Assembly: GCA_029856045.1 (NCBI GenBank)
Contig: JAHQWG010000025.1
Span: 94,904 to 158,903 of the forward strand
Origin: Promethearchaeia archaeon
GTDB taxonomy: Archaea; Asgardarchaeota; Lokiarchaeia; Sigyniarchaeales; SOKP01
Direction: 5' to 3'
DNA: 64,000 bases
Part shown: positions 1-64,000 of the stretch, in pieces
How positions within the stretch are numbered: the first letter of the stretch is position 1
Layout of the letters: each line of letters starts with the position of its first letter
Program-made: the position numbers and the translations under genes
Notes under the pieces: generated by a model
What the model was told of the DNA's origin: nothing
Database searches by the model: none
The model's input: only the letters and a program-made list of their open reading frames with translations

Positions 1-498
1 GATGCTGATGGTGGGCATGCAATGCCGATGGGTCCATGCGAATTATGTGATTATGTTGGATTGGATACTATGCATCATGTAATGGAATATTATGCAGAAA
101 CACTTTCACCCAATTTTAAACCAGGAAAAGTTATCTCAGAACTAGTTGAGTCAGGAAATCTAGGTGCTAAAACTGGTAAAGGCTTTTATGATTGGTCTGG
201 AGGAAGACCAAAAATTGACAAATCGCAAAAAGCAGGATTATTTGACCTTCAAACTATGATGGCTATTATGTTAAACGAAGGTTGTAGGATTTTAGAGGAA
301 GGTGTAGCTTCTGGATTTAAAATCATTGATGAAGCAAACATGGCAGGTATGAATACACCTGGACCTTTTGGTGCTGGTAAAAAGAATTTCGAAGCATGGT
401 CAAAATTATTGGATGAAATAGCAGACAAGACGGGAAAGGAATATTTAAGGCCTTGTGAACTTATGAAGTCAGGTGGCTTCGTGAAAATGCGAAAATAA
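1..498 (+). CDS. 3-hydroxyacyl-CoA dehydrogenase, C-terminal part (5' truncated by window edge)
   Basis: Frame is open from base 1; GPCELCDYVGLDTMHHVMEYY...GNLGAKTGKGFYDW is typical of the 3HCDH C-terminal domain; close paralogue of the next two genes. Confidence 0.9.
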   Translation, partial: DADGGHAMPMGPCELCDYVGLDTMHHVMEYYAETLSPNFKPGKVISELVESGNLGAKTGKGFYDWSGGRPKIDKSQKAGLFDLQTMMAIMLNEGCRILEEGVASGFKIIDEANMAGMNTPGPFGAGKKNFEAWSKLLDEIADKTGKEYLRPCELMKSGGFVKMRK

Positions 499-592
499 AT
501 TATTAAAAAAATATTAAAATTTTTATTCACTTCTTTTTTTTCTAATTAAACATTATTCTTATTAAATAAATATTGGAAATTGTATACAAATT

Positions 593-1783
593 ATGGTCGA
601 TATTAGCAATATTAAGACATTTGTAATAATTGGCGTTGGTACTATGGGTCGAGAAATTGCACAAGTAGCCCTCATGGCTGGCTTTGATAATGTTATATTG
701 AACGATATTGAAGAGGATGTAATGAATAGAGCTGAAGTATATATTATCAATGGACTTAAGAGGCTTGAAGCAAAAAATAAATTAGGTGAAGGAGTTAGTA
801 CCGAAATGATCATGGCAAAATTAGTAAAAGAAGCGGATTTAGTAAAGGCAGTGTCAAATGCAGATTTCGTAGTTGAAGCAGTTCCTGAAATTATGAAGAT
901 AAAACAAGAAGTATTTGAGAAATTGGGTAAATTTGCACCCGAGCACGCAATTTTAGCATCAAATTCATCAACAATGAGCATAACAAAAATAGCTGAACAG
1001 TCAGGGAGACCTGAAAAGGTAATAGGTATGCACTTTTTTATTCCTATCGTGGTTCTTAGGCTAATTGAATTAATTAAAGGAGAAAAAACATCTCAAGAAA
1101 CGATGGATATTAGTTATATGGTTGGAATGAAATTGCCAGCCCTTAAGGGTAAAAGATTTATAATTCAAATTGAAAAAGAAAGCCCAGGCTTTATCGTAAA
1201 TAGATTAACAATAGGAGGAAATATGTATTTAAATTGTGTTATTGATAATGCATTCGAGAAAGGAATTCCATGGGAAGATGTTGATGCAGACACCGGAGAT
1301 TTAACACAATGGGGACCTTTAGTAAAACTCGATTTTCTCGGCTTAGATGTAATATATCATTGTCAAAAATATTTTGAGGAGGCTCTCTCTCCAGATTTTA
1401 ACCCGGGAAAAGTCCTTACAAAGTTAGTCAAAGAGGGTAATTTAGGAAGCAAAACTGGAAGGGGTTTTTATGAATGGACAGCAGATGGAAAACCTAAATT
1501 AAAAAAGGGAAAAAAAGCAGGGCTTTTTGATCTTGAAACTTATATGGCTGTTCAATTAAATGAAGGTTGTAGATTATTAGAAGAAGGAATCGTTTCTGGT
1601 TATAAAATAATTGATGATACAATGCTAGCAGGTATGGATATGCCAGGTCCATTTAGTGCTGGAAAAAGAAATTATAAAAAATGGGCTGAATTGTTAGAAC
1701 TATTAGCAAACAAGACAGGAAAAGAATATTTTAGACCTTGTACTCTGATGAAATCGGGTGGTTTTATTAAGATGCGAAAATGA
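593..1783 (+). CDS. 3-hydroxyacyl-CoA dehydrogenase
   Basis: N-terminal Rossmann motif GVGTMG, SNSSTMSIT and GMHFF motifs, GNLGSKTGRGFYEW C-terminal domain. Confidence 0.93.
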   Translation: MVDISNIKTFVIIGVGTMGREIAQVALMAGFDNVILNDIEEDVMNRAEVYIINGLKRLEAKNKLGEGVSTEMIMAKLVKEADLVKAVSNADFVVEAVPEIMKIKQEVFEKLGKFAPEHAILASNSSTMSITKIAEQSGRPEKVIGMHFFIPIVVLRLIELIKGEKTSQETMDISYMVGMKLPALKGKRFIIQIEKESPGFIVNRLTIGGNMYLNCVIDNAFEKGIPWEDVDADTGDLTQWGPLVKLDFLGLDVIYHCQKYFEEALSPDFNPGKVLTKLVKEGNLGSKTGRGFYEWTADGKPKLKKGKKAGLFDLETYMAVQLNEGCRLLEEGIVSGYKIIDDTMLAGMDMPGPFSAGKRNYKKWAELLELLANKTGKEYFRPCTLMKSGGFIKMRK

Positions 1784-1882
1784 AAAGATTAAATAATTGC
1801 AAAAACATAATCAATTTTATTTGAATAGTTTAATTTAACGATTTTTAATAAAGAAAAGATCTTTAGCTAGAGGGGACAAAAG

Positions 1883-3070
1883 ATAGTAGATATTAGCAAT
1901 ATTAAAAATATTGTTGTGGTTGGAGCTGGTATTATGGGTCTCGGTATCACTCAATCTGCATTATGGGGTGGTTTTGAGAAGGTTGTCTTGAATGATATCA
2001 AAAAGGAATTTATTGATAACGGAATTAAAAAGATTGAAGAGGGGTTGAGAAAATCCGAATCTAAAGGAAAATTAGGGGAAGGGATTACTACTGATGCACT
2101 TATGCCAAATCTGATTAAAGAAGTGGATCTCGTAAAAGCTATTGCAGACGCTGATTTTATATTTGAAGTAGTTACTGAGGATTTGAAAATTAAACAAGAA
2201 GTATATAAAAAATTAGGAGAAAATTCTCCTGAACATACTATTTTCGCATCAAATACCTCAACTATAAAAATTACAGAATTGGGAGAAGCTTCAAATCGCC
2301 CTGAACAAGTAATAGGGATGCACTTTTTCCTACCTCCATATCGTCAAAGAGGGATAGAAATAATGAAAGGTGAAAAAACTTCTGATGAAACTATGGAAAT
2401 TGGTGTGGCTGTTGGCCAAAAATTACCATGTCTTGATGGGAAAAGAGTGATTGCTCAACTTGAAAAAGAAAGTCCAGGATTTATTGTAAATAGGCTACTT
2501 TTATCCGCCCAAATTTATTTTAATTGGATTCTTGATCAAACAGAAGAAAATAAGATTTCATTGGAACAAATTGATGCAGATGCAGGTAATTTAGTGTTAA
2601 TTGGTCCATGTGAATTATCTGATTATCTAGGATTAGACACTTTTTATAATAGTATGAAATCATTTGAAACAATACTTTCTCCAGATTTTGCTCCTGGAGA
2701 AGTTCTCACAAAATTGGTCTCAGAGGGACATTTTGGTAAAAAAACCGGGAAAGGCTTCTATGATTGGATTGAAGGAAAACCCAAAATAGATAAATCAAAA
2801 AAGGCAGGATTTTTTAATCCAGAAGTGATGATGGCTATTCAATTAAATGAGGGGTGTAGGCTTTTAGAAGAGGGAGTCGTTAAGGGATACAAGATTATTG
2901 ATGATATTATGTTAAGTGGTACTGGCATGCCTGGTCCATTCGGCGCTGGTAAAAGAAATTATGAAAAATGGTCTAATATGTTAAATAAATTAGCAACCCA
3001 GATTGGAAAAGAATATCTTAGACCTTGTAAATTATTAAAATCTGGAAATTTCATTGAAATGAGAAAATGA
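1883..3070 (+). CDS. 3-hydroxyacyl-CoA dehydrogenase (third tandem paralogue; probable AUA start at 1883)
   Basis: ORF track starts at GTG 1916, but the frame is open to the TAG at 1868 and reads ATA-GTA-GAT-ATT-AGC-AAT-ATT-AAA, matching MVDISNIK of the paralogue; GAGGGGA lies 6 nt upstream of the ATA. Confidence 0.9.
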   Translation: MVDISNIKNIVVVGAGIMGLGITQSALWGGFEKVVLNDIKKEFIDNGIKKIEEGLRKSESKGKLGEGITTDALMPNLIKEVDLVKAIADADFIFEVVTEDLKIKQEVYKKLGENSPEHTIFASNTSTIKITELGEASNRPEQVIGMHFFLPPYRQRGIEIMKGEKTSDETMEIGVAVGQKLPCLDGKRVIAQLEKESPGFIVNRLLLSAQIYFNWILDQTEENKISLEQIDADAGNLVLIGPCELSDYLGLDTFYNSMKSFETILSPDFAPGEVLTKLVSEGHFGKKTGKGFYDWIEGKPKIDKSKKAGFFNPEVMMAIQLNEGCRLLEEGVVKGYKIIDDIMLSGTGMPGPFGAGKRNYEKWSNMLNKLATQIGKEYLRPCKLLKSGNFIEMRK

Positions 3071-3119
3071 GTAGCTAGAGAATCCAAATTATTTAGAGAG
3101 AAATTTCTAATGGAATTTA

Positions 3120-4193
3120 TTATTCTATTGCTGTAATATCTCCCTCTTGTAGTATAACTCTAATTTTTTCAGCGTCTTTGAGAAATTCATTTCCTAAACT
3201 ATCATCACCCAATTCAACGCATAAATCTGCAATTTTTTCACAATATTCTAAAGCTTCTTCAAACCTTGAGTTTGAAAGTGCTGTTTCTGTCTTTTCTAGC
3301 ATAACATCTCTTTCGAATAATGGTCTTAATAAAGGACTTACATCTCCACTTATTTCTAAGATATCTGCAATTATATTAATCATTTTTTCTCTATTATTTG
3401 GATCAATGGCAACCATCTTGTAGGTTTTTGTACCTAAAATTTTTTCAATTTCTGCAACGGGAAGTGCTCCTGGTAAATCTTGCTTATTACCAATTATAGC
3501 TGCATGAGTATTTGGTGCCTCATTTTTAATTAAGTCAAGAAAAAATCTACTTTTCTCCACATTTTCTATAGTAGAATCTGTAATTATCAGAACCCCATCA
3601 CTTCCTCTGATGAATTTATTCCATAAAAAGCTGAATTGTTCTTGGCCGGCAAAATCCCATAGTAGAAACTGCAATTTCCCAATTTTAATTGTTGATACCT
3701 CTCCAGAGATAGTGGGTATATGTTCCGTTGGGATTTCTTCGGATCTAATTAACCTTGTAGTTGTAGTTTTTCCAACACCAGAAAATCCGACTAGAGAGAT
3801 TTTTGGTTTTAAATTACGGTGTATTGCATCTAATGTTGGGTCAAATAAATTAAAAGTACTAGTATCAAATTGACCAGAAGTCATTATATCAGAGAAAAAA
3901 GTAAGAAATTCTTCTTTACATTTCAAAATCTGGCTTTCCAAGTTTTCAAATGATAGGGATAAACTACTTAAAAAGATTACTATTAATTTTAATTCTTTAG
4001 ATGTTGTATAACATACTCTTGACTTATAATAATCGAAATAATTAGTTTTATCAGTGGATCCTTTAAAAGCTTCTTTATTTATTTGATCTAATAAACTATT
4101 AAAGAGCTCTTGAGTGACTGTTTTTCCAAAATTGCGAAAGTATAATAAATTATTATCTTTATAGACATAAACTTGTCTTAAAATAAAAAACAC
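3120..4193 (-). CDS. Arf-like small GTPase with N-terminal longin-like domain and C-terminal helical extension
   Basis: G1 GFSGVGKTTT, G2 IPT, G3 WDFAGQ, G4 NKQD; about 130 residues before G1 resemble a longin/roadblock-type fold (VYVYKDNNLLYFRNFGK). Confidence 0.85.
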   Translation of the reverse strand: MFFILRQVYVYKDNNLLYFRNFGKTVTQELFNSLLDQINKEAFKGSTDKTNYFDYYKSRVCYTTSKELKLIVIFLSSLSLSFENLESQILKCKEEFLTFFSDIMTSGQFDTSTFNLFDPTLDAIHRNLKPKISLVGFSGVGKTTTTRLIRSEEIPTEHIPTISGEVSTIKIGKLQFLLWDFAGQEQFSFLWNKFIRGSDGVLIITDSTIENVEKSRFFLDLIKNEAPNTHAAIIGNKQDLPGALPVAEIEKILGTKTYKMVAIDPNNREKMINIIADILEISGDVSPLLRPLFERDVMLEKTETALSNSRFEEALEYCEKIADLCVELGDDSLGNEFLKDAEKIRVILQEGDITAIE

Positions 4194-4375
4194 CCTATTG
4201 ATATTAATAAGCTTATTAATGCAAATTTTTGCTTTCTTTATCTCATAATGAAAAATTTTAAATTTAAATTTATTTAATAAGGATTTTAATATATTATCCC
4301 TTCAATTAAAATTAATATAAATAGAGGTTTCAAGTTTCGAAATCATTAAAAAAGATCTTAAAAGGAAGATGAATT

Positions 4376-6118
4376 TTGAGTGAAAAAGTATCACATGGTA
4401 AGATTTGGAATTTTAAATACACTAAGCATGTTCTTTTTTTGTATTTAATTTTTTCAATATCATTGTTTCTTTTAGAATTCTTTTTAACTAACCAAGTTGG
4501 TTGGAGTTTCTTTATCACTTATGCGGGCATTTTCTATATTGCGCCTTATACCAAGCACGGTATTGAAGACCTCTTTGATCAATTTCATATAAAAAATAAA
4601 TTCAGAAACGTATTGGTTCCTTGGATTCTATTTTTTCTTATATTTGTCTATTGCGCATTATTTTTTATATCAGGCCTTATACCTTTTACTATTTACGCAA
4701 TCTATATAACTGCTATTGTAATTGTTTTTAATATTTTATTAACCATTAATTCACTTATCAGAATAGTTGCAGTTGGGTTTCATAGGAGAAAAATTGATAT
4801 ATTCCCTATAAATAGAGTTGAATTTGCTGCAATGGAACATTTAAAAAATGGAAATCTAAGTTTCTCTGAATTAAAAAATAAAATAAAAGGAATATTTAAT
4901 ATTTTTATTCAAAATGTTTATTTTGATGATGAAACAGCAGCTTCTTCCATATATCTTTTGTGTGGTCTCCGTTTAGCTGACAGTAATGAAAAAAATGTCT
5001 CTTTAAACGAAAAAGGAAAAAAAAGTGTGAAAATTTGGGAAGATACTTTAAAGAATCAATTGGAAAGATTTAATAAAATTCTCAACAGCAACGCCGTGCT
5101 AATACGGTCTTTTATTGGGTTATTTCTCATTAGTTTGTTTAAGATTTTTTTTGGGTTATTCAATTCTGACTCGTTGTTTGCAGAAGGTTTTGAAAATTTT
5201 CTTGATTGTGTAGCAGTTATTTTAATTGGAATTGGTATTAAATTTAAGAAAGAAAAATCTGTAAATATCATATTAGTCAGTTTGATGACATTTACTGGAA
5301 TTTCTATTTTGATTAGTTCAATTGGATCACTTTTTAATCCTGAACCAATATCAGCTTCAATTATTATTATTATAATTTCGATTATTTCCATTTTTTTTAA
5401 CACTTATTTACGCACATTAAAAAATTTTGTAGGGAAGAAAAATCGAAATTCTTCACTAGTAGCGAGTGCAATCGATAGTAGAGTGAATATTATGATTTCT
5501 ATTGGTATTATTGTAGGTACTTTATTTTCTGACCTTGGAGCAAATTTAGATCCTCCTTTTACTCTTTTTTATTATTTGGATCCAATTATTGCAATTATTG
5601 TCTGCTTTTTAATTTTTAAGGAGGTTGTTGAAATTATTAAAGAATTTATTACAGGTGAAGAGGAAGAGATAGAATTTGAGAGTTTTCAAATGAAATATGA
5701 AGAAATTTTTGAAGAATATATTGTTAAATGGATTCTCTCCGTTTATAATGATGATCCAGAGATAAAACTAACTATCAGACAACTAAATGAATATTTTCAA
5801 AAATCTTTGAAAAAAGGTGAAGAAATTTATACAGAATTTTCCCACTTTGGTCTATATCTCTTTAAAGAAAAGGGAATACATTTTATTATTACAAAACTAA
5901 TTAAAAATGATCTATTAAATCAATCAGTTGAAAATTATCTCACTTTAACTGAAAAAGGAGTATTTTTATATGAAAATTTCTACTCTGGGGAATTATTAGA
6001 AGATGTTCAGGATCCTTTTGATTTCTTTTTTGATGACCATAGTGATACAGCTAAGGTAAAATATCGAAAAAAAAAAGTCATAGAAAATTTTGAAACCGTT
6101 AAAAAAGGAAAAAAATAA
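4376..6118 (+). CDS. Multi-pass membrane protein with cation-diffusion-facilitator-like region and long cytosolic C-terminus
   Basis: Several hydrophobic segments; SLVASAIDSRVNIMISIGIIVGTLF...YLDPIIAIIVCFLIFKEVVEIIKE resembles the CDF transmembrane core. Confidence 0.55.
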   Translation: MSEKVSHGKIWNFKYTKHVLFLYLIFSISLFLLEFFLTNQVGWSFFITYAGIFYIAPYTKHGIEDLFDQFHIKNKFRNVLVPWILFFLIFVYCALFFISGLIPFTIYAIYITAIVIVFNILLTINSLIRIVAVGFHRRKIDIFPINRVEFAAMEHLKNGNLSFSELKNKIKGIFNIFIQNVYFDDETAASSIYLLCGLRLADSNEKNVSLNEKGKKSVKIWEDTLKNQLERFNKILNSNAVLIRSFIGLFLISLFKIFFGLFNSDSLFAEGFENFLDCVAVILIGIGIKFKKEKSVNIILVSLMTFTGISILISSIGSLFNPEPISASIIIIIISIISIFFNTYLRTLKNFVGKKNRNSSLVASAIDSRVNIMISIGIIVGTLFSDLGANLDPPFTLFYYLDPIIAIIVCFLIFKEVVEIIKEFITGEEEEIEFESFQMKYEEIFEEYIVKWILSVYNDDPEIKLTIRQLNEYFQKSLKKGEEIYTEFSHFGLYLFKEKGIHFIITKLIKNDLLNQSVENYLTLTEKGVFLYENFYSGELLEDVQDPFDFFFDDHSDTAKVKYRKKKVIENFETVKKGKK

Positions 6119-6135
6119 AAAAATTGAAAAATATT

Positions 6136-7071
6136 CTACATTTTTACTAATTGTCCAATTGAATCCATCATAGTCTGTTGTTTAGGTAGTCCTTTCATTA
6201 ATTCGGATTGTACTCTTTCGACTAATTGTTGTGGAGTCCATACTTGATTATTATTTTCAATTTTATTAACAGTATGCCATCCTCTGAAAACATAAACTTT
6301 ATCTCCTACTACCCTAAAAACTTCTCCAGTAATTTTTTTTGCAGCATCAGATGCTAAAAAGACGACCATAGGTGCAACATTACGAGGATTAAAAATATCA
6401 AAGCCAGTTTCATCCATTTTTTTCATAATAGGAGCAGTTTGCGGAGTTGCCTCTACTGTTAATCGTGTTCGAGCCACTGGAACAATACAATTAACGGTTG
6501 AATATTTTCTTAATTCACCAGCTAGGATAATTGTCATTGCAGCAATTCCCGCTTTTGCAGCGCCATAATTTGATTGTCCTAAATTACCTAATAACCCAGC
6601 ATCACTTGCAGTATTAATAATTCGCCCTTGAAAATTTGGATTAGTTTTTCCTGTTTGTCTGTAATATGCTGATGTATGACGACACATATTAAAAGTCCCT
6701 TTTAAATGAACAGCAATTACTGCATCAAATTCTGCTTCAGTCATATTGAAAATCATACGATCTCTAAGTATTCCTGCATTATTTATAACTATGTCTAGAC
6801 CTCCTAATTCATCAATAGCTTGTTTTATCATTCCTCCTGTTTTCTGAAAATCAGTTACGGAATCATAATTAGCAACAGCATTGACTCCAAGAGCTTTTAC
6901 TTCTTTCACAACATCATCAGCAACTTTACCTTCCCCTGATCCATCAGTAGAAGCACCCAAATCATTTATTAACAAATTACATCCTTCTTTTGCCATAAGT
7001 AATGCTTCTTCACGACCTAAACCTCTTCCAGCACCAGTTATAATTGCAACCTTTCCATCTAACATTCCCAT
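6136..7071 (-). CDS. Short-chain dehydrogenase/reductase, HSD17B4/MFE-2 type
   Basis: TGAGRGLG cofactor motif, NNAG, YGAAKAG active site; LLINDLGASTDGSGEGKVADDVV typical of MFE-2-type SDRs. Confidence 0.9.
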   Translation of the reverse strand: MGMLDGKVAIITGAGRGLGREEALLMAKEGCNLLINDLGASTDGSGEGKVADDVVKEVKALGVNAVANYDSVTDFQKTGGMIKQAIDELGGLDIVINNAGILRDRMIFNMTEAEFDAVIAVHLKGTFNMCRHTSAYYRQTGKTNPNFQGRIINTASDAGLLGNLGQSNYGAAKAGIAAMTIILAGELRKYSTVNCIVPVARTRLTVEATPQTAPIMKKMDETGFDIFNPRNVAPMVVFLASDAAKKITGEVFRVVGDKVYVFRGWHTVNKIENNNQVWTPQQLVERVQSELMKGLPKQQTMMDSIGQLVKM

Positions 7072-7206
7072 ATTTCTATATCACTCTTATTAAGTATTTA
7101 AAAACTCTTTTTTGTTATATTTAAACAATTTGATGGAAATTATTTATTTCTTATCAAACGGTTTAATATTTTTTAAAAAATCGAATAAAATTTACAAATT
7201 AAAAAC

Positions 7207-7989
7207 TCATAAAATCTCTTTATTTGCTTTTTTAATCCCGAAGATTAATTCCTTATTCTTCTCTATATAATTATGACCAAAACCCTTAATCTTATTAAGA
7301 GGTCCCTCAATTCCTTTTGGATTGCCGGTTCTGGTATATATAATAAATGACTGTTTAATTGCTTTTAGAACATTATATGGAGTTTTGAAATGATCAATCA
7401 ATTGAACTGCTTTTTTTGGACCAGTATCAAAAAGTCCTTCAATAATAAAAGACATTCTTTCTTCAATAGATAAACCTTTGGGCGCTTTTCGAGAGATAAT
7501 TGGTGCTTTATCTTCTATTTGTTCCCTTATTGCAATTCTTTCAATCACGATTGCAGTATCATCAATATTTCTGGTTGGGATTACACTGATTCCTAGCTTA
7601 TATGAAACATATGCTAATGCACCATAAATTGAGCTTATTTTCATTCCAGTATTATCAAAAACCTCGTCATTTAAGCCTTCAATTATAAGAATTGGTGTGG
7701 AATATGTATCTTTTAACCGTAAAAGTTGCTCAAACAAGCGATTATCCATAATTGATACCACAAAATCAAAACCAGTCTTACGTTCTATGGCAATTTCATT
7801 AGTGATAATAATATCTGCAACATCTAATTGCTTAGTTTGGAGTAATATTTGATCCTTCTTTTTAGAAAATATATCTATCAATTTCCTTTCGCGATTATCT
7901 AAAATAATTTGGAGGAGATTATTTGAAGCCAATTTAATACACCTTGAAAAAATAAATGATTTTTGATTTAAATAAGCAATGACTGACAA
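7207..7989 (-). CDS. ERCC4-type (XPF/Hef/Mus81) nuclease with helix-hairpin-helix C-terminus
   Basis: LDNRERKLIDIF and AIERKTGFDF (ERKxxxD active site) followed by an HhH-like region (FDTGPKKAVQLIDHFKTPYNVLKA). Confidence 0.9.
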   Translation of the reverse strand: MSVIAYLNQKSFIFSRCIKLASNNLLQIILDNRERKLIDIFSKKKDQILLQTKQLDVADIIITNEIAIERKTGFDFVVSIMDNRLFEQLLRLKDTYSTPILIIEGLNDEVFDNTGMKISSIYGALAYVSYKLGISVIPTRNIDDTAIVIERIAIREQIEDKAPIISRKAPKGLSIEERMSFIIEGLFDTGPKKAVQLIDHFKTPYNVLKAIKQSFIIYTRTGNPKGIEGPLNKIKGFGHNYIEKNKELIFGIKKANKEIL

Positions 7990-8001
7990 AATTTTTTTAT
8001 T

Positions 8002-8820
8002 CTATTCGATGGAACCTTTAAATTCAACTCGTTCTCCCGTGTCAACTATTCTTCTAACTCTTTGTACATTTACTTCACGCATTTCTGTATTATTTTTAAA
8101 TTTTCGAGCAGGTTGGCCAATATAAGTCCAGTCTTTTTCTAACCTTTGTCCTATATTAGTCATTGCCCAAACACCAAGAACAGAACCCTTTTCCATAACA
8201 GTTCCAGGAGAAACAACCGCATAACCTCCTATTATGCAATGATCTCCAATTATTACCTTTTTAAGAAGCATATAATCTCCAATAACATTACTAGAAAGAA
8301 TTATAGCACCCTGTCCAACCATAATATTTTTTCCAAATTCTATAAACTCACTATCTACCCATCCATCAAATAAAGTGGATTTAAAATCAGCCTTCATTCC
8401 ACAAATCTTAAACGCGAGGTTTGTGATCCATGGGACCGGGAAAGAATTCCATACATAAAAAATAAATTTTTTAATAGTTGCACGAAAGCAATAGTAAAAA
8501 TAATCTTTATCCTTTAGATCAATTTTGAAGATTCCTTCTTTTGGTTTATGGATTAAATCTAGAAGAATTAAAAGAAGTTTTCCTACTCCTAAATTAATAA
8601 GCAAAAAACAAAAATACCAAGCTAAAATATCGATTGGTAATCTAATAATCATAAGGTTAAAAACTGTACTTCTCAAAACGTTACTATAGAAAGTAAAAAA
8701 AAGATATATTGTGGGAGAAAGGGCAATAAAAATCAAAAAAACATAAATTATACTAAATCTTTTCGCGATCGGAGGGCTTGTTGTAATAGGAACCTCGTCA
8801 GAATTGTAATTAATCTCCAA
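8002..8820 (-). CDS. Membrane protein with left-handed beta-helix (hexapeptide) acyltransferase-like domain
   Basis: N-terminal TM helices, then hexapeptide-like repeats (FGKNIMVGQGAIILSSNVIGDYMLLKKVIIGDHCIIGGYAVVSPGTVMEKGS). Confidence 0.75.
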   Translation of the reverse strand: MEINYNSDEVPITTSPPIAKRFSIIYVFLIFIALSPTIYLFFTFYSNVLRSTVFNLMIIRLPIDILAWYFCFLLINLGVGKLLLILLDLIHKPKEGIFKIDLKDKDYFYYCFRATIKKFIFYVWNSFPVPWITNLAFKICGMKADFKSTLFDGWVDSEFIEFGKNIMVGQGAIILSSNVIGDYMLLKKVIIGDHCIIGGYAVVSPGTVMEKGSVLGVWAMTNIGQRLEKDWTYIGQPARKFKNNTEMREVNVQRVRRIVDTGERVEFKGSIE

Positions 8821-10417
8821 TATCTATTCCTCCTAAATATTTTTTTAATTCTTCTTTAGTAATTCTTTTTAATGGAAAACCAGCATAATAACCATTATCA
8901 CCTAATTTATCTAATTTTACAGTAGCACTCATGGGTAATAATGTGGAATATTCGCCAATCTCTGTTCCTGGGAAACCTCCACAGTAGACAGATAATACGG
9001 AATTATTACCAATTTTTACTCCGAAAAATGTTATATTTTCCTCTCCGAAAAAACCATCAACAAGATGATTGGTTAGATAACAAAATTGACCAAAATAACA
9101 ATTTTCCCCAGTATTTAAAAACTCCTTAGTAATAAATTGGTCTTCGAAAGTTGTTCTTTTTCCTATTTTATTAGCACCTATAAAATTTAACGCCAAATTA
9201 GTTAGCCAAGGAAATGGACTTTTTGAAAATGCTAATGTTGGATATTTTAATAGGAAGGAACGATGATGATAGAAATTTAATTCTCTTGACTCAAAATTCC
9301 TATCTAATACTCCTTGTCTTGAGGGAGAAAGTTTCTCACTCCACTTATATAATAATTTTGTGAATAATGCCACAAAAAATAGATGCAATAAATACAAGCC
9401 CATAAGAACAAGTGGCGTAATTAATAATAAAAATTGTGAGAATAAATTTGTAAAATTAATGCACCCAAAAGGTGTGCTAAAAAGATAAGGTATCAAAACT
9501 TCGTACAGAAAGATAAAAAATGGAATTGCAGGAATTAAAAATGACCCGCCAACATTTAAAATAATAACTGGAATGTAAATATGGAATTGTACTCTAACAT
9601 GGGGTTTATCTTCTTTCTTTAAATTATTGGTTTGTTGTCGAATATTTGATTTATCATAAATTGATGTTTCTACATGAACATTTTGATATATCTCTTTACT
9701 ATCGCTTTTTTCAAATAATATTACCTTAAGATTATCAATTTTTTCATTAACGTTATAATCCCCAATTTTTATTGCTGGAGTTCCTTTATAAACACAGCCA
9801 GATTCTAAGACTTGATTTATATGGGTTGAAGATACCGCATTTAAAATGGTACCCTTACCAAATTTTGTTCCAGGCGCAACCAAGGAATGAGCACCAATTA
9901 TTGAATCATCTTCAATGATTGTTTTTTGAATAATCAAATAATTATCAATAATTATCGCACCCATTACGACACTTCCTACACCAACAATCACATTTTTCCC
10001 AAATTCAATGAATTCGCAATCAATCCATCCTTCAAACATGTAGTTACCTGAATTTGTTTTTACACCAAACACTTTAAATAAAAGGTTATCCAAATATGGC
10101 ATAGGAAAGTTATGAGTTATCCAAACAGGCCATTTTTTAATAAGCCCTCTTAGACACCAATAGATATAATCTTTATCATCTTTACTTCTTTTAAACACAC
10201 CTTCTTTTGGCTTGTGAATTAAATTAACAACTAAAAGAAATATTTTTGCGATAAATATTGATGAGAAAACTATAATTAAATAACAAAATAAGAGTTCTAA
10301 TGGAAAGAGAAGGTAAAAAATAATAGTTATGGGATTTGCAAAATTACTCAAAAAAATCCAAAAACTAATTAAAGCCGGGTAAAAGCTTAGAGTTATAATA
10401 CTTAAATGAATTAGCAC
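8810..10417 (-). CDS. Membrane protein with two TM/left-handed beta-helix modules (acyltransferase-like)
   Basis: Two successive TM + hexapeptide modules (FGKNVIVGVGSVVMGAIIIDNYLIIQ...; TGENCYFGQFCYLTNHLVDG...). Overlaps the downstream paralogue by 11 nt. Confidence 0.72.
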   Translation of the reverse strand: MLIHLSIITLSFYPALISFWIFLSNFANPITIIFYLLFPLELLFCYLIIVFSSIFIAKIFLLVVNLIHKPKEGVFKRSKDDKDYIYWCLRGLIKKWPVWITHNFPMPYLDNLLFKVFGVKTNSGNYMFEGWIDCEFIEFGKNVIVGVGSVVMGAIIIDNYLIIQKTIIEDDSIIGAHSLVAPGTKFGKGTILNAVSSTHINQVLESGCVYKGTPAIKIGDYNVNEKIDNLKVILFEKSDSKEIYQNVHVETSIYDKSNIRQQTNNLKKEDKPHVRVQFHIYIPVIILNVGGSFLIPAIPFFIFLYEVLIPYLFSTPFGCINFTNLFSQFLLLITPLVLMGLYLLHLFFVALFTKLLYKWSEKLSPSRQGVLDRNFESRELNFYHHRSFLLKYPTLAFSKSPFPWLTNLALNFIGANKIGKRTTFEDQFITKEFLNTGENCYFGQFCYLTNHLVDGFFGEENITFFGVKIGNNSVLSVYCGGFPGTEIGEYSTLLPMSATVKLDKLGDNGYYAGFPLKRITKEELKKYLGGIDIGD

Positions 10418-10617
10418 AAATCTTTTCTTATATGGTAAAATATTTGAAGTAAATGGTCCAACTCTTAGTGAAGCCGGGATTGAGATTTATTTTTCACTTC
10501 TTCTTATTTGCAAAATTATTGGATAAATTATATAATCATTATAATATGTTTAAAATTTATTAATCTTCCTTAAATTCATATTTGAATTGAATAAAACGCT
10601 ATAATGGTTAGAAATTA

Positions 10618-12162
10618 TTAAAGATCTATGCAATTAAAGCATAAATCCATAGAATGAACGATTAAAGGAAAATCCTTTAGATCACAATTAGGCAAAATAA
10701 AATTTTTTAAAGCAAAAAAATTATTCATAGAGGGAGTTTGTATAGAAACACTTCCTAAATTATCCTTTCCTGGACGATCTGAAGTCTTTAAGATATAGAC
10801 CAATTCTCCTTGAGGAGCTTCTACAACAGAAATTCCAATTTCATCAGCATATAATTTGATATTTGCCAGATCAATAACCTCAATTTTTTCAGTATTATTT
10901 TTTAGATAATCTATAGCCCCTTTAATAATAGAAACAGAATTTTTTAATTCCCATAACCTAACCTGAATGCGAGAATAAGCATCTCCTCCATTAAATGTTA
11001 CAACTTCCCATTTGCCGATTATATCTTCATCTAGATAGGAATTATATGGAGAGAAATAGCGAACATCGTAGATCTGACCCGCTGCTCGAATATTTGGTCC
11101 AATAATTCCTGATTCTGGAACATTCTCTTCTATTAATGTACCTAAATCCTTAAATCGTTTTTTAAGATTAGAATTATAGATTCTGTTATGCAAAATTTCA
11201 AATAATGATGAGTCAATTTCCTCGATAGCTTCTCGCAAATCCTCTAATGAATGCCAGGATATATCTTTCACATATCCTATATAATTTAATTCTTCAAAAT
11301 ATCTTGTGCCTAATTCTTTTTCTAAAAAACTAAGAAAATCCAGAACTTTATTAAGAAGATTATGATATTCCTTAAAATTATAGGTTAAATACATTAAATT
11401 TACAAACCAAAATATGTGATTTATTATTCTCTCTATTTCACAATAAATGGTTCGAATCATTTTAACCCGATTTGATACTGAAACATTAATTATCGATTCC
11501 ATTGCTAAAGAATAAGCTAAACTGTGATGGAATGAGCTAGTTGAGCATATTTTTTCTATAAGTTGTAGATTTTCTTTACCCCAATTCTTATATTTCAACA
11601 ATGGGATAATTCCTCTATATAGCCAACCTGTTTTAAAATTTACAGACTTTATAATATTTTTGTCTAAATTAAAATAAAAATAGTTATCTGTAAGGTGAAT
11701 TCTATTAAAAACACCTTGAGAAAGAATATTTTTTGCAGAATGTGCTGGGAATAATTTAATTGGAAGATTAGGCAAAATTTCTTCAAGTTCTTCTTTAAAA
11801 TATAAAAATTTGATCCCATATCTTTTAGATATTTCATCTTCATAACTTTCTACCTGAGGATAAGCAACCCTCACTGAGTCAATTTCGTTGGAATCTTTAT
11901 CCACTTCAGTAAATACAAAGAGATATTGATTATCTGGAATATATTCGTTAAAATATTCATAAATTACTTCATATTTATTTTTAAAATCATTTATTAGTAT
12001 ATTTTTTAAATTAACCGATTTTTCACCGAAAAAAAATGCAATATCTCTAACACGGGATTTATTAATATAAAAAACATTTTCAAAATTACGAGTAGGTTGG
12101 TCTTTTAACTCATTCCCAAGATAATTTTTAAATTCTTTTAATAAATTAGTGTAAATTTGCAT
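10618..12162 (-). CDS. NuoCD / group-4 NiFe-hydrogenase large-subunit-like protein with partly lost metal ligands
   Basis: NuoC-like VAYPQVESYEDEISKRYGIKFLYF; NuoD/HycE-like GIIPLLKYKNW...LIEKICSTSSFHHSLAYSLAMESI and C-terminal FPLIVHSMDLCFNCIDL. Confidence 0.72.
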   Translation of the reverse strand: MQIYTNLLKEFKNYLGNELKDQPTRNFENVFYINKSRVRDIAFFFGEKSVNLKNILINDFKNKYEVIYEYFNEYIPDNQYLFVFTEVDKDSNEIDSVRVAYPQVESYEDEISKRYGIKFLYFKEELEEILPNLPIKLFPAHSAKNILSQGVFNRIHLTDNYFYFNLDKNIIKSVNFKTGWLYRGIIPLLKYKNWGKENLQLIEKICSTSSFHHSLAYSLAMESIINVSVSNRVKMIRTIYCEIERIINHIFWFVNLMYLTYNFKEYHNLLNKVLDFLSFLEKELGTRYFEELNYIGYVKDISWHSLEDLREAIEEIDSSLFEILHNRIYNSNLKKRFKDLGTLIEENVPESGIIGPNIRAAGQIYDVRYFSPYNSYLDEDIIGKWEVVTFNGGDAYSRIQVRLWELKNSVSIIKGAIDYLKNNTEKIEVIDLANIKLYADEIGISVVEAPQGELVYILKTSDRPGKDNLGSVSIQTPSMNNFFALKNFILPNCDLKDFPLIVHSMDLCFNCIDL

Positions 12163-12451
12163 TATTTTCTAATAACTATTTATTTTTCCATATTTAAATA
12201 GTTTTGAATGATTTTTATTTTCTAAGGGAATATTAGAATTTTTGAAATTTAGTAATACTCATCCCTCTCAATAAAGTAGGAAAAAAAGTGAAAAAAAATT
12301 GAATTTCATATTTTTTAAAAAATTTATCGGCACTGCTCGTGGTGATTTCGGTCTTTTTTAAATTTTCTCGTTAAGACCACAGCAATTGCTGAAGCTGAGA
12401 TTAAAAGAATTAAAAGATCATCATAATTAATAATTGGACTGGGGCATTGAT

Positions 12452-13774
12452 TTAAATCAATATAAAGTCAAGGAATCTTATTAAATAGAAAAGGATAAGA
12501 GAAATTATTATGAAACCAACAGATAAATAAATTGCCTTTTTTACGAGTATGGAGTATGGAATGGGTTTTTCCTCGTACAAACCTAATAATTTGAAAATTT
12601 GCACAATATCGATAAACCCAATATCATTCACGGAATTTTGCTTTGACATGAAAGTTTCTGATTTATTAAAAAGTGCTAAGATCTCAGTTCTTGATATTCG
12701 GGGTTTTGCCTCCTTTATTAGGGCAATTATCCCTGCGCATAATGTTGCCGAAATTGAAGTTCCTGATATCTCATAAGTATCAATTCCTTTAACTGGAACT
12801 GTAATTTTCGAGCTGGGAAAATATACTTCTGGTTTATAATTATTCATATCAATTAAATCCTTTCCGCTGAAGTAGGTGATTTTCCCTTCTTTAGATATTG
12901 CACCTACAGTAATAACACTCTTTGAGGCTCCAGGGCTCCCTATTGTATTTGATTCAGGTCCAAAATTACCCGCAGAAGCAATGATGATAATGTTCAAATT
13001 ATTAAATAAAATATCACAAGATTTGGATAAAATATCATTTCCATTAGATGATGGATTTAAAGTGGAACTGCATATTAGAAGGATATCGAATTTAATATCA
13101 TTTTCCAAGATATGATCAAATGCTTTTAAAAAATCAGAGAAATAAGCAACTCCCGCATTGTTAAATATTTTAAAATCAATTATTTTGATATCGGGGCATA
13201 ATCCAATAAATCCTTCACCAAATTCACTTGATTTATTCTTTAAAATATGTGTTAATAACGTTGCATGGAAATTTTCATCGGATGTTTCTTCATTAGTGAA
13301 ATTAATTTGATCAATTGAAGAATAATCAAGGGATTCGAAATTTTTACCTATTCCTGAATCTAAAAGTGCAATTGAAACATTTTTCCCAGTGAAAGGGAGC
13401 AAGGAATTTTTAAATCTCTTAATATTTAATAATTCAGAGACTTTATTCATTGATTGATAAAGTCGTTGATTTTCTTCTATACATTCTATAAGCTCATCTT
13501 CCGATAAATCAAAAATTATTTTCGGGTCAATTTCCATTAATAATGAGGGGATTATTTTAAAAGTTGATATAATTTCCAGATTTTTATGATTCTGAATGAA
13601 TTTTTTTCGATCAGAATCATTTTTAAAGGAGATTATTGTTTTAATTTTAGATTCTCTAGATAATATCAACTGATCTAATGTACTTTTCCCAATTTTTTCT
13701 TCGATTTCCTTAGAAATTGTTGGTTTGAGTTTTATTTTTTCAAGAAAAGAAGGATGTATTTTGTCAACATTCAT
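12452..13774 (-). CDS. Subtilisin-family (S8) serine protease with C-terminal TM helix
   Basis: Asp ALLDSGIG, His NFHATLLTHI, Asn ASAGNFGP, Ser GTSISATLCAG; hydrophobic C-terminus AIYLSVGFIIISLILFYLI. Confidence 0.92.
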   Translation of the reverse strand: MNVDKIHPSFLEKIKLKPTISKEIEEKIGKSTLDQLILSRESKIKTIISFKNDSDRKKFIQNHKNLEIISTFKIIPSLLMEIDPKIIFDLSEDELIECIEENQRLYQSMNKVSELLNIKRFKNSLLPFTGKNVSIALLDSGIGKNFESLDYSSIDQINFTNEETSDENFHATLLTHILKNKSSEFGEGFIGLCPDIKIIDFKIFNNAGVAYFSDFLKAFDHILENDIKFDILLICSSTLNPSSNGNDILSKSCDILFNNLNIIIIASAGNFGPESNTIGSPGASKSVITVGAISKEGKITYFSGKDLIDMNNYKPEVYFPSSKITVPVKGIDTYEISGTSISATLCAGIIALIKEAKPRISRTEILALFNKSETFMSKQNSVNDIGFIDIVQIFKLLGLYEEKPIPYSILVKKAIYLSVGFIIISLILFYLIRFLDFILI

Positions 13775-13794
13775 TTTTAAACATACAGAAGGTT

Positions 13795-14610
13795 TTAAAT
13801 TTTAAATTTGAGTTCTTTAATAATTTCTTCCACAGTATAATTGTGATGCACTATTAGAGAGATTGCGTTTACCATTTTGGTTGGATCCTCTGCTTGAAAT
13901 ACATTTCGACCCATTGCTACTCCAGATCCTCCAGCCTGAATGGATTCATATATCATATAAAATACATCAATTTCTGTATTCATTTTAGGTCCTCCTGCAA
14001 TAATTACCGGAACTGGGCAACCCTTAACAATTTCATGAAATGAATCAATATCACCAGTATAATTTGTTTTCACAATATCCGCACCGAGTTCACCACCTAC
14101 TCTAACAGCAATATTTACCACTTCGGGATTATGCTCATCTGTGATTTTCTTACCTCTTGAATACATCATAGCAAGTAAAGGCATACCCCACTCTCTTGCA
14201 CTCTCAATAGCTTTATGAGCGTCTTGAAGCATTTCAGGTTCATCATTTGCTCCAATATTAATGTGAATTGATACGCCATCAGCTCCCATTTTTAAAGCTC
14301 TTTCTACGCTACTCACTAACACTTTTCTATTTGGATCAGGAGATAAACTGGTACCTCCGCTTAAATGAATTATAAGTCCAATATCTATTCCAGATTGTCT
14401 ATGTCCAGCACCAACCATTCCAGTATGCTCAATAACTGCATTTGCTCCACCAATAGCAACACTATCAACCATAGCTGCCATATCTTCAAGACCTTTTATG
14501 GTTCCTTCAGACATTCCATGGTCCATTGGGATAATAATAGTTCTTTTTGTTTTTCTATCAAAAATTCTTTCGAATCTAATTTTTTTACCGATATCCATAA
14601 TTTTTTCCAA
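13795..14610 (-). CDS. DhnA-type class I aldolase: fructose-bisphosphate aldolase / 2-amino-3,7-dideoxy-D-threo-hept-6-ulosonate synthase family
   Basis: [44 protein letters not shown] (Schiff-base Lys), [25 protein letters not shown]. Confidence 0.9.
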
Positions 14611-14683
14611 ATTTTTATTTAAATAATGAATTTATTAGTATAAAAAATAATACATCTATAAATTTAAATGAAATTTATAATTT

Positions 14684-16246
14684 TTACCATGGAACTCTTA
14701 TATAAGTATTTCGCGGAATATTAGATTTATTAGGATAATCTAGATTATGATGAATCCCTCTACTTTCTTTACGAGAAATGGCACTAACGATAATTATCTT
14801 TGCGACTGTTGCCAAATTTCTCAGTTCCACGAGATCACTTGAAATTTTGAAATCCCAATAATATTGATTTATTTCATCCAAGAGCACATTAATTCTTTTT
14901 TTAGCTCGTTGTAATCTTTTATCTGTTCTTACAATACCAACATAATTCCACATAAATCTTCTAATTTCATCCCAATTTTGTGAAATGACTACGGCTTCCG
15001 TCGAATCAACTGCATTTCCAGATTCCCATTGAGGAAAACTCTCATTTTTTACAGAATTCATTTTATCCTTTAAAAATTCAGAACAATTATGTGCAAAAGT
15101 CAAACTTTCTAAAATAGAATTACTTGCCAGCCTATTAGCTCCATGTAAACCGGTGTATGATACTTCTCCTATTGCGAACAAGTTTTTAATATCACTTTGT
15201 CCGTTGAGGTCTACCTTTACACCTCCACAACAATAATGAGCAGCTGGAACAACTGGAATTGGTTCTTTTGTTATATCAATATCAAACTTTAAACATTGCT
15301 CATAAACTCCCGGAAAATGTTCTTTTATGAATCCTGGTTCTTTTACTGATGCAATATCCAAATATACATAATCATCACCAGATTTTTTTAATTCTGCATC
15401 AATTGCTCTTGAGACAATATCTCTAGGTGCCAATTCTTTTAATTTATGATACCTTTCCATAAATGTTTTTCCACTTTTATCTTTTAATATTGCACCTTCT
15501 CCTCTCAATGCTTCAGTTATCAAAAATGATTTTGCAAAGGGATGATATAAACAAGTTGGGTGAAATTGAACGAACTCCATATTGGCAATTGTGGCTCCAA
15601 CTCGATATGCCATAGCCACTCCATCACCAGAAGCAACATCAGGATTCGAAGTATATACATATATTTTTCCAACACCACCAGTTGCTAAAATCGTAAATTT
15701 AGCAGAGATACTATAAATCTCACTATTTTTTTTGTCTAAAACATAAGCTCCTAAGCACACACGATCTTTTCCAAATAAATTTATTACAATATTGTGTTCC
15801 CTTATTTCAATATTATCTAATTCTTTTACTTTAGAAATCATTGCATTTTGAACAGCTTTACCAGTTAAATCATTTACATGAAATATTCTGCGTCTTGAAT
15901 GCCCACCTTCCTGACCTAGTTCATAAAAGCCATTTTTTTCCTTTGTAAAATCAATCCCCCAATTAATTAATTCTTGCAATCTTTCGGGAGCTTGAGTTAT
16001 TACATTTCTAACAACTGTTTTATCACATAAATCATCCCCAGCAATAATTGTATCATTTATATGAGACTCAAAACTATCATTTTTATCCCAAACACATGCG
16101 ATACCTCCTTGGGCATAGAAAGTGTTAGTTTCAGATATGCTTTCCTTTGATAATATTAAGACAGACCCAAATTTGGATAGTTTAATTGCACTTGCTAAAC
16201 CAGAAACTCCTGTTCCTATGATTAAAAAGTCAGTTTTCATATTCAA
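14684..16246 (-). CDS. nadB: L-aspartate oxidase
   Basis: FAD motif GTGVSGLASAI; YAQGGIACVW; MEFVQFHPTCLYHP; LRGEGAILKDKSGKTFMERYH; GLHGANRLASNSILESL. Confidence 0.93.
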   Translation of the reverse strand: MNMKTDFLIIGTGVSGLASAIKLSKFGSVLILSKESISETNTFYAQGGIACVWDKNDSFESHINDTIIAGDDLCDKTVVRNVITQAPERLQELINWGIDFTKEKNGFYELGQEGGHSRRRIFHVNDLTGKAVQNAMISKVKELDNIEIREHNIVINLFGKDRVCLGAYVLDKKNSEIYSISAKFTILATGGVGKIYVYTSNPDVASGDGVAMAYRVGATIANMEFVQFHPTCLYHPFAKSFLITEALRGEGAILKDKSGKTFMERYHKLKELAPRDIVSRAIDAELKKSGDDYVYLDIASVKEPGFIKEHFPGVYEQCLKFDIDITKEPIPVVPAAHYCCGGVKVDLNGQSDIKNLFAIGEVSYTGLHGANRLASNSILESLTFAHNCSEFLKDKMNSVKNESFPQWESGNAVDSTEAVVISQNWDEIRRFMWNYVGIVRTDKRLQRAKKRINVLLDEINQYYWDFKISSDLVELRNLATVAKIIIVSAISRKESRGIHHNLDYPNKSNIPRNTYIRVPW

Positions 16247-16479
16247 TGAATTATCCTCAGTTCAATAAACAAAAGAAATTATACGATTATTAAATACATC
16301 AATTTTTTCTAAAATAATATTTTAACTATTTAATAATTATTTGAATTAAAAAAGTTAATAGAAAAGACTTTCCAAATTATTAAATTAGAAAAAAATTTTT
16401 ATTTTTTAATCAAAGAAAACTTAAAAATTTTGAATCTTGTTATTTTAATATGTGTTTTAAAACTATTTGGTGAATTTTA

Positions 16480-16977
16480 ATAAAAAAAATTAAAAAAGTG
16501 TTATTTTTATGTTATGGAAACACATGCCGATCACCAGCAGCAGAATATTTAGCTAAAAATTTAGCGGAAAATAAATATGAAAAGGATTTGTTTGATGTGG
16601 AATTTGTATCTGCTGGTCTTACTAAAACTTTTGGATATGCTCAACCAGAAACAGTCAGATTTGCTAAATCTAGAGGGATAAATATGTCAAACTTCATACC
16701 GCAATTAATCGATTATTATCTTCTAGAATTAAATGATTTAATTTTAACTATGGAGCAAAAACAAGTGAATAAAATCCTTCAACATTTTCCAAAAATTCCA
16801 AATCTAAAAGCGAAAGTTTTTACTCTAAAGGGATTTGCAGGTGAAACTAAAGATGTTGATATCCCTGATCCTTATATGACAACTACCGAGTATTATAATA
16901 AGACCTTAGAGGAAATTGAGAAATTTGTAGAATTAAGTTTAAAAAAAATTATTGAATTGAATAAAAATTACACTTAA
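16480..16977 (+). CDS. Low-molecular-weight protein tyrosine phosphatase / arsenate reductase-like protein (probable AUA start)
   Basis: LFLCYGNTCRSPAAEYLA P-loop and DIPDPY. In-frame upstream ATA at 16480 gives (M)KKIKKVLFLCYGNTCRSP, preceded by GGTGA + 6 nt. Confidence 0.88.
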   Translation: MKKIKKVLFLCYGNTCRSPAAEYLAKNLAENKYEKDLFDVEFVSAGLTKTFGYAQPETVRFAKSRGINMSNFIPQLIDYYLLELNDLILTMEQKQVNKILQHFPKIPNLKAKVFTLKGFAGETKDVDIPDPYMTTTEYYNKTLEEIEKFVELSLKKIIELNKNYT

Positions 16978-17120
16978 ATGATTAATTTCTTTTTTTAAAC
17001 AAATCCAATTATATCTTTTTTTTAAAAATTTATTTCAAAACTTTTAAATAGTTCCTTTATTCTTATTGTTTTGAATATTCTTTTAAGAATATCGTAAATT
17101 GAGAGTTTAAAGTGATTATT

Positions 17121-17891
17121 ATGGAATTAGATATATGGATGGTTTTATGGCCTATAGTTATAGTTATTGCTGTAATTATTGGAATCTGGTTTTTAGCGGG
17201 GATTAAAGTAATATTGGAATATGAGCGGTTAGTTATATTTCGTTTAGGAAAATACAAACGAACTATTGGTCCAGGAGTAGTATATGTTTTACCAATCGTT
17301 GAATCTTCAAGAAAGGTTGATTTGAGGATTGTAACTCAAGATATTCCTAGACAGGAAATTATAACAAGAGATAATATTCCCGTTTTAGCTAATACTGTTG
17401 TTTATTTTAAAGTGGAAAGACCAGAGGATGCGGTAATAAAGATTGAGAATTATACCTATGCTGTGCGGCAATACACACAGGCTGCTCTCAGAGATGTCGT
17501 TGGTAATATGGAATTAGATGGTGTATTAACGGAACGAGATAAGGTTGCACTTGATATTAGAGAGATTGTTGATTCGGAAACAAATGAATGGGGGATTGAT
17601 ATCAAAAGTATTAAAATACAGGAGATAGAATTACCAGCAGAGATGAAACGAGCCATGGCTAAACAAGCAGAAGCTGAACGTGATAAACGTGCAGTAATTA
17701 TTACTTCAGAAGGAGAACTTATGGCTGCAGAAAATTTGCAAAAAGCTGCTGCGCTTATGGCATCTGAACCGGGTGCTCTACAACTTAGGACGTTACAAAC
17801 TATTAGGGATATTTCTCAAGACCCATCTGAAAAAATTGTTATTTTTATGCCAAGTGGTATTGAAAAGCTAATCCGGAAATTTACAGATTGA
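17121..17891 (+). CDS. SPFH/band-7 stomatin-like membrane protein (slipin)
   Basis: N-terminal TM then LEYERLVIFRLGKYKRTIGPGVVYVLPIVE, DIPRQEIITRDNIPV, EMKRAMAKQAEAERDKRA. ATG 17121 follows AGTGA at 5 nt, so it is preferred to GTG 17112. Confidence 0.95.
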   Translation: MELDIWMVLWPIVIVIAVIIGIWFLAGIKVILEYERLVIFRLGKYKRTIGPGVVYVLPIVESSRKVDLRIVTQDIPRQEIITRDNIPVLANTVVYFKVERPEDAVIKIENYTYAVRQYTQAALRDVVGNMELDGVLTERDKVALDIREIVDSETNEWGIDIKSIKIQEIELPAEMKRAMAKQAEAERDKRAVIITSEGELMAAENLQKAAALMASEPGALQLRTLQTIRDISQDPSEKIVIFMPSGIEKLIRKFTD

Positions 17892-17904
17892 GGGGGATTT
17901 TTCA

Positions 17905-18582
17905 CTGAGCAGAAGTTTGGTTCCTAATAGGAGATATATTCAAATAGCATTCAATCATACTACTTATGAAGTTTGGAGAATATTACCGCAAATACCTCAA
18001 GACCCAAGGATAATAATTGAAGCGGGAACACCATTTTGTAAACGAGAAGGAATGGATGGTGTTGGATTAATACGAAGTAAGTGGAGGGGAATTTTGGTAG
18101 CAGATTTAAAAGTAACTGATGGAGCAAGGGAAGAAGTTATGTTTGCTTATCAAGCTGGAGCCAATGCGGTAACTGCAGCAGGAACTGCCCCAACTGAAAC
18201 TTTGGATTTTTTCATGAAAATATGTGCCAAATATAATGTCTATTCAATGGTAGATATGTTAAACGTTGATAATCCTCTTAGAAAACTCCTACCTTTAAAA
18301 AACAAACCAGATTTTGTAGTTATCCATAAGGGACGAGACGAAGAAGTTAATCCAAGAAAGATAATTCGATATAAGGATATTAATAAAGTTTGTTCAAAAT
18401 TTGGCGTGTTCATATCAGTTGCCGGAGGTTTGGACCAAGACAGTGTCCGTACAGCCTATTTTAATGGTGCTGATGTTGCGATCCTAAATATTGTCGAACA
18501 AGATGATGAAAATAAGGGAATATTTGAAAACGCTAACTTTAGGGTATTGATTCCGAAGATATTAAACGAAATAGGAGCATAA
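17905..18582 (+). CDS. OMP-decarboxylase-superfamily protein, 3-hexulose-6-phosphate synthase-like
   Basis: LVADLKVTDGAREEV (DxKxxD), GANAVTAAGTAP, VIHKGRDEE, SVAGGLDQDSV. Start uncertain: CTG 17905 downstream of GAGGGGGA, or TTG 17917. Confidence 0.85.
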   Translation: MSRSLVPNRRYIQIAFNHTTYEVWRILPQIPQDPRIIIEAGTPFCKREGMDGVGLIRSKWRGILVADLKVTDGAREEVMFAYQAGANAVTAAGTAPTETLDFFMKICAKYNVYSMVDMLNVDNPLRKLLPLKNKPDFVVIHKGRDEEVNPRKIIRYKDINKVCSKFGVFISVAGGLDQDSVRTAYFNGADVAILNIVEQDDENKGIFENANFRVLIPKILNEIGA

Positions 18583-18753
18583 ATTTAATTAATATTATTT
18601 TTTCTCTTTTTTTTTATAAGTATTTTGAATTTAGATTAAGTTAAACTTATATATTCAATTCAATATTATTAATTCCAATTAAGAAATTTGAAATGATCTA
18701 AAATTTATAAAATAAAACATCAATGAGTGGTCTATTAGGATCACTCAAAAAAA

Positions 18754-20811
18754 GTGAAAAGAATGTTAAAATTAAAAGTAAAAAAAGTTGTAATGTTTAA
18801 ACATGGTGTTTCCTATTATATTCTCGGAGGAAATTTAAAGGGCTCTGGCAAATTTGAATTGGAATTTAAAACAGATGAGATGAATGATATATTAAAATCT
18901 CTGTTTGTATTAGATACCAGTCAAAAAGGATACATTTCTTCTATAAGTTTTGATGCAGCTTTAGAAACTTCACAATTACTAAGTCAAATTTCATTAAATG
19001 TCCCTGATGACGATTCTTTTTCTTCAGTTTTAACGCAGATTAAGGGAGCAAAGATAAATTTTACTATTGGAACTGCTAAAAAGATGAGCGGTACGGTTAT
19101 GGGCATTGAATATAGAGAAAAATTCATAAAAGAAGAGAAAATAGAAGAACCACTTTTAATCACTTTAAATGAGAATAACACAATCTCTAAAATCCCATTT
19201 TCCGAGATAAGCTCATTTGAAATATTAAATGAAGATCTCCAGAAAGATCTAAAGTTTTTTTTAGACACTGTAATTGCAGGAAAAAAGAAGGATACAAAAT
19301 ATATCGTTATTAATTGTGAATCTGGAGGGCAAGATGAAGTAAAGAGATCAATTGTTGTAAGCTATCTTCAAGAGAGTCCAATTTGGAAAACCACATATAG
19401 ATTAATTATGAGTAAAAAACAAGCTTTAGAAAAGAAATGCTTACTCTCAGGTTGGTGTATCGTGGAGAACGTTACAAACATGGACTGGGAGGAAATTGAA
19501 TTATCATTAGTTGCTGGAATGCCTGTATCATTCAAATATGATTTTTATCACCCAATTTTTATTCAGAGACCGGTAATTACTCCACCAAAAGTATTAAGTG
19601 CAAAACCTATTGAAATAGAAGAGGGCATGGAAATGGAGGAGTATGATAAATATAAAATGGAGGCAACATATGAGATAAAAGAAGCAGAAGCAGCTCCTCC
19701 TGCTCCAATGGCAATGGCAACAGCAGGAGCGAAAAAGTCAAGAAAAGCTGCGATTGGTGGAGGATTTGGTGCTATGGCTGATGAGGCGCTTCTAGATAAA
19801 GTTAGAACCCAAACATCTGTTCAAACAAAAGACCTGGGAGAGCTTTTTGAATACAATATATCAAAACCTGTATCTCTTAAAAGGAAGCATAGTGCCTTAG
19901 TACCAATTGTAAGTGAAGAAATAATAGCAAAAAAAATTCTACTTTACAATAAAAATGAAAATGATAAAAATCCAAATGCATGCCTTGAAATTACAAATAA
20001 TACAAATTTAACCCTGGAACGAGGACCTGTAACAATCATTTACGACAATAACCTCGCTGGGGAAGCAATTATTCCATTTTTGAACAAAACCGATACAAGA
20101 TTATTAAACTATGCAATCGAACAAGCTGTGCTTATTGATCACGAGCAGAAGTCAGAAAGTAAAAGAGTCCATAAAATTAGTTTCTCAGGACACTATTGTT
20201 ATGAATATTATTATACCAATCTAACTACAACATACAAAATTAAGAATAAAACTGATGAAGTGAAAGAATTATATCTTGATCATCCAAAACAATCAGGGTA
20301 TAAAATATTAGAAAGTCCTGAAGAGCCTGAAGAAACTCCAAATTATTGGCGTTTTAAATTGAATATAGAACCAAAGGATGCAGTTTCATTTACTATTAAA
20401 GAACAGAGAGAGAATTCTTCTAGTTATTATTTATGGAATTGGACCAAAGAAGATATCTTTAAACGAGTAGAATTTTATATTAAACAAAAGTTCATTAATG
20501 AGAAACTTGAAACCCAATTGATGGAGATAGCAGAATTGATTGGAAAGGTGAATGATTTAAAGAATAAAAAAGAAAACTTAATCAATGAAAAAGATCAAAT
20601 GGAAAATGAACAACAAAGAATTAGAGATAATATTTCAGTATTAGGGCAAACTTCTCAAGAAAACGTCTTGAAAGAAAAATATGTTAAAAAATTGACAGAC
20701 CAAGAGAACAAATTCGAAAAAATATCTTCCGAAATAAAAGCAATGGATAAAGAACTTGAAAGTTTAAATGAAACTATTTCTAAAAAAATGGATAAACTTA
20801 GAGTTAGTTAA
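18754..20811 (+). CDS. DUF4139/mucoidy-inhibitor-like protein with C-terminal coiled coil
   Basis: VKKVVMFKHGVSYYILGGNLKG..., SYLQESPIWKTTYRLI, GWCIVENVTNMDWEEIELSLVAGMPVSF; Gly/Ala linker; Lys/Glu-rich coiled-coil tail. Confidence 0.75.
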   Translation: MKRMLKLKVKKVVMFKHGVSYYILGGNLKGSGKFELEFKTDEMNDILKSLFVLDTSQKGYISSISFDAALETSQLLSQISLNVPDDDSFSSVLTQIKGAKINFTIGTAKKMSGTVMGIEYREKFIKEEKIEEPLLITLNENNTISKIPFSEISSFEILNEDLQKDLKFFLDTVIAGKKKDTKYIVINCESGGQDEVKRSIVVSYLQESPIWKTTYRLIMSKKQALEKKCLLSGWCIVENVTNMDWEEIELSLVAGMPVSFKYDFYHPIFIQRPVITPPKVLSAKPIEIEEGMEMEEYDKYKMEATYEIKEAEAAPPAPMAMATAGAKKSRKAAIGGGFGAMADEALLDKVRTQTSVQTKDLGELFEYNISKPVSLKRKHSALVPIVSEEIIAKKILLYNKNENDKNPNACLEITNNTNLTLERGPVTIIYDNNLAGEAIIPFLNKTDTRLLNYAIEQAVLIDHEQKSESKRVHKISFSGHYCYEYYYTNLTTTYKIKNKTDEVKELYLDHPKQSGYKILESPEEPEETPNYWRFKLNIEPKDAVSFTIKEQRENSSSYYLWNWTKEDIFKRVEFYIKQKFINEKLETQLMEIAELIGKVNDLKNKKENLINEKDQMENEQQRIRDNISVLGQTSQENVLKEKYVKKLTDQENKFEKISSEIKAMDKELESLNETISKKMDKLRVS

Positions 20812-21009
20812 AAAACAAAAAAAATCTCATAAAAAATATCCTTTTTCTTAATTTTTTTCTTTTAGAAAATTCTTTGAAATTAGATGAATGATAAAATACT
20901 TTAAAAATTAAAGAAATCTCTTATAAAATTTTTATACTATTTTTATAATATATCTTCATAGCAATTTTTTGAAAAAAAAATCTAATTATTATTATTTGGG
21001 TGAACAAAA

Positions 21010-23271
21010 ATATCAACTGAAACTAATAGTGAAATTAAAAAGATTAAGGCTGAAAAAAAGCTAAAGGAATCTAAAATAAAAAAGGAAAAAAAGAAATCTA
21101 AAATAAAAAGCGAGAAACAAAAAGAGAGAGAGGAAGTAGAAAAAAAAGAACATTCTTTAAGGGCCATTGCATTAGATACTGGCGGAACAATGAGTGATTC
21201 TTTTGTAATTGACGAAGAAGGAACATTTATAATAGGAAAGGCAATTACTACTCCAGAGGATGAGTCTGAAGGGATATTAAATTCAATTAAGGATGCTTTA
21301 GGTTATTGGGATACGACTTTAGAAGATTCAGGAGGATCTGTAGAAGCCTTAGTATATTCTGGAACAACAATGATAAATAGGCTTTTAGAGAGAAAGGGAA
21401 ACAGTAATATTGGAATTATAGTTAATGCAGGTTTTGAGGATCTCCCCAGATTAGGAAGAGCTCTTCAATGTTGGATATGGCTCGACTATGGAGGACGCCT
21501 CCATGCGAGGGAACACGAACACCCCAAACCACTAGTACCAAGGAAACAAATTAAAGGTGTCCGCGGACGAATCAATTTCTGGGGAGAGGAGCTGATTCCA
21601 CTTTATAAAGATGAAGTTAGAGTAGCCATAGAAGAATTACTCGAAATGGGGGTGGATAGTATTTGTGTTTGCCTACTTTGTTCCTACATGAATCCAGCTC
21701 ATGAAAAACGTGTGAAAAGGATTGCAGAACGGCTAATGAAGGAAAAAGATAAGAAGATTCCTATAATCTTATCATGCGAGCATAATCCTGTTAGAGGTGA
21801 AACTCCTAGACTAAATGCTCTTATCATTGAACAGTATGCTGCAGAACCATCAAGAAAATTGTTAGTAAAAATTGCCGAAACTTTTCAAGAGAAACAAGTT
21901 CCCGCGCCTCTTAGAATCTTAACAACTTATGGAGGTACAATCTCCCCATATCACAAACAACTCATTACAACCCTAGTATCCGGTCCTATTGGTGGAATGA
22001 TAGGATGCAAATTCATAGCCAAGGAATATGGAATAAAGAACTTAGTATCCTCAGATGTAGGGGGTACCAGTTTCGATGTAGGTCTTATAATGGAAAATTA
22101 CGTTCCTACCAAATGGGAGAGTTCTGTTGGAAAATTCATTTTAAACATACCCATGATAGGTTTAAACTCAATAGGTGCAGGTACTGGCATGTATGTGAGA
22201 TATAATAAAGTTTCAGGAAGATTAGAATTTGGACCTGAAAGTGCAGGATATCGTATCGGAGTATGTAATGAGCCATCTGGAGTTGAAACAGTCACAATGA
22301 CGGATTGTAGTTTAATTTTGGGATATCTCAATCCAGACTATTTTCTCGGAGGAAATATTCCATTAGACAAGAAGCGAGCATATAAATATATCAAAGAACA
22401 GTTGGCAGACCCTTTTGGTGTAGACCCAGAAAGAACTGCACGAGGTGCACTTGATTTAATAGAGATTAACATGAAAAATCATCTTAATGGAATGATTCAA
22501 GGTCTTGGTTTCAGACCAGAGAACTATACCCTCATCTCCTTCGGAGGGGCTGGGCCACTCCATGTGGCAGGATATGCTAGGGAGTTAAAGTTTCAAGATA
22601 TTATGATACCAGAATGGGCAGCTGCGTTCTCAGCGTATGGTTGTGCATGTGCCGAACATTCTTACAGACATGAAAAGTCTGTGGATTTATTGATACCTCC
22701 TGATGGGAGTATGAATGAAATTGTATCTATGATGCTCAACGCTACGTGGAGTGAATTAAAAAAGGATATAATAAAAGAGTTTGAAAAAGAGGATAGAGAT
22801 CCTAGTGAAATGGAATTTATTCCCTCAGTTCGAATACAATATTTTGGTATGTTTGATGATTTAGAAGTAACATCTACATCTGATAATCTTAAAGCCGAAG
22901 ATGTGTGGAAACTGGCAAGAAGTTATGATGATCTTTTCGATCAAATATTTCGAAGAGGTACAAAAAGTCCTAATCTTGGATATCATATAACCAAGGCGGT
23001 GGCAACAGGGATTATTCCAGTTCCTAAGCCCAAATTGCCGGATTATAAGTTGAGTGGGAAGGATCCGTACAAAGGAGCAAATAAAGGAAAGAGAAAAATA
23101 TTCTGGGAAGCTGATTGGCATAATGCTTCACTTTGGGAGATGAATTTACTTAATCCTGGAAATTTAATAGATGGTCCCGCAGTTATCGAGGCTCCGGCAA
23201 CCACTTTACTGGTTCCGCCGGGTTTTAAAGTTTTTCTTGATAAACATAGAATTTTTCATATGGAGGTGTAA
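21010..23271 (+). CDS. HyuA / acetone carboxylase beta-like subunit (probable AUA start, Lys-rich leader)
   Basis: RAIALDTGGTMSDSFVIDEEGTF, VSSDVGGTSFDVGLI, SFGGAGPLHV. The phosphate-binding DTGGT motif lies upstream of the first ATG (21190), so the CDS must start upstream; ATA 21010 follows GGGTGA + 6 nt. Confidence 0.9.
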   Translation: MSTETNSEIKKIKAEKKLKESKIKKEKKKSKIKSEKQKEREEVEKKEHSLRAIALDTGGTMSDSFVIDEEGTFIIGKAITTPEDESEGILNSIKDALGYWDTTLEDSGGSVEALVYSGTTMINRLLERKGNSNIGIIVNAGFEDLPRLGRALQCWIWLDYGGRLHAREHEHPKPLVPRKQIKGVRGRINFWGEELIPLYKDEVRVAIEELLEMGVDSICVCLLCSYMNPAHEKRVKRIAERLMKEKDKKIPIILSCEHNPVRGETPRLNALIIEQYAAEPSRKLLVKIAETFQEKQVPAPLRILTTYGGTISPYHKQLITTLVSGPIGGMIGCKFIAKEYGIKNLVSSDVGGTSFDVGLIMENYVPTKWESSVGKFILNIPMIGLNSIGAGTGMYVRYNKVSGRLEFGPESAGYRIGVCNEPSGVETVTMTDCSLILGYLNPDYFLGGNIPLDKKRAYKYIKEQLADPFGVDPERTARGALDLIEINMKNHLNGMIQGLGFRPENYTLISFGGAGPLHVAGYARELKFQDIMIPEWAAAFSAYGCACAEHSYRHEKSVDLLIPPDGSMNEIVSMMLNATWSELKKDIIKEFEKEDRDPSEMEFIPSVRIQYFGMFDDLEVTSTSDNLKAEDVWKLARSYDDLFDQIFRRGTKSPNLGYHITKAVATGIIPVPKPKLPDYKLSGKDPYKGANKGKRKIFWEADWHNASLWEMNLLNPGNLIDGPAVIEAPATTLLVPPGFKVFLDKHRIFHMEV

Positions 23272-23275
23272 AGAA

Positions 23276-25492
23276 ATGAATAATAAACCAATTGGATGGA
23301 ATGGAAAAACACTTATGAAAATGCTTGAAGAAAGCGAGAAATATATAAAGGAAACAAAATCATATTATGGAATAGATAAACTAAAGTTAAAGGAAGAAGA
23401 CCCTTTTGAATATGAACGAGCATTTGCAAGTCTTAGAGGTGCATTAGTTTCTGCAAGAGAAACTGCATTACATGTTGCCGCTTCACCCATTGTTAAAGAG
23501 ATTGGTGAGCTCTGCTTTGCTTTATATACTCCAGAAGGTGATTCTATTGTTGTTTCAACTGGTATCTTGGTTCATGTCCACACAATGAGCGAAGCCGTAA
23601 AATTTATGGTAAAAGAGGATTATGAACAAGACCCCGGAATCAACCCAGGTGATATTTTTCTAAATAATGACCCCGAATGCGGAAATGTGCATACAACAGA
23701 TGTCCAGACTCTAATTCCGATATTCTGGAAGGAAGAATTGATTGGCTGGGCGGGAGGTGTAACTCATCAAATCGATTCTGGAGGTATTACTCCAGGTCAT
23801 GATTTAGTTGCAGCTATTCAACGTTTTGATGATGGGGTTTATTACACTTGTCGAAAGATCGGATCGAATGATAAAATATGGAAAGATCACATGATAAATG
23901 CTCGAAGATCAGTTAGAACTCCATTTTATTGGGAGTTGGACGAAAAATGTAGATTAGCGGGAGATTTAATGATTCGAGATGCGGTTCTAGAGTTTATAGA
24001 GAGAGAAGGAATTGAATACTATAAACAATTTATAAGAGAGGTAATAGAGGAGGGAAGAAGGATTTTTCAAGAACGTGTGAAAGAACGACTGATACCTGGG
24101 AGGTATAGAGCTGCAGCTTTCTTTGATATACCTATGAAGGAAGAAGCTTGGCAACCTAGGGCAAAAATAGATAAGGTCAGCAACCAACCATTAGAAATAA
24201 TAATTAAGAATGATGGAAAAATGTCACTTTCATTTGATGGAGCAAGTGGTCCTGGAGCAAATCCTATGAACTGTGCAAAAGGAGCAATGGAAGGAGGTCA
24301 ATGGGTTCTCTTAACGCAGGTTTTAATATATGGAGATAAAGTGAATGATGGGGCATATTTTGCTGTAGAGACAGATTACCCGCTAGGAACATGGTGTAAT
24401 CCAGGAGATTCTTCTTTATCATATCAGAGTCCTTGGGGTAATTTAATTCCTGCATATACGGGAATGATGAAGTGTCTATCTTATGGACTATTCTCGCGTG
24501 GATATAGAGAAGAAATCGTTCCAGGGTATGGGTTTACCGGAGATGCAATTCAAGGTGGAGGAATTTATTCTGCTGGGCCGCTTAAAGGGGAAAGGTGGTC
24601 ATTATCAACATTTGAGATTAGCGGTCAAGGCTTGGGAGCAAGTGGTGTTAGAGATGGACTGGATTGGGGATATGCAATGTGGAATCCAGAAGCTGACCTT
24701 GGAGATGTTGAAACATGGGAACTATTCCAAGGAGGAATTCCTTATTTATCAAGAAGAGTTAAACCAAATACTGCAGGTCATGGAAAATATCGAGGTGGAG
24801 CAAATTATGAAGGAGTGGCAATGATTGCAAATTCAAAAGAAGTGGACTTTTTTGGAGCTAGGGATGGTTATTGTTTTCATGGATCTGGTGGTATGCACGG
24901 GGGTTATCCTCATGCAACTGGATATCGACTTTATGCCAAAAAGACAAATATTCAGGAGATTATACAAAATCAAAAAGAATATCCATTAGGAGATCCAGAT
25001 CCTAGTAATGGTGAATTTGAGAAATTACTAGAGGGAGATATTGTGAGAAAGAAATACTGCACAATCTATCCTATCATCTTGGAGAATAACGATATTATTT
25101 ATTATGCATTAAGTGGAGGTCCAGGATACGGTGATCCTCTAGAGAGAAAGGTGGAGAGTGTAAAACAAGACCTTAATAATGGAATTTACACAAATGATTT
25201 AGTCTATAATATTTATGGTGTAGTAGCAGAATATGATGAAGAAATGGGAGAGTGGGTAATCGACAAAATGGGCACAGACATACGTCGAGAAGAAATTAGA
25301 GCGGAACGAAAAGATAAATCCTTGACATTTGATGATTATTGGGAACAAGAACGGTGGAAAATTACGGAAGATATGCTGAGTGAACCAGTAAAACTAATGT
25401 ATTCTGAAAGTTTAAATTTATCTCCAAAATGGGCAAAGGAATTCCTAGAATTTTGGAGATTACCCGAGGATTTCCAACTGGAGGTGAAATAA
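23276..25492 (+). CDS. HyuB / acetone carboxylase alpha-like subunit
   Basis: GDIFLNNDPECGNVHTTDVQ, GWAGGVTHQIDSGGITPG, GGGIYSAGPLKGERW. Start ATG 23276 preceded by GGAGGTGT. Confidence 0.92.
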   Translation: MNNKPIGWNGKTLMKMLEESEKYIKETKSYYGIDKLKLKEEDPFEYERAFASLRGALVSARETALHVAASPIVKEIGELCFALYTPEGDSIVVSTGILVHVHTMSEAVKFMVKEDYEQDPGINPGDIFLNNDPECGNVHTTDVQTLIPIFWKEELIGWAGGVTHQIDSGGITPGHDLVAAIQRFDDGVYYTCRKIGSNDKIWKDHMINARRSVRTPFYWELDEKCRLAGDLMIRDAVLEFIEREGIEYYKQFIREVIEEGRRIFQERVKERLIPGRYRAAAFFDIPMKEEAWQPRAKIDKVSNQPLEIIIKNDGKMSLSFDGASGPGANPMNCAKGAMEGGQWVLLTQVLIYGDKVNDGAYFAVETDYPLGTWCNPGDSSLSYQSPWGNLIPAYTGMMKCLSYGLFSRGYREEIVPGYGFTGDAIQGGGIYSAGPLKGERWSLSTFEISGQGLGASGVRDGLDWGYAMWNPEADLGDVETWELFQGGIPYLSRRVKPNTAGHGKYRGGANYEGVAMIANSKEVDFFGARDGYCFHGSGGMHGGYPHATGYRLYAKKTNIQEIIQNQKEYPLGDPDPSNGEFEKLLEGDIVRKKYCTIYPIILENNDIIYYALSGGPGYGDPLERKVESVKQDLNNGIYTNDLVYNIYGVVAEYDEEMGEWVIDKMGTDIRREEIRAERKDKSLTFDDYWEQERWKITEDMLSEPVKLMYSESLNLSPKWAKEFLEFWRLPEDFQLEVK

Positions 25493-25493
25493 A

Positions 25494-25988
25494 ATGGTAA
25501 AATACGATAAAAAGACACTTGAAAGGATGATTAATGGAGATTTGACTTGGGAGGAATTAAAACCAATAATAAGTGGTACAAAGGATCCTGATAGATTTGA
25601 TAAAATTATTGAGATTTTACAAGAAAAAGTCTCTTGGGATGAGAAAATCATCTTACCAATTCATGAACATTTATATATCGTCTCAAAGGATGATAAAAGA
25701 ATAGTAAAATGTGATTGCGGATATGAGTATGGAGATTATAAAGAGAACTGGAAAAAGAAATGTAGAATAAATGTGAGAGATACAGCTGAAGAGCTTGAAG
25801 AATTTTATCCAAAATATATGGCTAGTGACCCAGATTGGATGGAACTTAGAGAATATTTCTGTCCTGGTTGTTTTACACTGCTAGATACGGAAGCTGTACC
25901 TCCAGGATATCCTACAATTTTTAATTTTCTGCCCGATATTGATGCATTCTACAAAGAGTGGCTTGGAAGAAAAGCTCCAGATAGATAG
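25494..25988 (+). CDS. Acetone carboxylase gamma-like subunit
   Basis: CDCGYEYGDYKENWKKKCRINVRDTAEELEEFYPKYMASDPDWMELREYFCPGCFTLLDTEAVPPGYP; full SD GGAGGTGA 6 nt upstream; directly follows HyuB. Confidence 0.85.
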   Translation: MVKYDKKTLERMINGDLTWEELKPIISGTKDPDRFDKIIEILQEKVSWDEKIILPIHEHLYIVSKDDKRIVKCDCGYEYGDYKENWKKKCRINVRDTAEELEEFYPKYMASDPDWMELREYFCPGCFTLLDTEAVPPGYPTIFNFLPDIDAFYKEWLGRKAPDR

Positions 25989-26145
25989 TAAGAGTTCCTA
26001 ATTGATAATTTAAAAATATGACACAATGAAATCAGTGTTAAATGAATAATTTTAACAAAATTTTTTCAAACCTTTTTTTTTTATTTCAATTTGATAAATT
26101 GAAAAAATAAAATAATAAATTTCATGGAAGTTGAATATTTTCATA

Positions 26146-27432
26146 ATGAGTGAAATAAACACCAATATAATTAAGAATATAAATAAGGACCAAATACTTA
26201 AGGACGCTTATGATTTAAGTTTTCCGCGTAGGATTGGGAGCGAAGGAAATCTAAAAGCAAGAGAGCTTTTAGTTTCAAAGATTACAGAACTAGAATATAA
26301 ACCACATTTTCAGAATTTTACGTATTCCTATTTATTTCGTTCATTTATTTTTAATATCATACGAATTATATACATTTTAGGAATTATGGGGCTGTTAATT
26401 TTGTATTTTCCTTTCACACAAGATAGAATCATCTGGATTTTAATTCCCGGAACATTAATTATTGTTTTATTAGTAATTGAATTTTCATATCACCAAGAAA
26501 TAAGTCAATTCGCTATAATGAATTGGGAGAAATTAAAACCTAAACAAAAAAAGCTAATTAGAAATGGAAAAAATATATTTGCAATTAAGTCAAATGAATC
26601 CAGATTAATTTTTTCTGATGAATTAAACGAATTTCAATTGAATTTAGAGAGAAAAAGCGAATATAAACGACATTTAATAATTTTAAGTGCTCATTATGAT
26701 TCAATAAACGTTTCATTTGGACCCTTTTTAATAATATTTACTTCAATTTTAAATACCATAGGCATATTGATAATTGGATTTTTTCCAATCGTGCTTTTGA
26801 TTCTGTCAGGGATCTGGTACTATATATTTACGGTAATTTATCTTATATTCTGCTCTTTGACTTTATTATCATCATTTATTAGACTGTTTAGAAAATTACA
26901 AAATTTTTCTGATGGAGCAATAGATAACGCAAGTGGAGTTTCTACGGTATTAGGTGTTGCTCGGGCTCTAAAAGAAATAGATTTACCAAATGTAGATATA
27001 ATATTTTCCTTTTGGGACGCTGAAGAGGAAGGACTTGTAGGAAGTTTATCATTTGTAGAAAAACACCTTCAAAAATTAATTAATTTATATGGTATTGAAA
27101 ATATTCATGTAATTTCGTATGATGGGTGCGGTTCAAAAGGTCAAATCAGTTTTGGAAGATCTTTTGGCTTTCCCAGGGTAATAAAACATGATAAGGGAAT
27201 AGTCAATAAATTAAAAGCAAGTGCGGAATCATTGGAGATACCTACAAAGACATCATGGTTCTACTATCCTCCGTCGGATCATGCTTGTTTTGGAATAAGA
27301 AATATAGACTCAGTCTGGTTTTATTCATTCGCCGCAGTATCAAATACTGTAAAAGATAAAAAAGAGTTATTAGTAGGAAAGACATTGGTAAATTCTGTTA
27401 AGATTACATTACAATATTTATCAAATTTTTAA
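26146..27432 (+). CDS. M28-family membrane-bound zinc peptidase
   Basis: SAHYDS, SDGAIDNASGVS, FWDAEEEGLVGS, SDHACF; internal TM helices. Confidence 0.88.
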   Translation: MSEINTNIIKNINKDQILKDAYDLSFPRRIGSEGNLKARELLVSKITELEYKPHFQNFTYSYLFRSFIFNIIRIIYILGIMGLLILYFPFTQDRIIWILIPGTLIIVLLVIEFSYHQEISQFAIMNWEKLKPKQKKLIRNGKNIFAIKSNESRLIFSDELNEFQLNLERKSEYKRHLIILSAHYDSINVSFGPFLIIFTSILNTIGILIIGFFPIVLLILSGIWYYIFTVIYLIFCSLTLLSSFIRLFRKLQNFSDGAIDNASGVSTVLGVARALKEIDLPNVDIIFSFWDAEEEGLVGSLSFVEKHLQKLINLYGIENIHVISYDGCGSKGQISFGRSFGFPRVIKHDKGIVNKLKASAESLEIPTKTSWFYYPPSDHACFGIRNIDSVWFYSFAAVSNTVKDKKELLVGKTLVNSVKITLQYLSNF

Positions 27433-27536
27433 TGTATTATCAAATTTCCTATAATTTAAAATTGAGTGATTATCTTTAAAGTAATTATTTAAAAAAAAAA
27501 TTAGAGGAAATTAAAAAAATTCTATTCTATTTTAAA

Positions 27537-28790
27537 TTATAAGAGAGATCTAAACATTCTTCGGATTGAATTCTGCACAATAAGCATTTGTACATTCCTT
27601 GTACCTCCAATAACTTCCTCCACTTTTGAGGCATCTAATGCCTCATCTAGTAGAGTGTTATCAGTAAGAGAAATTCCACCCATATGATTTTGAATCTCGT
27701 AGCAAACCTCGTGAGAGAGTTTACATCCGTAATATTTAATTTGCGATGATAAAGAAGCCATCCATTTTTCGATTTCTTTGCTTGGTTTTTCAGCAAAAAG
27801 AATTTTATCATCATATATTGATGCAATTTGAAAAGCCATCATTGTGGCTGCTGTGACTTTAGTAAGTAAATCAGCAAGCGGAAATCCAATACCTTGATAT
27901 CCAATTATGTCTTTATTAAATTGCTTTCTCAAATTGGAATAAATAAGTCCATGAATAAGTCCATTCCAACAGATACCTAATGTACTTCCTACAATACTTA
28001 TCCTTTCGGGAATTAAACCGTCAAATAGATAATTATATCCCTTTCCATCATCTCCTAATATGTATGGATATGGAACCTTAACATCTTCAAGAATACTATG
28101 AGCTATATGCACTCTTGGAACGGCATTTATACGTAATCTTTCAGTTCTAATGCCAAATTCTTTTTTAAACATTGCTTGGACCATAGTACCCCTCGGATCT
28201 TTCATATTATACACCCCATATCCAACAAAGTAGTCAGCTTTAGGACCATTCGTAGTGAAAATCTTCTCTCCGTTAAATATAACCCCATCAGCAGCTTTCT
28301 CGCAAGTTGTTAGCAGATTAACTGCATCTGAACCTCTTTCTGGTTCCGTAATTAAAATACAACCAATGCCATTTCCCTCCATTAAATCTGCTTGAACTTT
28401 AGAGATCTCGCTTGTCTCGCCGTGCTGGAATGTTGGGTTCCCACAGAGTATTCCACTGGCTAAACGTGCAAGGTCCAGTTGTGGATCACAGATGCTTAAA
28501 ATTGTAGCTAATAAAACTTCATATTTCATTCCATAAGGGATAAAATCTTTATATTTATTCATTCGTTGGATAAAACCTCGTTCTCCAAGTTTTGGAAATA
28601 ATACATAGACATCTTTTTCTCTATCAATTGTAGGGGCTAATTCAAGGCAAAAATCTTCGACTTCTTTGACAAATGCCAGTTCTTCTTCGTTTAATAATGG
28701 AAAGATATTTTGATTCAAAATCTTATAAAAATTACCCAATTCCAATTTTTCTAAAATTTCATCCTTGATAATTTTTTCTTGTATTTTCAT
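27537..28790 (-). CDS. Acyl-CoA dehydrogenase
   Basis: LITEPERGSDAVNL, GEKIFTTNGPKADYFVG, QNHMGGISLTDNTLLDEALDASKVEEVIGGTRNVQ. Confidence 0.93.
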   Translation of the reverse strand: MKIQEKIIKDEILEKLELGNFYKILNQNIFPLLNEEELAFVKEVEDFCLELAPTIDREKDVYVLFPKLGERGFIQRMNKYKDFIPYGMKYEVLLATILSICDPQLDLARLASGILCGNPTFQHGETSEISKVQADLMEGNGIGCILITEPERGSDAVNLLTTCEKAADGVIFNGEKIFTTNGPKADYFVGYGVYNMKDPRGTMVQAMFKKEFGIRTERLRINAVPRVHIAHSILEDVKVPYPYILGDDGKGYNYLFDGLIPERISIVGSTLGICWNGLIHGLIYSNLRKQFNKDIIGYQGIGFPLADLLTKVTAATMMAFQIASIYDDKILFAEKPSKEIEKWMASLSSQIKYYGCKLSHEVCYEIQNHMGGISLTDNTLLDEALDASKVEEVIGGTRNVQMLIVQNSIRRMFRSLL

Positions 28791-28989
28791 ATTTAATTCA
28801 GTTTAAATATTCATTTTAAAGTCTAATATCCATTAAAAACGAAACATATTTTATTAATTTATAACATAGTGAGTATCAAAATTTTAAATATAATAACTAA
28901 AATCTACAATTAATAAGAAATAATTTATAACTAAGAAATAAAATTATTATTTTAATAGAATTAAAAAAAAGGAACAAATCTATAGAAAA

Positions 28990-30585
28990 ATGTCTACCTT
29001 TCTCATTGTATTCATCATTTCCTGCGGTTTATTAACGTTTTTCTTATTATTGACGTTTTTCTATTATCAACAAATACAAAAAATGCAACTAACTGAAGAA
29101 CTTGAGAAAAAAGAAAAATCTTTAGAAACTATACTTGAGAGATATGCCCTTAAAGAAAAGAAAAATGTTATGATGGAAAAATTGGCTCAAATTTCTCAAA
29201 TAATTGCTGAAACTGAAAGTGAAATTGCCATAAAAACATCTCAAAGAACAAAACTTGCTGAAGAGTCTTTTAAGGAAAAAAGTTCTGAAGTAGAAATCAT
29301 TCAGCAAGCAGATGTAAAATATCGGACTTTTTCTCAAGATTTATCGTCTGCAATGCCTATTTCTGAAGAAGAAAGGCAAAGGGACTTAACAGATTTGAAA
29401 AATGCAATCGAAATATTAGAAAGTTTGGATGAAACAAAATATTTAAAAGATCAAAAAACAGTTGATGTTGCAAAAGGTTTATTTTTTGATAAGATGTCTC
29501 AAAAAATTAATTCTATAATAAATGAATTAAATTTAAGAGATTATAAAGTAATACCTGACGAAAGATTGGTATTTCATTCTTTAAAAAGTATCCCACAACT
29601 AAAGAATGAAGATTTTGAACCACTCTTAAATATAATGAAAGAAACGGGATTTTTTAATGATTTCATTGAAGTCAATCCAAAGTTGAGTTTAATTATTTTT
29701 CAAAAAGAAAAATTAATCTTTAATCAATCTGAAAAGGTTCTTCTCGCATTTGCATATGCAGAAGATTATTTAACTCCTCAAAAATTAATGGAACTTACTG
29801 AATGGAATAATGCGTTTGCTATGAAGGTGATAAATTCATTAAAAGAAAAAGGACTTTTAACAATATTTGATGAGAACATAAAAATTGACGGTTTTGGAAA
29901 TGTAGATGAGCGGAAAAAATGGAATGAATTCATAGAAGATCAAATTAAAGAAGAAAAAGAAGAATTTGAACGAAAAAGACACCGCCAAAAAGAGAGAGAA
30001 AATGAATTTAAAGAAAAAATACGTTTAAAACAACAAAAAATAAAAAAAATTGAAGACCAGAGATTAAAAGATATAGGTGATTTAAAGATTGCTATGGAAA
30101 AGCTGGAGGAAATAGCTTATTTCGATTCTAAACCGTCGTCGGAAGAAATCACTAGAGAACAAATTTCGGAAAAAATACTTGAATATTATGAGCAAAATTT
30201 AATCTTAAATGGAGGATTAGTGCAATTTTCAAAAATTTTTGAACATATAAAAGAAGATTATCCGAAGATAAATGTTAAAAAGATTTTAGACGTACTACAT
30301 AAATTCCAAGAAATGCAAATGATTAAAGATTCTTTTATGTTAGGCAGAGCTAGGATATACCTGTTTCAAGAAATGGAATTTAATGATAAAGATAAAGAGT
30401 TTTTATTATTAAATATAAATAAAAAACCCATGACAAAAGAAGAATTTTTAAAAGCACTAAAATGGGATGAGGAGAATTTATTAAAAATTATGAAAAAACT
30501 TCAGGGATATAATATTTTAAGAATTGAAGAAAATAAAATAATAATTCCTGGAATTAAACAAAAAAATATAACAGATGAAGAATAG
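28990..30585 (+). CDS. Membrane-anchored coiled-coil protein with winged-helix-like modules (possible ESCRT-II-type)
   Basis: N-terminal TM helix (FLIVFIISCGLLTFFLLLTFFYY), long charged coiled coils, LTPQKLMELTEWNNAFAMKVINSLKEKGLLTIFDE and MTKEEFLKALKWDEENLLKIMKKLQGYNILRIEENKIIIPGI. Confidence 0.6.
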   Translation: MSTFLIVFIISCGLLTFFLLLTFFYYQQIQKMQLTEELEKKEKSLETILERYALKEKKNVMMEKLAQISQIIAETESEIAIKTSQRTKLAEESFKEKSSEVEIIQQADVKYRTFSQDLSSAMPISEEERQRDLTDLKNAIEILESLDETKYLKDQKTVDVAKGLFFDKMSQKINSIINELNLRDYKVIPDERLVFHSLKSIPQLKNEDFEPLLNIMKETGFFNDFIEVNPKLSLIIFQKEKLIFNQSEKVLLAFAYAEDYLTPQKLMELTEWNNAFAMKVINSLKEKGLLTIFDENIKIDGFGNVDERKKWNEFIEDQIKEEKEEFERKRHRQKERENEFKEKIRLKQQKIKKIEDQRLKDIGDLKIAMEKLEEIAYFDSKPSSEEITREQISEKILEYYEQNLILNGGLVQFSKIFEHIKEDYPKINVKKILDVLHKFQEMQMIKDSFMLGRARIYLFQEMEFNDKDKEFLLLNINKKPMTKEEFLKALKWDEENLLKIMKKLQGYNILRIEENKIIIPGIKQKNITDEE

Positions 30586-30586
30586 T

Positions 30587-32323
30587 CTAAGAGAATTTTT
30601 CTTTCACAAATTCCATTACTTTAATTATTTCTTCCAAGTGTGTCTCTCTTTTCCCAAAAATATAAAACCTGACATCAGGACCTGTTCCCGAAGGTCTGAA
30701 ATATAGAATAGAATCCTCACTTTTGAGTTGATAAGTATCAATCTTATTATTATTATCAGATAAACTTCTGATTTGATATTCTTTATTATCTAATTTTAAG
30801 GATTTTCCGTCATACTTCTCAAAATTTTTCATTATTTTGATTTTCTCCACATCAACAGCGGGAATTGTTCTGTTTATTCCCTTTATTGTCCAATCAATTG
30901 CATCGGAAATTCTATATCCTCTGACTATCAACTCAGAAAGTATGATTAGAGCTGGAACGGGGTATTTATCTGCAATTATGGGAAAAGGTGTTTCAAAATC
31001 ATATTCTTCCGTGTTATTTTTTTTGGTAACTTTTAATATGTTGAATGTATGACCCCCACTTTCCTCCCACGCTGCAACTATTAAGTTCTCATCAATAATT
31101 TCTTTATTCTTAACAATTTTGCTTATGGTGTCTTTGAGTGGGGTTGAATTATTAATTTTTACAAATTTATCATTATTTTCTACATATAATATTCCTGTAT
31201 CAATTTTTGATTGATCTACTTCAACCCCAAACAAGAAATATAAAATAACACCTAAATGTTTATATCCTACACCTGTCAAAATATTTAGAATTGAAGTATG
31301 GTCACCCCTATAATCGCTTGGAATTGTTCTTATGTTAATTATTTTGCATGAGAATTCCTTTGCAAGAATATTATGCATAGCAGTATAAAGCTCGTTTGGT
31401 ATATAAAGATTATATCCATCATCCTCCTTTAAAAAGAATGCAAGTCGATCTCTATCAGCGTCTAATAATATCGCAATTTTTGAATCAACAGATTCCATCG
31501 TTTGAATTAACTTTTCTCTTCTTAATTCCTTAATTGGATTAGGCGGGTTGATAGTTTCGTCTATTAAGGTAATGTTAGCTCCATATTCTTTATAAAGATT
31601 CACAATACCCCTTGCCTTACCTAAATATGGCCATATAACAATTTTCGCATTTTTTAAGGCTTGAATTTCAATAATTTTAGAAATTAAATCTTTAATATAC
31701 TCATTATTTTTCTGTTCTGCACCAATTCTATTTTCTTTAAATTTTCTCTTAAATTTTATCTCATTTAAGGAAAGCGCTATGCTAGAAATTTGCTTCATTA
31801 AATCGCCCGAAATAGGAATTGGATATTTCATATAAACTTTAAGTCCATTCCAATCTAATGGATTGTGGGATGCAGTAATCATTAAAGCTAGATTTATATC
31901 TTCATATAATGCAACTGATGCACTAGCATAAGGACTAGACATCAAGGAATTCCCATTACCATCTTTCTGAAAGAAAATTTCAAAACCATCTTGAGCAAAT
32001 AATTGAGCACAGAGTTTTACTAAATAATTACTACTCGGACGACAATCGGAAACAATTAATATTTTCGGATTTTCTTCTATAAAATCTTCTTGAAATTTGA
32101 TACTGATCGCTTTAGCAACGCGAAGATAGAGAAATAATTTTTGATTAGTTAAAAGATATGTTCCTGAAGGTTCTATTGAATCAAAAAGTTTAATTCTTAA
32201 ACCTGAGGTTGGGGGAACAATGGGATCAACAATTTTTTGCTCCTCTTCATTCAAATCAGGTAATCTTATTAAATTGTAATCTTCAAATTCCTCGAAGTTT
32301 AATTTTTCAATTTTAAATTCCAT
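30587..32323 (-). CDS. Phosphomannomutase/phosphoglucomutase family
   Basis: Active-site TASHNPLDWNGLKVYMK, metal loop LLDADRDRLAFF, sugar loop EESGGH, phosphate loop FRPSGTGPDVRFY. Confidence 0.93.
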   Translation of the reverse strand: MEFKIEKLNFEEFEDYNLIRLPDLNEEEQKIVDPIVPPTSGLRIKLFDSIEPSGTYLLTNQKLFLYLRVAKAISIKFQEDFIEENPKILIVSDCRPSSNYLVKLCAQLFAQDGFEIFFQKDGNGNSLMSSPYASASVALYEDINLALMITASHNPLDWNGLKVYMKYPIPISGDLMKQISSIALSLNEIKFKRKFKENRIGAEQKNNEYIKDLISKIIEIQALKNAKIVIWPYLGKARGIVNLYKEYGANITLIDETINPPNPIKELRREKLIQTMESVDSKIAILLDADRDRLAFFLKEDDGYNLYIPNELYTAMHNILAKEFSCKIINIRTIPSDYRGDHTSILNILTGVGYKHLGVILYFLFGVEVDQSKIDTGILYVENNDKFVKINNSTPLKDTISKIVKNKEIIDENLIVAAWEESGGHTFNILKVTKKNNTEEYDFETPFPIIADKYPVPALIILSELIVRGYRISDAIDWTIKGINRTIPAVDVEKIKIMKNFEKYDGKSLKLDNKEYQIRSLSDNNNKIDTYQLKSEDSILYFRPSGTGPDVRFYIFGKRETHLEEIIKVMEFVKEKFS

Positions 32324-32360
32324 ATTTACTACACAACCCTTTTATTAAAATTAGAAATTT

Positions 32361-33245
32361 TTATTTTATATGTTTTTTTTCTATTGTTTCGATTGCATTT
32401 CTTAAAATTTCATGAATTTTTTCCCGATATACAAGATTGATTGCAACCATGCCAAAAGTTTTTATTTGCCTTTTATCAGTAGAGAGTAATTTCTCACAAA
32501 ATTCAGGAGTTAATCTGTTGTCTAAATCTTGCTTATTTGCTATCCCGATAACAAATTCATCTTCATAATATTTATCCAAAATGTCATGTATTATTTGTTT
32601 TGAACCCGATACATTCTCATAAGTGGAATCAGTTACTAATAAAGCAATTTCTGTACCTGAAAGTAAGCTTGTCCATAGACTCTGAAAATTTTTTTGGCCC
32701 GCAAAATCCCAGAAAACAACTTCTCTTTTACCTCCAAACCCATCAAAAGTTGTAATATCAGCAGTCATTGTAGGTACATATTCTAAATTAATATCTTTCC
32801 CACAAATTAAATGAAGAAGTGTTGTTTTCCCAACCCCTCCAAATCCAATGATTGAAATTTTTATCGCACCAAGAACAATTTTATCAAGTTCTTCGTTAAA
32901 TTTCTTAAATATTGAACGATTGCCTGCCCATTTATTATCTTTAATAATATTTTCGAATTTTTCTATGAATTTTTCGGCAATATTATTTAATTTGTTGGTT
33001 ATTTCTTTATCTTCATCTTCTTTATCTGCACAAACGACAAATATTATGTCTTTAATAGAGATATAGAAGTATTTATTATCTCCAGTCTCAGTAGATTTTA
33101 TTTCTGATTGACTAATTTCTTGCATAAAACTTGAAAATGCACTTAAAAAACCAGCCAATAAATCTTTATCAACCTCCGAGACACCATAATTGCGGAATAG
33201 CAAAGATTTTCCATTATTGGTCAGGATGTTAACGTATTGAATCAA
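32361..33245 (-). CDS. Arf-like small GTPase with N-terminal longin-like domain
   Basis: N-terminal MIQYVNILTNNGKSLLFRNYG...; G1 GFGGVGKTTL, G2 VPT, G3 WDFAGQ, G4 NKQD. Confidence 0.87.
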   Translation of the reverse strand: MIQYVNILTNNGKSLLFRNYGVSEVDKDLLAGFLSAFSSFMQEISQSEIKSTETGDNKYFYISIKDIIFVVCADKEDEDKEITNKLNNIAEKFIEKFENIIKDNKWAGNRSIFKKFNEELDKIVLGAIKISIIGFGGVGKTTLLHLICGKDINLEYVPTMTADITTFDGFGGKREVVFWDFAGQKNFQSLWTSLLSGTEIALLVTDSTYENVSGSKQIIHDILDKYYEDEFVIGIANKQDLDNRLTPEFCEKLLSTDKRQIKTFGMVAINLVYREKIHEILRNAIETIEKKHIK

Positions 33246-33382
33246 TTTTTTTGCATACTATGGAGTATTTTTTCAATTATTAATATGAATATATAAGTAA
33301 TAAAATAAATAATTCTTTAAATAAATTTAAAATAAATATCCATCTTCAAAGTATCATAGAGTTAAATTTATGATAAAAAATA

Positions 33383-33949
33383 ATGACTAATAATAACTCA
33401 TCAGATAAAATAGACCCACTTGAAGAGAAAATCGGATCATTCTCGGAAATACTTCAAAACTTTGGTTTAAACCTCATACAAAATATTGGAAAAATTACTC
33501 ATTCAATTCATATATTAACTGATAAAATTGATGATCTTTTAAAAACAACTCTAGATATAAAGGGACTTATTCCACAACTGAATAAAATTATTGAAAAACA
33601 AGATGCAATTGAAAGTGAAATTGATCTCTTAAAATCAGTAATCTCACAAGGAATAATTGCTCAAAAATCAACTGAAATTGAAAGAGATGAAACTACAACA
33701 TTCAAATCAAATAATGCTAAGGAGATCTTTGATAATTTAAAAACGGCAGTTATGAGTACAAATGATTTAGAGAAAATTAAAGCTCTCTTAGAGGAAACAA
33801 AAGAATCGATCTTTGAAATTACAGGAGGTCATAGAACTTTGTATGAAATTTCAAGAACTATTGCTGATTTAAAAAACTTTAAAGAATTTAATGAATCTTT
33901 AGAAAAAATGCTTCTTGATAAGATTGATTTCTGGATTATAAAATTTTAA
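33383..33949 (+). CDS. Hypothetical coiled-coil protein
   Basis: Amphipathic heptad-like sequence; no recognised domain; lies between two GTPase genes. Confidence 0.6.
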   Translation: MTNNNSSDKIDPLEEKIGSFSEILQNFGLNLIQNIGKITHSIHILTDKIDDLLKTTLDIKGLIPQLNKIIEKQDAIESEIDLLKSVISQGIIAQKSTEIERDETTTFKSNNAKEIFDNLKTAVMSTNDLEKIKALLEETKESIFEITGGHRTLYEISRTIADLKNFKEFNESLEKMLLDKIDFWIIKF

Positions 33950-34139
33950 AATCCCCCAAACCATTTGCATTCTTTTTAAAAAAAAAGGATTCTTAAAAAC
34001 TAAAATATTCTATGTAATTTAAAAAATTTCATGGTTTTTTGGAGCTTTTTTATCTTAATTATGATTAAATATTTTAAAGTGAAATTTTTTTTTCTACTAA
34101 ATAACTGGTTAAAATCTTAAAATTATAAAGTGCAAACAA

Positions 34140-34718
34140 ATGTCAGAAGATTCAAATAATGAAAAACTACACTTCTATAGACCAGATACGGAGTATATTT
34201 ATAAGATAATCGTTATTGGGGATCCTACTGTAGGAAAGACTAGCCTCTTAAACAATTTTATTAAAAAAAGATTTACAAAAACATACATTCCAACGGTTGG
34301 CGTAAATATCTTAAAGTACATCCTCCAGTTTGAAACAAAGGAAGGGAAGAAAACTGAAGTCAACCTAATGTTCTGGGATATCGCTGGGCAACCTCAGTTC
34401 TACATGGTCCACAAACCATATTATCAAGGTGCAAACGGAATTATTCTTGTGTTTGACATTACCAGAAGCAGTACTTTTTCAAATGTTAACAATTGGTACA
34501 ATGAAGCTGTTAAATTTGGTCTTTCTTCAGTACCAAGAATAATTGTTGGGAATAAGATTGATTTAAAAGATGATAGGAAGATTATTGTTCCAATGTCAGA
34601 GCATCTTTCTAAAAAGTTAAATGCTCCATATTTCGAAACATCCGCAAAAACAGGGGTTAATGTTCCTATTATTTTCCATAAAATTACCGAATTAATTTAT
34701 TATAAGAAAAATGAATAA
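34140..34718 (+). CDS. Rab/Ras-like small GTPase
   Basis: GDPTVGKTSL, IPTVGVNI, WDIAGQ, GNKIDL, ETSAK; no C-terminal prenylation CAAX. Confidence 0.95.
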   Translation: MSEDSNNEKLHFYRPDTEYIYKIIVIGDPTVGKTSLLNNFIKKRFTKTYIPTVGVNILKYILQFETKEGKKTEVNLMFWDIAGQPQFYMVHKPYYQGANGIILVFDITRSSTFSNVNNWYNEAVKFGLSSVPRIIVGNKIDLKDDRKIIVPMSEHLSKKLNAPYFETSAKTGVNVPIIFHKITELIYYKKNE

Positions 34719-34836
34719 AAATCAATAGATTAAAACTCTTTTTTTCAATTTAATTTACTTTTTTTTAAGAAAGAATTTTTTTTTAATTGCATAGGAAATC
34801 AAGGTCAAGAAGAAAAGTTCAAGATAAAACGAAAAA

Positions 34837-34881
34837 AATTTTACGATTTTATTTATATAGGAGTTTTAACCTCGTAAAATT
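34837..34881. repeat. 10-bp perfect inverted repeat (AATTTTACGA / TCGTAAAATT) with 25-nt spacer
   Basis: Arms 34837-34846 and 34872-34881, read directly. Confidence 0.7.
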
Positions 34882-34944
34882 ATAAAGGATCTGAATTAAA
34901 AGGAGAAAAATTAGTTGCGATGAATACGAATTTTAATCATATCC

Positions 34945-34965
34945 ATATATTACATTGTAATATAT
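34945..34965. promoter_or_regulatory. 21-bp perfect palindrome ATATATTACA-T-TGTAATATAT, candidate operator
   Basis: Read directly; located in the long intergenic region upstream of the 35082 ORF. Confidence 0.5.
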
Positions 34966-35081
34966 AAACGATTACTGCTATAATATTCAGATCATATTCA
35001 AGGGATTATTCAGCTGATATTGAAAAGATCTCGAGAATATAGTATTGGATAATATAAATATTAAAATAAATTTAAGAGGTT

Positions 35082-35378
35082 GTGTGTGAAGAAATGAGTA
35101 TGTTTAGATCTTACTTGCTGAAGCAAAACTTTTGGGCAAAAAAGGGAAAGGAAAGGACAGTATATATGAAACATGATATAAATATTGGTGGAATATATGC
35201 TTACCTCGTGAATCATGGAGTTAAATTGATTGTTAAAGGGAAAGATTATTTTTTTGATAATTTTGATAATTTGGAAGTTTTTCTAAACCGTTTAACAACC
35301 AATTCTAATAACGATGATTTTTCGAGAGTTCTTAAGAGAAGAAACATGCAAAAGGCTCTTAGAACTTTAGCAATTTAA
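35082..35378 (+). CDS. Hypothetical small protein (ATG 35094 also plausible)
   Basis: ORF with GTGTGA just upstream of ATG 35094; no recognised domain. Confidence 0.5.
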   Translation: MCEEMSMFRSYLLKQNFWAKKGKERTVYMKHDINIGGIYAYLVNHGVKLIVKGKDYFFDNFDNLEVFLNRLTTNSNNDDFSRVLKRRNMQKALRTLAI

Positions 35379-35559
35379 TTAAATAATAAATAAATTTATT
35401 CTCCCTTTTTTTAACAAAAATTAATTTAAATTAAACATTCAGTTGGAATTAAATCGATTTAAATATTCCATATTGTTGATTTAAAAACAATAAATTTTAT
35501 GATTTCTTATTGAAGTATATTAAAATCTAAGAAAAAATATCTTAGATTAACAAAAGATT

Positions 35560-36072
35560 GTGAGGATCTTGAATATTTCCGAAAAATTTGATGAAAAAGC
35601 AATATTAAAAAGAATAGAAAGTCTCTTAAAGAAATTAAAAGAGAAAGGATTAAAGTTGAGTATAGCAGAGTCAGCTACTGGGGGTTATCTTTCTCATATG
35701 ATAACAAATATATCTGGTTCATCAGAAATATTTGAGCGTGGAGTTATATCATATAGTGATAAATCTAAGAGTGAAATATTGGGTGTAGATCCAAAAATGA
35801 TAAAAAAGTTCGGTGCAGTTAGTGATATTGTTGCAAAGCAGATGGCAGAAGGTATCCGAAGAATTGCCAACTCAGAAATAGGCATAGGAACAACAGGTAT
35901 AGCTGGCCCTACAGGGGGGACGGAATTAAAACCGGTTGGGTTAGTATATATTTCATACTCTTTAAAAGATCAAATAATTGTGGATAAACATAATTTTAAG
36001 ACTAGTCGGATTAAATTTAAGCAAAAGGTTTTAGAAGCTGTTATTACTAAACTAGAATCCATAATTTTATGA
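35560..36072 (+). CDS. CinA C-terminal-domain protein (nicotinamide-nucleotide amidase-like)
   Basis: LSIAESATGGYLSHMITNISGSSEIFERGVISYSDKSK, GIGTTGIAGPTGGTELKPVGLVYIS. Confidence 0.93.
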   Translation: MRILNISEKFDEKAILKRIESLLKKLKEKGLKLSIAESATGGYLSHMITNISGSSEIFERGVISYSDKSKSEILGVDPKMIKKFGAVSDIVAKQMAEGIRRIANSEIGIGTTGIAGPTGGTELKPVGLVYISYSLKDQIIVDKHNFKTSRIKFKQKVLEAVITKLESIIL

Positions 36073-36241
36073 TTGAATTTCTTCTAAATTAGACATATTT
36101 AAATTAAGCAATTAAAATTTAATAACTATTTTTACAATGTTTATCCTCAATGTAATTTTAATAAACACGGGAAAATTTATAAAAAAGAGAACTAAAGAGT
36201 AATATGACAAAAAGAAGAAAAAAGTTAATGAGGAATAATCA

Positions 36242-36727
36242 ATGGAGACCTTTCGAACAAAAACAGACATAATTGTAACTCTACTGGGGATGTTTCAATG
36301 TCTGACACTTCTTCTTCCTATGGGATTTTATGCGATTGAACCACCACCAAGTTATGTTGACACTTTGTGGGGATTCCTTGAAGCATCAACATATATCAGC
36401 TTTATCATTGGAGTATTACTCCTTTTTCGCTACCAAATCCAAACCCATTTACATTTGAAAGCGAATATAATGATCATTCTCTCAGGAATAATAACCGTCT
36501 TGACATTTTTTATGGGATCTTTTCTGTATCCACTTACACAAACTTTAATTGAGGGATTTCATCAAGTTATTACTAATTCTGGAATAATAACTTATCTTGA
36601 TGTGGAAATTGGGGGAATATTCAAATATTTCTCATTTGGTGTGGGGTTTCTTTACCTTGGGTTAGGGGTAAAGCAGTATAATCGTGATCGCTTAGAAACC
36701 CTAGACTCAAAAATAACATCTTCTTGA
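36242..36727 (+). CDS. Hypothetical four-TM membrane protein
   Basis: Four hydrophobic segments; AGGA upstream of ATG. Confidence 0.6.
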   Translation: METFRTKTDIIVTLLGMFQCLTLLLPMGFYAIEPPPSYVDTLWGFLEASTYISFIIGVLLLFRYQIQTHLHLKANIMIILSGIITVLTFFMGSFLYPLTQTLIEGFHQVITNSGIITYLDVEIGGIFKYFSFGVGFLYLGLGVKQYNRDRLETLDSKITSS

Positions 36728-36747
36728 AATCTTTCATTTAATCTAAC

Positions 36748-36825
36748 CGGATTAAATTTAAGCAAAAGGTTTTAGAGGTTGTTGTTATTCGATTAGAATC
36801 TATTGTTCAAGAGGAACTGAAATAA
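36748..36825 (+). pseudogene. Remnant duplicate of the 3' end of the cinA-C gene
   Basis: CGGATTAAATTTAAGCAAAAGGTTTTAGA... encodes RIKFKQKVLEVVVIRLESIVQEELK*, compared with RIKFKQKVLEAVITKLESIIL* at the end of the 35560-36072 gene. Confidence 0.8.
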
Positions 36826-36831
36826 GAATTA

Positions 36832-37938
36832 TTAAAATTCTCTATTTATACTAAAATCTAATAATTCCATAAAAAATTTCTTAGATTTTTTATTTAATTC
36901 TGGATAAATTTTCTTTAAAGATTCCTTGGCTTGAGAAATTAGATTTAAACCAAATTGTTGAGCGATTTTTAAGGCGTTTGTTTCATTAATAATCTTCAAA
37001 ACTTCCTCAATTTCATTTTTATTTAAATCAGGTTTCCCATATAATTCATTTATAATTTTTTGTTGGTCTTCTGTTGTATTCTGGATTGCAATAATATATG
37101 GAAATTTTTTCTCGCCATGAATTAAATCTTTCTCTAGGTCTAAAATATCGTCTCTTATAGAATGAATTTGACCTAATTTTAACATAAAATCTGATAATGG
37201 ATTAATCTGATAATTCAAATTACCTTTTGCGAGAATTGCACCAATTTTTGCCGATTTTTCAAATAAGCTTGCAGTTTTTAGCTCTGCGATATTTAAATAT
37301 TGTTCTAAAGTCATAGTGATTTTATTCCAAAACATATATTCTTCAATAATTAGCCCCTTATTGATTGAATTGAACGCTTCATTATACTCAGCAAGTGCCT
37401 TGAATTTTAATTCATTCTCAAATTTTGATTTAAAAATAATCTGGGAACCTAAAAAATAGGTAATATTCCCTCCTAAAATTGCCATAGTATCTCCGAATTC
37501 TCGAGCAGATTCTTCTTTATTCGGAAAGTCTTTATCAGTATATGTTTCTAATAGTTGGTTTGCCCACCTAATATGAAAAGAAGGAAATCCTCTTCGTGTT
37601 ATATCTTTGTCAATAAGATCATCATGGATAAGTTTTGCATTATGGAGAAGCTCAACAGATAGTGCAACAGATATAATATCATCTGCCATTTCTTCTATAT
37701 AGTGAGGATTTGCAATTCCTAAAAATGATGCAATTAAAATTATAGGATGTAGTCTTTTTGGTTTATTATTTGGGGGTAATAAATAATCTTTTACTCTTTT
37801 AATGAAATCATATAGTAATGTGTTTTGAATTGATTCAGATTTTGATATCTCTATTAAATATTTTTCTAATTCTAAATCAACTTTATTTTTTTCTTCTTTA
37901 AAATATTGTTCTAGAAAATTTTTAGGTTTATTCATCAT
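36832..37938 (-). CDS. Polyprenyl/geranylgeranyl diphosphate synthase
   Basis: First Asp-rich motif LIHDDLIDKD and second IRDDILD; KPKRLHPIILI. Confidence 0.9.
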   Translation of the reverse strand: MMNKPKNFLEQYFKEEKNKVDLELEKYLIEISKSESIQNTLLYDFIKRVKDYLLPPNNKPKRLHPIILIASFLGIANPHYIEEMADDIISVALSVELLHNAKLIHDDLIDKDITRRGFPSFHIRWANQLLETYTDKDFPNKEESAREFGDTMAILGGNITYFLGSQIIFKSKFENELKFKALAEYNEAFNSINKGLIIEEYMFWNKITMTLEQYLNIAELKTASLFEKSAKIGAILAKGNLNYQINPLSDFMLKLGQIHSIRDDILDLEKDLIHGEKKFPYIIAIQNTTEDQQKIINELYGKPDLNKNEIEEVLKIINETNALKIAQQFGLNLISQAKESLKKIYPELNKKSKKFFMELLDFSINREF

Positions 37939-38122
37939 TCCATCATAATCTTGTTATTGATTAATAAAAATTCATAAATTTATTTATTTCCTCCTACCTT
38001 GAAGAATTATTTTTTATAGATTTTGAGTTATTTATCAAAAATTAAAATGGAATTACTTTTTTATTGAAATGATATTTTAATTAAATAATAATTAATTTAT
38101 ATTCTATTTTTAATAAGAGAAG

Positions 38123-38641
38123 ATGGTTGATAATATGAAATTGGGAGTTATTTCTGATTCACATGATAATTTGGACAAGATCAAAAAAGCAATAAATATT
38201 TTGAATAAAGAAAATATAGATTTCTTGATACACTGTGGGGATATCATCTCTCCTTTTATTTCAACAGTTTTTGAAGGGTTAGATGAAAAAATAAAAAATG
38301 GAAATTTTTACGGAGTTTTTGGTAATAATGATGGAGATCTATTATATTTAACAGAAAGGCTAGGAAAGATTTGCAAACTCAGTGGTTATGAAGCAATTTT
38401 AGAATTAGCTGGGAAAAAAATATATGTTTCTCATGGTCCAGATCCTTTAGTTATTAAAAGTTTAGCAAAATCTGGTGAATTTGATATTATTTGTACAGGA
38501 CATACTCACGATCATAATATCAAAAAAATAAATAATACGCTAGTTATAAATCCAGGAGAATTATGTGGATATTTGACTGGAAAAGCCACATTTGTTATCG
38601 TGGATTTAGAGACAATGGATGCCCGATTAATAGAAATATAG
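38123..38641 (+). CDS. YfcE/MJ0936-type metallophosphoesterase
   Basis: LGVISDSHDNLDKIKKA, HCGDI, VFGNNDGD, VSHGPDP, CTGHTHDH, NPGEL. Confidence 0.93.
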   Translation: MVDNMKLGVISDSHDNLDKIKKAINILNKENIDFLIHCGDIISPFISTVFEGLDEKIKNGNFYGVFGNNDGDLLYLTERLGKICKLSGYEAILELAGKKIYVSHGPDPLVIKSLAKSGEFDIICTGHTHDHNIKKINNTLVINPGELCGYLTGKATFVIVDLETMDARLIEI

Positions 38642-38662
38642 TTTTAAAAAAAAATTCGAGTT

Positions 38663-39865
38663 TTAGATTAGTCCATTTATTTTGAAATTACGTATCTCTT
38701 CCTCAGAATAATTTAATGTTTTAAGAACTTCCTTTGTATGTTGTCCTACTTTAGGAGATAAACTTCTTATTTTCAGGGGTGTTCTGGATAATTTTATTGG
38801 AGAAGATATATTTTTAATTTTTCCTAATTTTGGATGGTCTAATTCGACCACCATTTTACGAGCTATAATCTGAGGGTCATTACATGCTTCAGCAAAATTT
38901 TTCACGGGCATAATACACGTATCATATTTTTTAAAATGTTCTAACCATTCTTCTTGAGTTTTTGTTAGGAATTTTTCTTGGATTTTTTTAAATACTTCTT
39001 CTTTTTCCAGACCTTGAGGGAATTGTTTCAGTTTTAAATCAGATAATCCCAATCCTTCACATAATTCATTCCAAAACTTCATTTCAATTGCTCCTATAGA
39101 TAAATATTTATTATCTTTAGTTTTATATACTGAATAAAATGGAAAATCACCCTGTATTGGGGATATGGTTGTTAAATCTTGAGAAAAATGATATGCTGCT
39201 GGCATTGGCATAAAAGAAAAGACACAATCTAACATCGAAATATCAAGATATTGACCTTTTTTTTCTGAATTATTTGCTCTTTCAATGATTGCTGATAAGA
39301 TACTTATAGTAGATATTAAACCTCCTCCAATATCTGCAGCTTGAACTCCTGGAACCATTGGTTTTCTTTCTTGATTAGACTGATTTTCGATTTTTCTTTC
39401 TTTATTTAAATCTAAGATACCACAAATGCTAATATAATTTAAATCATGGCCCGCAATTTGTTCATAAGGACCATTCTGACCATAACCAGTTAATGAACAA
39501 TATATGATTGATGGATTAATTGAAGATAAAGTATCATAATCAATTTTTAATTTATTTGTGACCTTTGGTCGAAAAGTTTCTAAAATAACATCTGCCTGTT
39601 TTACTAATTCATAGAAGATTTCCTTTGCTTTTTCCTTTTTCAAATTAAGAGTTATCGATTTTTTATTACGCATTAATATAGAATTGAAAGCACTTTCCCG
39701 GTATCTTCCTTTTTGATGAAATGGAGGAGGGTTTGAATATGCATAATTAGGGTCTTCAACACGGATAACTTCCGCTCCTAGATCAGCTAAAATCATAGTA
39801 CAATAAGGTCCAGGAAGCATTCTAGCAAGGTCTAGAACCCTAATCCCATCTAATGGTAAATCCAT
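38663..39865 (-). CDS. CaiB/BaiF CoA-transferase family III
   Basis: LDGIRVLDLARMLPGPYCTMILADLGAEVIRVE, SLTGYGQNGPYEQIAGHDLNY. Confidence 0.93.
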   Translation of the reverse strand: MDLPLDGIRVLDLARMLPGPYCTMILADLGAEVIRVEDPNYAYSNPPPFHQKGRYRESAFNSILMRNKKSITLNLKKEKAKEIFYELVKQADVILETFRPKVTNKLKIDYDTLSSINPSIIYCSLTGYGQNGPYEQIAGHDLNYISICGILDLNKERKIENQSNQERKPMVPGVQAADIGGGLISTISILSAIIERANNSEKKGQYLDISMLDCVFSFMPMPAAYHFSQDLTTISPIQGDFPFYSVYKTKDNKYLSIGAIEMKFWNELCEGLGLSDLKLKQFPQGLEKEEVFKKIQEKFLTKTQEEWLEHFKKYDTCIMPVKNFAEACNDPQIIARKMVVELDHPKLGKIKNISSPIKLSRTPLKIRSLSPKVGQHTKEVLKTLNYSEEEIRNFKINGLI

Positions 39866-40018
39866 AATAATTAATATTTAAAATTTATAATTTTTATGTT
39901 TTCTCAATTTATGAGAAGGTAATTTTATTGAAATATTTAATATTTAAAAAAAGTTCATTAATTAAAATGAGATAATTATCCAAGAGATTAGCTAAAGAAG
40001 TTTAAATATCTTGAAAAT

Positions 40019-40996
40019 TTATAGTAGAATCACGATTACTCCTGCAATTGTCAATATAACACCTAAAAACCCTTTTTTTGAAATTTTTTCGCCATTAATT
40101 AAATAATCTAGTGGAAGTGCGAATAAAGGACTTGCACTTGCTAATATGGCTATAAAAGTAGCTCCAGCTGTACGAACAGCTTCAGTATATAAAAAAGCAC
40201 CTAATGATGTGCCTATAATAGAACCAATTATTAACCACCACCACATTTGGTTAGACTTATTTTTACGATGGGATGATTCAATATTGGTCTGAATATGCTC
40301 CTCTCTCCATATCATTAAAGCTAAAATTAAAAAACTAAATGGAAATCGGATTACATTTCCAATAATCGAACTATATGCCTCTATTTGTAGGATACTGTCA
40401 ATTTCATTCAGAGCGTAATCAATTAATACGGCACCAATTGCCCAACCTAATGATGCTATTAAACCAAAAATAATTACTGGTGAAAATGTTTGTGATTTGA
40501 TTTCAAGATTACTAAAATCCTTGGAAATTGAAGATTGATCGACATTAGAAACATTAACATCCTCCAGATTAACTTTAGATTTCGCAATAATTACAACCCC
40601 AACCCCAATTAAAAGAATTGAAATAATTATCCTAATATCAAAAGGATAGTTAAGAAATATCATTGATAAAATAAATGTAAATAGCGGAAAAGTCATTGAA
40701 ATAGATAAAGCTTTTGCGGTACCCAACTCTTTTTGAGTCTTAAAGTATGAGGTATCAGCTATAACTTGACCGAAAACAAAACTTAAGATTAATATGAACC
40801 ATATAGTCCATGGGAGCAAAAAGATATGAAAAAATACTTCAAATATTAAAGCTATTATGATAAATGTTAGAGTTCCAATCCCTGTGCGAAAGAAATTTAT
40901 AAAAGAAGGAGATGCTTCATGTTCAGTTTTTCTAAATAGAATGTTAGATACTACAAAAGTAACTACAGCAAAAATTGCAAATAATTCACCAGTCAT
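40019..40996 (-). CDS. EamA/DMT-family transporter
   Basis: About ten hydrophobic segments in two halves; LFALPLDYLINGEKISKKGFLGVILTIAGVIVILL. Confidence 0.88.
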   Translation of the reverse strand: MTGELFAIFAVVTFVVSNILFRKTEHEASPSFINFFRTGIGTLTFIIIALIFEVFFHIFLLPWTIWFILILSFVFGQVIADTSYFKTQKELGTAKALSISMTFPLFTFILSMIFLNYPFDIRIIISILLIGVGVVIIAKSKVNLEDVNVSNVDQSSISKDFSNLEIKSQTFSPVIIFGLIASLGWAIGAVLIDYALNEIDSILQIEAYSSIIGNVIRFPFSFLILALMIWREEHIQTNIESSHRKNKSNQMWWWLIIGSIIGTSLGAFLYTEAVRTAGATFIAILASASPLFALPLDYLINGEKISKKGFLGVILTIAGVIVILL

Positions 40997-41162
40997 TAAT
41001 TTTTTTGGTTCTGGATAACTTAAATTTGTTCCTAATCGATTAATTAAATATAAGAAACTTAAAAATAGAACTGCATCTAAAATGCCTTTAAATAATTTTA
41101 TTTATAATAACAAATTTGTATTATTTTATTAGAATAAAAGTTTCTTTCATGGAAGATTTGTT

Positions 41163-42749
41163 ATGAGTAAGAAAAAAGAAGAGCCAATGAAAAATTTAAA
41201 AAATAACGAAAATGAAGATAAAGAAAAAGAAATGGAGTCCAGAAAGGAGGAAGAAGAAAGCGAAAAACCAATTGTAGTTAAAGCAGAAGCTTATAAAACG
41301 ATTATATTATATGCAAGCAGGTATGCTAACCAAGCAATACCTCCAGCTGAATGGAAAGAGATCTATGGAATTTTAATTGGGCATATTACTGATGCATTGG
41401 TTATTGTCGAAAAAGCTGAGGCTCTAACATTTGGGCATAGCACCGATGTTCAATTAGATGAAAGACATTATGGTTTTATTGAACAAATTGAAAATAAATT
41501 ATATGAAGAAAACCAAGGTCGTTTTATTGTGGGTTGGTTTCATAGTCATCCCGGTTTAGGACTATTTTATTCATATATTGATTTAATAAATCACATCGGC
41601 TTTCAAGGGAAAAATAAGGATTCTTGTGGATTAGTTTTTGATCATACTTTGTTGGGAAAAAAAAAGAGAGAAAAAGATGCTAATTCAGAACATATGATTA
41701 CTAAATATGACACTGGGTTTGAAATATATCGAATGAATAATGTAAATATGGATATCAATGATCCAGAATTTGACAATAACTATCATAAAGTAGATTATTT
41801 TATTGATGGATTAAATAAATTCTTTTTTGCGAATGTGATGACTGAGCTATCTGCTTTAGCTTCAAGTGGAAAACCATTACAATCAGCATATGGAGAAAAT
41901 GTTTCTAGTTATACACCGCAATTCACTCATTATCCAGAAAAAGTCCATGATGATTTTAATAAAGAATCAGAAGTTAAGGGTAAAAGTATTTCTCAAGAAA
42001 CTATGCCTGAATTAATCGAGATACCTTTAGAGATAGACGGAGAATTTGATGTGAAAGATATTTTTCGTGACGCCTCTGAAATTATGAAGTCAGAGAAACA
42101 TGATAACACTAAAAAATTACAAATGGCTGATGAATTATTTTTTGAGGGGAATCAAGCATTTAGACAAAAAAATTCATTTGAAGGTGTTGAAAAATATAAA
42201 AAAGGTTTGAAAATTCTTAAAGAAATAAATGAAATTGATAAGGTAATGGAAAATTTAAGTAAATTAAGTGAGAAATGTTTACATAACAACCATTATCCAT
42301 TAGCTGAACAAAATTCTGAAGAATTATTCAAGATTGCTGAATCAAATGGTTCTTTATTTTTTATGGGCGGAGCGAAATATATCATTGGATTTATTAAAAC
42401 AATAAGAAATGAAATAAAGGAAGGATTAGAAGACATTCAACAAGCTGCTATATTCTATGAAAATACTCTGGATTTTTATGGAACAGGTTTATGCAATCAA
42501 AAAATTGCAACAATTTATTCTACTCATCTAAAAGATATTGATAGGGCTTCCCTATTTTTTCTTGAAGCACTAAAAAATTTTAATAAAGCTCTTGATAAGA
42601 TACATCCATTAAGAATAACAGTTTGGGATAGTCCAAAACAAATTAAGGAAAGAATTAATAATCTTAAAGAAACTATTAAAAAAAATCTAAATCAGATAAC
42701 CGACCAAAATGTTAAAAGTAAAATTGAATCAGAACTAAAAAATTTCTAA
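41163..42749 (+). CDS. JAMM/MPN metalloprotease (Rpn11/CSN5-like) fused to TPR-like repeats
   Basis: EIYGILIGHITDALVIVEKAE and intact JAMM GWFHSHPGLGLFYSYID; C-terminal TPR-like helices (ADELFFEGNQAFRQKNSFEGVEKYKKGLKILKEI). Confidence 0.88.
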   Translation: MSKKKEEPMKNLKNNENEDKEKEMESRKEEEESEKPIVVKAEAYKTIILYASRYANQAIPPAEWKEIYGILIGHITDALVIVEKAEALTFGHSTDVQLDERHYGFIEQIENKLYEENQGRFIVGWFHSHPGLGLFYSYIDLINHIGFQGKNKDSCGLVFDHTLLGKKKREKDANSEHMITKYDTGFEIYRMNNVNMDINDPEFDNNYHKVDYFIDGLNKFFFANVMTELSALASSGKPLQSAYGENVSSYTPQFTHYPEKVHDDFNKESEVKGKSISQETMPELIEIPLEIDGEFDVKDIFRDASEIMKSEKHDNTKKLQMADELFFEGNQAFRQKNSFEGVEKYKKGLKILKEINEIDKVMENLSKLSEKCLHNNHYPLAEQNSEELFKIAESNGSLFFMGGAKYIIGFIKTIRNEIKEGLEDIQQAAIFYENTLDFYGTGLCNQKIATIYSTHLKDIDRASLFFLEALKNFNKALDKIHPLRITVWDSPKQIKERINNLKETIKKNLNQITDQNVKSKIESELKNF

Positions 42750-42862
42750 TAATTATTTTATCAGAAATTCATTTTTCATTTAAAAAAAATTAAATTTAAT
42801 GGTTAATTGTATTAATGTAAAGTATTTCTTAATTTAAATAAACTAATTTTTTGTGATTTGAA

Positions 42863-43504
42863 ATTCCTAGAAGAAAAGCTAAAATAAAGTTTAAGAGAAA
42901 GATCGCTTGTATCCACCTTGAACCGGCAGGAGATGTGTCTAATAGCTTGCAACCACTTTGTATTTGTTCAACAAGAGAATTAGTGTTAGGTTCTCATGGC
43001 TCTTCGGGTGCATATGTATGTCAGGTATGCGAATATTATGAACCGAATTCAAATATAACAATAAATGAAGTATATAAAAAAAGCAAAAAGATGGCTGAGA
43101 AAAAAGTTCCGATAGTAAAAGAAGTAGAACTTAAAGATTTAGAAGCTGAATTATTAGAAGATATTGATTTGGATGTAAGTGAATTTGAAGAGGAGGAGGA
43201 GGTGGCGACTGAAATTAAATATAAAAAACGCTCAAAAGGAACTTCAAAAGTAAGTAAAAAAGAATTTAAAGAACTTACATCAGAGTGCCCTTATTGTGGC
43301 GAATTTTTTGAAGATCTTTCTGCTCATAAGGCCATTTGTGAATTTGCTCCTTCTGAAAGAGGGATAAAAGCATTAAGAGGAAGAAAACCCATACCTCCAA
43401 CTGAAAAACCAAAAGATGAACAGAAAGGAGAAGTGTGTCCTTATTGTGGGAAAACTTTTTTGAGATTAAGCAGGCATAAATGTAAAAAAGCTCCAAAGAA
43501 GTAA
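42863..43504 (+). CDS. Zinc-finger protein with two C2HC/C2H2-like fingers (possible AUU start at 42863; ORF track start GTG 42935)
   Basis: CPYCGEFFEDLSAHKAIC and CPYCGKTFLRLSRHKC plus N-terminal CIC...CQVC. In-frame basic upstream extension PRRKAKIKFKRKIACIHLEPAGD after GTGA + 6 nt + ATT. Confidence 0.7.
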   Translation: MPRRKAKIKFKRKIACIHLEPAGDVSNSLQPLCICSTRELVLGSHGSSGAYVCQVCEYYEPNSNITINEVYKKSKKMAEKKVPIVKEVELKDLEAELLEDIDLDVSEFEEEEEVATEIKYKKRSKGTSKVSKKEFKELTSECPYCGEFFEDLSAHKAICEFAPSERGIKALRGRKPIPPTEKPKDEQKGEVCPYCGKTFLRLSRHKCKKAPKK

Positions 43505-43565
43505 AATTGCAATAGAAATCTGGATTTCTTTAAAAGTTTATAAGAAATAAATTATAGAGATTAAG

Positions 43566-44486
43566 ATGCCAAATCAAGAAAGTATATATTACTGTCTTCC
43601 AGTCTTTAGACCTCCTTCAGAAGCATATTCCTTATTGATTCAGGCTACTGAAGGTTGTTCATTTCGTTGTACTTTCTGTATGTCAAATTTACGTAAGAAA
43701 TTCGTAATTAGAGACACAAAAGATATAAAGAAAGATTTGGATATTGGAAGAAAAATACATGGACTTAATGTAAAAAAGATTTTCTTCTTGGATGGAAACG
43801 CGATGGTAATGCCCACGGAAAAATTATTAGAAATAACGAAATATGCAAGAAAAATATTTCCCTTTGTAAGATGTGGTGTTTACGCTCATGCGAAAGATAT
43901 TCTTAAGAAATCGGATGAGGAATTGAGAGAATTAAATAAGGCAGGTCTGGGAATTGCCTATGTTGGATTCGAGTCTGGATCTAATAAACTACTTAAAATG
44001 ATGAATAAGCATACAACTAAGGAAGAACTAATTTCAGCGAGTAAGAAATTAATGAAATCAGGTATTACTCTTTCTGCTACATTAATATTAGGGTTAGGGG
44101 GTGATAATAAAGATTTATCTGAACTCTCTGCCATAAATTCAGCGGACTTAGTGAATAAAATCTGCCCAGATGATGACACACTTTGGTATATTGCTTGTTT
44201 GACCCTCATGGTACCTCCTGGTACTGAACTTTTTGAAAGAAAAGTGAAAAATGAATTTCACGAGATGGAAACTCTGGATATTTTAAAAGAATTATACCAA
44301 TTTATTGAAAATATTAATTTTAAGAATAATCCTAACGCAAATTGCGTTTTTCGTACTAATCACGCTTCTAATTATTTAGCTATAGGAGGTATTTTAGATC
44401 AAGATAAATTTAAAATTCTTAAAACAATAAGAATGGGTTTAGAAAATCCGAATATTTTAAGACCTGATTCCTATCGAGCATTGTGA
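43566..44486 (+). CDS. Radical SAM protein
   Basis: EGCSFRCTFCMSNLRKKF (CxxxCxxC); GIAYVGFESGSNKLLKMMNKHTT. Confidence 0.93.
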   Translation: MPNQESIYYCLPVFRPPSEAYSLLIQATEGCSFRCTFCMSNLRKKFVIRDTKDIKKDLDIGRKIHGLNVKKIFFLDGNAMVMPTEKLLEITKYARKIFPFVRCGVYAHAKDILKKSDEELRELNKAGLGIAYVGFESGSNKLLKMMNKHTTKEELISASKKLMKSGITLSATLILGLGGDNKDLSELSAINSADLVNKICPDDDTLWYIACLTLMVPPGTELFERKVKNEFHEMETLDILKELYQFIENINFKNNPNANCVFRTNHASNYLAIGGILDQDKFKILKTIRMGLENPNILRPDSYRAL

Positions 44487-44505
44487 GGTCTAGTAAGGAA
44501 AATCA

Positions 44506-44640
44506 TTGGAAAGATCAATAGTAGGATTATTAGTTTCATACTTTAGTATTACAATTTTTATAGGTTCGATTTTAGAATTTATTTATGCGTTAATATCTTC
44601 GTTTACAGAAATAATATTATCAAAATTGGGTAAAAATTAG
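44506..44640 (+). CDS. Possible small TM protein (44 aa, TTG start)
   Basis: Open frame LERSIVGLLVSYFSITIFIGSILEFIYALISSFTEIILSKLGKN*; AAGGA upstream. Confidence 0.3.
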   Translation: MERSIVGLLVSYFSITIFIGSILEFIYALISSFTEIILSKLGKN

Positions 44641-44652
44641 TTTTTTATCTCT

Positions 44653-45393
44653 TTACTCTTCAAAAATTACAGTCTTAGTTTCTTTTATGTAAACTCTTAT
44701 CCATGAATCTTTTTCCTTAATCATTTCTTTGATAAGTTTTTCAAGTTCAAATTCATTAATTAGGCATTTTTGACTTAATTCATAAAGGGACATTATATCA
44801 GAGGAAGCCCCGATTTCATTTACTTTCTTTTTAACTAATTTAGACTGTAATTCTTTAAAAAATTCACTAAAAATTTTAAGATTATCAGATTTAGCTTTCA
44901 AAATCAAGGAAGTGGTTGTTTCAATAACATTGTTATAGTTTAAGATATCGTATATCCCTAACAGCTCATATGATTTTTTAATATAATCTAAAACAAGATT
45001 TATTCGTTGATTGATATCTTCTAGAAGCGATTTGCTTTTTTCTTTTATTATTTGATTCTTAATATTCACATATTTTTTTAATACTTCTTCTAAATTTTCA
45101 GTAGTAAGGGTTATGTAATTCATATTTAATAATTTAATTTCATAAGAATTGCGGAGTTCTAAGATTTTTTGATTTATTAATTCACTTAATTCATTAAATG
45201 TCTTTATATATGTCCCAAATCCAAAATCTTTATTTTCTCTACGTAGTGTTAAGGCAGATTGACATTTATTCAAAGCAGATAGTAAATCATTTTCTGATAA
45301 CTTTTGCTCAATAAAATTTTGATAAAAATCCAACTTTTGTTCGATATCTTTTTTACTCTTAAATTCTTTCGTTAACTCTCTGAAGTATTTCAT
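44653..45393 (-). CDS. Helical-repeat protein with PCI-like C-terminal winged helix
   Basis: C-terminus IMSLYELSQKCLINEFELEKLIKEMIKEKDSWIRVYIKETKTVIFEE follows the PCI winged-helix pattern; N-terminal TPR-like helices. Confidence 0.55.
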   Translation of the reverse strand: MKYFRELTKEFKSKKDIEQKLDFYQNFIEQKLSENDLLSALNKCQSALTLRRENKDFGFGTYIKTFNELSELINQKILELRNSYEIKLLNMNYITLTTENLEEVLKKYVNIKNQIIKEKSKSLLEDINQRINLVLDYIKKSYELLGIYDILNYNNVIETTTSLILKAKSDNLKIFSEFFKELQSKLVKKKVNEIGASSDIMSLYELSQKCLINEFELEKLIKEMIKEKDSWIRVYIKETKTVIFEE

Positions 45394-45524
45394 AGAACCC
45401 TTACTATCTTATACTTTCTAAATTATAAAATTTTTAACCCAATTACTATATAATAAGTTAAAAATATCTCCCTTATAATACTTAATGTTTTTCTAATATA
45501 TATAATTTTTATTAATGAATCATT

Positions 45525-46166
45525 ATGTCGGGAAAAAAAATAAACATTATTGGTCTTGTTGGATCACCAAGAAAAAATCGATCTTGCGATTTCTTGATAG
45601 AAGAAGCACTGAAAGGAGCTAAAGAAATAGATGAGACTGTTGAAATTGAAAAAGTCTACTTGGTTGATTATAAATTGGAGCAATGTACAGGTTGTGATCA
45701 ATGTTTGCGGGAGCCCTATGAATGTCCATTATCTGAAAATGATGATTTTAAGAAATTAGAAGAAAAAATATTAAGTGCTGATGCAATTTTTATTGCAGCT
45801 CCATGTTATTTTGGAAGTGTATCCGGTCTAACTAAAGTATTTATTGATCGCTCAAGACCTTGGAAAATGGCAAATTATAAATTAAAAGATATAATTTTTG
45901 CACCTATGGGAGCATCGGGCTTAAGAAACGGTGGTGCTGCAGGAGTTGTATCAGATTTAATAAATTTTGCCTTTATTCAAGGTATGGTTTGTTTTGGTGC
46001 GCTAGGAAATCCTGTAATAGATGAGAATATTCCAATGACATCCTTACAAAAATATGGACGTAAAGAATTTATAAAGAAAGATGAAATTGATGAAATAGGG
46101 CAAATTGTAGCGAGAAATGTAGGTATAAGGGCTGTTAATCTATTAAAAAAATTGAAGAATAAATAA
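45525..46166 (+). CDS. NAD(P)H-dependent FMN reductase / iron-sulfur flavoprotein-like
   Basis: INIIGLVGSPRKNRSCDFLIEEA, CTGCDQCLREPYECPL, FIAAPCYFGSVSGLTKVFIDR. Confidence 0.88.
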   Translation: MSGKKINIIGLVGSPRKNRSCDFLIEEALKGAKEIDETVEIEKVYLVDYKLEQCTGCDQCLREPYECPLSENDDFKKLEEKILSADAIFIAAPCYFGSVSGLTKVFIDRSRPWKMANYKLKDIIFAPMGASGLRNGGAAGVVSDLINFAFIQGMVCFGALGNPVIDENIPMTSLQKYGRKEFIKKDEIDEIGQIVARNVGIRAVNLLKKLKNK

Positions 46167-46189
46167 AAATAAAAATTTTTTATTTTTTA

Positions 46190-46537
46190 TTAATTTTTAG
46201 AACCGCAATATGGACAAAATTCTGAATCCCCAATCGGTTTTCCACAATATTTACACTTTTTAGCAGAAACTTCCATTTCCTTCTTTTCTTTTTCTTTTAC
46301 CTCTTTTTTTTCTCCTGGCCAATGATAATTAATAATTACCCCGCTAATCAGTAAAACAACGAATATAATTATGTAAAAATTATAATCAGCTGGGATATTT
46401 TGAGGAAAGAATTGTAATAAGAATTCAATCCAGAATTTCATTACTTCCCCAATTGGAGATAAAACAGCTCTTGAGTAGTAAAATACCACTCCAATGAACT
46501 CTGCAATCATTCTCAAGATATCAACTTGTATTATCAT
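46190..46537 (-). CDS. Small membrane protein with C-terminal zinc ribbon
   Basis: TM helix then CKYCGKPIGDSEFCPYCGSKN. Confidence 0.7.
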   Translation of the reverse strand: MIIQVDILRMIAEFIGVVFYYSRAVLSPIGEVMKFWIEFLLQFFPQNIPADYNFYIIIFVVLLISGVIINYHWPGEKKEVKEKEKKEMEVSAKKCKYCGKPIGDSEFCPYCGSKN

Positions 46538-47074
46538 CTAAAGAGCACCTCCATCTTTACCAAAAGTAGATTCTGGTACAAATACCTTCTCTTCTTTCTT
46601 TTCTTTTCTTTTACCAAACTCAACTTCAATTAACTTCCAAATTTTTGCAACTATTATTAAGGTATAAGCTCCCAAATAAAGTAATACCATTCCAACAAAA
46701 TCAAGTGTTACACTTCCAAGTCCCGGAATTTGAATTCCAAATGCTGTTGCTCCACTAAATTTATAACTCCACAGGTAAAAACAGTTTGTGAATACTAATA
46801 AAATACTAAAAACTACTTTTCTTCTTGAGTCTTTTGGAGAAGACCATGTAAAAAATGCTAAACCACTAATTGTTAAACCTAATGCGACAAGCCAGAAAAT
46901 AACAACAGCTATACCTCCTTGAGCTATTTCGATGTCTAAAATTTGATCTGTTGGAGGTATTGGTATTTCCATTTTATCCACAAAATCAAAGGTTAAAGCT
47001 GGTATCAACATGGTTGTTGTCATATATATTGCCATTCCAATAAAACCTCTGAAAAGATTCTTCATTCCTCCCAT
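46538..47074 (-). CDS. Multi-pass membrane protein
   Basis: Four hydrophobic segments; immediately abuts both neighbours. Confidence 0.65.
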   Translation of the reverse strand: MGGMKNLFRGFIGMAIYMTTTMLIPALTFDFVDKMEIPIPPTDQILDIEIAQGGIAVVIFWLVALGLTISGLAFFTWSSPKDSRRKVVFSILLVFTNCFYLWSYKFSGATAFGIQIPGLGSVTLDFVGMVLLYLGAYTLIIVAKIWKLIEVEFGKRKEKKEEKVFVPESTFGKDGGAL

Positions 47075-47075
47075 T

Positions 47076-47591
47076 TTATGGACCTCCCCATTCTATTGGT
47101 ACATTTTTTAATTCTACGCCAAAAAAAAGTAATCGATATGTATAGTAGGCAGAAATGTTAAGATTCATGGTAAAAGTTGGGGGATGAAAAATGTCAATAT
47201 CACCCGATGGAAAAGAGAAACTCTCATCAGTAGCCGTGAAGTTACCCTCAAATTCAACACCTGCTCCAATCTCTGGATAAACTTGCTCTTTTTGCATAAT
47301 AATATGTGATAGCGATACATTATAAGTCATATTAATTGCAATCCCTATCCTTAATTCATCAAGCGGAAAATAGCCCGCATTAGTTAAATTAAATGGTATT
47401 ACAAGACTCATAGGTTCACTAAAATTTAATTGTGCAGTTATGGGACCAGATGGTATTTTCACATTTTCAGAAAAATCAGAAAACACTGATACGGCGGAAA
47501 GACCACCGAATAAACCTGTAAGTGTTAAAGCAATTGTCATCACATATAAGGTAATTCGAAATGCAATTCGACATATTTTTGAGACTCCCAT
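47076..47591 (-). CDS. Membrane-anchored extracellular beta-rich protein
   Basis: N-terminal TM helix, then N-x-S/T-rich beta-strand-like region (LNFSEPMSLVIPFNLTNAGYFPLDELRIGIAINMTYN). Confidence 0.6.
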   Translation of the reverse strand: MGVSKICRIAFRITLYVMTIALTLTGLFGGLSAVSVFSDFSENVKIPSGPITAQLNFSEPMSLVIPFNLTNAGYFPLDELRIGIAINMTYNVSLSHIIMQKEQVYPEIGAGVEFEGNFTATDESFSFPSGDIDIFHPPTFTMNLNISAYYTYRLLFFGVELKNVPIEWGGP

Positions 47592-47707
47592 AAGAATACC
47601 CTTTTATTAGAAAAAATTTTATTAGATTATACTATATAATATCTATTTTTTTTAAAAATATTATGTTATCGATATATTTTTAATTTGAGTATAATCAATT
47701 TTGAATT

Positions 47708-48970
47708 CTAATAACCTTTTGGATAAGGATCTTCTAGAATTTCTACGATTTTGAAAGTTTTTTTGGATAACACTTTAGGAAACTGTTTTCTCATTATACC
47801 CCAAAAAAAGTGCTTTGCTCTTTTCTTCTTTATTTTATTAGAGATTGGCTTTTCTCCAATAGCCATTTGTAATAATTCAATGATATGATAAACTTTCATT
47901 CTTTTTTTCATGTACAACTTCTGAACTATTGAAAGTACAGCCAAACAACCGGCACAATAAACACATATTGCATCTGCTTTTGTCTTTTTAAATTCTCTAA
48001 TATTTCTGAATCCTGATTTAATTAAATTCATCGGATGATATGCACTATCTACAGAAAAACCACCTCCAATCCCGCAACATCTCATGTTTTCTCTACAAGA
48101 ATCTATTTCGATGACTTTCACACCTATTGCATTCAGAATTTTTCTTGGTATATCCATATATCCATCACCGAACATTTTACCATAACATGATTCTTGGATT
48201 GTAACGGTCAAATCTAATTTTTCCTTGATTTGAATTTCACCACTTTCAATTCGTTCCCAAAGATATTGAATATACGATTTAATTGACTCAAATTTATAAG
48301 TTAAACCGTAATGCGGCAAAACATTCATAAAAACATTTGTTCCAGCTGTGCAAAGAACAAGTAGATTTTTAGGCTTTAAAATGTTAAACCATTTATCTAA
48401 TCTTTTAGTAACTTGTTTTAATTGATCTACATAGCCTGTGCGAAATAATGTTTCACCACAACAATATTCAAGCCGACCTCTTATATCAAGATCTTTGAAG
48501 AAACTTGCTTGAGTTAATTCAGGAAAGGTAATTATATTACAACCAGGATATGTCAATGTATCCTCAACTGGGCTTAAATCTTTCCATTTCTCTAAAATTT
48601 CTTTAGCATTTTCTGACATATGGTCAATTACATAAGTACGGAAATTTGGATAATAGGGATAATGTGTTATATAATATTTTGCTCTTTTTTTTAGTCCATT
48701 TTCTTTATATTGTTCATTCCACCGCTTAAGGATAAGACTTGCAGGATGTGCATCAGTAGGACAGAAAAAATTGCAGGTAAAGCAACTCTGGCACTTTTTT
48801 AAAACTTGTTCGGTTTCTTCACCAGCTATTAATTTTCTCATTTCATTTTTTGATTCTTCGACCGAAAATTCCATTATTGGACAATGAGTTAGACATTCAC
48901 CGCATAAATCACAAACTTCTTCGTTAAAAGGGTCAAAAAATCTATTATTTATTGGTTTTATATTAGTCAT
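47708..48970 (-). CDS. HdrD/GlpC-like Fe-S oxidoreductase with two CCG motifs
   Basis: CDLCGECLTHCP and CQSCFTCNFFCP ferredoxin motifs; CCGETLF and CCGIGGGF...CAGC CCG motifs. Confidence 0.9.
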   Translation of the reverse strand: MTNIKPINNRFFDPFNEEVCDLCGECLTHCPIMEFSVEESKNEMRKLIAGEETEQVLKKCQSCFTCNFFCPTDAHPASLILKRWNEQYKENGLKKRAKYYITHYPYYPNFRTYVIDHMSENAKEILEKWKDLSPVEDTLTYPGCNIITFPELTQASFFKDLDIRGRLEYCCGETLFRTGYVDQLKQVTKRLDKWFNILKPKNLLVLCTAGTNVFMNVLPHYGLTYKFESIKSYIQYLWERIESGEIQIKEKLDLTVTIQESCYGKMFGDGYMDIPRKILNAIGVKVIEIDSCRENMRCCGIGGGFSVDSAYHPMNLIKSGFRNIREFKKTKADAICVYCAGCLAVLSIVQKLYMKKRMKVYHIIELLQMAIGEKPISNKIKKKRAKHFFWGIMRKQFPKVLSKKTFKIVEILEDPYPKGY

Positions 48971-49076
48971 CTTACTTAAGAATGATATTTTTCAAATTAT
49001 CAATGGAGATATAATTTCTAAATTATTTAAGATATTAAATTCTTTCCAGTATATTTTTTAGTTTACTTTTAAAGAT

Positions 49077-50438
49077 TTAACGGGTTTTCATTATTGGCAT
49101 TAAAATTCGAAACATTTTTGCATATAATTTTCGAACTGCAGAAATGTTAAATGAACTTCGAATCAATTTTAACATTTTATATTTTTTTGGATGGAAAGTG
49201 CTCATGGTTTTATCATATGTTATTCGCTTTATAAAGAAATTCGCTTGAAATACAGATAAAAGCAATTGATACGTATAAATGGCGATTATATCCCAAGCTC
49301 GCTTGATATGGTCGTGAGGGTAATTTATTTTTTCACCCATTGCCATTCTAACTATTTCTATTATGTGATAAACATCAATTTTTTTGCCCAAAAGTTCTCT
49401 AGAAACCCACAATATAAATATACACCCACCACAATAAGAGATTAACGCTTTCGCTCCAGTTTCTTCCGCTTGTTCATATTTTTTTTTTGCTTCAGATATA
49501 ATATTAAATACCATTGAAATATTGCCCACACTAGAAGGTCCAACTCCAAATCCGCAACATAATGAATCTTTTTTATTATTTTTCATTTCTAGAATTTTAC
49601 AACCGCATTTCTTGAGAATTTCTCTTGGTTTTTCCCAATATACCCCATCTAAAGCTTTAGAATAACAATTGTCATGAACAGTGACTGTAAGATTTAATTG
49701 ATTAGGTAATTTTATTTCATCTGCATCAAGCTTTTCAATAAGCCAATCATGAAAATTTATAAATTTTTGATCATGGCTTACTTTCATTTCTTTAGGATGT
49801 ACTTCTTTGAAAAGATAATGGACTGCATCTAAAATCGGAACCACAATATCAACACCCCACTTATCGAAATCTTTTTTAGTTCTCTCAGCGACCTCTTGGG
49901 TGACATCCAGATATCCTAATTGATAGAGATAAGCACCTCCCTCCCATTGATCAATTCTATCTATAGGTTTAAAATAATTTAATAACTTACTTCCTCCAAT
50001 TATAAAGGGAAACAAATGAGTATAATTTCCAATTAATAAAACCTTATCAGAAGGGTTGGGAATATAATTCATCCATTCATAGATCCATCGTTTTTCTTGA
50101 TTAGAGAGATAAACATTAAGGAGTTGCCAAATGTTATGTTCCTCAGTAGGACAGACAAAACGAGAGAATGGAAGTGCGCCTCTCTCTTTGTATAAATCAT
50201 TCCACCTTTCAAGGATTAATTGATATGGATTTGCTTGTTGTGGACAATAAAAATTACATGATAAACACGTAGTGCAAGTAGTAAGAACATATTTAGATTC
50301 ATTTCCCTCGATAAGATTTTTAATTTCTAATTTTGCTTCTTCGATAGGCAACTTTAAAACAGGACAGAGATGAAAACACAACCCACATAAATCACATCTA
50401 TCCACTTTAAAGCCTGAAATCCTTTTTTCTTTAATCAT
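49077..50438 (-). CDS. HdrD-like Fe-S protein with degenerate first CCG motif
   Basis: CDLCGLCFHLCP and CTTCLSCNFYCP retained; C-terminal CCGFGVG...CGGC retained; first CCG replaced by QWEGGAYLYQLGY. Confidence 0.85.
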   Translation of the reverse strand: MIKEKRISGFKVDRCDLCGLCFHLCPVLKLPIEEAKLEIKNLIEGNESKYVLTTCTTCLSCNFYCPQQANPYQLILERWNDLYKERGALPFSRFVCPTEEHNIWQLLNVYLSNQEKRWIYEWMNYIPNPSDKVLLIGNYTHLFPFIIGGSKLLNYFKPIDRIDQWEGGAYLYQLGYLDVTQEVAERTKKDFDKWGVDIVVPILDAVHYLFKEVHPKEMKVSHDQKFINFHDWLIEKLDADEIKLPNQLNLTVTVHDNCYSKALDGVYWEKPREILKKCGCKILEMKNNKKDSLCCGFGVGPSSVGNISMVFNIISEAKKKYEQAEETGAKALISYCGGCIFILWVSRELLGKKIDVYHIIEIVRMAMGEKINYPHDHIKRAWDIIAIYTYQLLLSVFQANFFIKRITYDKTMSTFHPKKYKMLKLIRSSFNISAVRKLYAKMFRILMPIMKTR

Positions 50439-50601
50439 TGTATCAATTATCTCGAATTATTGATTTTTTTTAATTGATATTTATTTAAAAGAATTTTATT
50501 AAAATAGGTTTCTCTTTTATCCAAAATACAAAATAAAAATAAAAACACTAATAAATATCATTAACAAATTTTTAATTTAGATATAATAAAGGGATAATTC
50601 T

Positions 50602-52167
50602 ATGGAAAAAGTTAGAGATGAATTTGAGCCTTCTCAGGAATTTCATATGTCAAAAAGAAAAATTATCATAAACCTATTAAAACTAATTCCTAAAATGAGA
50701 AGAATTAGAAAAAAAGCTGAGAAGCTCCTATTAGAGATACAAAAACCACTATTAAAAGTTCAAGCACCAACTTTGGAAATTATTCAAAATGATTTAGAAA
50801 AAATCTGTAGTGTCCCGCATAGAAGAATAGGAACAAAAGAAGCACATGAAATTGAAAATTTTTTAGAGAGTAAATTTATTGAATTAGGACTTGAAAATGT
50901 AAAGAAAGAACCAGTTAATGTTATAAATTGGGTTGCTAAAAATTGGAAATTAAATTTATCAAATGGAAATAAAACTACAGAAATTCCATGCTTTTATGTA
51001 CTGAATACTGAATTTACTGACAAGGATGGATTGACAGCTCCTATGGTTTATGTAGGAACGGGAAGAGATAAAGACTTTAGAAATATTGACGTTAAAGATA
51101 AAATTGTAGTTGCAGATATCGAATTTCCGACCTTACCTCTTGGCAAATTACTAAGTATAGCTAAACCATATTATGTTGCTGATCCTACTAACTCAATAGA
51201 TAAGACCACTAAAATGGTTTTAACATTTGCTTTATTGAATTTCCCACCACAAGCACTAGGGGGAAAACCAAGGGAAGATTCTGTTTATTGGCGTGCAGTA
51301 AGAAGAGGTGCTTTAGGTTTAATACTCATTTTAAGAGATTATCCATCAAATGTTAATAGTCATTGGGGTCCATATGATGGTACTATGAAACCAATTCCTG
51401 CTTTATACATAGGGAAATATGATGGTATGAAAGTTCGGGAACTGGCTCAATTAAATAATTCTCAAGCAACAATAATTCTTGAGGGTCACAAGGAACCAAG
51501 CATAGCTCATAATATATGGGGAATATTACCAGGAAAATCTGAGGAGCTGATAATGATATCTAGCCATCATGATTCTGCATTTGAGGGTGCTTCCGAAGAT
51601 GGAACTGGAGTTTCAATGGTTCTAGCTCAATTAAGAGCTTGGACTAAAATTCCAAAAAATGAAAGAGTTCGCTCAATATTATTCATATTAACAGCAGGTC
51701 ACCTATATGGAGGAATAGGAGCAGAATCATTTGCAAGAAAATATAGAGATGATCTTTTAAAGAATGTGTTAGTTGATGTGAACTTAGAACATATGTGTGC
51801 AAAAGATGTTGAAGAAGATCCTGAAACTCATAATTTTAAAATAACAAAAGAACTTGCATTTGGGGCAGTATTTCTTTCTCAAAGAGTGCAATTAGTAGCT
51901 CACACAATTAAGGCATTTAAAGAGCACAAAATAGAGCGTATGATGTTAATTCCAGACAATTTTTTTGCAACACCTCCTATTGGTGAAGCAGGTCATTTTA
52001 CATCTCATAGTGATTTAAAAATTATTCATTGGATAAGGTCCCCCTATTATTTACTCACTGCAGAAGATACACTGGATAAAATTGATATGAGGAAATTAAG
52101 TTCTACTGCTCAATGTGTCTCAGATTTGATTAATTCTCTAATGGTTTTATCAAAAGAACGGTTTTAA
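50602..52167 (+). CDS. M28-family peptidase-like protein with degenerate catalytic Glu motif
   Basis: SSHHDSAFEGASEDGTGVS and FTSHSD resemble M28 zinc ligands; the usual xEE is AGH (ILTAGHLYGGIGAESF). Confidence 0.75.
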   Translation: MEKVRDEFEPSQEFHMSKRKIIINLLKLIPKMRRIRKKAEKLLLEIQKPLLKVQAPTLEIIQNDLEKICSVPHRRIGTKEAHEIENFLESKFIELGLENVKKEPVNVINWVAKNWKLNLSNGNKTTEIPCFYVLNTEFTDKDGLTAPMVYVGTGRDKDFRNIDVKDKIVVADIEFPTLPLGKLLSIAKPYYVADPTNSIDKTTKMVLTFALLNFPPQALGGKPREDSVYWRAVRRGALGLILILRDYPSNVNSHWGPYDGTMKPIPALYIGKYDGMKVRELAQLNNSQATIILEGHKEPSIAHNIWGILPGKSEELIMISSHHDSAFEGASEDGTGVSMVLAQLRAWTKIPKNERVRSILFILTAGHLYGGIGAESFARKYRDDLLKNVLVDVNLEHMCAKDVEEDPETHNFKITKELAFGAVFLSQRVQLVAHTIKAFKEHKIERMMLIPDNFFATPPIGEAGHFTSHSDLKIIHWIRSPYYLLTAEDTLDKIDMRKLSSTAQCVSDLINSLMVLSKERF

Positions 52168-52484
52168 TTTTAGTTCTATTTGTTCAATCTTTTTAATTAC
52201 GTTTGTAACCAGAAATCATTAATTTCCTACAATTTATACAATTAAATTATCTTTTTTTAGCGTGGTTTTAGATATACCATATAAAGATCTTTTTTCAAGA
52301 ACAAAATATCAGTTATAACAATATTTTGAAAGGCAGATTGTTAAGAATCTACATAAATTTAGAGAACAAACAATTAAAAAATCGAATTGTTATTATTTTA
52401 AAAAAGGTTCTTAATAATCTATTTATTATTTAAAAAAAGTTTTAAGAAATATTTTTAAAAATCGAAATCAATTTTATTAAAAAG

Positions 52485-52512
52485 ATTTAAATAAAAAAAG
52501 TAGGATTTTGAA
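52485..52512 (+). promoter_or_regulatory. Duplicated promoter-like element upstream of the first P-type ATPase
   Basis: ATTTAAATAAAAAAAGTAGGATTTTGAA, near-identical to 55667-55693 upstream of the second ATPase. Confidence 0.45.
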
Positions 52513-52517
52513 AAAAA

Positions 52518-55355
52518 ATGGAACATATTAATGCACATTATATAAGTATTGAAGAAGTAGCAAAAAGATATAGTACCTCATTAGAATCAGGTTTGACAGA
52601 AGCAGAGACCCAAGTAAGGCTTGAAAAATACGGAAGGAATGAGTTAATTAAAGAAAAAGAAAAGACTGCTTGGCAAATTTTTATAGGTCAATTTAAAAGT
52701 TTTCTTGTCTATTTGCTGGTTTTTGCAATTATTATCTCTATTATTATAGGAGTATGGGAATCCACTAGACCAGGAGCATCAGCTTTGTCATCTGAATACA
52801 TAGATGCTATAGTAATTAGTTCCATTTTAATTATCAATGCAGTATTAGGATTTTACCAAGAATACAAGGCTGAAGAATCACTTGAGAGTTTAAAAAAATT
52901 AGCACCTCATTATGCGAAAGTACAAAGGGATGGAATTGTTAAAGAAATAGGCGTTGAAGAGGTTGTTCCAGGAGATATTGTGTTAGTGGAGGAAGGAGAT
53001 AAGTTTCCCGCAGATATAAGACTTACAAAACAATTTTCACTTTATGTGGATGAGGCAATATTAACAGGAGAATCGAAACCAGTTCAGAAACAATTGGATA
53101 TTGTAGACGAAAAGATGATTTTAGCAGATAGAACCAACCTCGGGTATATGAATACGATAGTGACTAGAGGAAATGGAGAGGGCATTGTAATAGGGACAGG
53201 AATGAATACTGAAATAGGAAGAATTGCGGGGAAATTACAGGAAGAGGTAATAGAACCAAGTCCCTTTCAAAAAGAAGTAGATAAATTTGGAAAACAATTA
53301 GGAATTATTATTATAATAATATGTGTGGCAGTTTTTGTATTTGAATTCATTCTCATATTATTGACTGAAGGTTTTACAATTACTGAACAGGGGATTGAAG
53401 AAATCATAGATGCCTTTAAAATAGCAATAAGTTTAGCTGTTTCCGCGGTTCCTGAAGGATTAGTTGTAGTTATTACGGTTGTAATGAGTATAGGGATGAG
53501 GAAAATGGTGGATCGAAATGCATTAGTAAGAAAATTAACAGCTGTTGAAACATTAGGTAGAGTAAATATAATTTGTTCTGATAAAACTGGGACATTAACA
53601 AAAAATGAAATGACCGTTGTAAAAATATATTTCGATGATAAAGAGTTACCTGTTGAAGGTGTGGGATACAATACTAAAGGGAATATTCTCGAAAATGAAA
53701 AACCAATCGTTATGAATAATGATCTTAAAAGGTTTTTAGAAGTTTGTTTATTTTGCAATGATTCTCATGTTAGTATAGTTGATGAAAATACTGGAGATCT
53801 AGCAGTGGTTGGTGATCCAACTGAAATTTCTATGAAAGTTTTAGCGTTAAAAGGGAATATAGATCAATCTTTCGAAAAAATGGATGAGATCCCATTTAGT
53901 TCTGACAGAAAAATGATGACTGTAATTGGTAAAAAAGACGGAAAAATAACCGCTTACATAAAAGGAGCTCCTGATGTACTCATGAGAAACGCTTCTAAGG
54001 TGTTATTAAATGGAGAAGTAAAATCAATTGATGTTTTAAAAGATAAAATCTTAGAAAAAAATGAAGAGTTTGCAAAAAGTGCATTAAGAGTTCTTGGGGT
54101 TGCATATAAAGAATTAAATTCAGATTATGATATCAATAATGTGGAAAAGGATTATATTTATATCGGATTAGCTGGTATTATTGATCCACCAAGAGATGAA
54201 GTAATAGAAGCAATCATAGGAGCAAGAACCGCTGGAATCAGAACAATTATGATTACAGGCGATCATAAAATTACAGCTATCGCAATCGGACAGGCAATTG
54301 GTTTAACTGAATCAGATGAAGCAATTACTGGTGCAGAATTAGAACGAATTAGTGACGATGAACTTCGAGAGAAAGTTAAAACCGTAGACATTTTTGCAAG
54401 AGTTACATCAGAACATAAATTAAGAATATTAAGAAGATTAAAGGAGTTAGATATGGTTGTATCTATGACTGGTGATGGAGTTAATGACGCCCCAGCTGTA
54501 AAAGGGGCACATGTTGGTGTTGCAATGGGATTAAAAGGAACTGAAGTTACTCAAGAAGCTTCAGAAATGATATTAATTGATGATAACTATGCAACTATTG
54601 TTAATGCTATAGAAGAAGGGAGAGGAATATTTGAAACAACTAAAGGTTTCTTTCGTTACATGTTAAGCACCAATTTTGATGAGATTTTTCTAATAATAAC
54701 GGCGTATTTAGTGATGAAATTATTTGCAAATGTTTTCTTAGCTCTTCCATTAGAACCAATTCAAATTCTTTGGCTAAATATTGCAACAGATGGCATACCT
54801 GCAATGGTTCTGGGATTTACTCCTACAGATCCCGATGTGATGAAACAGAAACCGCGAAAAGGCTTTTCCTTAATGCCAGAAATAAAAGGACCAGTTCTTT
54901 TTCTTGGAATTTACACATCCATTACTGATATTGGTCTTTATTTGATTCTCTGGATATATTTAATACCTCTTTGGAGTACCATAGATCCTAATTTGGTAAA
55001 TTTTTTAACCGATCCAGTTGCACAGCAATATGCAATTGCATTATCACAAACAATAATATTTACGAACTTAGTAATCTGTGAATTAATGTTTGTATTCACG
55101 TGTACTTCTAATACAAAACCGTTTTATAAGTTTCCAAATAAGCATCTATTTTGGGCTGTCGGACTATCTCTTGGATTGCAATTGTTATTACTTTATACCC
55201 CGTTAGGTCTTGCATTTCGTATTATACCCTTAACACAATGGTATCATTGGGTTACGATTTTCCTTGGCGCATTTAGTGTTTCCGTTGTTGATGAGTTAAG
55301 AAAATATTTTATCAGACGAAAACAAAGAAAAAATCCCAATATAGAATATTATTAG
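52518..55355 (+). CDS. P-type cation-transporting ATPase, SERCA-like (P2A)
   Basis: CSDKTGTLTKNEM, TGESKPV, MTGDGVNDAPAVKGAHVGVAMG, VPEGL (M4), STNFDE (M5), NIATDG (M6), CELMF (M8). Confidence 0.95.
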   Translation: MEHINAHYISIEEVAKRYSTSLESGLTEAETQVRLEKYGRNELIKEKEKTAWQIFIGQFKSFLVYLLVFAIIISIIIGVWESTRPGASALSSEYIDAIVISSILIINAVLGFYQEYKAEESLESLKKLAPHYAKVQRDGIVKEIGVEEVVPGDIVLVEEGDKFPADIRLTKQFSLYVDEAILTGESKPVQKQLDIVDEKMILADRTNLGYMNTIVTRGNGEGIVIGTGMNTEIGRIAGKLQEEVIEPSPFQKEVDKFGKQLGIIIIIICVAVFVFEFILILLTEGFTITEQGIEEIIDAFKIAISLAVSAVPEGLVVVITVVMSIGMRKMVDRNALVRKLTAVETLGRVNIICSDKTGTLTKNEMTVVKIYFDDKELPVEGVGYNTKGNILENEKPIVMNNDLKRFLEVCLFCNDSHVSIVDENTGDLAVVGDPTEISMKVLALKGNIDQSFEKMDEIPFSSDRKMMTVIGKKDGKITAYIKGAPDVLMRNASKVLLNGEVKSIDVLKDKILEKNEEFAKSALRVLGVAYKELNSDYDINNVEKDYIYIGLAGIIDPPRDEVIEAIIGARTAGIRTIMITGDHKITAIAIGQAIGLTESDEAITGAELERISDDELREKVKTVDIFARVTSEHKLRILRRLKELDMVVSMTGDGVNDAPAVKGAHVGVAMGLKGTEVTQEASEMILIDDNYATIVNAIEEGRGIFETTKGFFRYMLSTNFDEIFLIITAYLVMKLFANVFLALPLEPIQILWLNIATDGIPAMVLGFTPTDPDVMKQKPRKGFSLMPEIKGPVLFLGIYTSITDIGLYLILWIYLIPLWSTIDPNLVNFLTDPVAQQYAIALSQTIIFTNLVICELMFVFTCTSNTKPFYKFPNKHLFWAVGLSLGLQLLLLYTPLGLAFRIIPLTQWYHWVTIFLGAFSVSVVDELRKYFIRRKQRKNPNIEYY

Positions 55356-55666
55356 TTTTTCTCTTAATTTTTTTTTAATTAATCACAAACATTATCTATA
55401 AATGCTTAAAAACGATTTTCAAGTTCTTTTAGATTATTTAAAAAAAAACATAAATAATTTTCCCAAATCATTAGTTTTAGAGTATTTATCAATTATCTCA
55501 TTAAATTCTTTGATTTATTTTTTAATAAAGATAACTTTAAACAATAATCCCTCTAGTTTGATTGAAGTATGTAATATGAAAACTATATTTTCTTTTTAAA
55601 AAAGGTTTTAAGATATCAATTTTTATTGAATTTAGATTTTTAAATCAAAATTTATTTTTCAAGAAA

Positions 55667-55693
55667 ATTTAAATAAAAATTTAGGATTTTGAA
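55667..55693 (+). promoter_or_regulatory. Duplicated promoter-like element upstream of the second P-type ATPase
   Basis: ATTTAAATAAAAATTTAGGATTTTGAA. Confidence 0.45.
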
Positions 55694-55698
55694 GAGAT

Positions 55699-58536
55699 AT
55701 GGAGCAAATAAGTGCACATTCATCAAATATTGAAGAAGTTGTAAAGGCATTTAATAGTTCAATTGATACTGGTTTAACAGAAACAAAAGTGAGCGCAAAA
55801 CTCGAAGAGCACGGGAGAAATGAATTAATAAAAGAAAAAGGAAAGACAGCTTTAGATATATTTTTAGGCCAGTTTAAGGACTTTCTAATTTATTTATTGA
55901 TGTTTGCAATATTAATATCAGTAATAATAGGAGCATGGGAAGCATCTCGACCAGGTGCCCCAGCATGGTCTTCAGAATATACTGATGCCATAGTAATAAT
56001 TGCTATTTTAATTGTCAATGCAATTCTAGGGTTTTATCAAGAATATAAAGCAGAAAAATCTCTTGAAAGTTTAAAAAAATTAGCACCTCATTTTGCTAAA
56101 GTACGAAGAGAAGGAATAGTTAAGGAAATAAGCGTCGAAGAAGTTGTTCCTGGAGATATTGTATTAATAGAGGAAGGAGATAAGTTTCCCGCAGATATAA
56201 GACTTACGAAACAATTCTCACTTTATGTAGATGAAGCAATATTAACAGGAGAATCGCAACCGGTTAAAAAGCAATTAGACATTGTAGATAAAAAGATGAT
56301 TTTAGCAGATAGAACCAACCTTGGATATATGAATACTATAATTACAAGAGGGAATGGGGAAGGTATTGTAATAGGGACAGGAATGAATACTGAAATCGGG
56401 AAAATTGCAGGAAGATTACAAGAAGAGGTGATAGAACCAAGTCCTTTCCAAAAAGAAGTCAATCGATTCGGAAAACAGTTAGGAATAATAATAATGATAA
56501 TATGTGGTGCTGTTTTTCTAGTTGAACTGGTTCTTATAATAGCTACGGAAGGTCTGGTTTTTACAGAACAAAATATTGAGGAAATCATAAATGCATTTGA
56601 AATAGCAATAAGTTTAGCAGTTTCTGCCGTGCCTGAAGGATTAATTGTAGTGATTACTGTTGTTATGAGCATCGGAATGAGAAAAATGGCAAATCGAAAC
56701 GCACTGGTGAGGAAACTGACAGCTGTTGAAACATTGGGAAGAGTGAATGTAATATGTTCTGATAAAACTGGAACTTTGACTAAAAATGAAATGACCGTTG
56801 TAAAATTATATATAGATGATAAAGAGCTTACTGTTGAAGGTGTTGGATACAATATGAATGGTCAAATTCTCGAAGATGAAAAGCGAGTCGTTGATAATGA
56901 TGATCTTAAAAGATTTTTGGAAGTATGCACGTTTTGCAACAATTCTCATGTTAGTTTAGTTGATCAAAAAACTGGAGATCTAACAGTTGTAGGGGATCCT
57001 ACTGAAATTTCTATGAAAGTATTAGGATTAAAAGGAAATATTGATCCGTCTTTTGAGAAATTAGATGAGATTCCTTTTAATTCTGATAGAAAAATGATGA
57101 CTGTAATTGGGAAAAAAGACAGAAAAATAATTGCTTATATAAAAGGAGCACCTGATGTTCTCATGATGAATGCTTCTAAGGTTTTATTAAATAATGAAGT
57201 AAAACCAATTGATATCTTAAAAGATAAAATTTTGAAACAAAATGAAGAATTTGCAAAAAGTGCATTAAGAGTTCTTGGAGTTGCATATAAAGAATTAGAT
57301 TCGAATTATGATATTAATGAAGTGGAAAAAGACTTTACATATCTTGGGTTGGTTGGAATAATTGATCCAGCAAGAGATGAGGTAAAAGATTCAATAATAG
57401 AAGCAAGAAATGCGGGAATTAGAACAATTATGATTACGGGTGATCATAAAATTACGGCTATTGCAATCGCACATCAAATAGGTTTAACTGAATCTAGTGA
57501 AGCAATTACTGGGATAGAATTAGAGGAAATGAATGACGAAGAGCTACGAGAGAAAGTTAAAACGGTAGACATTTTTGCAAGAGTTACGTCAGAACATAAG
57601 TTAAGAATTTTAAAAAGACTAAAGGAGTTAGATATGGTTGTATCTATGACTGGTGATGGAGTTAATGACGCCCCAGCTGTAAAAGGGGCGCATGTTGGTG
57701 TTGCAATGGGAATAAAAGGAACAGAAGTTACTCAAGAAGCTTCAGAAATGATATTAATCGATGATAATTATTCAACTATTGTAAATGCAATAGAAGAAGG
57801 GAGAGGAATATTTGAAACAACTAAAGGATTCTTTCGTTACATGCTAAGTACTAATTTTGATGAGATTTTTATGATTATAACGGCCTATATTGTTATGAAA
57901 TTATTTGCAAATATATTTATAGGTCTTCCAGTTTTGCCAATACAGATTCTTTGGTTAAACATTGCAACAGATGGCATACCTGCAATGGTTCTGGGATTGA
58001 CTCCTACAGATCCCGATGTGATGAAACAGAAACCGCGAAAAGGCTATTCTTTAATAGAAGATATAAAGGGACCAGTCCTTTTTCTGGGAATCTATACTTC
58101 CATCACAGATATTAGTCTTTATTTACTTCTATGGATATGGTTAATTCCAGCTTGGAGTTTAATCGATCCTAACTTAGCAAACTATTTAATTGATCCAACA
58201 GCTCAACAATATGCAATTACATTATCGCAAACAATTGTATTTACTAATTTAGTAATTTGTGAATTAATGTTTGTATTCACATGTACTTCCAATATAATAC
58301 CGTTTTATTTGTTTCCAAATAAACATTTATTTTGGGCTGTAGGACTATCTCTTGGATTACAATTGTTATTACTTTATACCCCAATAGGTCTCGCATTTCG
58401 TGTTATCCCTTTAACACAATGGTATCATTGGGTTACGGTTTTCATTGGCGCATTTAGTGTTTCCGTTGTTGATGAGTTGAGAAAATATAAATTAAGAAGG
58501 AAACAAAGAAAAAATCTAAATTCTACAATTATCTAA
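55699..58536 (+). CDS. P-type cation-transporting ATPase, SERCA-like, tandem paralogue
   Basis: Same length (945 aa) and motifs as the 52518 gene; collinear throughout. Confidence 0.95.
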   Translation: MEQISAHSSNIEEVVKAFNSSIDTGLTETKVSAKLEEHGRNELIKEKGKTALDIFLGQFKDFLIYLLMFAILISVIIGAWEASRPGAPAWSSEYTDAIVIIAILIVNAILGFYQEYKAEKSLESLKKLAPHFAKVRREGIVKEISVEEVVPGDIVLIEEGDKFPADIRLTKQFSLYVDEAILTGESQPVKKQLDIVDKKMILADRTNLGYMNTIITRGNGEGIVIGTGMNTEIGKIAGRLQEEVIEPSPFQKEVNRFGKQLGIIIMIICGAVFLVELVLIIATEGLVFTEQNIEEIINAFEIAISLAVSAVPEGLIVVITVVMSIGMRKMANRNALVRKLTAVETLGRVNVICSDKTGTLTKNEMTVVKLYIDDKELTVEGVGYNMNGQILEDEKRVVDNDDLKRFLEVCTFCNNSHVSLVDQKTGDLTVVGDPTEISMKVLGLKGNIDPSFEKLDEIPFNSDRKMMTVIGKKDRKIIAYIKGAPDVLMMNASKVLLNNEVKPIDILKDKILKQNEEFAKSALRVLGVAYKELDSNYDINEVEKDFTYLGLVGIIDPARDEVKDSIIEARNAGIRTIMITGDHKITAIAIAHQIGLTESSEAITGIELEEMNDEELREKVKTVDIFARVTSEHKLRILKRLKELDMVVSMTGDGVNDAPAVKGAHVGVAMGIKGTEVTQEASEMILIDDNYSTIVNAIEEGRGIFETTKGFFRYMLSTNFDEIFMIITAYIVMKLFANIFIGLPVLPIQILWLNIATDGIPAMVLGLTPTDPDVMKQKPRKGYSLIEDIKGPVLFLGIYTSITDISLYLLLWIWLIPAWSLIDPNLANYLIDPTAQQYAITLSQTIVFTNLVICELMFVFTCTSNIIPFYLFPNKHLFWAVGLSLGLQLLLLYTPIGLAFRVIPLTQWYHWVTVFIGAFSVSVVDELRKYKLRRKQRKNLNSTII

Positions 58537-58639
58537 TAACGAGATTATTTTTTATTATAATTTATTTCAAGATAATTAAATGGGAAATTTTTGGTCTTAA
58601 ATAATAAATTGAAAATTCTAATAAACTAAATTTAGAAAT

Positions 58640-59719
58640 TCATAATAGAAATACTGGTTCTTTATCATCTGGAATTTCTTTAAAGAACATTCCAATACCT
58701 AAAATTTTAAATGTGTCTTGAACATTAATATTTTCTTTAGCAGACGTCTCTATAAAGGAGATTTTCAATTCATTAGCCTTATTTCTCCCCTCCTCAGTAG
58801 AGACTTGTCTTTCATCCTCCAAATCAATTTTATTTCCAATCAAAACAAAGGGTACATCTTTAAGATTTTTTTTTGCATCTTCATACCATTTATCGATATT
58901 ATCGAAAGTTTCTTTTCTAGAAACATCATAAACAATAAACACGGCTTGAGCATTAGTATAATATATGTGTCTGATTCGATTGAAAAATTCTTGACCTGCT
59001 AAATCATAAATTATAAATCGAATTAAGGAGTCTTTAAATCCTTGAATATAATATCTCGAAATGGTTATTGATATCCCTAATGTTGGTCTATAATCAGCTG
59101 AATATTGCTTTTTTACGAATTGAGTTACAAGAGTTGTTTTACCAACTTGGGAATCACCGAGAATAATGAGTTTGAAAAATTTTTCCTTCTTTTGTCTTTC
59201 AATCACTAGTTCATTATTACCTGTTTTTTCAGCCGTTTTTAATATTTCTTCATCAAGATACGCCCCCACTTCGAATTTTGGAATTGTAAGAGTATTAAAT
59301 TTCATATCAAATTTACCTTCTAATATTTGGGCAATTTTTTCAACGATTAAATAACAATATGGTAAAATCGAATTTATTTCCAAATCATAGGAAGTAGTAA
59401 TGAGAACAATCGCTTCTGGACCCGCTTCTAAAAAAATTAAATGAAAATCTTTTAGCTCAAATGTTATTAGACCCAACTCTCCAATATCATATTTATCATT
59501 TATCTTCTTTAACAATGGCTCAACCGTACCAGTAAATGCACCATATACTTCTTCTCTTTCCCTCTCATCCAATCCATCCCTTGGTGTCTCAACTAGAGCA
59601 TTTTTACAAATTAAAAAACCTTGACGATCATAAATCATCACGGCTTCTACTTTATCAATCGCTTTAATAAAATTTTTCATTAATTCTAAGAGCAACTTAT
59701 CTTTCGGCATTACCTTCAT
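58640..59719 (-). CDS. Rab-like small GTPase with N-terminal roadblock/LC7-like domain
   Basis: N-terminal KVEAVMIYDRQGFLICKN...GELGLITFELKDFHLIFLEAGPEAIVLITTS; GDSQVGKTTL, RPTLGISI, YDLAGQ, GNKIDL, ETSAK. Confidence 0.9.
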   Translation of the reverse strand: MKVMPKDKLLLELMKNFIKAIDKVEAVMIYDRQGFLICKNALVETPRDGLDEREREEVYGAFTGTVEPLLKKINDKYDIGELGLITFELKDFHLIFLEAGPEAIVLITTSYDLEINSILPYCYLIVEKIAQILEGKFDMKFNTLTIPKFEVGAYLDEEILKTAEKTGNNELVIERQKKEKFFKLIILGDSQVGKTTLVTQFVKKQYSADYRPTLGISITISRYYIQGFKDSLIRFIIYDLAGQEFFNRIRHIYYTNAQAVFIVYDVSRKETFDNIDKWYEDAKKNLKDVPFVLIGNKIDLEDERQVSTEEGRNKANELKISFIETSAKENINVQDTFKILGIGMFFKEIPDDKEPVFLL

Positions 59720-59951
59720 AAGTTTTTTCCCTAATACATTTATATAACTTGATTTAATTTGGAATATTCTTAATTGGAATTAAAATTTCGAATATTTTTT
59801 TTTAACTATTGTCCTTTTGTATATAACATCTAAATTATCCAATAAAAAATTTTATTATAAAAAAATCCAAAATTTTTAAGATTTAGAATATTTATTAGAT
59901 TCAAGTTAAAAAAAATCATATCCTCAAGAAATAGAGTAAAATTGATTAATA

Positions 59952-60638
59952 ATGAGTGAAAGTTCAGAAATAATTAAAAATTATTTAAGCCAAGGTAAGA
60001 AGGTACTAACGGAATTTGAATCTAAGGAACTATTGGAAAAAATTGGAATACCAATTACAAAACAAAAATTAACTTCTGATAAGAGCGATGCTGTGAGGTT
60101 TGCCAATGAAATAGGTTATCCTGTTGTCATGAAACTCATGGCAGATGATGTTGTTCATAAGTCTGACGCTGGAGCAGTGAAACTAAATCTTCAAAATAAA
60201 GATGAGATCGAAAAAAGTTATGATGAATTAATGAGTATCCCATCAAAATCAGAAAAAAAAATTAATATACAAAAAATGGCTGATGAACCGATTACTGAAA
60301 TAATTATTGGTATGACAACAGATCCGCAATTTGGTCCAGCTCTGATGTTTGGAATAGGAGGTATTTTAGTAGAATTACTGGAAGATGTCTCATTTAGAAT
60401 TGCACCAATTGAAAAATTTGACGCAAATGAGATGATTCATGAAATAAAAGGATTTCCTTTGCTAGATGGATTCAGAGGTAAGCCAAAAGCCGACATAGAC
60501 GCGATTATTGATGCTCTATTGAAAGTATCTAATTTAGTTATTCAAAACCCCGAGATTTATGAGATGGATCTTAATCCGATTTTTATCTATCATTCTGGAT
60601 TAATTTGCGTAGATGCCCGAATTATTCTAAAAGATTAA
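59952..60638 (+). CDS. Acetyl-CoA synthetase (ADP-forming) beta subunit, ATP-grasp
   Basis: LLEKIGIPITKQKLTSDKSDAVRFANEIGYPVVMKLMADDVVHKSDAGAVKLNL; MDLNPIFIY. Confidence 0.92.
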   Translation: MSESSEIIKNYLSQGKKVLTEFESKELLEKIGIPITKQKLTSDKSDAVRFANEIGYPVVMKLMADDVVHKSDAGAVKLNLQNKDEIEKSYDELMSIPSKSEKKINIQKMADEPITEIIIGMTTDPQFGPALMFGIGGILVELLEDVSFRIAPIEKFDANEMIHEIKGFPLLDGFRGKPKADIDAIIDALLKVSNLVIQNPEIYEMDLNPIFIYHSGLICVDARIILKD

Positions 60639-60974
60639 AATTAATATCTTTCCCTTATTTTAATTCTCAATATTTTTCCCAAATTTCTTTTAAGAAACAA
60701 AATAAATCATTTTGAAAATTAGTGTAAAAAATTCGATTCTTAAACTTTTTTTCTATCAATATTAAATTCTGTAATAAAGCACTTATCTACAGAAATAGAA
60801 ACTCATATTTAAGAGAGAAAAATAAATTTATCAAATCACTTATAAGAAATAATTATTATTTAATATTTACAAAATAAAACTAAATTAATATAAACCAATA
60901 ATTTTATTTTATTTGTATATAAGAATATATAACAAATCCCCTTTAATATCGGAAAAAAGTAGCTTTCTTTGATT

Positions 60975-63900
60975 ATGAATAAGAAAAAATGTAGAATTAT
61001 TATTCTTACTGTTATTCTTATTGGGATGATTGCATTCATTCCAAGTCTTTTATCAAATATCATAAATATCAATAACAATTCTAAAATTGATGATACTCTA
61101 ATTGATAATGATATAAAAACTAAAACTCCAACTTTATCAAAATATATTTCTACATATAATGGTTCTGGAGGGGTTTTTAATGTCACTTTACACCAATCTT
61201 TAGTAAATTATACCAAAATAGAAATAACAAATACATCTGATACAGACAATATTACTTTTTATGAAAAATGCCCTACAGATACAAATTTTAACACATCTTT
61301 TATTAATATCACAATTGAAGATATTTACGCTCCGGATAAAAATTTAATTGTGGAAGATACTCCAGAGAATAGTATATATTTAAGCAATATTGCATTTCTT
61401 ACCTCATTTAACGTATCAGGGAGTGGATTTCTAGAGAACTTCAGTTTATATTTATCAGAAATTGAGGCGGGAAATGGACTCTTAAATATTTCTTTATTCA
61501 ATTCAACATGGGATTCGGTAAATTCTCGTCCTCAACCTAATGAAAAATTGAAATTATTAGTAAATCAATTATTTATAAACGAATTTACAGGTTGGTATAA
61601 TTTCACAAGTATTGATTATTTCTTAGATTCTACAAATACTGAAAATAATACATTTTTCATTTCATGTATAGATCCAAATCAATGCACGCAATGGTTTTCT
61701 GAAGACAAAAGTGATGGATTTGATACATATGCTTATAGAGGCGAACCCCCTAGTAGTACCTATCAATCAACAAGGGATTTTACACTTAAATTGTATTTAA
61801 CACCATTGAATAATACTCCAAATCCTGAAGATATTGGTCTTAAAATTAATAATACTTATGCCAAAGGTTATTCAAATTTAAATGGATCTGGTTATTGGAA
61901 TCCTATTGGGGAATATTCAAGTAGTACGGGTAATTTAAAATTCAATATTTCAGCAGAATGGTGGGATGTTTCATGTAATATAAAAAAAGCCCAATTGAAT
62001 TATACGAAAACTAATATAACAGCCAATTCGGAGTTTATTATTTCCGAGAATAATGCTGATGTTTTTTGGAATGCAACAATAAATAAATTAGATAATGAAA
62101 TAGATGAGTTTGAAACTGGATTTGAAAATAAGTATGCGAATTTTACGATTCCATCTTCGTGGTATTTAGATCAGGTTTTTATGGGAGGGACTGAAAAGAC
62201 AAATACAACTTGGAATCGTGGAGATGGATGGCAAATTGTAAAAGCCCTCGATGGAGAGAATGGAAAGTTTTGGGGATTAAATGCAAGTTCATCCAATTTG
62301 ATATATTCAATAGAGATGCATATAGGAGGTGTTCCTAAAACTATTATTTATAGTTCCGATATTGTAAACTTTAATGCGAATTTCACTGAAGAAATTGAGA
62401 GCGGAAATATCAATTTAACTGTTTATAGTCCATTATCAATAAGTAATTTTATGAATCATACTTATTTGAATGATACTTTTTCAGTAGGTCCAGCGAAAAT
62501 AGTTAATTTAAGTGATTGGAAGGTATCAGATAACGTCACGGCTTATGGAGTCTTTCGAGTAAGAACTTTTTGGAATAATGGTACTGCTGCAGGATTTCAT
62601 AAAGCAAATCTAACGATCTTGGGCAATACGGATTTAGAATTAATTGAACCAAATCAGGATGATACGTTTTATACCAATCAAATTTTCAATATCACCTTAT
62701 ATTTTAATGATACAAATACAATTACACCAATAGATAGCGCAACTATTTATTATAACATTCCTGGTCAGGGTTGGCAATCCACAACCCAGAATAATGGAAC
62801 GGCAGGTTATTATAATATAACAATAGATTGCAGCCAGTTTAATCACGATGATTACGGACCAAAAACTGTGCAAATCACCGCAAATAAGACATATTATGAG
62901 AACCAAACCCTTGACTACAATTTTAACGTGATATGCTTAACAAGTTTAGATTTAATGGAACCCAATCAGGATGAAACTTTCTATACCAATCAGATATTTA
63001 ACATCACAATTTATTTTGAGGATATAAATAAAAATGCTGCAATTGATAGTGCAACTATTTATTATAATATTGATGGTCAGGGCTGGCAATCTACAACCCA
63101 GAATAATGGAACAGCAGGTTATTATAATATAACAACAGATTGCAGCCAGTTTAATCACGATGATTACGGACCAAAAACCGTGCAAATCACCGCAAATAAG
63201 ACATATTATGAGAACCAAACCCTTGACTACAATTTTAACGTGATATGCTTAACAAGTTTAGATTTAATGGAACCCAATCAGGATGATACTTTCTATACCA
63301 ATCAGATATTTAACATCACAATTTATTTTGAGGATATAAATAAAAATGCTGCAATTGATAGCGCAACTATTTATTATAATATTGATGGACAGGGCTGGCA
63401 ATCTACAACCCAGAATAATGGAACGGCAGGTTATTATAATATAACAACAGATTGCAGCCAGTTTAATCACGATGATTACGGACCAAAAACCGTGCAAATC
63501 ACCGCAAATAAGACATATTATGAGAACCAAACCCTTGACTACAATTTTTATGTATTCTGCTTGACGAGTTTAACGTTAATGGAACCCGTCCAGGATGATA
63601 CTTTCTATACCAATCAACAATTTAATATCACAATTTATTTTGAGGATATAAATAAAAATGCTGCAATTGATAGTGCAACTATTTATTATAATATTGATGG
63701 TCAGGGCTGGCAATCTACAACCCAGAATAATGGAACGGTGGGCTATTACTATATCACCGTAGATTGCAGTGCTTTTGGTCCCAATAGTTATGGACTAAAA
63801 ACCGTGCAAATCACGGCAAACAGGACCTATTACGAGAATCAAACTCTTGACTACAATTTTTATGTATTCTGCCTGACGAGTTTAACGTTAATGGAACCCG

Positions 63901-64000
63901 TCCAGGATGATACTTTCTATACCAATCAACAATTTAATATCACAATTTATTTTGAGGATATAAATAAAAATGCTGCAATTGATAGTGCAACTATTTATTA
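60975..64000 (+). CDS. Large secreted/surface repeat protein, 3' truncated by window edge
   Basis: ATG 60975 starts MNKKKCRIIILTVILIGMIAFIPSLLSN (signal/anchor); frame open to base 64000 (>1000 codons); many N-x-S/T sequons; 104-aa tandem repeats at the end. Absent from the ORF track because no stop lies in the window. Confidence 0.9.
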   Translation, partial: MNKKKCRIIILTVILIGMIAFIPSLLSNIININNNSKIDDTLIDNDIKTKTPTLSKYISTYNGSGGVFNVTLHQSLVNYTKIEITNTSDTDNITFYEKCPTDTNFNTSFINITIEDIYAPDKNLIVEDTPENSIYLSNIAFLTSFNVSGSGFLENFSLYLSEIEAGNGLLNISLFNSTWDSVNSRPQPNEKLKLLVNQLFINEFTGWYNFTSIDYFLDSTNTENNTFFISCIDPNQCTQWFSEDKSDGFDTYAYRGEPPSSTYQSTRDFTLKLYLTPLNNTPNPEDIGLKINNTYAKGYSNLNGSGYWNPIGEYSSSTGNLKFNISAEWWDVSCNIKKAQLNYTKTNITANSEFIISENNADVFWNATINKLDNEIDEFETGFENKYANFTIPSSWYLDQVFMGGTEKTNTTWNRGDGWQIVKALDGENGKFWGLNASSSNLIYSIEMHIGGVPKTIIYSSDIVNFNANFTEEIESGNINLTVYSPLSISNFMNHTYLNDTFSVGPAKIVNLSDWKVSDNVTAYGVFRVRTFWNNGTAAGFHKANLTILGNTDLELIEPNQDDTFYTNQIFNITLYFNDTNTITPIDSATIYYNIPGQGWQSTTQNNGTAGYYNITIDCSQFNHDDYGPKTVQITANKTYYENQTLDYNFNVICLTSLDLMEPNQDETFYTNQIFNITIYFEDINKNAAIDSATIYYNIDGQGWQSTTQNNGTAGYYNITTDCSQFNHDDYGPKTVQITANKTYYENQTLDYNFNVICLTSLDLMEPNQDDTFYTNQIFNITIYFEDINKNAAIDSATIYYNIDGQGWQSTTQNNGTAGYYNITTDCSQFNHDDYGPKTVQITANKTYYENQTLDYNFYVFCLTSLTLMEPVQDDTFYTNQQFNITIYFEDINKNAAIDSATIYYNIDGQGWQSTTQNNGTVGYYYITVDCSAFGPNSYGLKTVQITANRTYYENQTLDYNFYVFCLTSLTLMEPVQDDTFYTNQQFNITIYFEDINKNAAIDSATIY
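62634..64000 (+). repeat. 312-bp (104-aa) in-frame tandem repeats, four full units and a partial fifth
   Basis: Units begin at 62634, 62946, 63258, 63570 and 63882, at constant 312-bp spacing. Confidence 0.95.

What the first reader, a model, noticed from the sequence alone, without database searches (positions are those of the whole stretch)
41163..45393. MPN (JAMM) and PCI-like proteins in one neighbourhood: possible archaeal lid/COP9/eIF3-like module
Seen: an intact JAMM motif (HSHPGLGLFYSYID) in a protein with TPR-like repeats at 41163-42749, a zinc-finger protein, a radical SAM gene, and a convergent gene at 44653-45393 with N-terminal helical hairpins and a C-terminal winged helix. Established: the 26S lid, COP9 signalosome and eIF3 are built from MPN and PCI (helical repeat + winged helix) subunits. 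Inference: this could be a minimal MPN + PCI pair in an archaeon. The PCI call rests only on pattern similarity by eye.
Basis: partly seen in the sequence, partly recalled or inferred. Interest (0 to 1): 0.78.

Follow-up and report, generated by a model that had tools for sequence, protein, structure and literature searches.

The report
PCI-like protein beside archaeal JAMM protease
In a Lokiarchaeon, a complete ubiquitin-cutting type enzyme (JAMM/MPN with TPR-like repeats) sits next to a small protein whose predicted shape most resembles the PCI scaffold proteins of the eukaryotic proteasome lid, COP9 signalosome and eIF3, but nothing yet shows that the two work together.

Summary
41163-42749 encodes an MPN+ protein: Pfam JAB 5e-11, JAMM residues invariant in 31 orthologues, Rpn11/CSN5/BRCC36 as top structural matches, then a TPR-like helical array. 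44653-45393 has no significant single-sequence hit. Its family's AlphaFold2 model is confident (pLDDT 90.9): helical hairpins running into a C-terminal winged helix. All 50 top Foldseek matches in the PDB are chains of lid, CSN or eIF3 entries, eIF3a PCI first. The family consensus scores Pfam PCI just above its cut-off. Limits: Foldseek E is only 3e-3, TM 0.26-0.37, and the window's own sequence does not reach PCI.

The neighbourhood is conserved: in 35 named Lokiarchaeal loci the PCI-like gene lies convergent behind JAMM-ZnF(-rSAM). But it sits in a roughly 12-gene syntenic block of unrelated genes, is confined to one Lokiarchaeal family and has been lost several times; JAMM-ZnF is the tighter unit. 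The genome encodes ubiquitin, E1-like, E2 and five JAB proteins.

Reading: a JAMM isopeptidase with a lineage-specific PCI-like accessory protein. A physical MPN-PCI complex is possible but unshown; nothing makes it a lid/CSN/eIF3 ancestor.

The parts
41163..42749 (+). JAMM-TPR protein, 528 aa (MPN+ metalloprotease with TPR-like C-terminal helical array)
   Evidence: Pfam JAB 5.2e-11; PDB Rpn11-like 6fjv 1.9e-8; AlphaFold2 model and Foldseek; orthologues in most relatives
41358..41360 (+). E66, catalytic glutamate of the JAMM motif
   Evidence: invariant in 31 orthologues
41541..41582 (+). JAMM zinc site HSHPGLGLFYSYID (residues 127-140)
   Evidence: sequence; H127, H129, S137, D140 invariant
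42066..42743 (+). TPR-like helix-pair array, residues 302-527
   Evidence: AlphaFold2 model; Pfam TPR_12 sub-threshold E 0.018
42935..43504 (+). zinc-finger protein, constant neighbour of the JAMM gene; coding probably begins further upstream, near 42863
   Evidence: conserved companion in families f1 and f2; conserved IPRRK... N-terminus in frame upstream
43566..44486 (+). radical SAM protein, 306 aa; present in most loci, missing from some
   Evidence: Pfam Radical_SAM 1.8e-19; synteny
44653..45393 (-). PCI-like protein, 246 aa (helical hairpins + C-terminal winged helix)
   Evidence: AlphaFold2 pLDDT 90.9; Foldseek top 50 all from eIF3/CSN/26S proteasome entries; consensus vs Pfam PCI 7.4e-5
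44803..45354 (-). helical-hairpin region, residues 14-197
   Evidence: AlphaFold2 model
44656..44796 (-). winged helix, residues 200-246
   Evidence: AlphaFold2 model; PCI profile match at residues 172-225 of the family consensus

Best explanation
The cluster encodes a zinc isopeptidase of the Rpn11/CSN5 type (MPN+ domain plus TPR-like tail) that probably removes ubiquitin-type modifiers, together with a zinc-finger protein that is its constant partner gene. Behind them, convergent, lies a lineage-specific accessory protein of PCI-like architecture (helical hairpins plus winged helix), which most likely acts as a protein-protein scaffold or adaptor rather than a DNA binder. Shown: intact JAMM site, MPN fold, a confidently predicted helical + winged-helix fold whose best structural matches are lid/CSN/eIF3 chains, a conserved position in relatives, and a ubiquitin/E1-like/E2 set in the same genome. 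Inferred: deubiquitinase activity, the scaffold role, and any functional link between the two proteins.
For: JAMM residues invariant and JAB over cut-off; MPN+ enzymes are the top fold matches; ubiquitin, E2 and E1-like ThiF plus E2 in the same stretch in this genome. PCI-like: AlphaFold2 pLDDT 90.9; 50 of 50 top Foldseek matches from lid/CSN/eIF3 entries; consensus vs Pfam PCI over cut-off; 13 of 33 members match PCI at E <= 1. Same convergent position in 35 loci, and it stays beside ZnF where the radical SAM gene is missing. Recognition helix net acidic on average.
Against: No Foldseek match at E <= 1e-3 and TM only 0.26-0.37. The window sequence itself has no PCI hit. A consensus sequence tends to raise profile scores. 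The adjacency is part of a long syntenic block. TPR is sub-threshold by profile. No activity or interaction data.
Confidence: 0.55

Rival explanations
1. A true MPN + PCI complex: the PCI-like protein binds the JAMM-TPR protein (perhaps with the zinc-finger protein) and regulates or targets it, a minimal archaeal counterpart of lid/CSN architecture.
For: PCI-like fold beside an MPN+ gene; fixed position in 35 loci across strongly diverged sequences; the gene was already present in the family's common ancestor on the most economical reading of the tree.
Against: Convergent, not co-transcribed; lost in several lineages that keep JAMM-ZnF; unrelated genes are conserved just as well around it; no co-folding or interaction data.
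Confidence: 0.2
2. Neighbours only: the PCI-like protein has an unrelated job and stays in place because this whole block rearranges slowly.
For: CinA-like, prenyl synthase, YfcE, CoA-transferase, FMN reductase and membrane-protein genes keep the same order in the same loci; PCI-like gene is dispensable and on the opposite strand.
Against: Where the radical SAM gene is missing the PCI-like gene still sits directly beside ZnF, and no full-length homologue was found away from this locus.
Confidence: 0.45
3. The protein is not PCI-related: a helical bundle with a generic winged helix of the kind widespread in this genome, matching PCI by convergence.
For: PCI-type winged-helix matches occur in several unrelated architectures here; weak winged-helix-only similarity to the UFL1-like protein; TM below 0.5.
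Against: All top 50 PDB fold matches are from lid/CSN/eIF3 entries although winged-helix transcription factors are abundant in the PDB (abundance from general knowledge); PCI is the best Pfam family for the consensus.
Confidence: 0.3
4. The PCI-like protein is a DNA-binding regulator.
For: It has a winged helix; wing region mildly basic (mean +2.9); weak HTH_24 or E2F_TDP matches in a few members.
Against: Recognition helix net acidic on average, range -3 to +2; fold matches are not transcription factors.
Confidence: 0.08

Closest known systems
Rpn11 / CSN5 / BRCC36 MPN+ (JAMM) metalloproteases, including archaeal CsRpn11 of Caldiarchaeum (PMC6043591)
   Same: MPN fold, complete JAMM site, organism with ubiquitin, E1-like and E2 genes
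   Different: C-terminal TPR-like array in place of the short Rpn11 tail; zinc-finger protein as constant neighbour gene; not adjacent to the ubiquitin genes
PCI subunits of proteasome lid, COP9 signalosome and eIF3 (eIF3a PCI structure 4u1d is the first match)
   Same: helical hairpins continuing into a C-terminal winged helix, the bipartite architecture described in PMC1274264; best matches by fold and by family consensus
   Different: smaller (246 aa); TM 0.26-0.37; single window sequence below PCI detection; restricted to one Lokiarchaeal family; no known complex
PCI-type winged helices of archaeal ESCRT-linked kinases and Asgard proteins (PMC10936438); Asgard UFL1/DDRGK1 homologues (PMC10183829)
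   Same: PCI-type winged helix in archaea; the winged-helix part of this family's profile weakly matches roughly 790-800-aa proteins like the UFL1-like one
   Different: those are multi-winged-helix or membrane-kinase architectures, without one helical array plus a single C-terminal winged helix

Membership tests
JAMM/MPN+ metalloprotease (PF01398) | E + HxHx7SxxD zinc site | tested here: met
   E66, H127, H129, S137, D140 invariant in 31 orthologues
JAMM/MPN+ metalloprotease (PF01398) | Profile match over the curated cut-off and MPN fold | tested here: met
   42.8 bits vs 22.5; Foldseek Rpn11/CSN5/BRCC36, best E 8e-8
JAMM/MPN+ metalloprotease (PF01398) | Isopeptidase activity | not testable with these tools
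   needs an assay
PCI domain (PF01399) | C-terminal winged helix preceded by continuous helical hairpins | tested here: met
   AlphaFold2 model, pLDDT 90.9; definition from PMC1274264
PCI domain (PF01399) | Pfam PCI match over the cut-off | tested here: inconclusive
   window sequence: no match; 13 of 33 members at E <= 1, best 3.3e-4; consensus 23.3 bits vs 22
PCI domain (PF01399) | Same global fold as solved PCI proteins (TM > 0.5) | tested here: not met
Lid / COP9 / eIF3-type MPN+PCI complex | Physical MPN-PCI assembly through winged helices | not testable with these tools
   single-chain prediction only
Lid / COP9 / eIF3-type MPN+PCI complex | MPN+/MPN- heterodimer | tested here: inconclusive
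   five JAB genes in the genome, one with Ser replaced by Thr in the motif; no second MPN gene in this neighbourhood
Lid / COP9 / eIF3-type MPN+PCI complex | MPN and PCI genes conserved together across lineages | tested here: not met
   PCI-like gene absent from six loci with no room for it and from family f2, JAMM kept

The most novel reading that the evidence does not exclude
A Lokiarchaeal MPN+ TPR isopeptidase and a PCI-fold protein form a physical complex: an archaeal MPN-PCI assembly in a domain of life where, according to PMC6043591 (2018), PCI complexes were not known.
Probability: 0.18. Interest if true: 0.88.

Novelty: new variant of a known kind. Interest (0 to 1): 0.5.

Why it matters
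Lid, COP9 signalosome and eIF3 are all built from MPN and PCI subunits, and the archaeal study read here states that such PCI complexes were not known in archaea (PMC6043591). A predicted PCI-like helical array + winged helix protein encoded beside an MPN+ protease in a Lokiarchaeon gives a concrete, expressible pair of proteins with which the origin of that architecture can be tested. Even if the two do not interact, the protein suggests that the bipartite PCI architecture, or a convergent look-alike, exists in Asgard archaea.

Tried and rejected
Single-sequence searches of 44653-45393 in Pfam, NCBIfam and PDB found nothing significant. ParD antitoxin matches (13 members, best 2.3e-6): rejected as a short helical-hairpin resemblance (about residues 21-60), because the family consensus drops to E 0.013 while PCI rises. 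UBZ-type ubiquitin-binding fingers for the zinc-finger protein: considered; profile vs PDB gives FAAP20 at E 0.77 only, so not claimed. A UFL1/DDRGK origin of the winged helix: weak WH-only similarity (hhalign probability 25%), not claimed. A DNA-binding role: judged unlikely from the acidic recognition helix.

Full report
Setting. The window lies on contig C25 of a 3.34 Mb genome.

Observation. All genes are at the stated coordinates. The 528-aa product of 41163-42749 matches Pfam JAB (5.2e-11, residues 35-146) and, in the PDB, the Rpn11-like protein 6fjv, the Caldiarchaeum enzyme of PMC6043591. E66, H127, H129, S137 and D140 are invariant among 31 orthologues, so the active site is intact. 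The AlphaFold2 model has an MPN domain, a disordered linker (244-311) and a regular helix-pair array at 302-527. Its 50 best PDB matches are MPN chains, chiefly Rpn11, CSN5 and BRCC36. Pfam TPR is only sub-threshold (E 0.018), so 'TPR-like' rests mainly on the model.

The PCI call. The 246-aa product of 44653-45393 has no significant single-sequence match. With an alignment of 33 family members its AlphaFold2 model is confident (pLDDT 90.9, pTM 0.78): helical hairpins over residues 14-197 continue into a winged helix at 200-246. A whole-PDB Foldseek search returned 50 of 50 top matches from eIF3 (including 43S/48S initiation complexes), COP9 signalosome and 26S proteasome entries, led by the eIF3a PCI structure 4u1d (E 2.8e-3, probability 1.00). 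Chain identities were read from entry titles and chain letters only; they appear to be PCI subunits. The bare statistics are modest: no hit at E <= 1e-3, TM 0.26-0.37, rmsd up to about 20 A. That would fit a match in local structure along a solenoid with different overall curvature, but it does not establish the same global fold. Independently, Pfam PCI matched 13 of 33 members at E <= 1 (best 3.3e-4), and the family consensus scored 23.3 bits against the 22-bit cut-off (E 7.4e-5), ahead of every other family. A consensus sequence tends to raise such scores, so this counts as support, not as a membership pass. The PCI domain has been described as a winged helix preceded by TPR-like helical hairpins (PMC1274264); that architecture is met here. 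The recognition helix has a mean net charge of -1.2 (range -3 to +2), which argues mildly against DNA binding.

Neighbourhood. BLAST-level homologues of 44653 occur in 17 of 61 related genomes, at the JAMM locus (in G002 the gene lies on two contig ends). Sixty-one JAMM loci from named MAGs (L102-L162) show JAMM-ZnF(-rSAM), with the PCI-like gene convergent behind it in 35. Where the radical SAM gene is not found (for example L109, L112, L131, L138, L139, L140) the PCI-like gene is beside ZnF. In six loci (L110, L113, L136, L143, L149, L154) only about 80-150 bp separate the radical SAM gene from the next gene, so the PCI-like gene is truly absent there; many other loci end at a contig edge and say nothing. 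A profile search of 197 genomes of the phylum found full-length homologues only in one family (genera g1, g2, g8) and short or winged-helix-only similarity elsewhere. On the JAMM tree the genera with the gene lie on both sides of a well-supported split, and the label needs four changes: on the simplest reading the gene is old within the family and was then lost several times.

Caution on adjacency. The same loci also keep CinA-like, prenyl synthase, YfcE, CoA-transferase, FMN reductase and several membrane-protein genes in the same order. General synteny conservation therefore explains much of the adjacency, and the PCI-like gene is convergent rather than co-directional with JAMM. The stronger link is JAMM-ZnF: co-directional in most loci and still neighbours in family f2, where the PCI-like gene is absent.

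Genome context. The genome encodes ubiquitin (5.6e-9), an E2 (1.6e-24), an E1-like ThiF protein (2e-56) within about 1 kb of the E2, and five JAB proteins. A substrate system for a JAMM isopeptidase therefore probably exists.

What is known. CsRpn11 is a biochemically studied archaeal JAMM deubiquitinase; the same paper says PCI complexes were not known in archaea (PMC6043591). PCI-type winged helices have been noted in kinases of archaeal ESCRT loci, and HTH/PCI domains in Asgard ESCRT-associated proteins (PMC10936438). UFL1/DDRGK1 homologues in Asgard archaea are published (PMC10183829). My searches of the open-access library found no report of a PCI-like protein beside a JAMM gene in archaea. 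Subscription papers and preprints were not searchable, so novelty is provisional.

Verdict. The JAMM gene is a TPR-tailed new member of a known family. The neighbour is probably a PCI-like accessory protein, which is unusual for an archaeon. The step to a minimal MPN+PCI complex is not shown and needs co-folding or a pull-down.

Noticed in passing
L097:5902-8268 (G000:C36, same genome): 788-aa protein with a cysteine-rich N-terminus and several winged helices; Pfam PCI 2.6e-16, E3_UFM1_ligase 5e-13, DDRGK 3e-9, and PDB DDRGK1-UFL1 fusion 5.6e-5. Asgard origin of UFL1/DDRGK1 is published (PMC10183829).
   Followed up: partly
L101:5381-8215 (G000:C25, about 37-40 kb): Two tandem JAMM genes of 471 aa each with long C-terminal coiled-coil-like tails; one has an intact motif, the other has Thr in place of the motif Ser (HSHPRLGLIFTNMD). 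Possible active/altered MPN pair.
   Followed up: partly
L163, L164, L167: Three JAMM paralogues in one short stretch, two of them in tandem and one on the opposite strand.
   Followed up: no
window 42863-42937: The zinc-finger gene's conserved N-terminus (IPRRK...) is in frame upstream of the GTG at 42935 but has no ATG/GTG/TTG start in the window and close relatives; ATT may be the start, or there is a small frameshift relative to L104.
   Followed up: partly
L098:8826-11771 and L099:7234-11664: A HEAT-repeat protein and a 1476-aa coiled-coil protein (near an actin-like gene, by eye) each carry a PCI-type winged-helix match just under Pfam's cut-off, so such winged helices occur in several architectures of this genome.
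   Followed up: no
L211:2651-5340 (G000:C47): An E1-like ThiF protein (2e-56) and an E2 (UQ_con) gene on opposite strands within about 1 kb, with a short HAD-like gene (by eye) between them.
   Followed up: no
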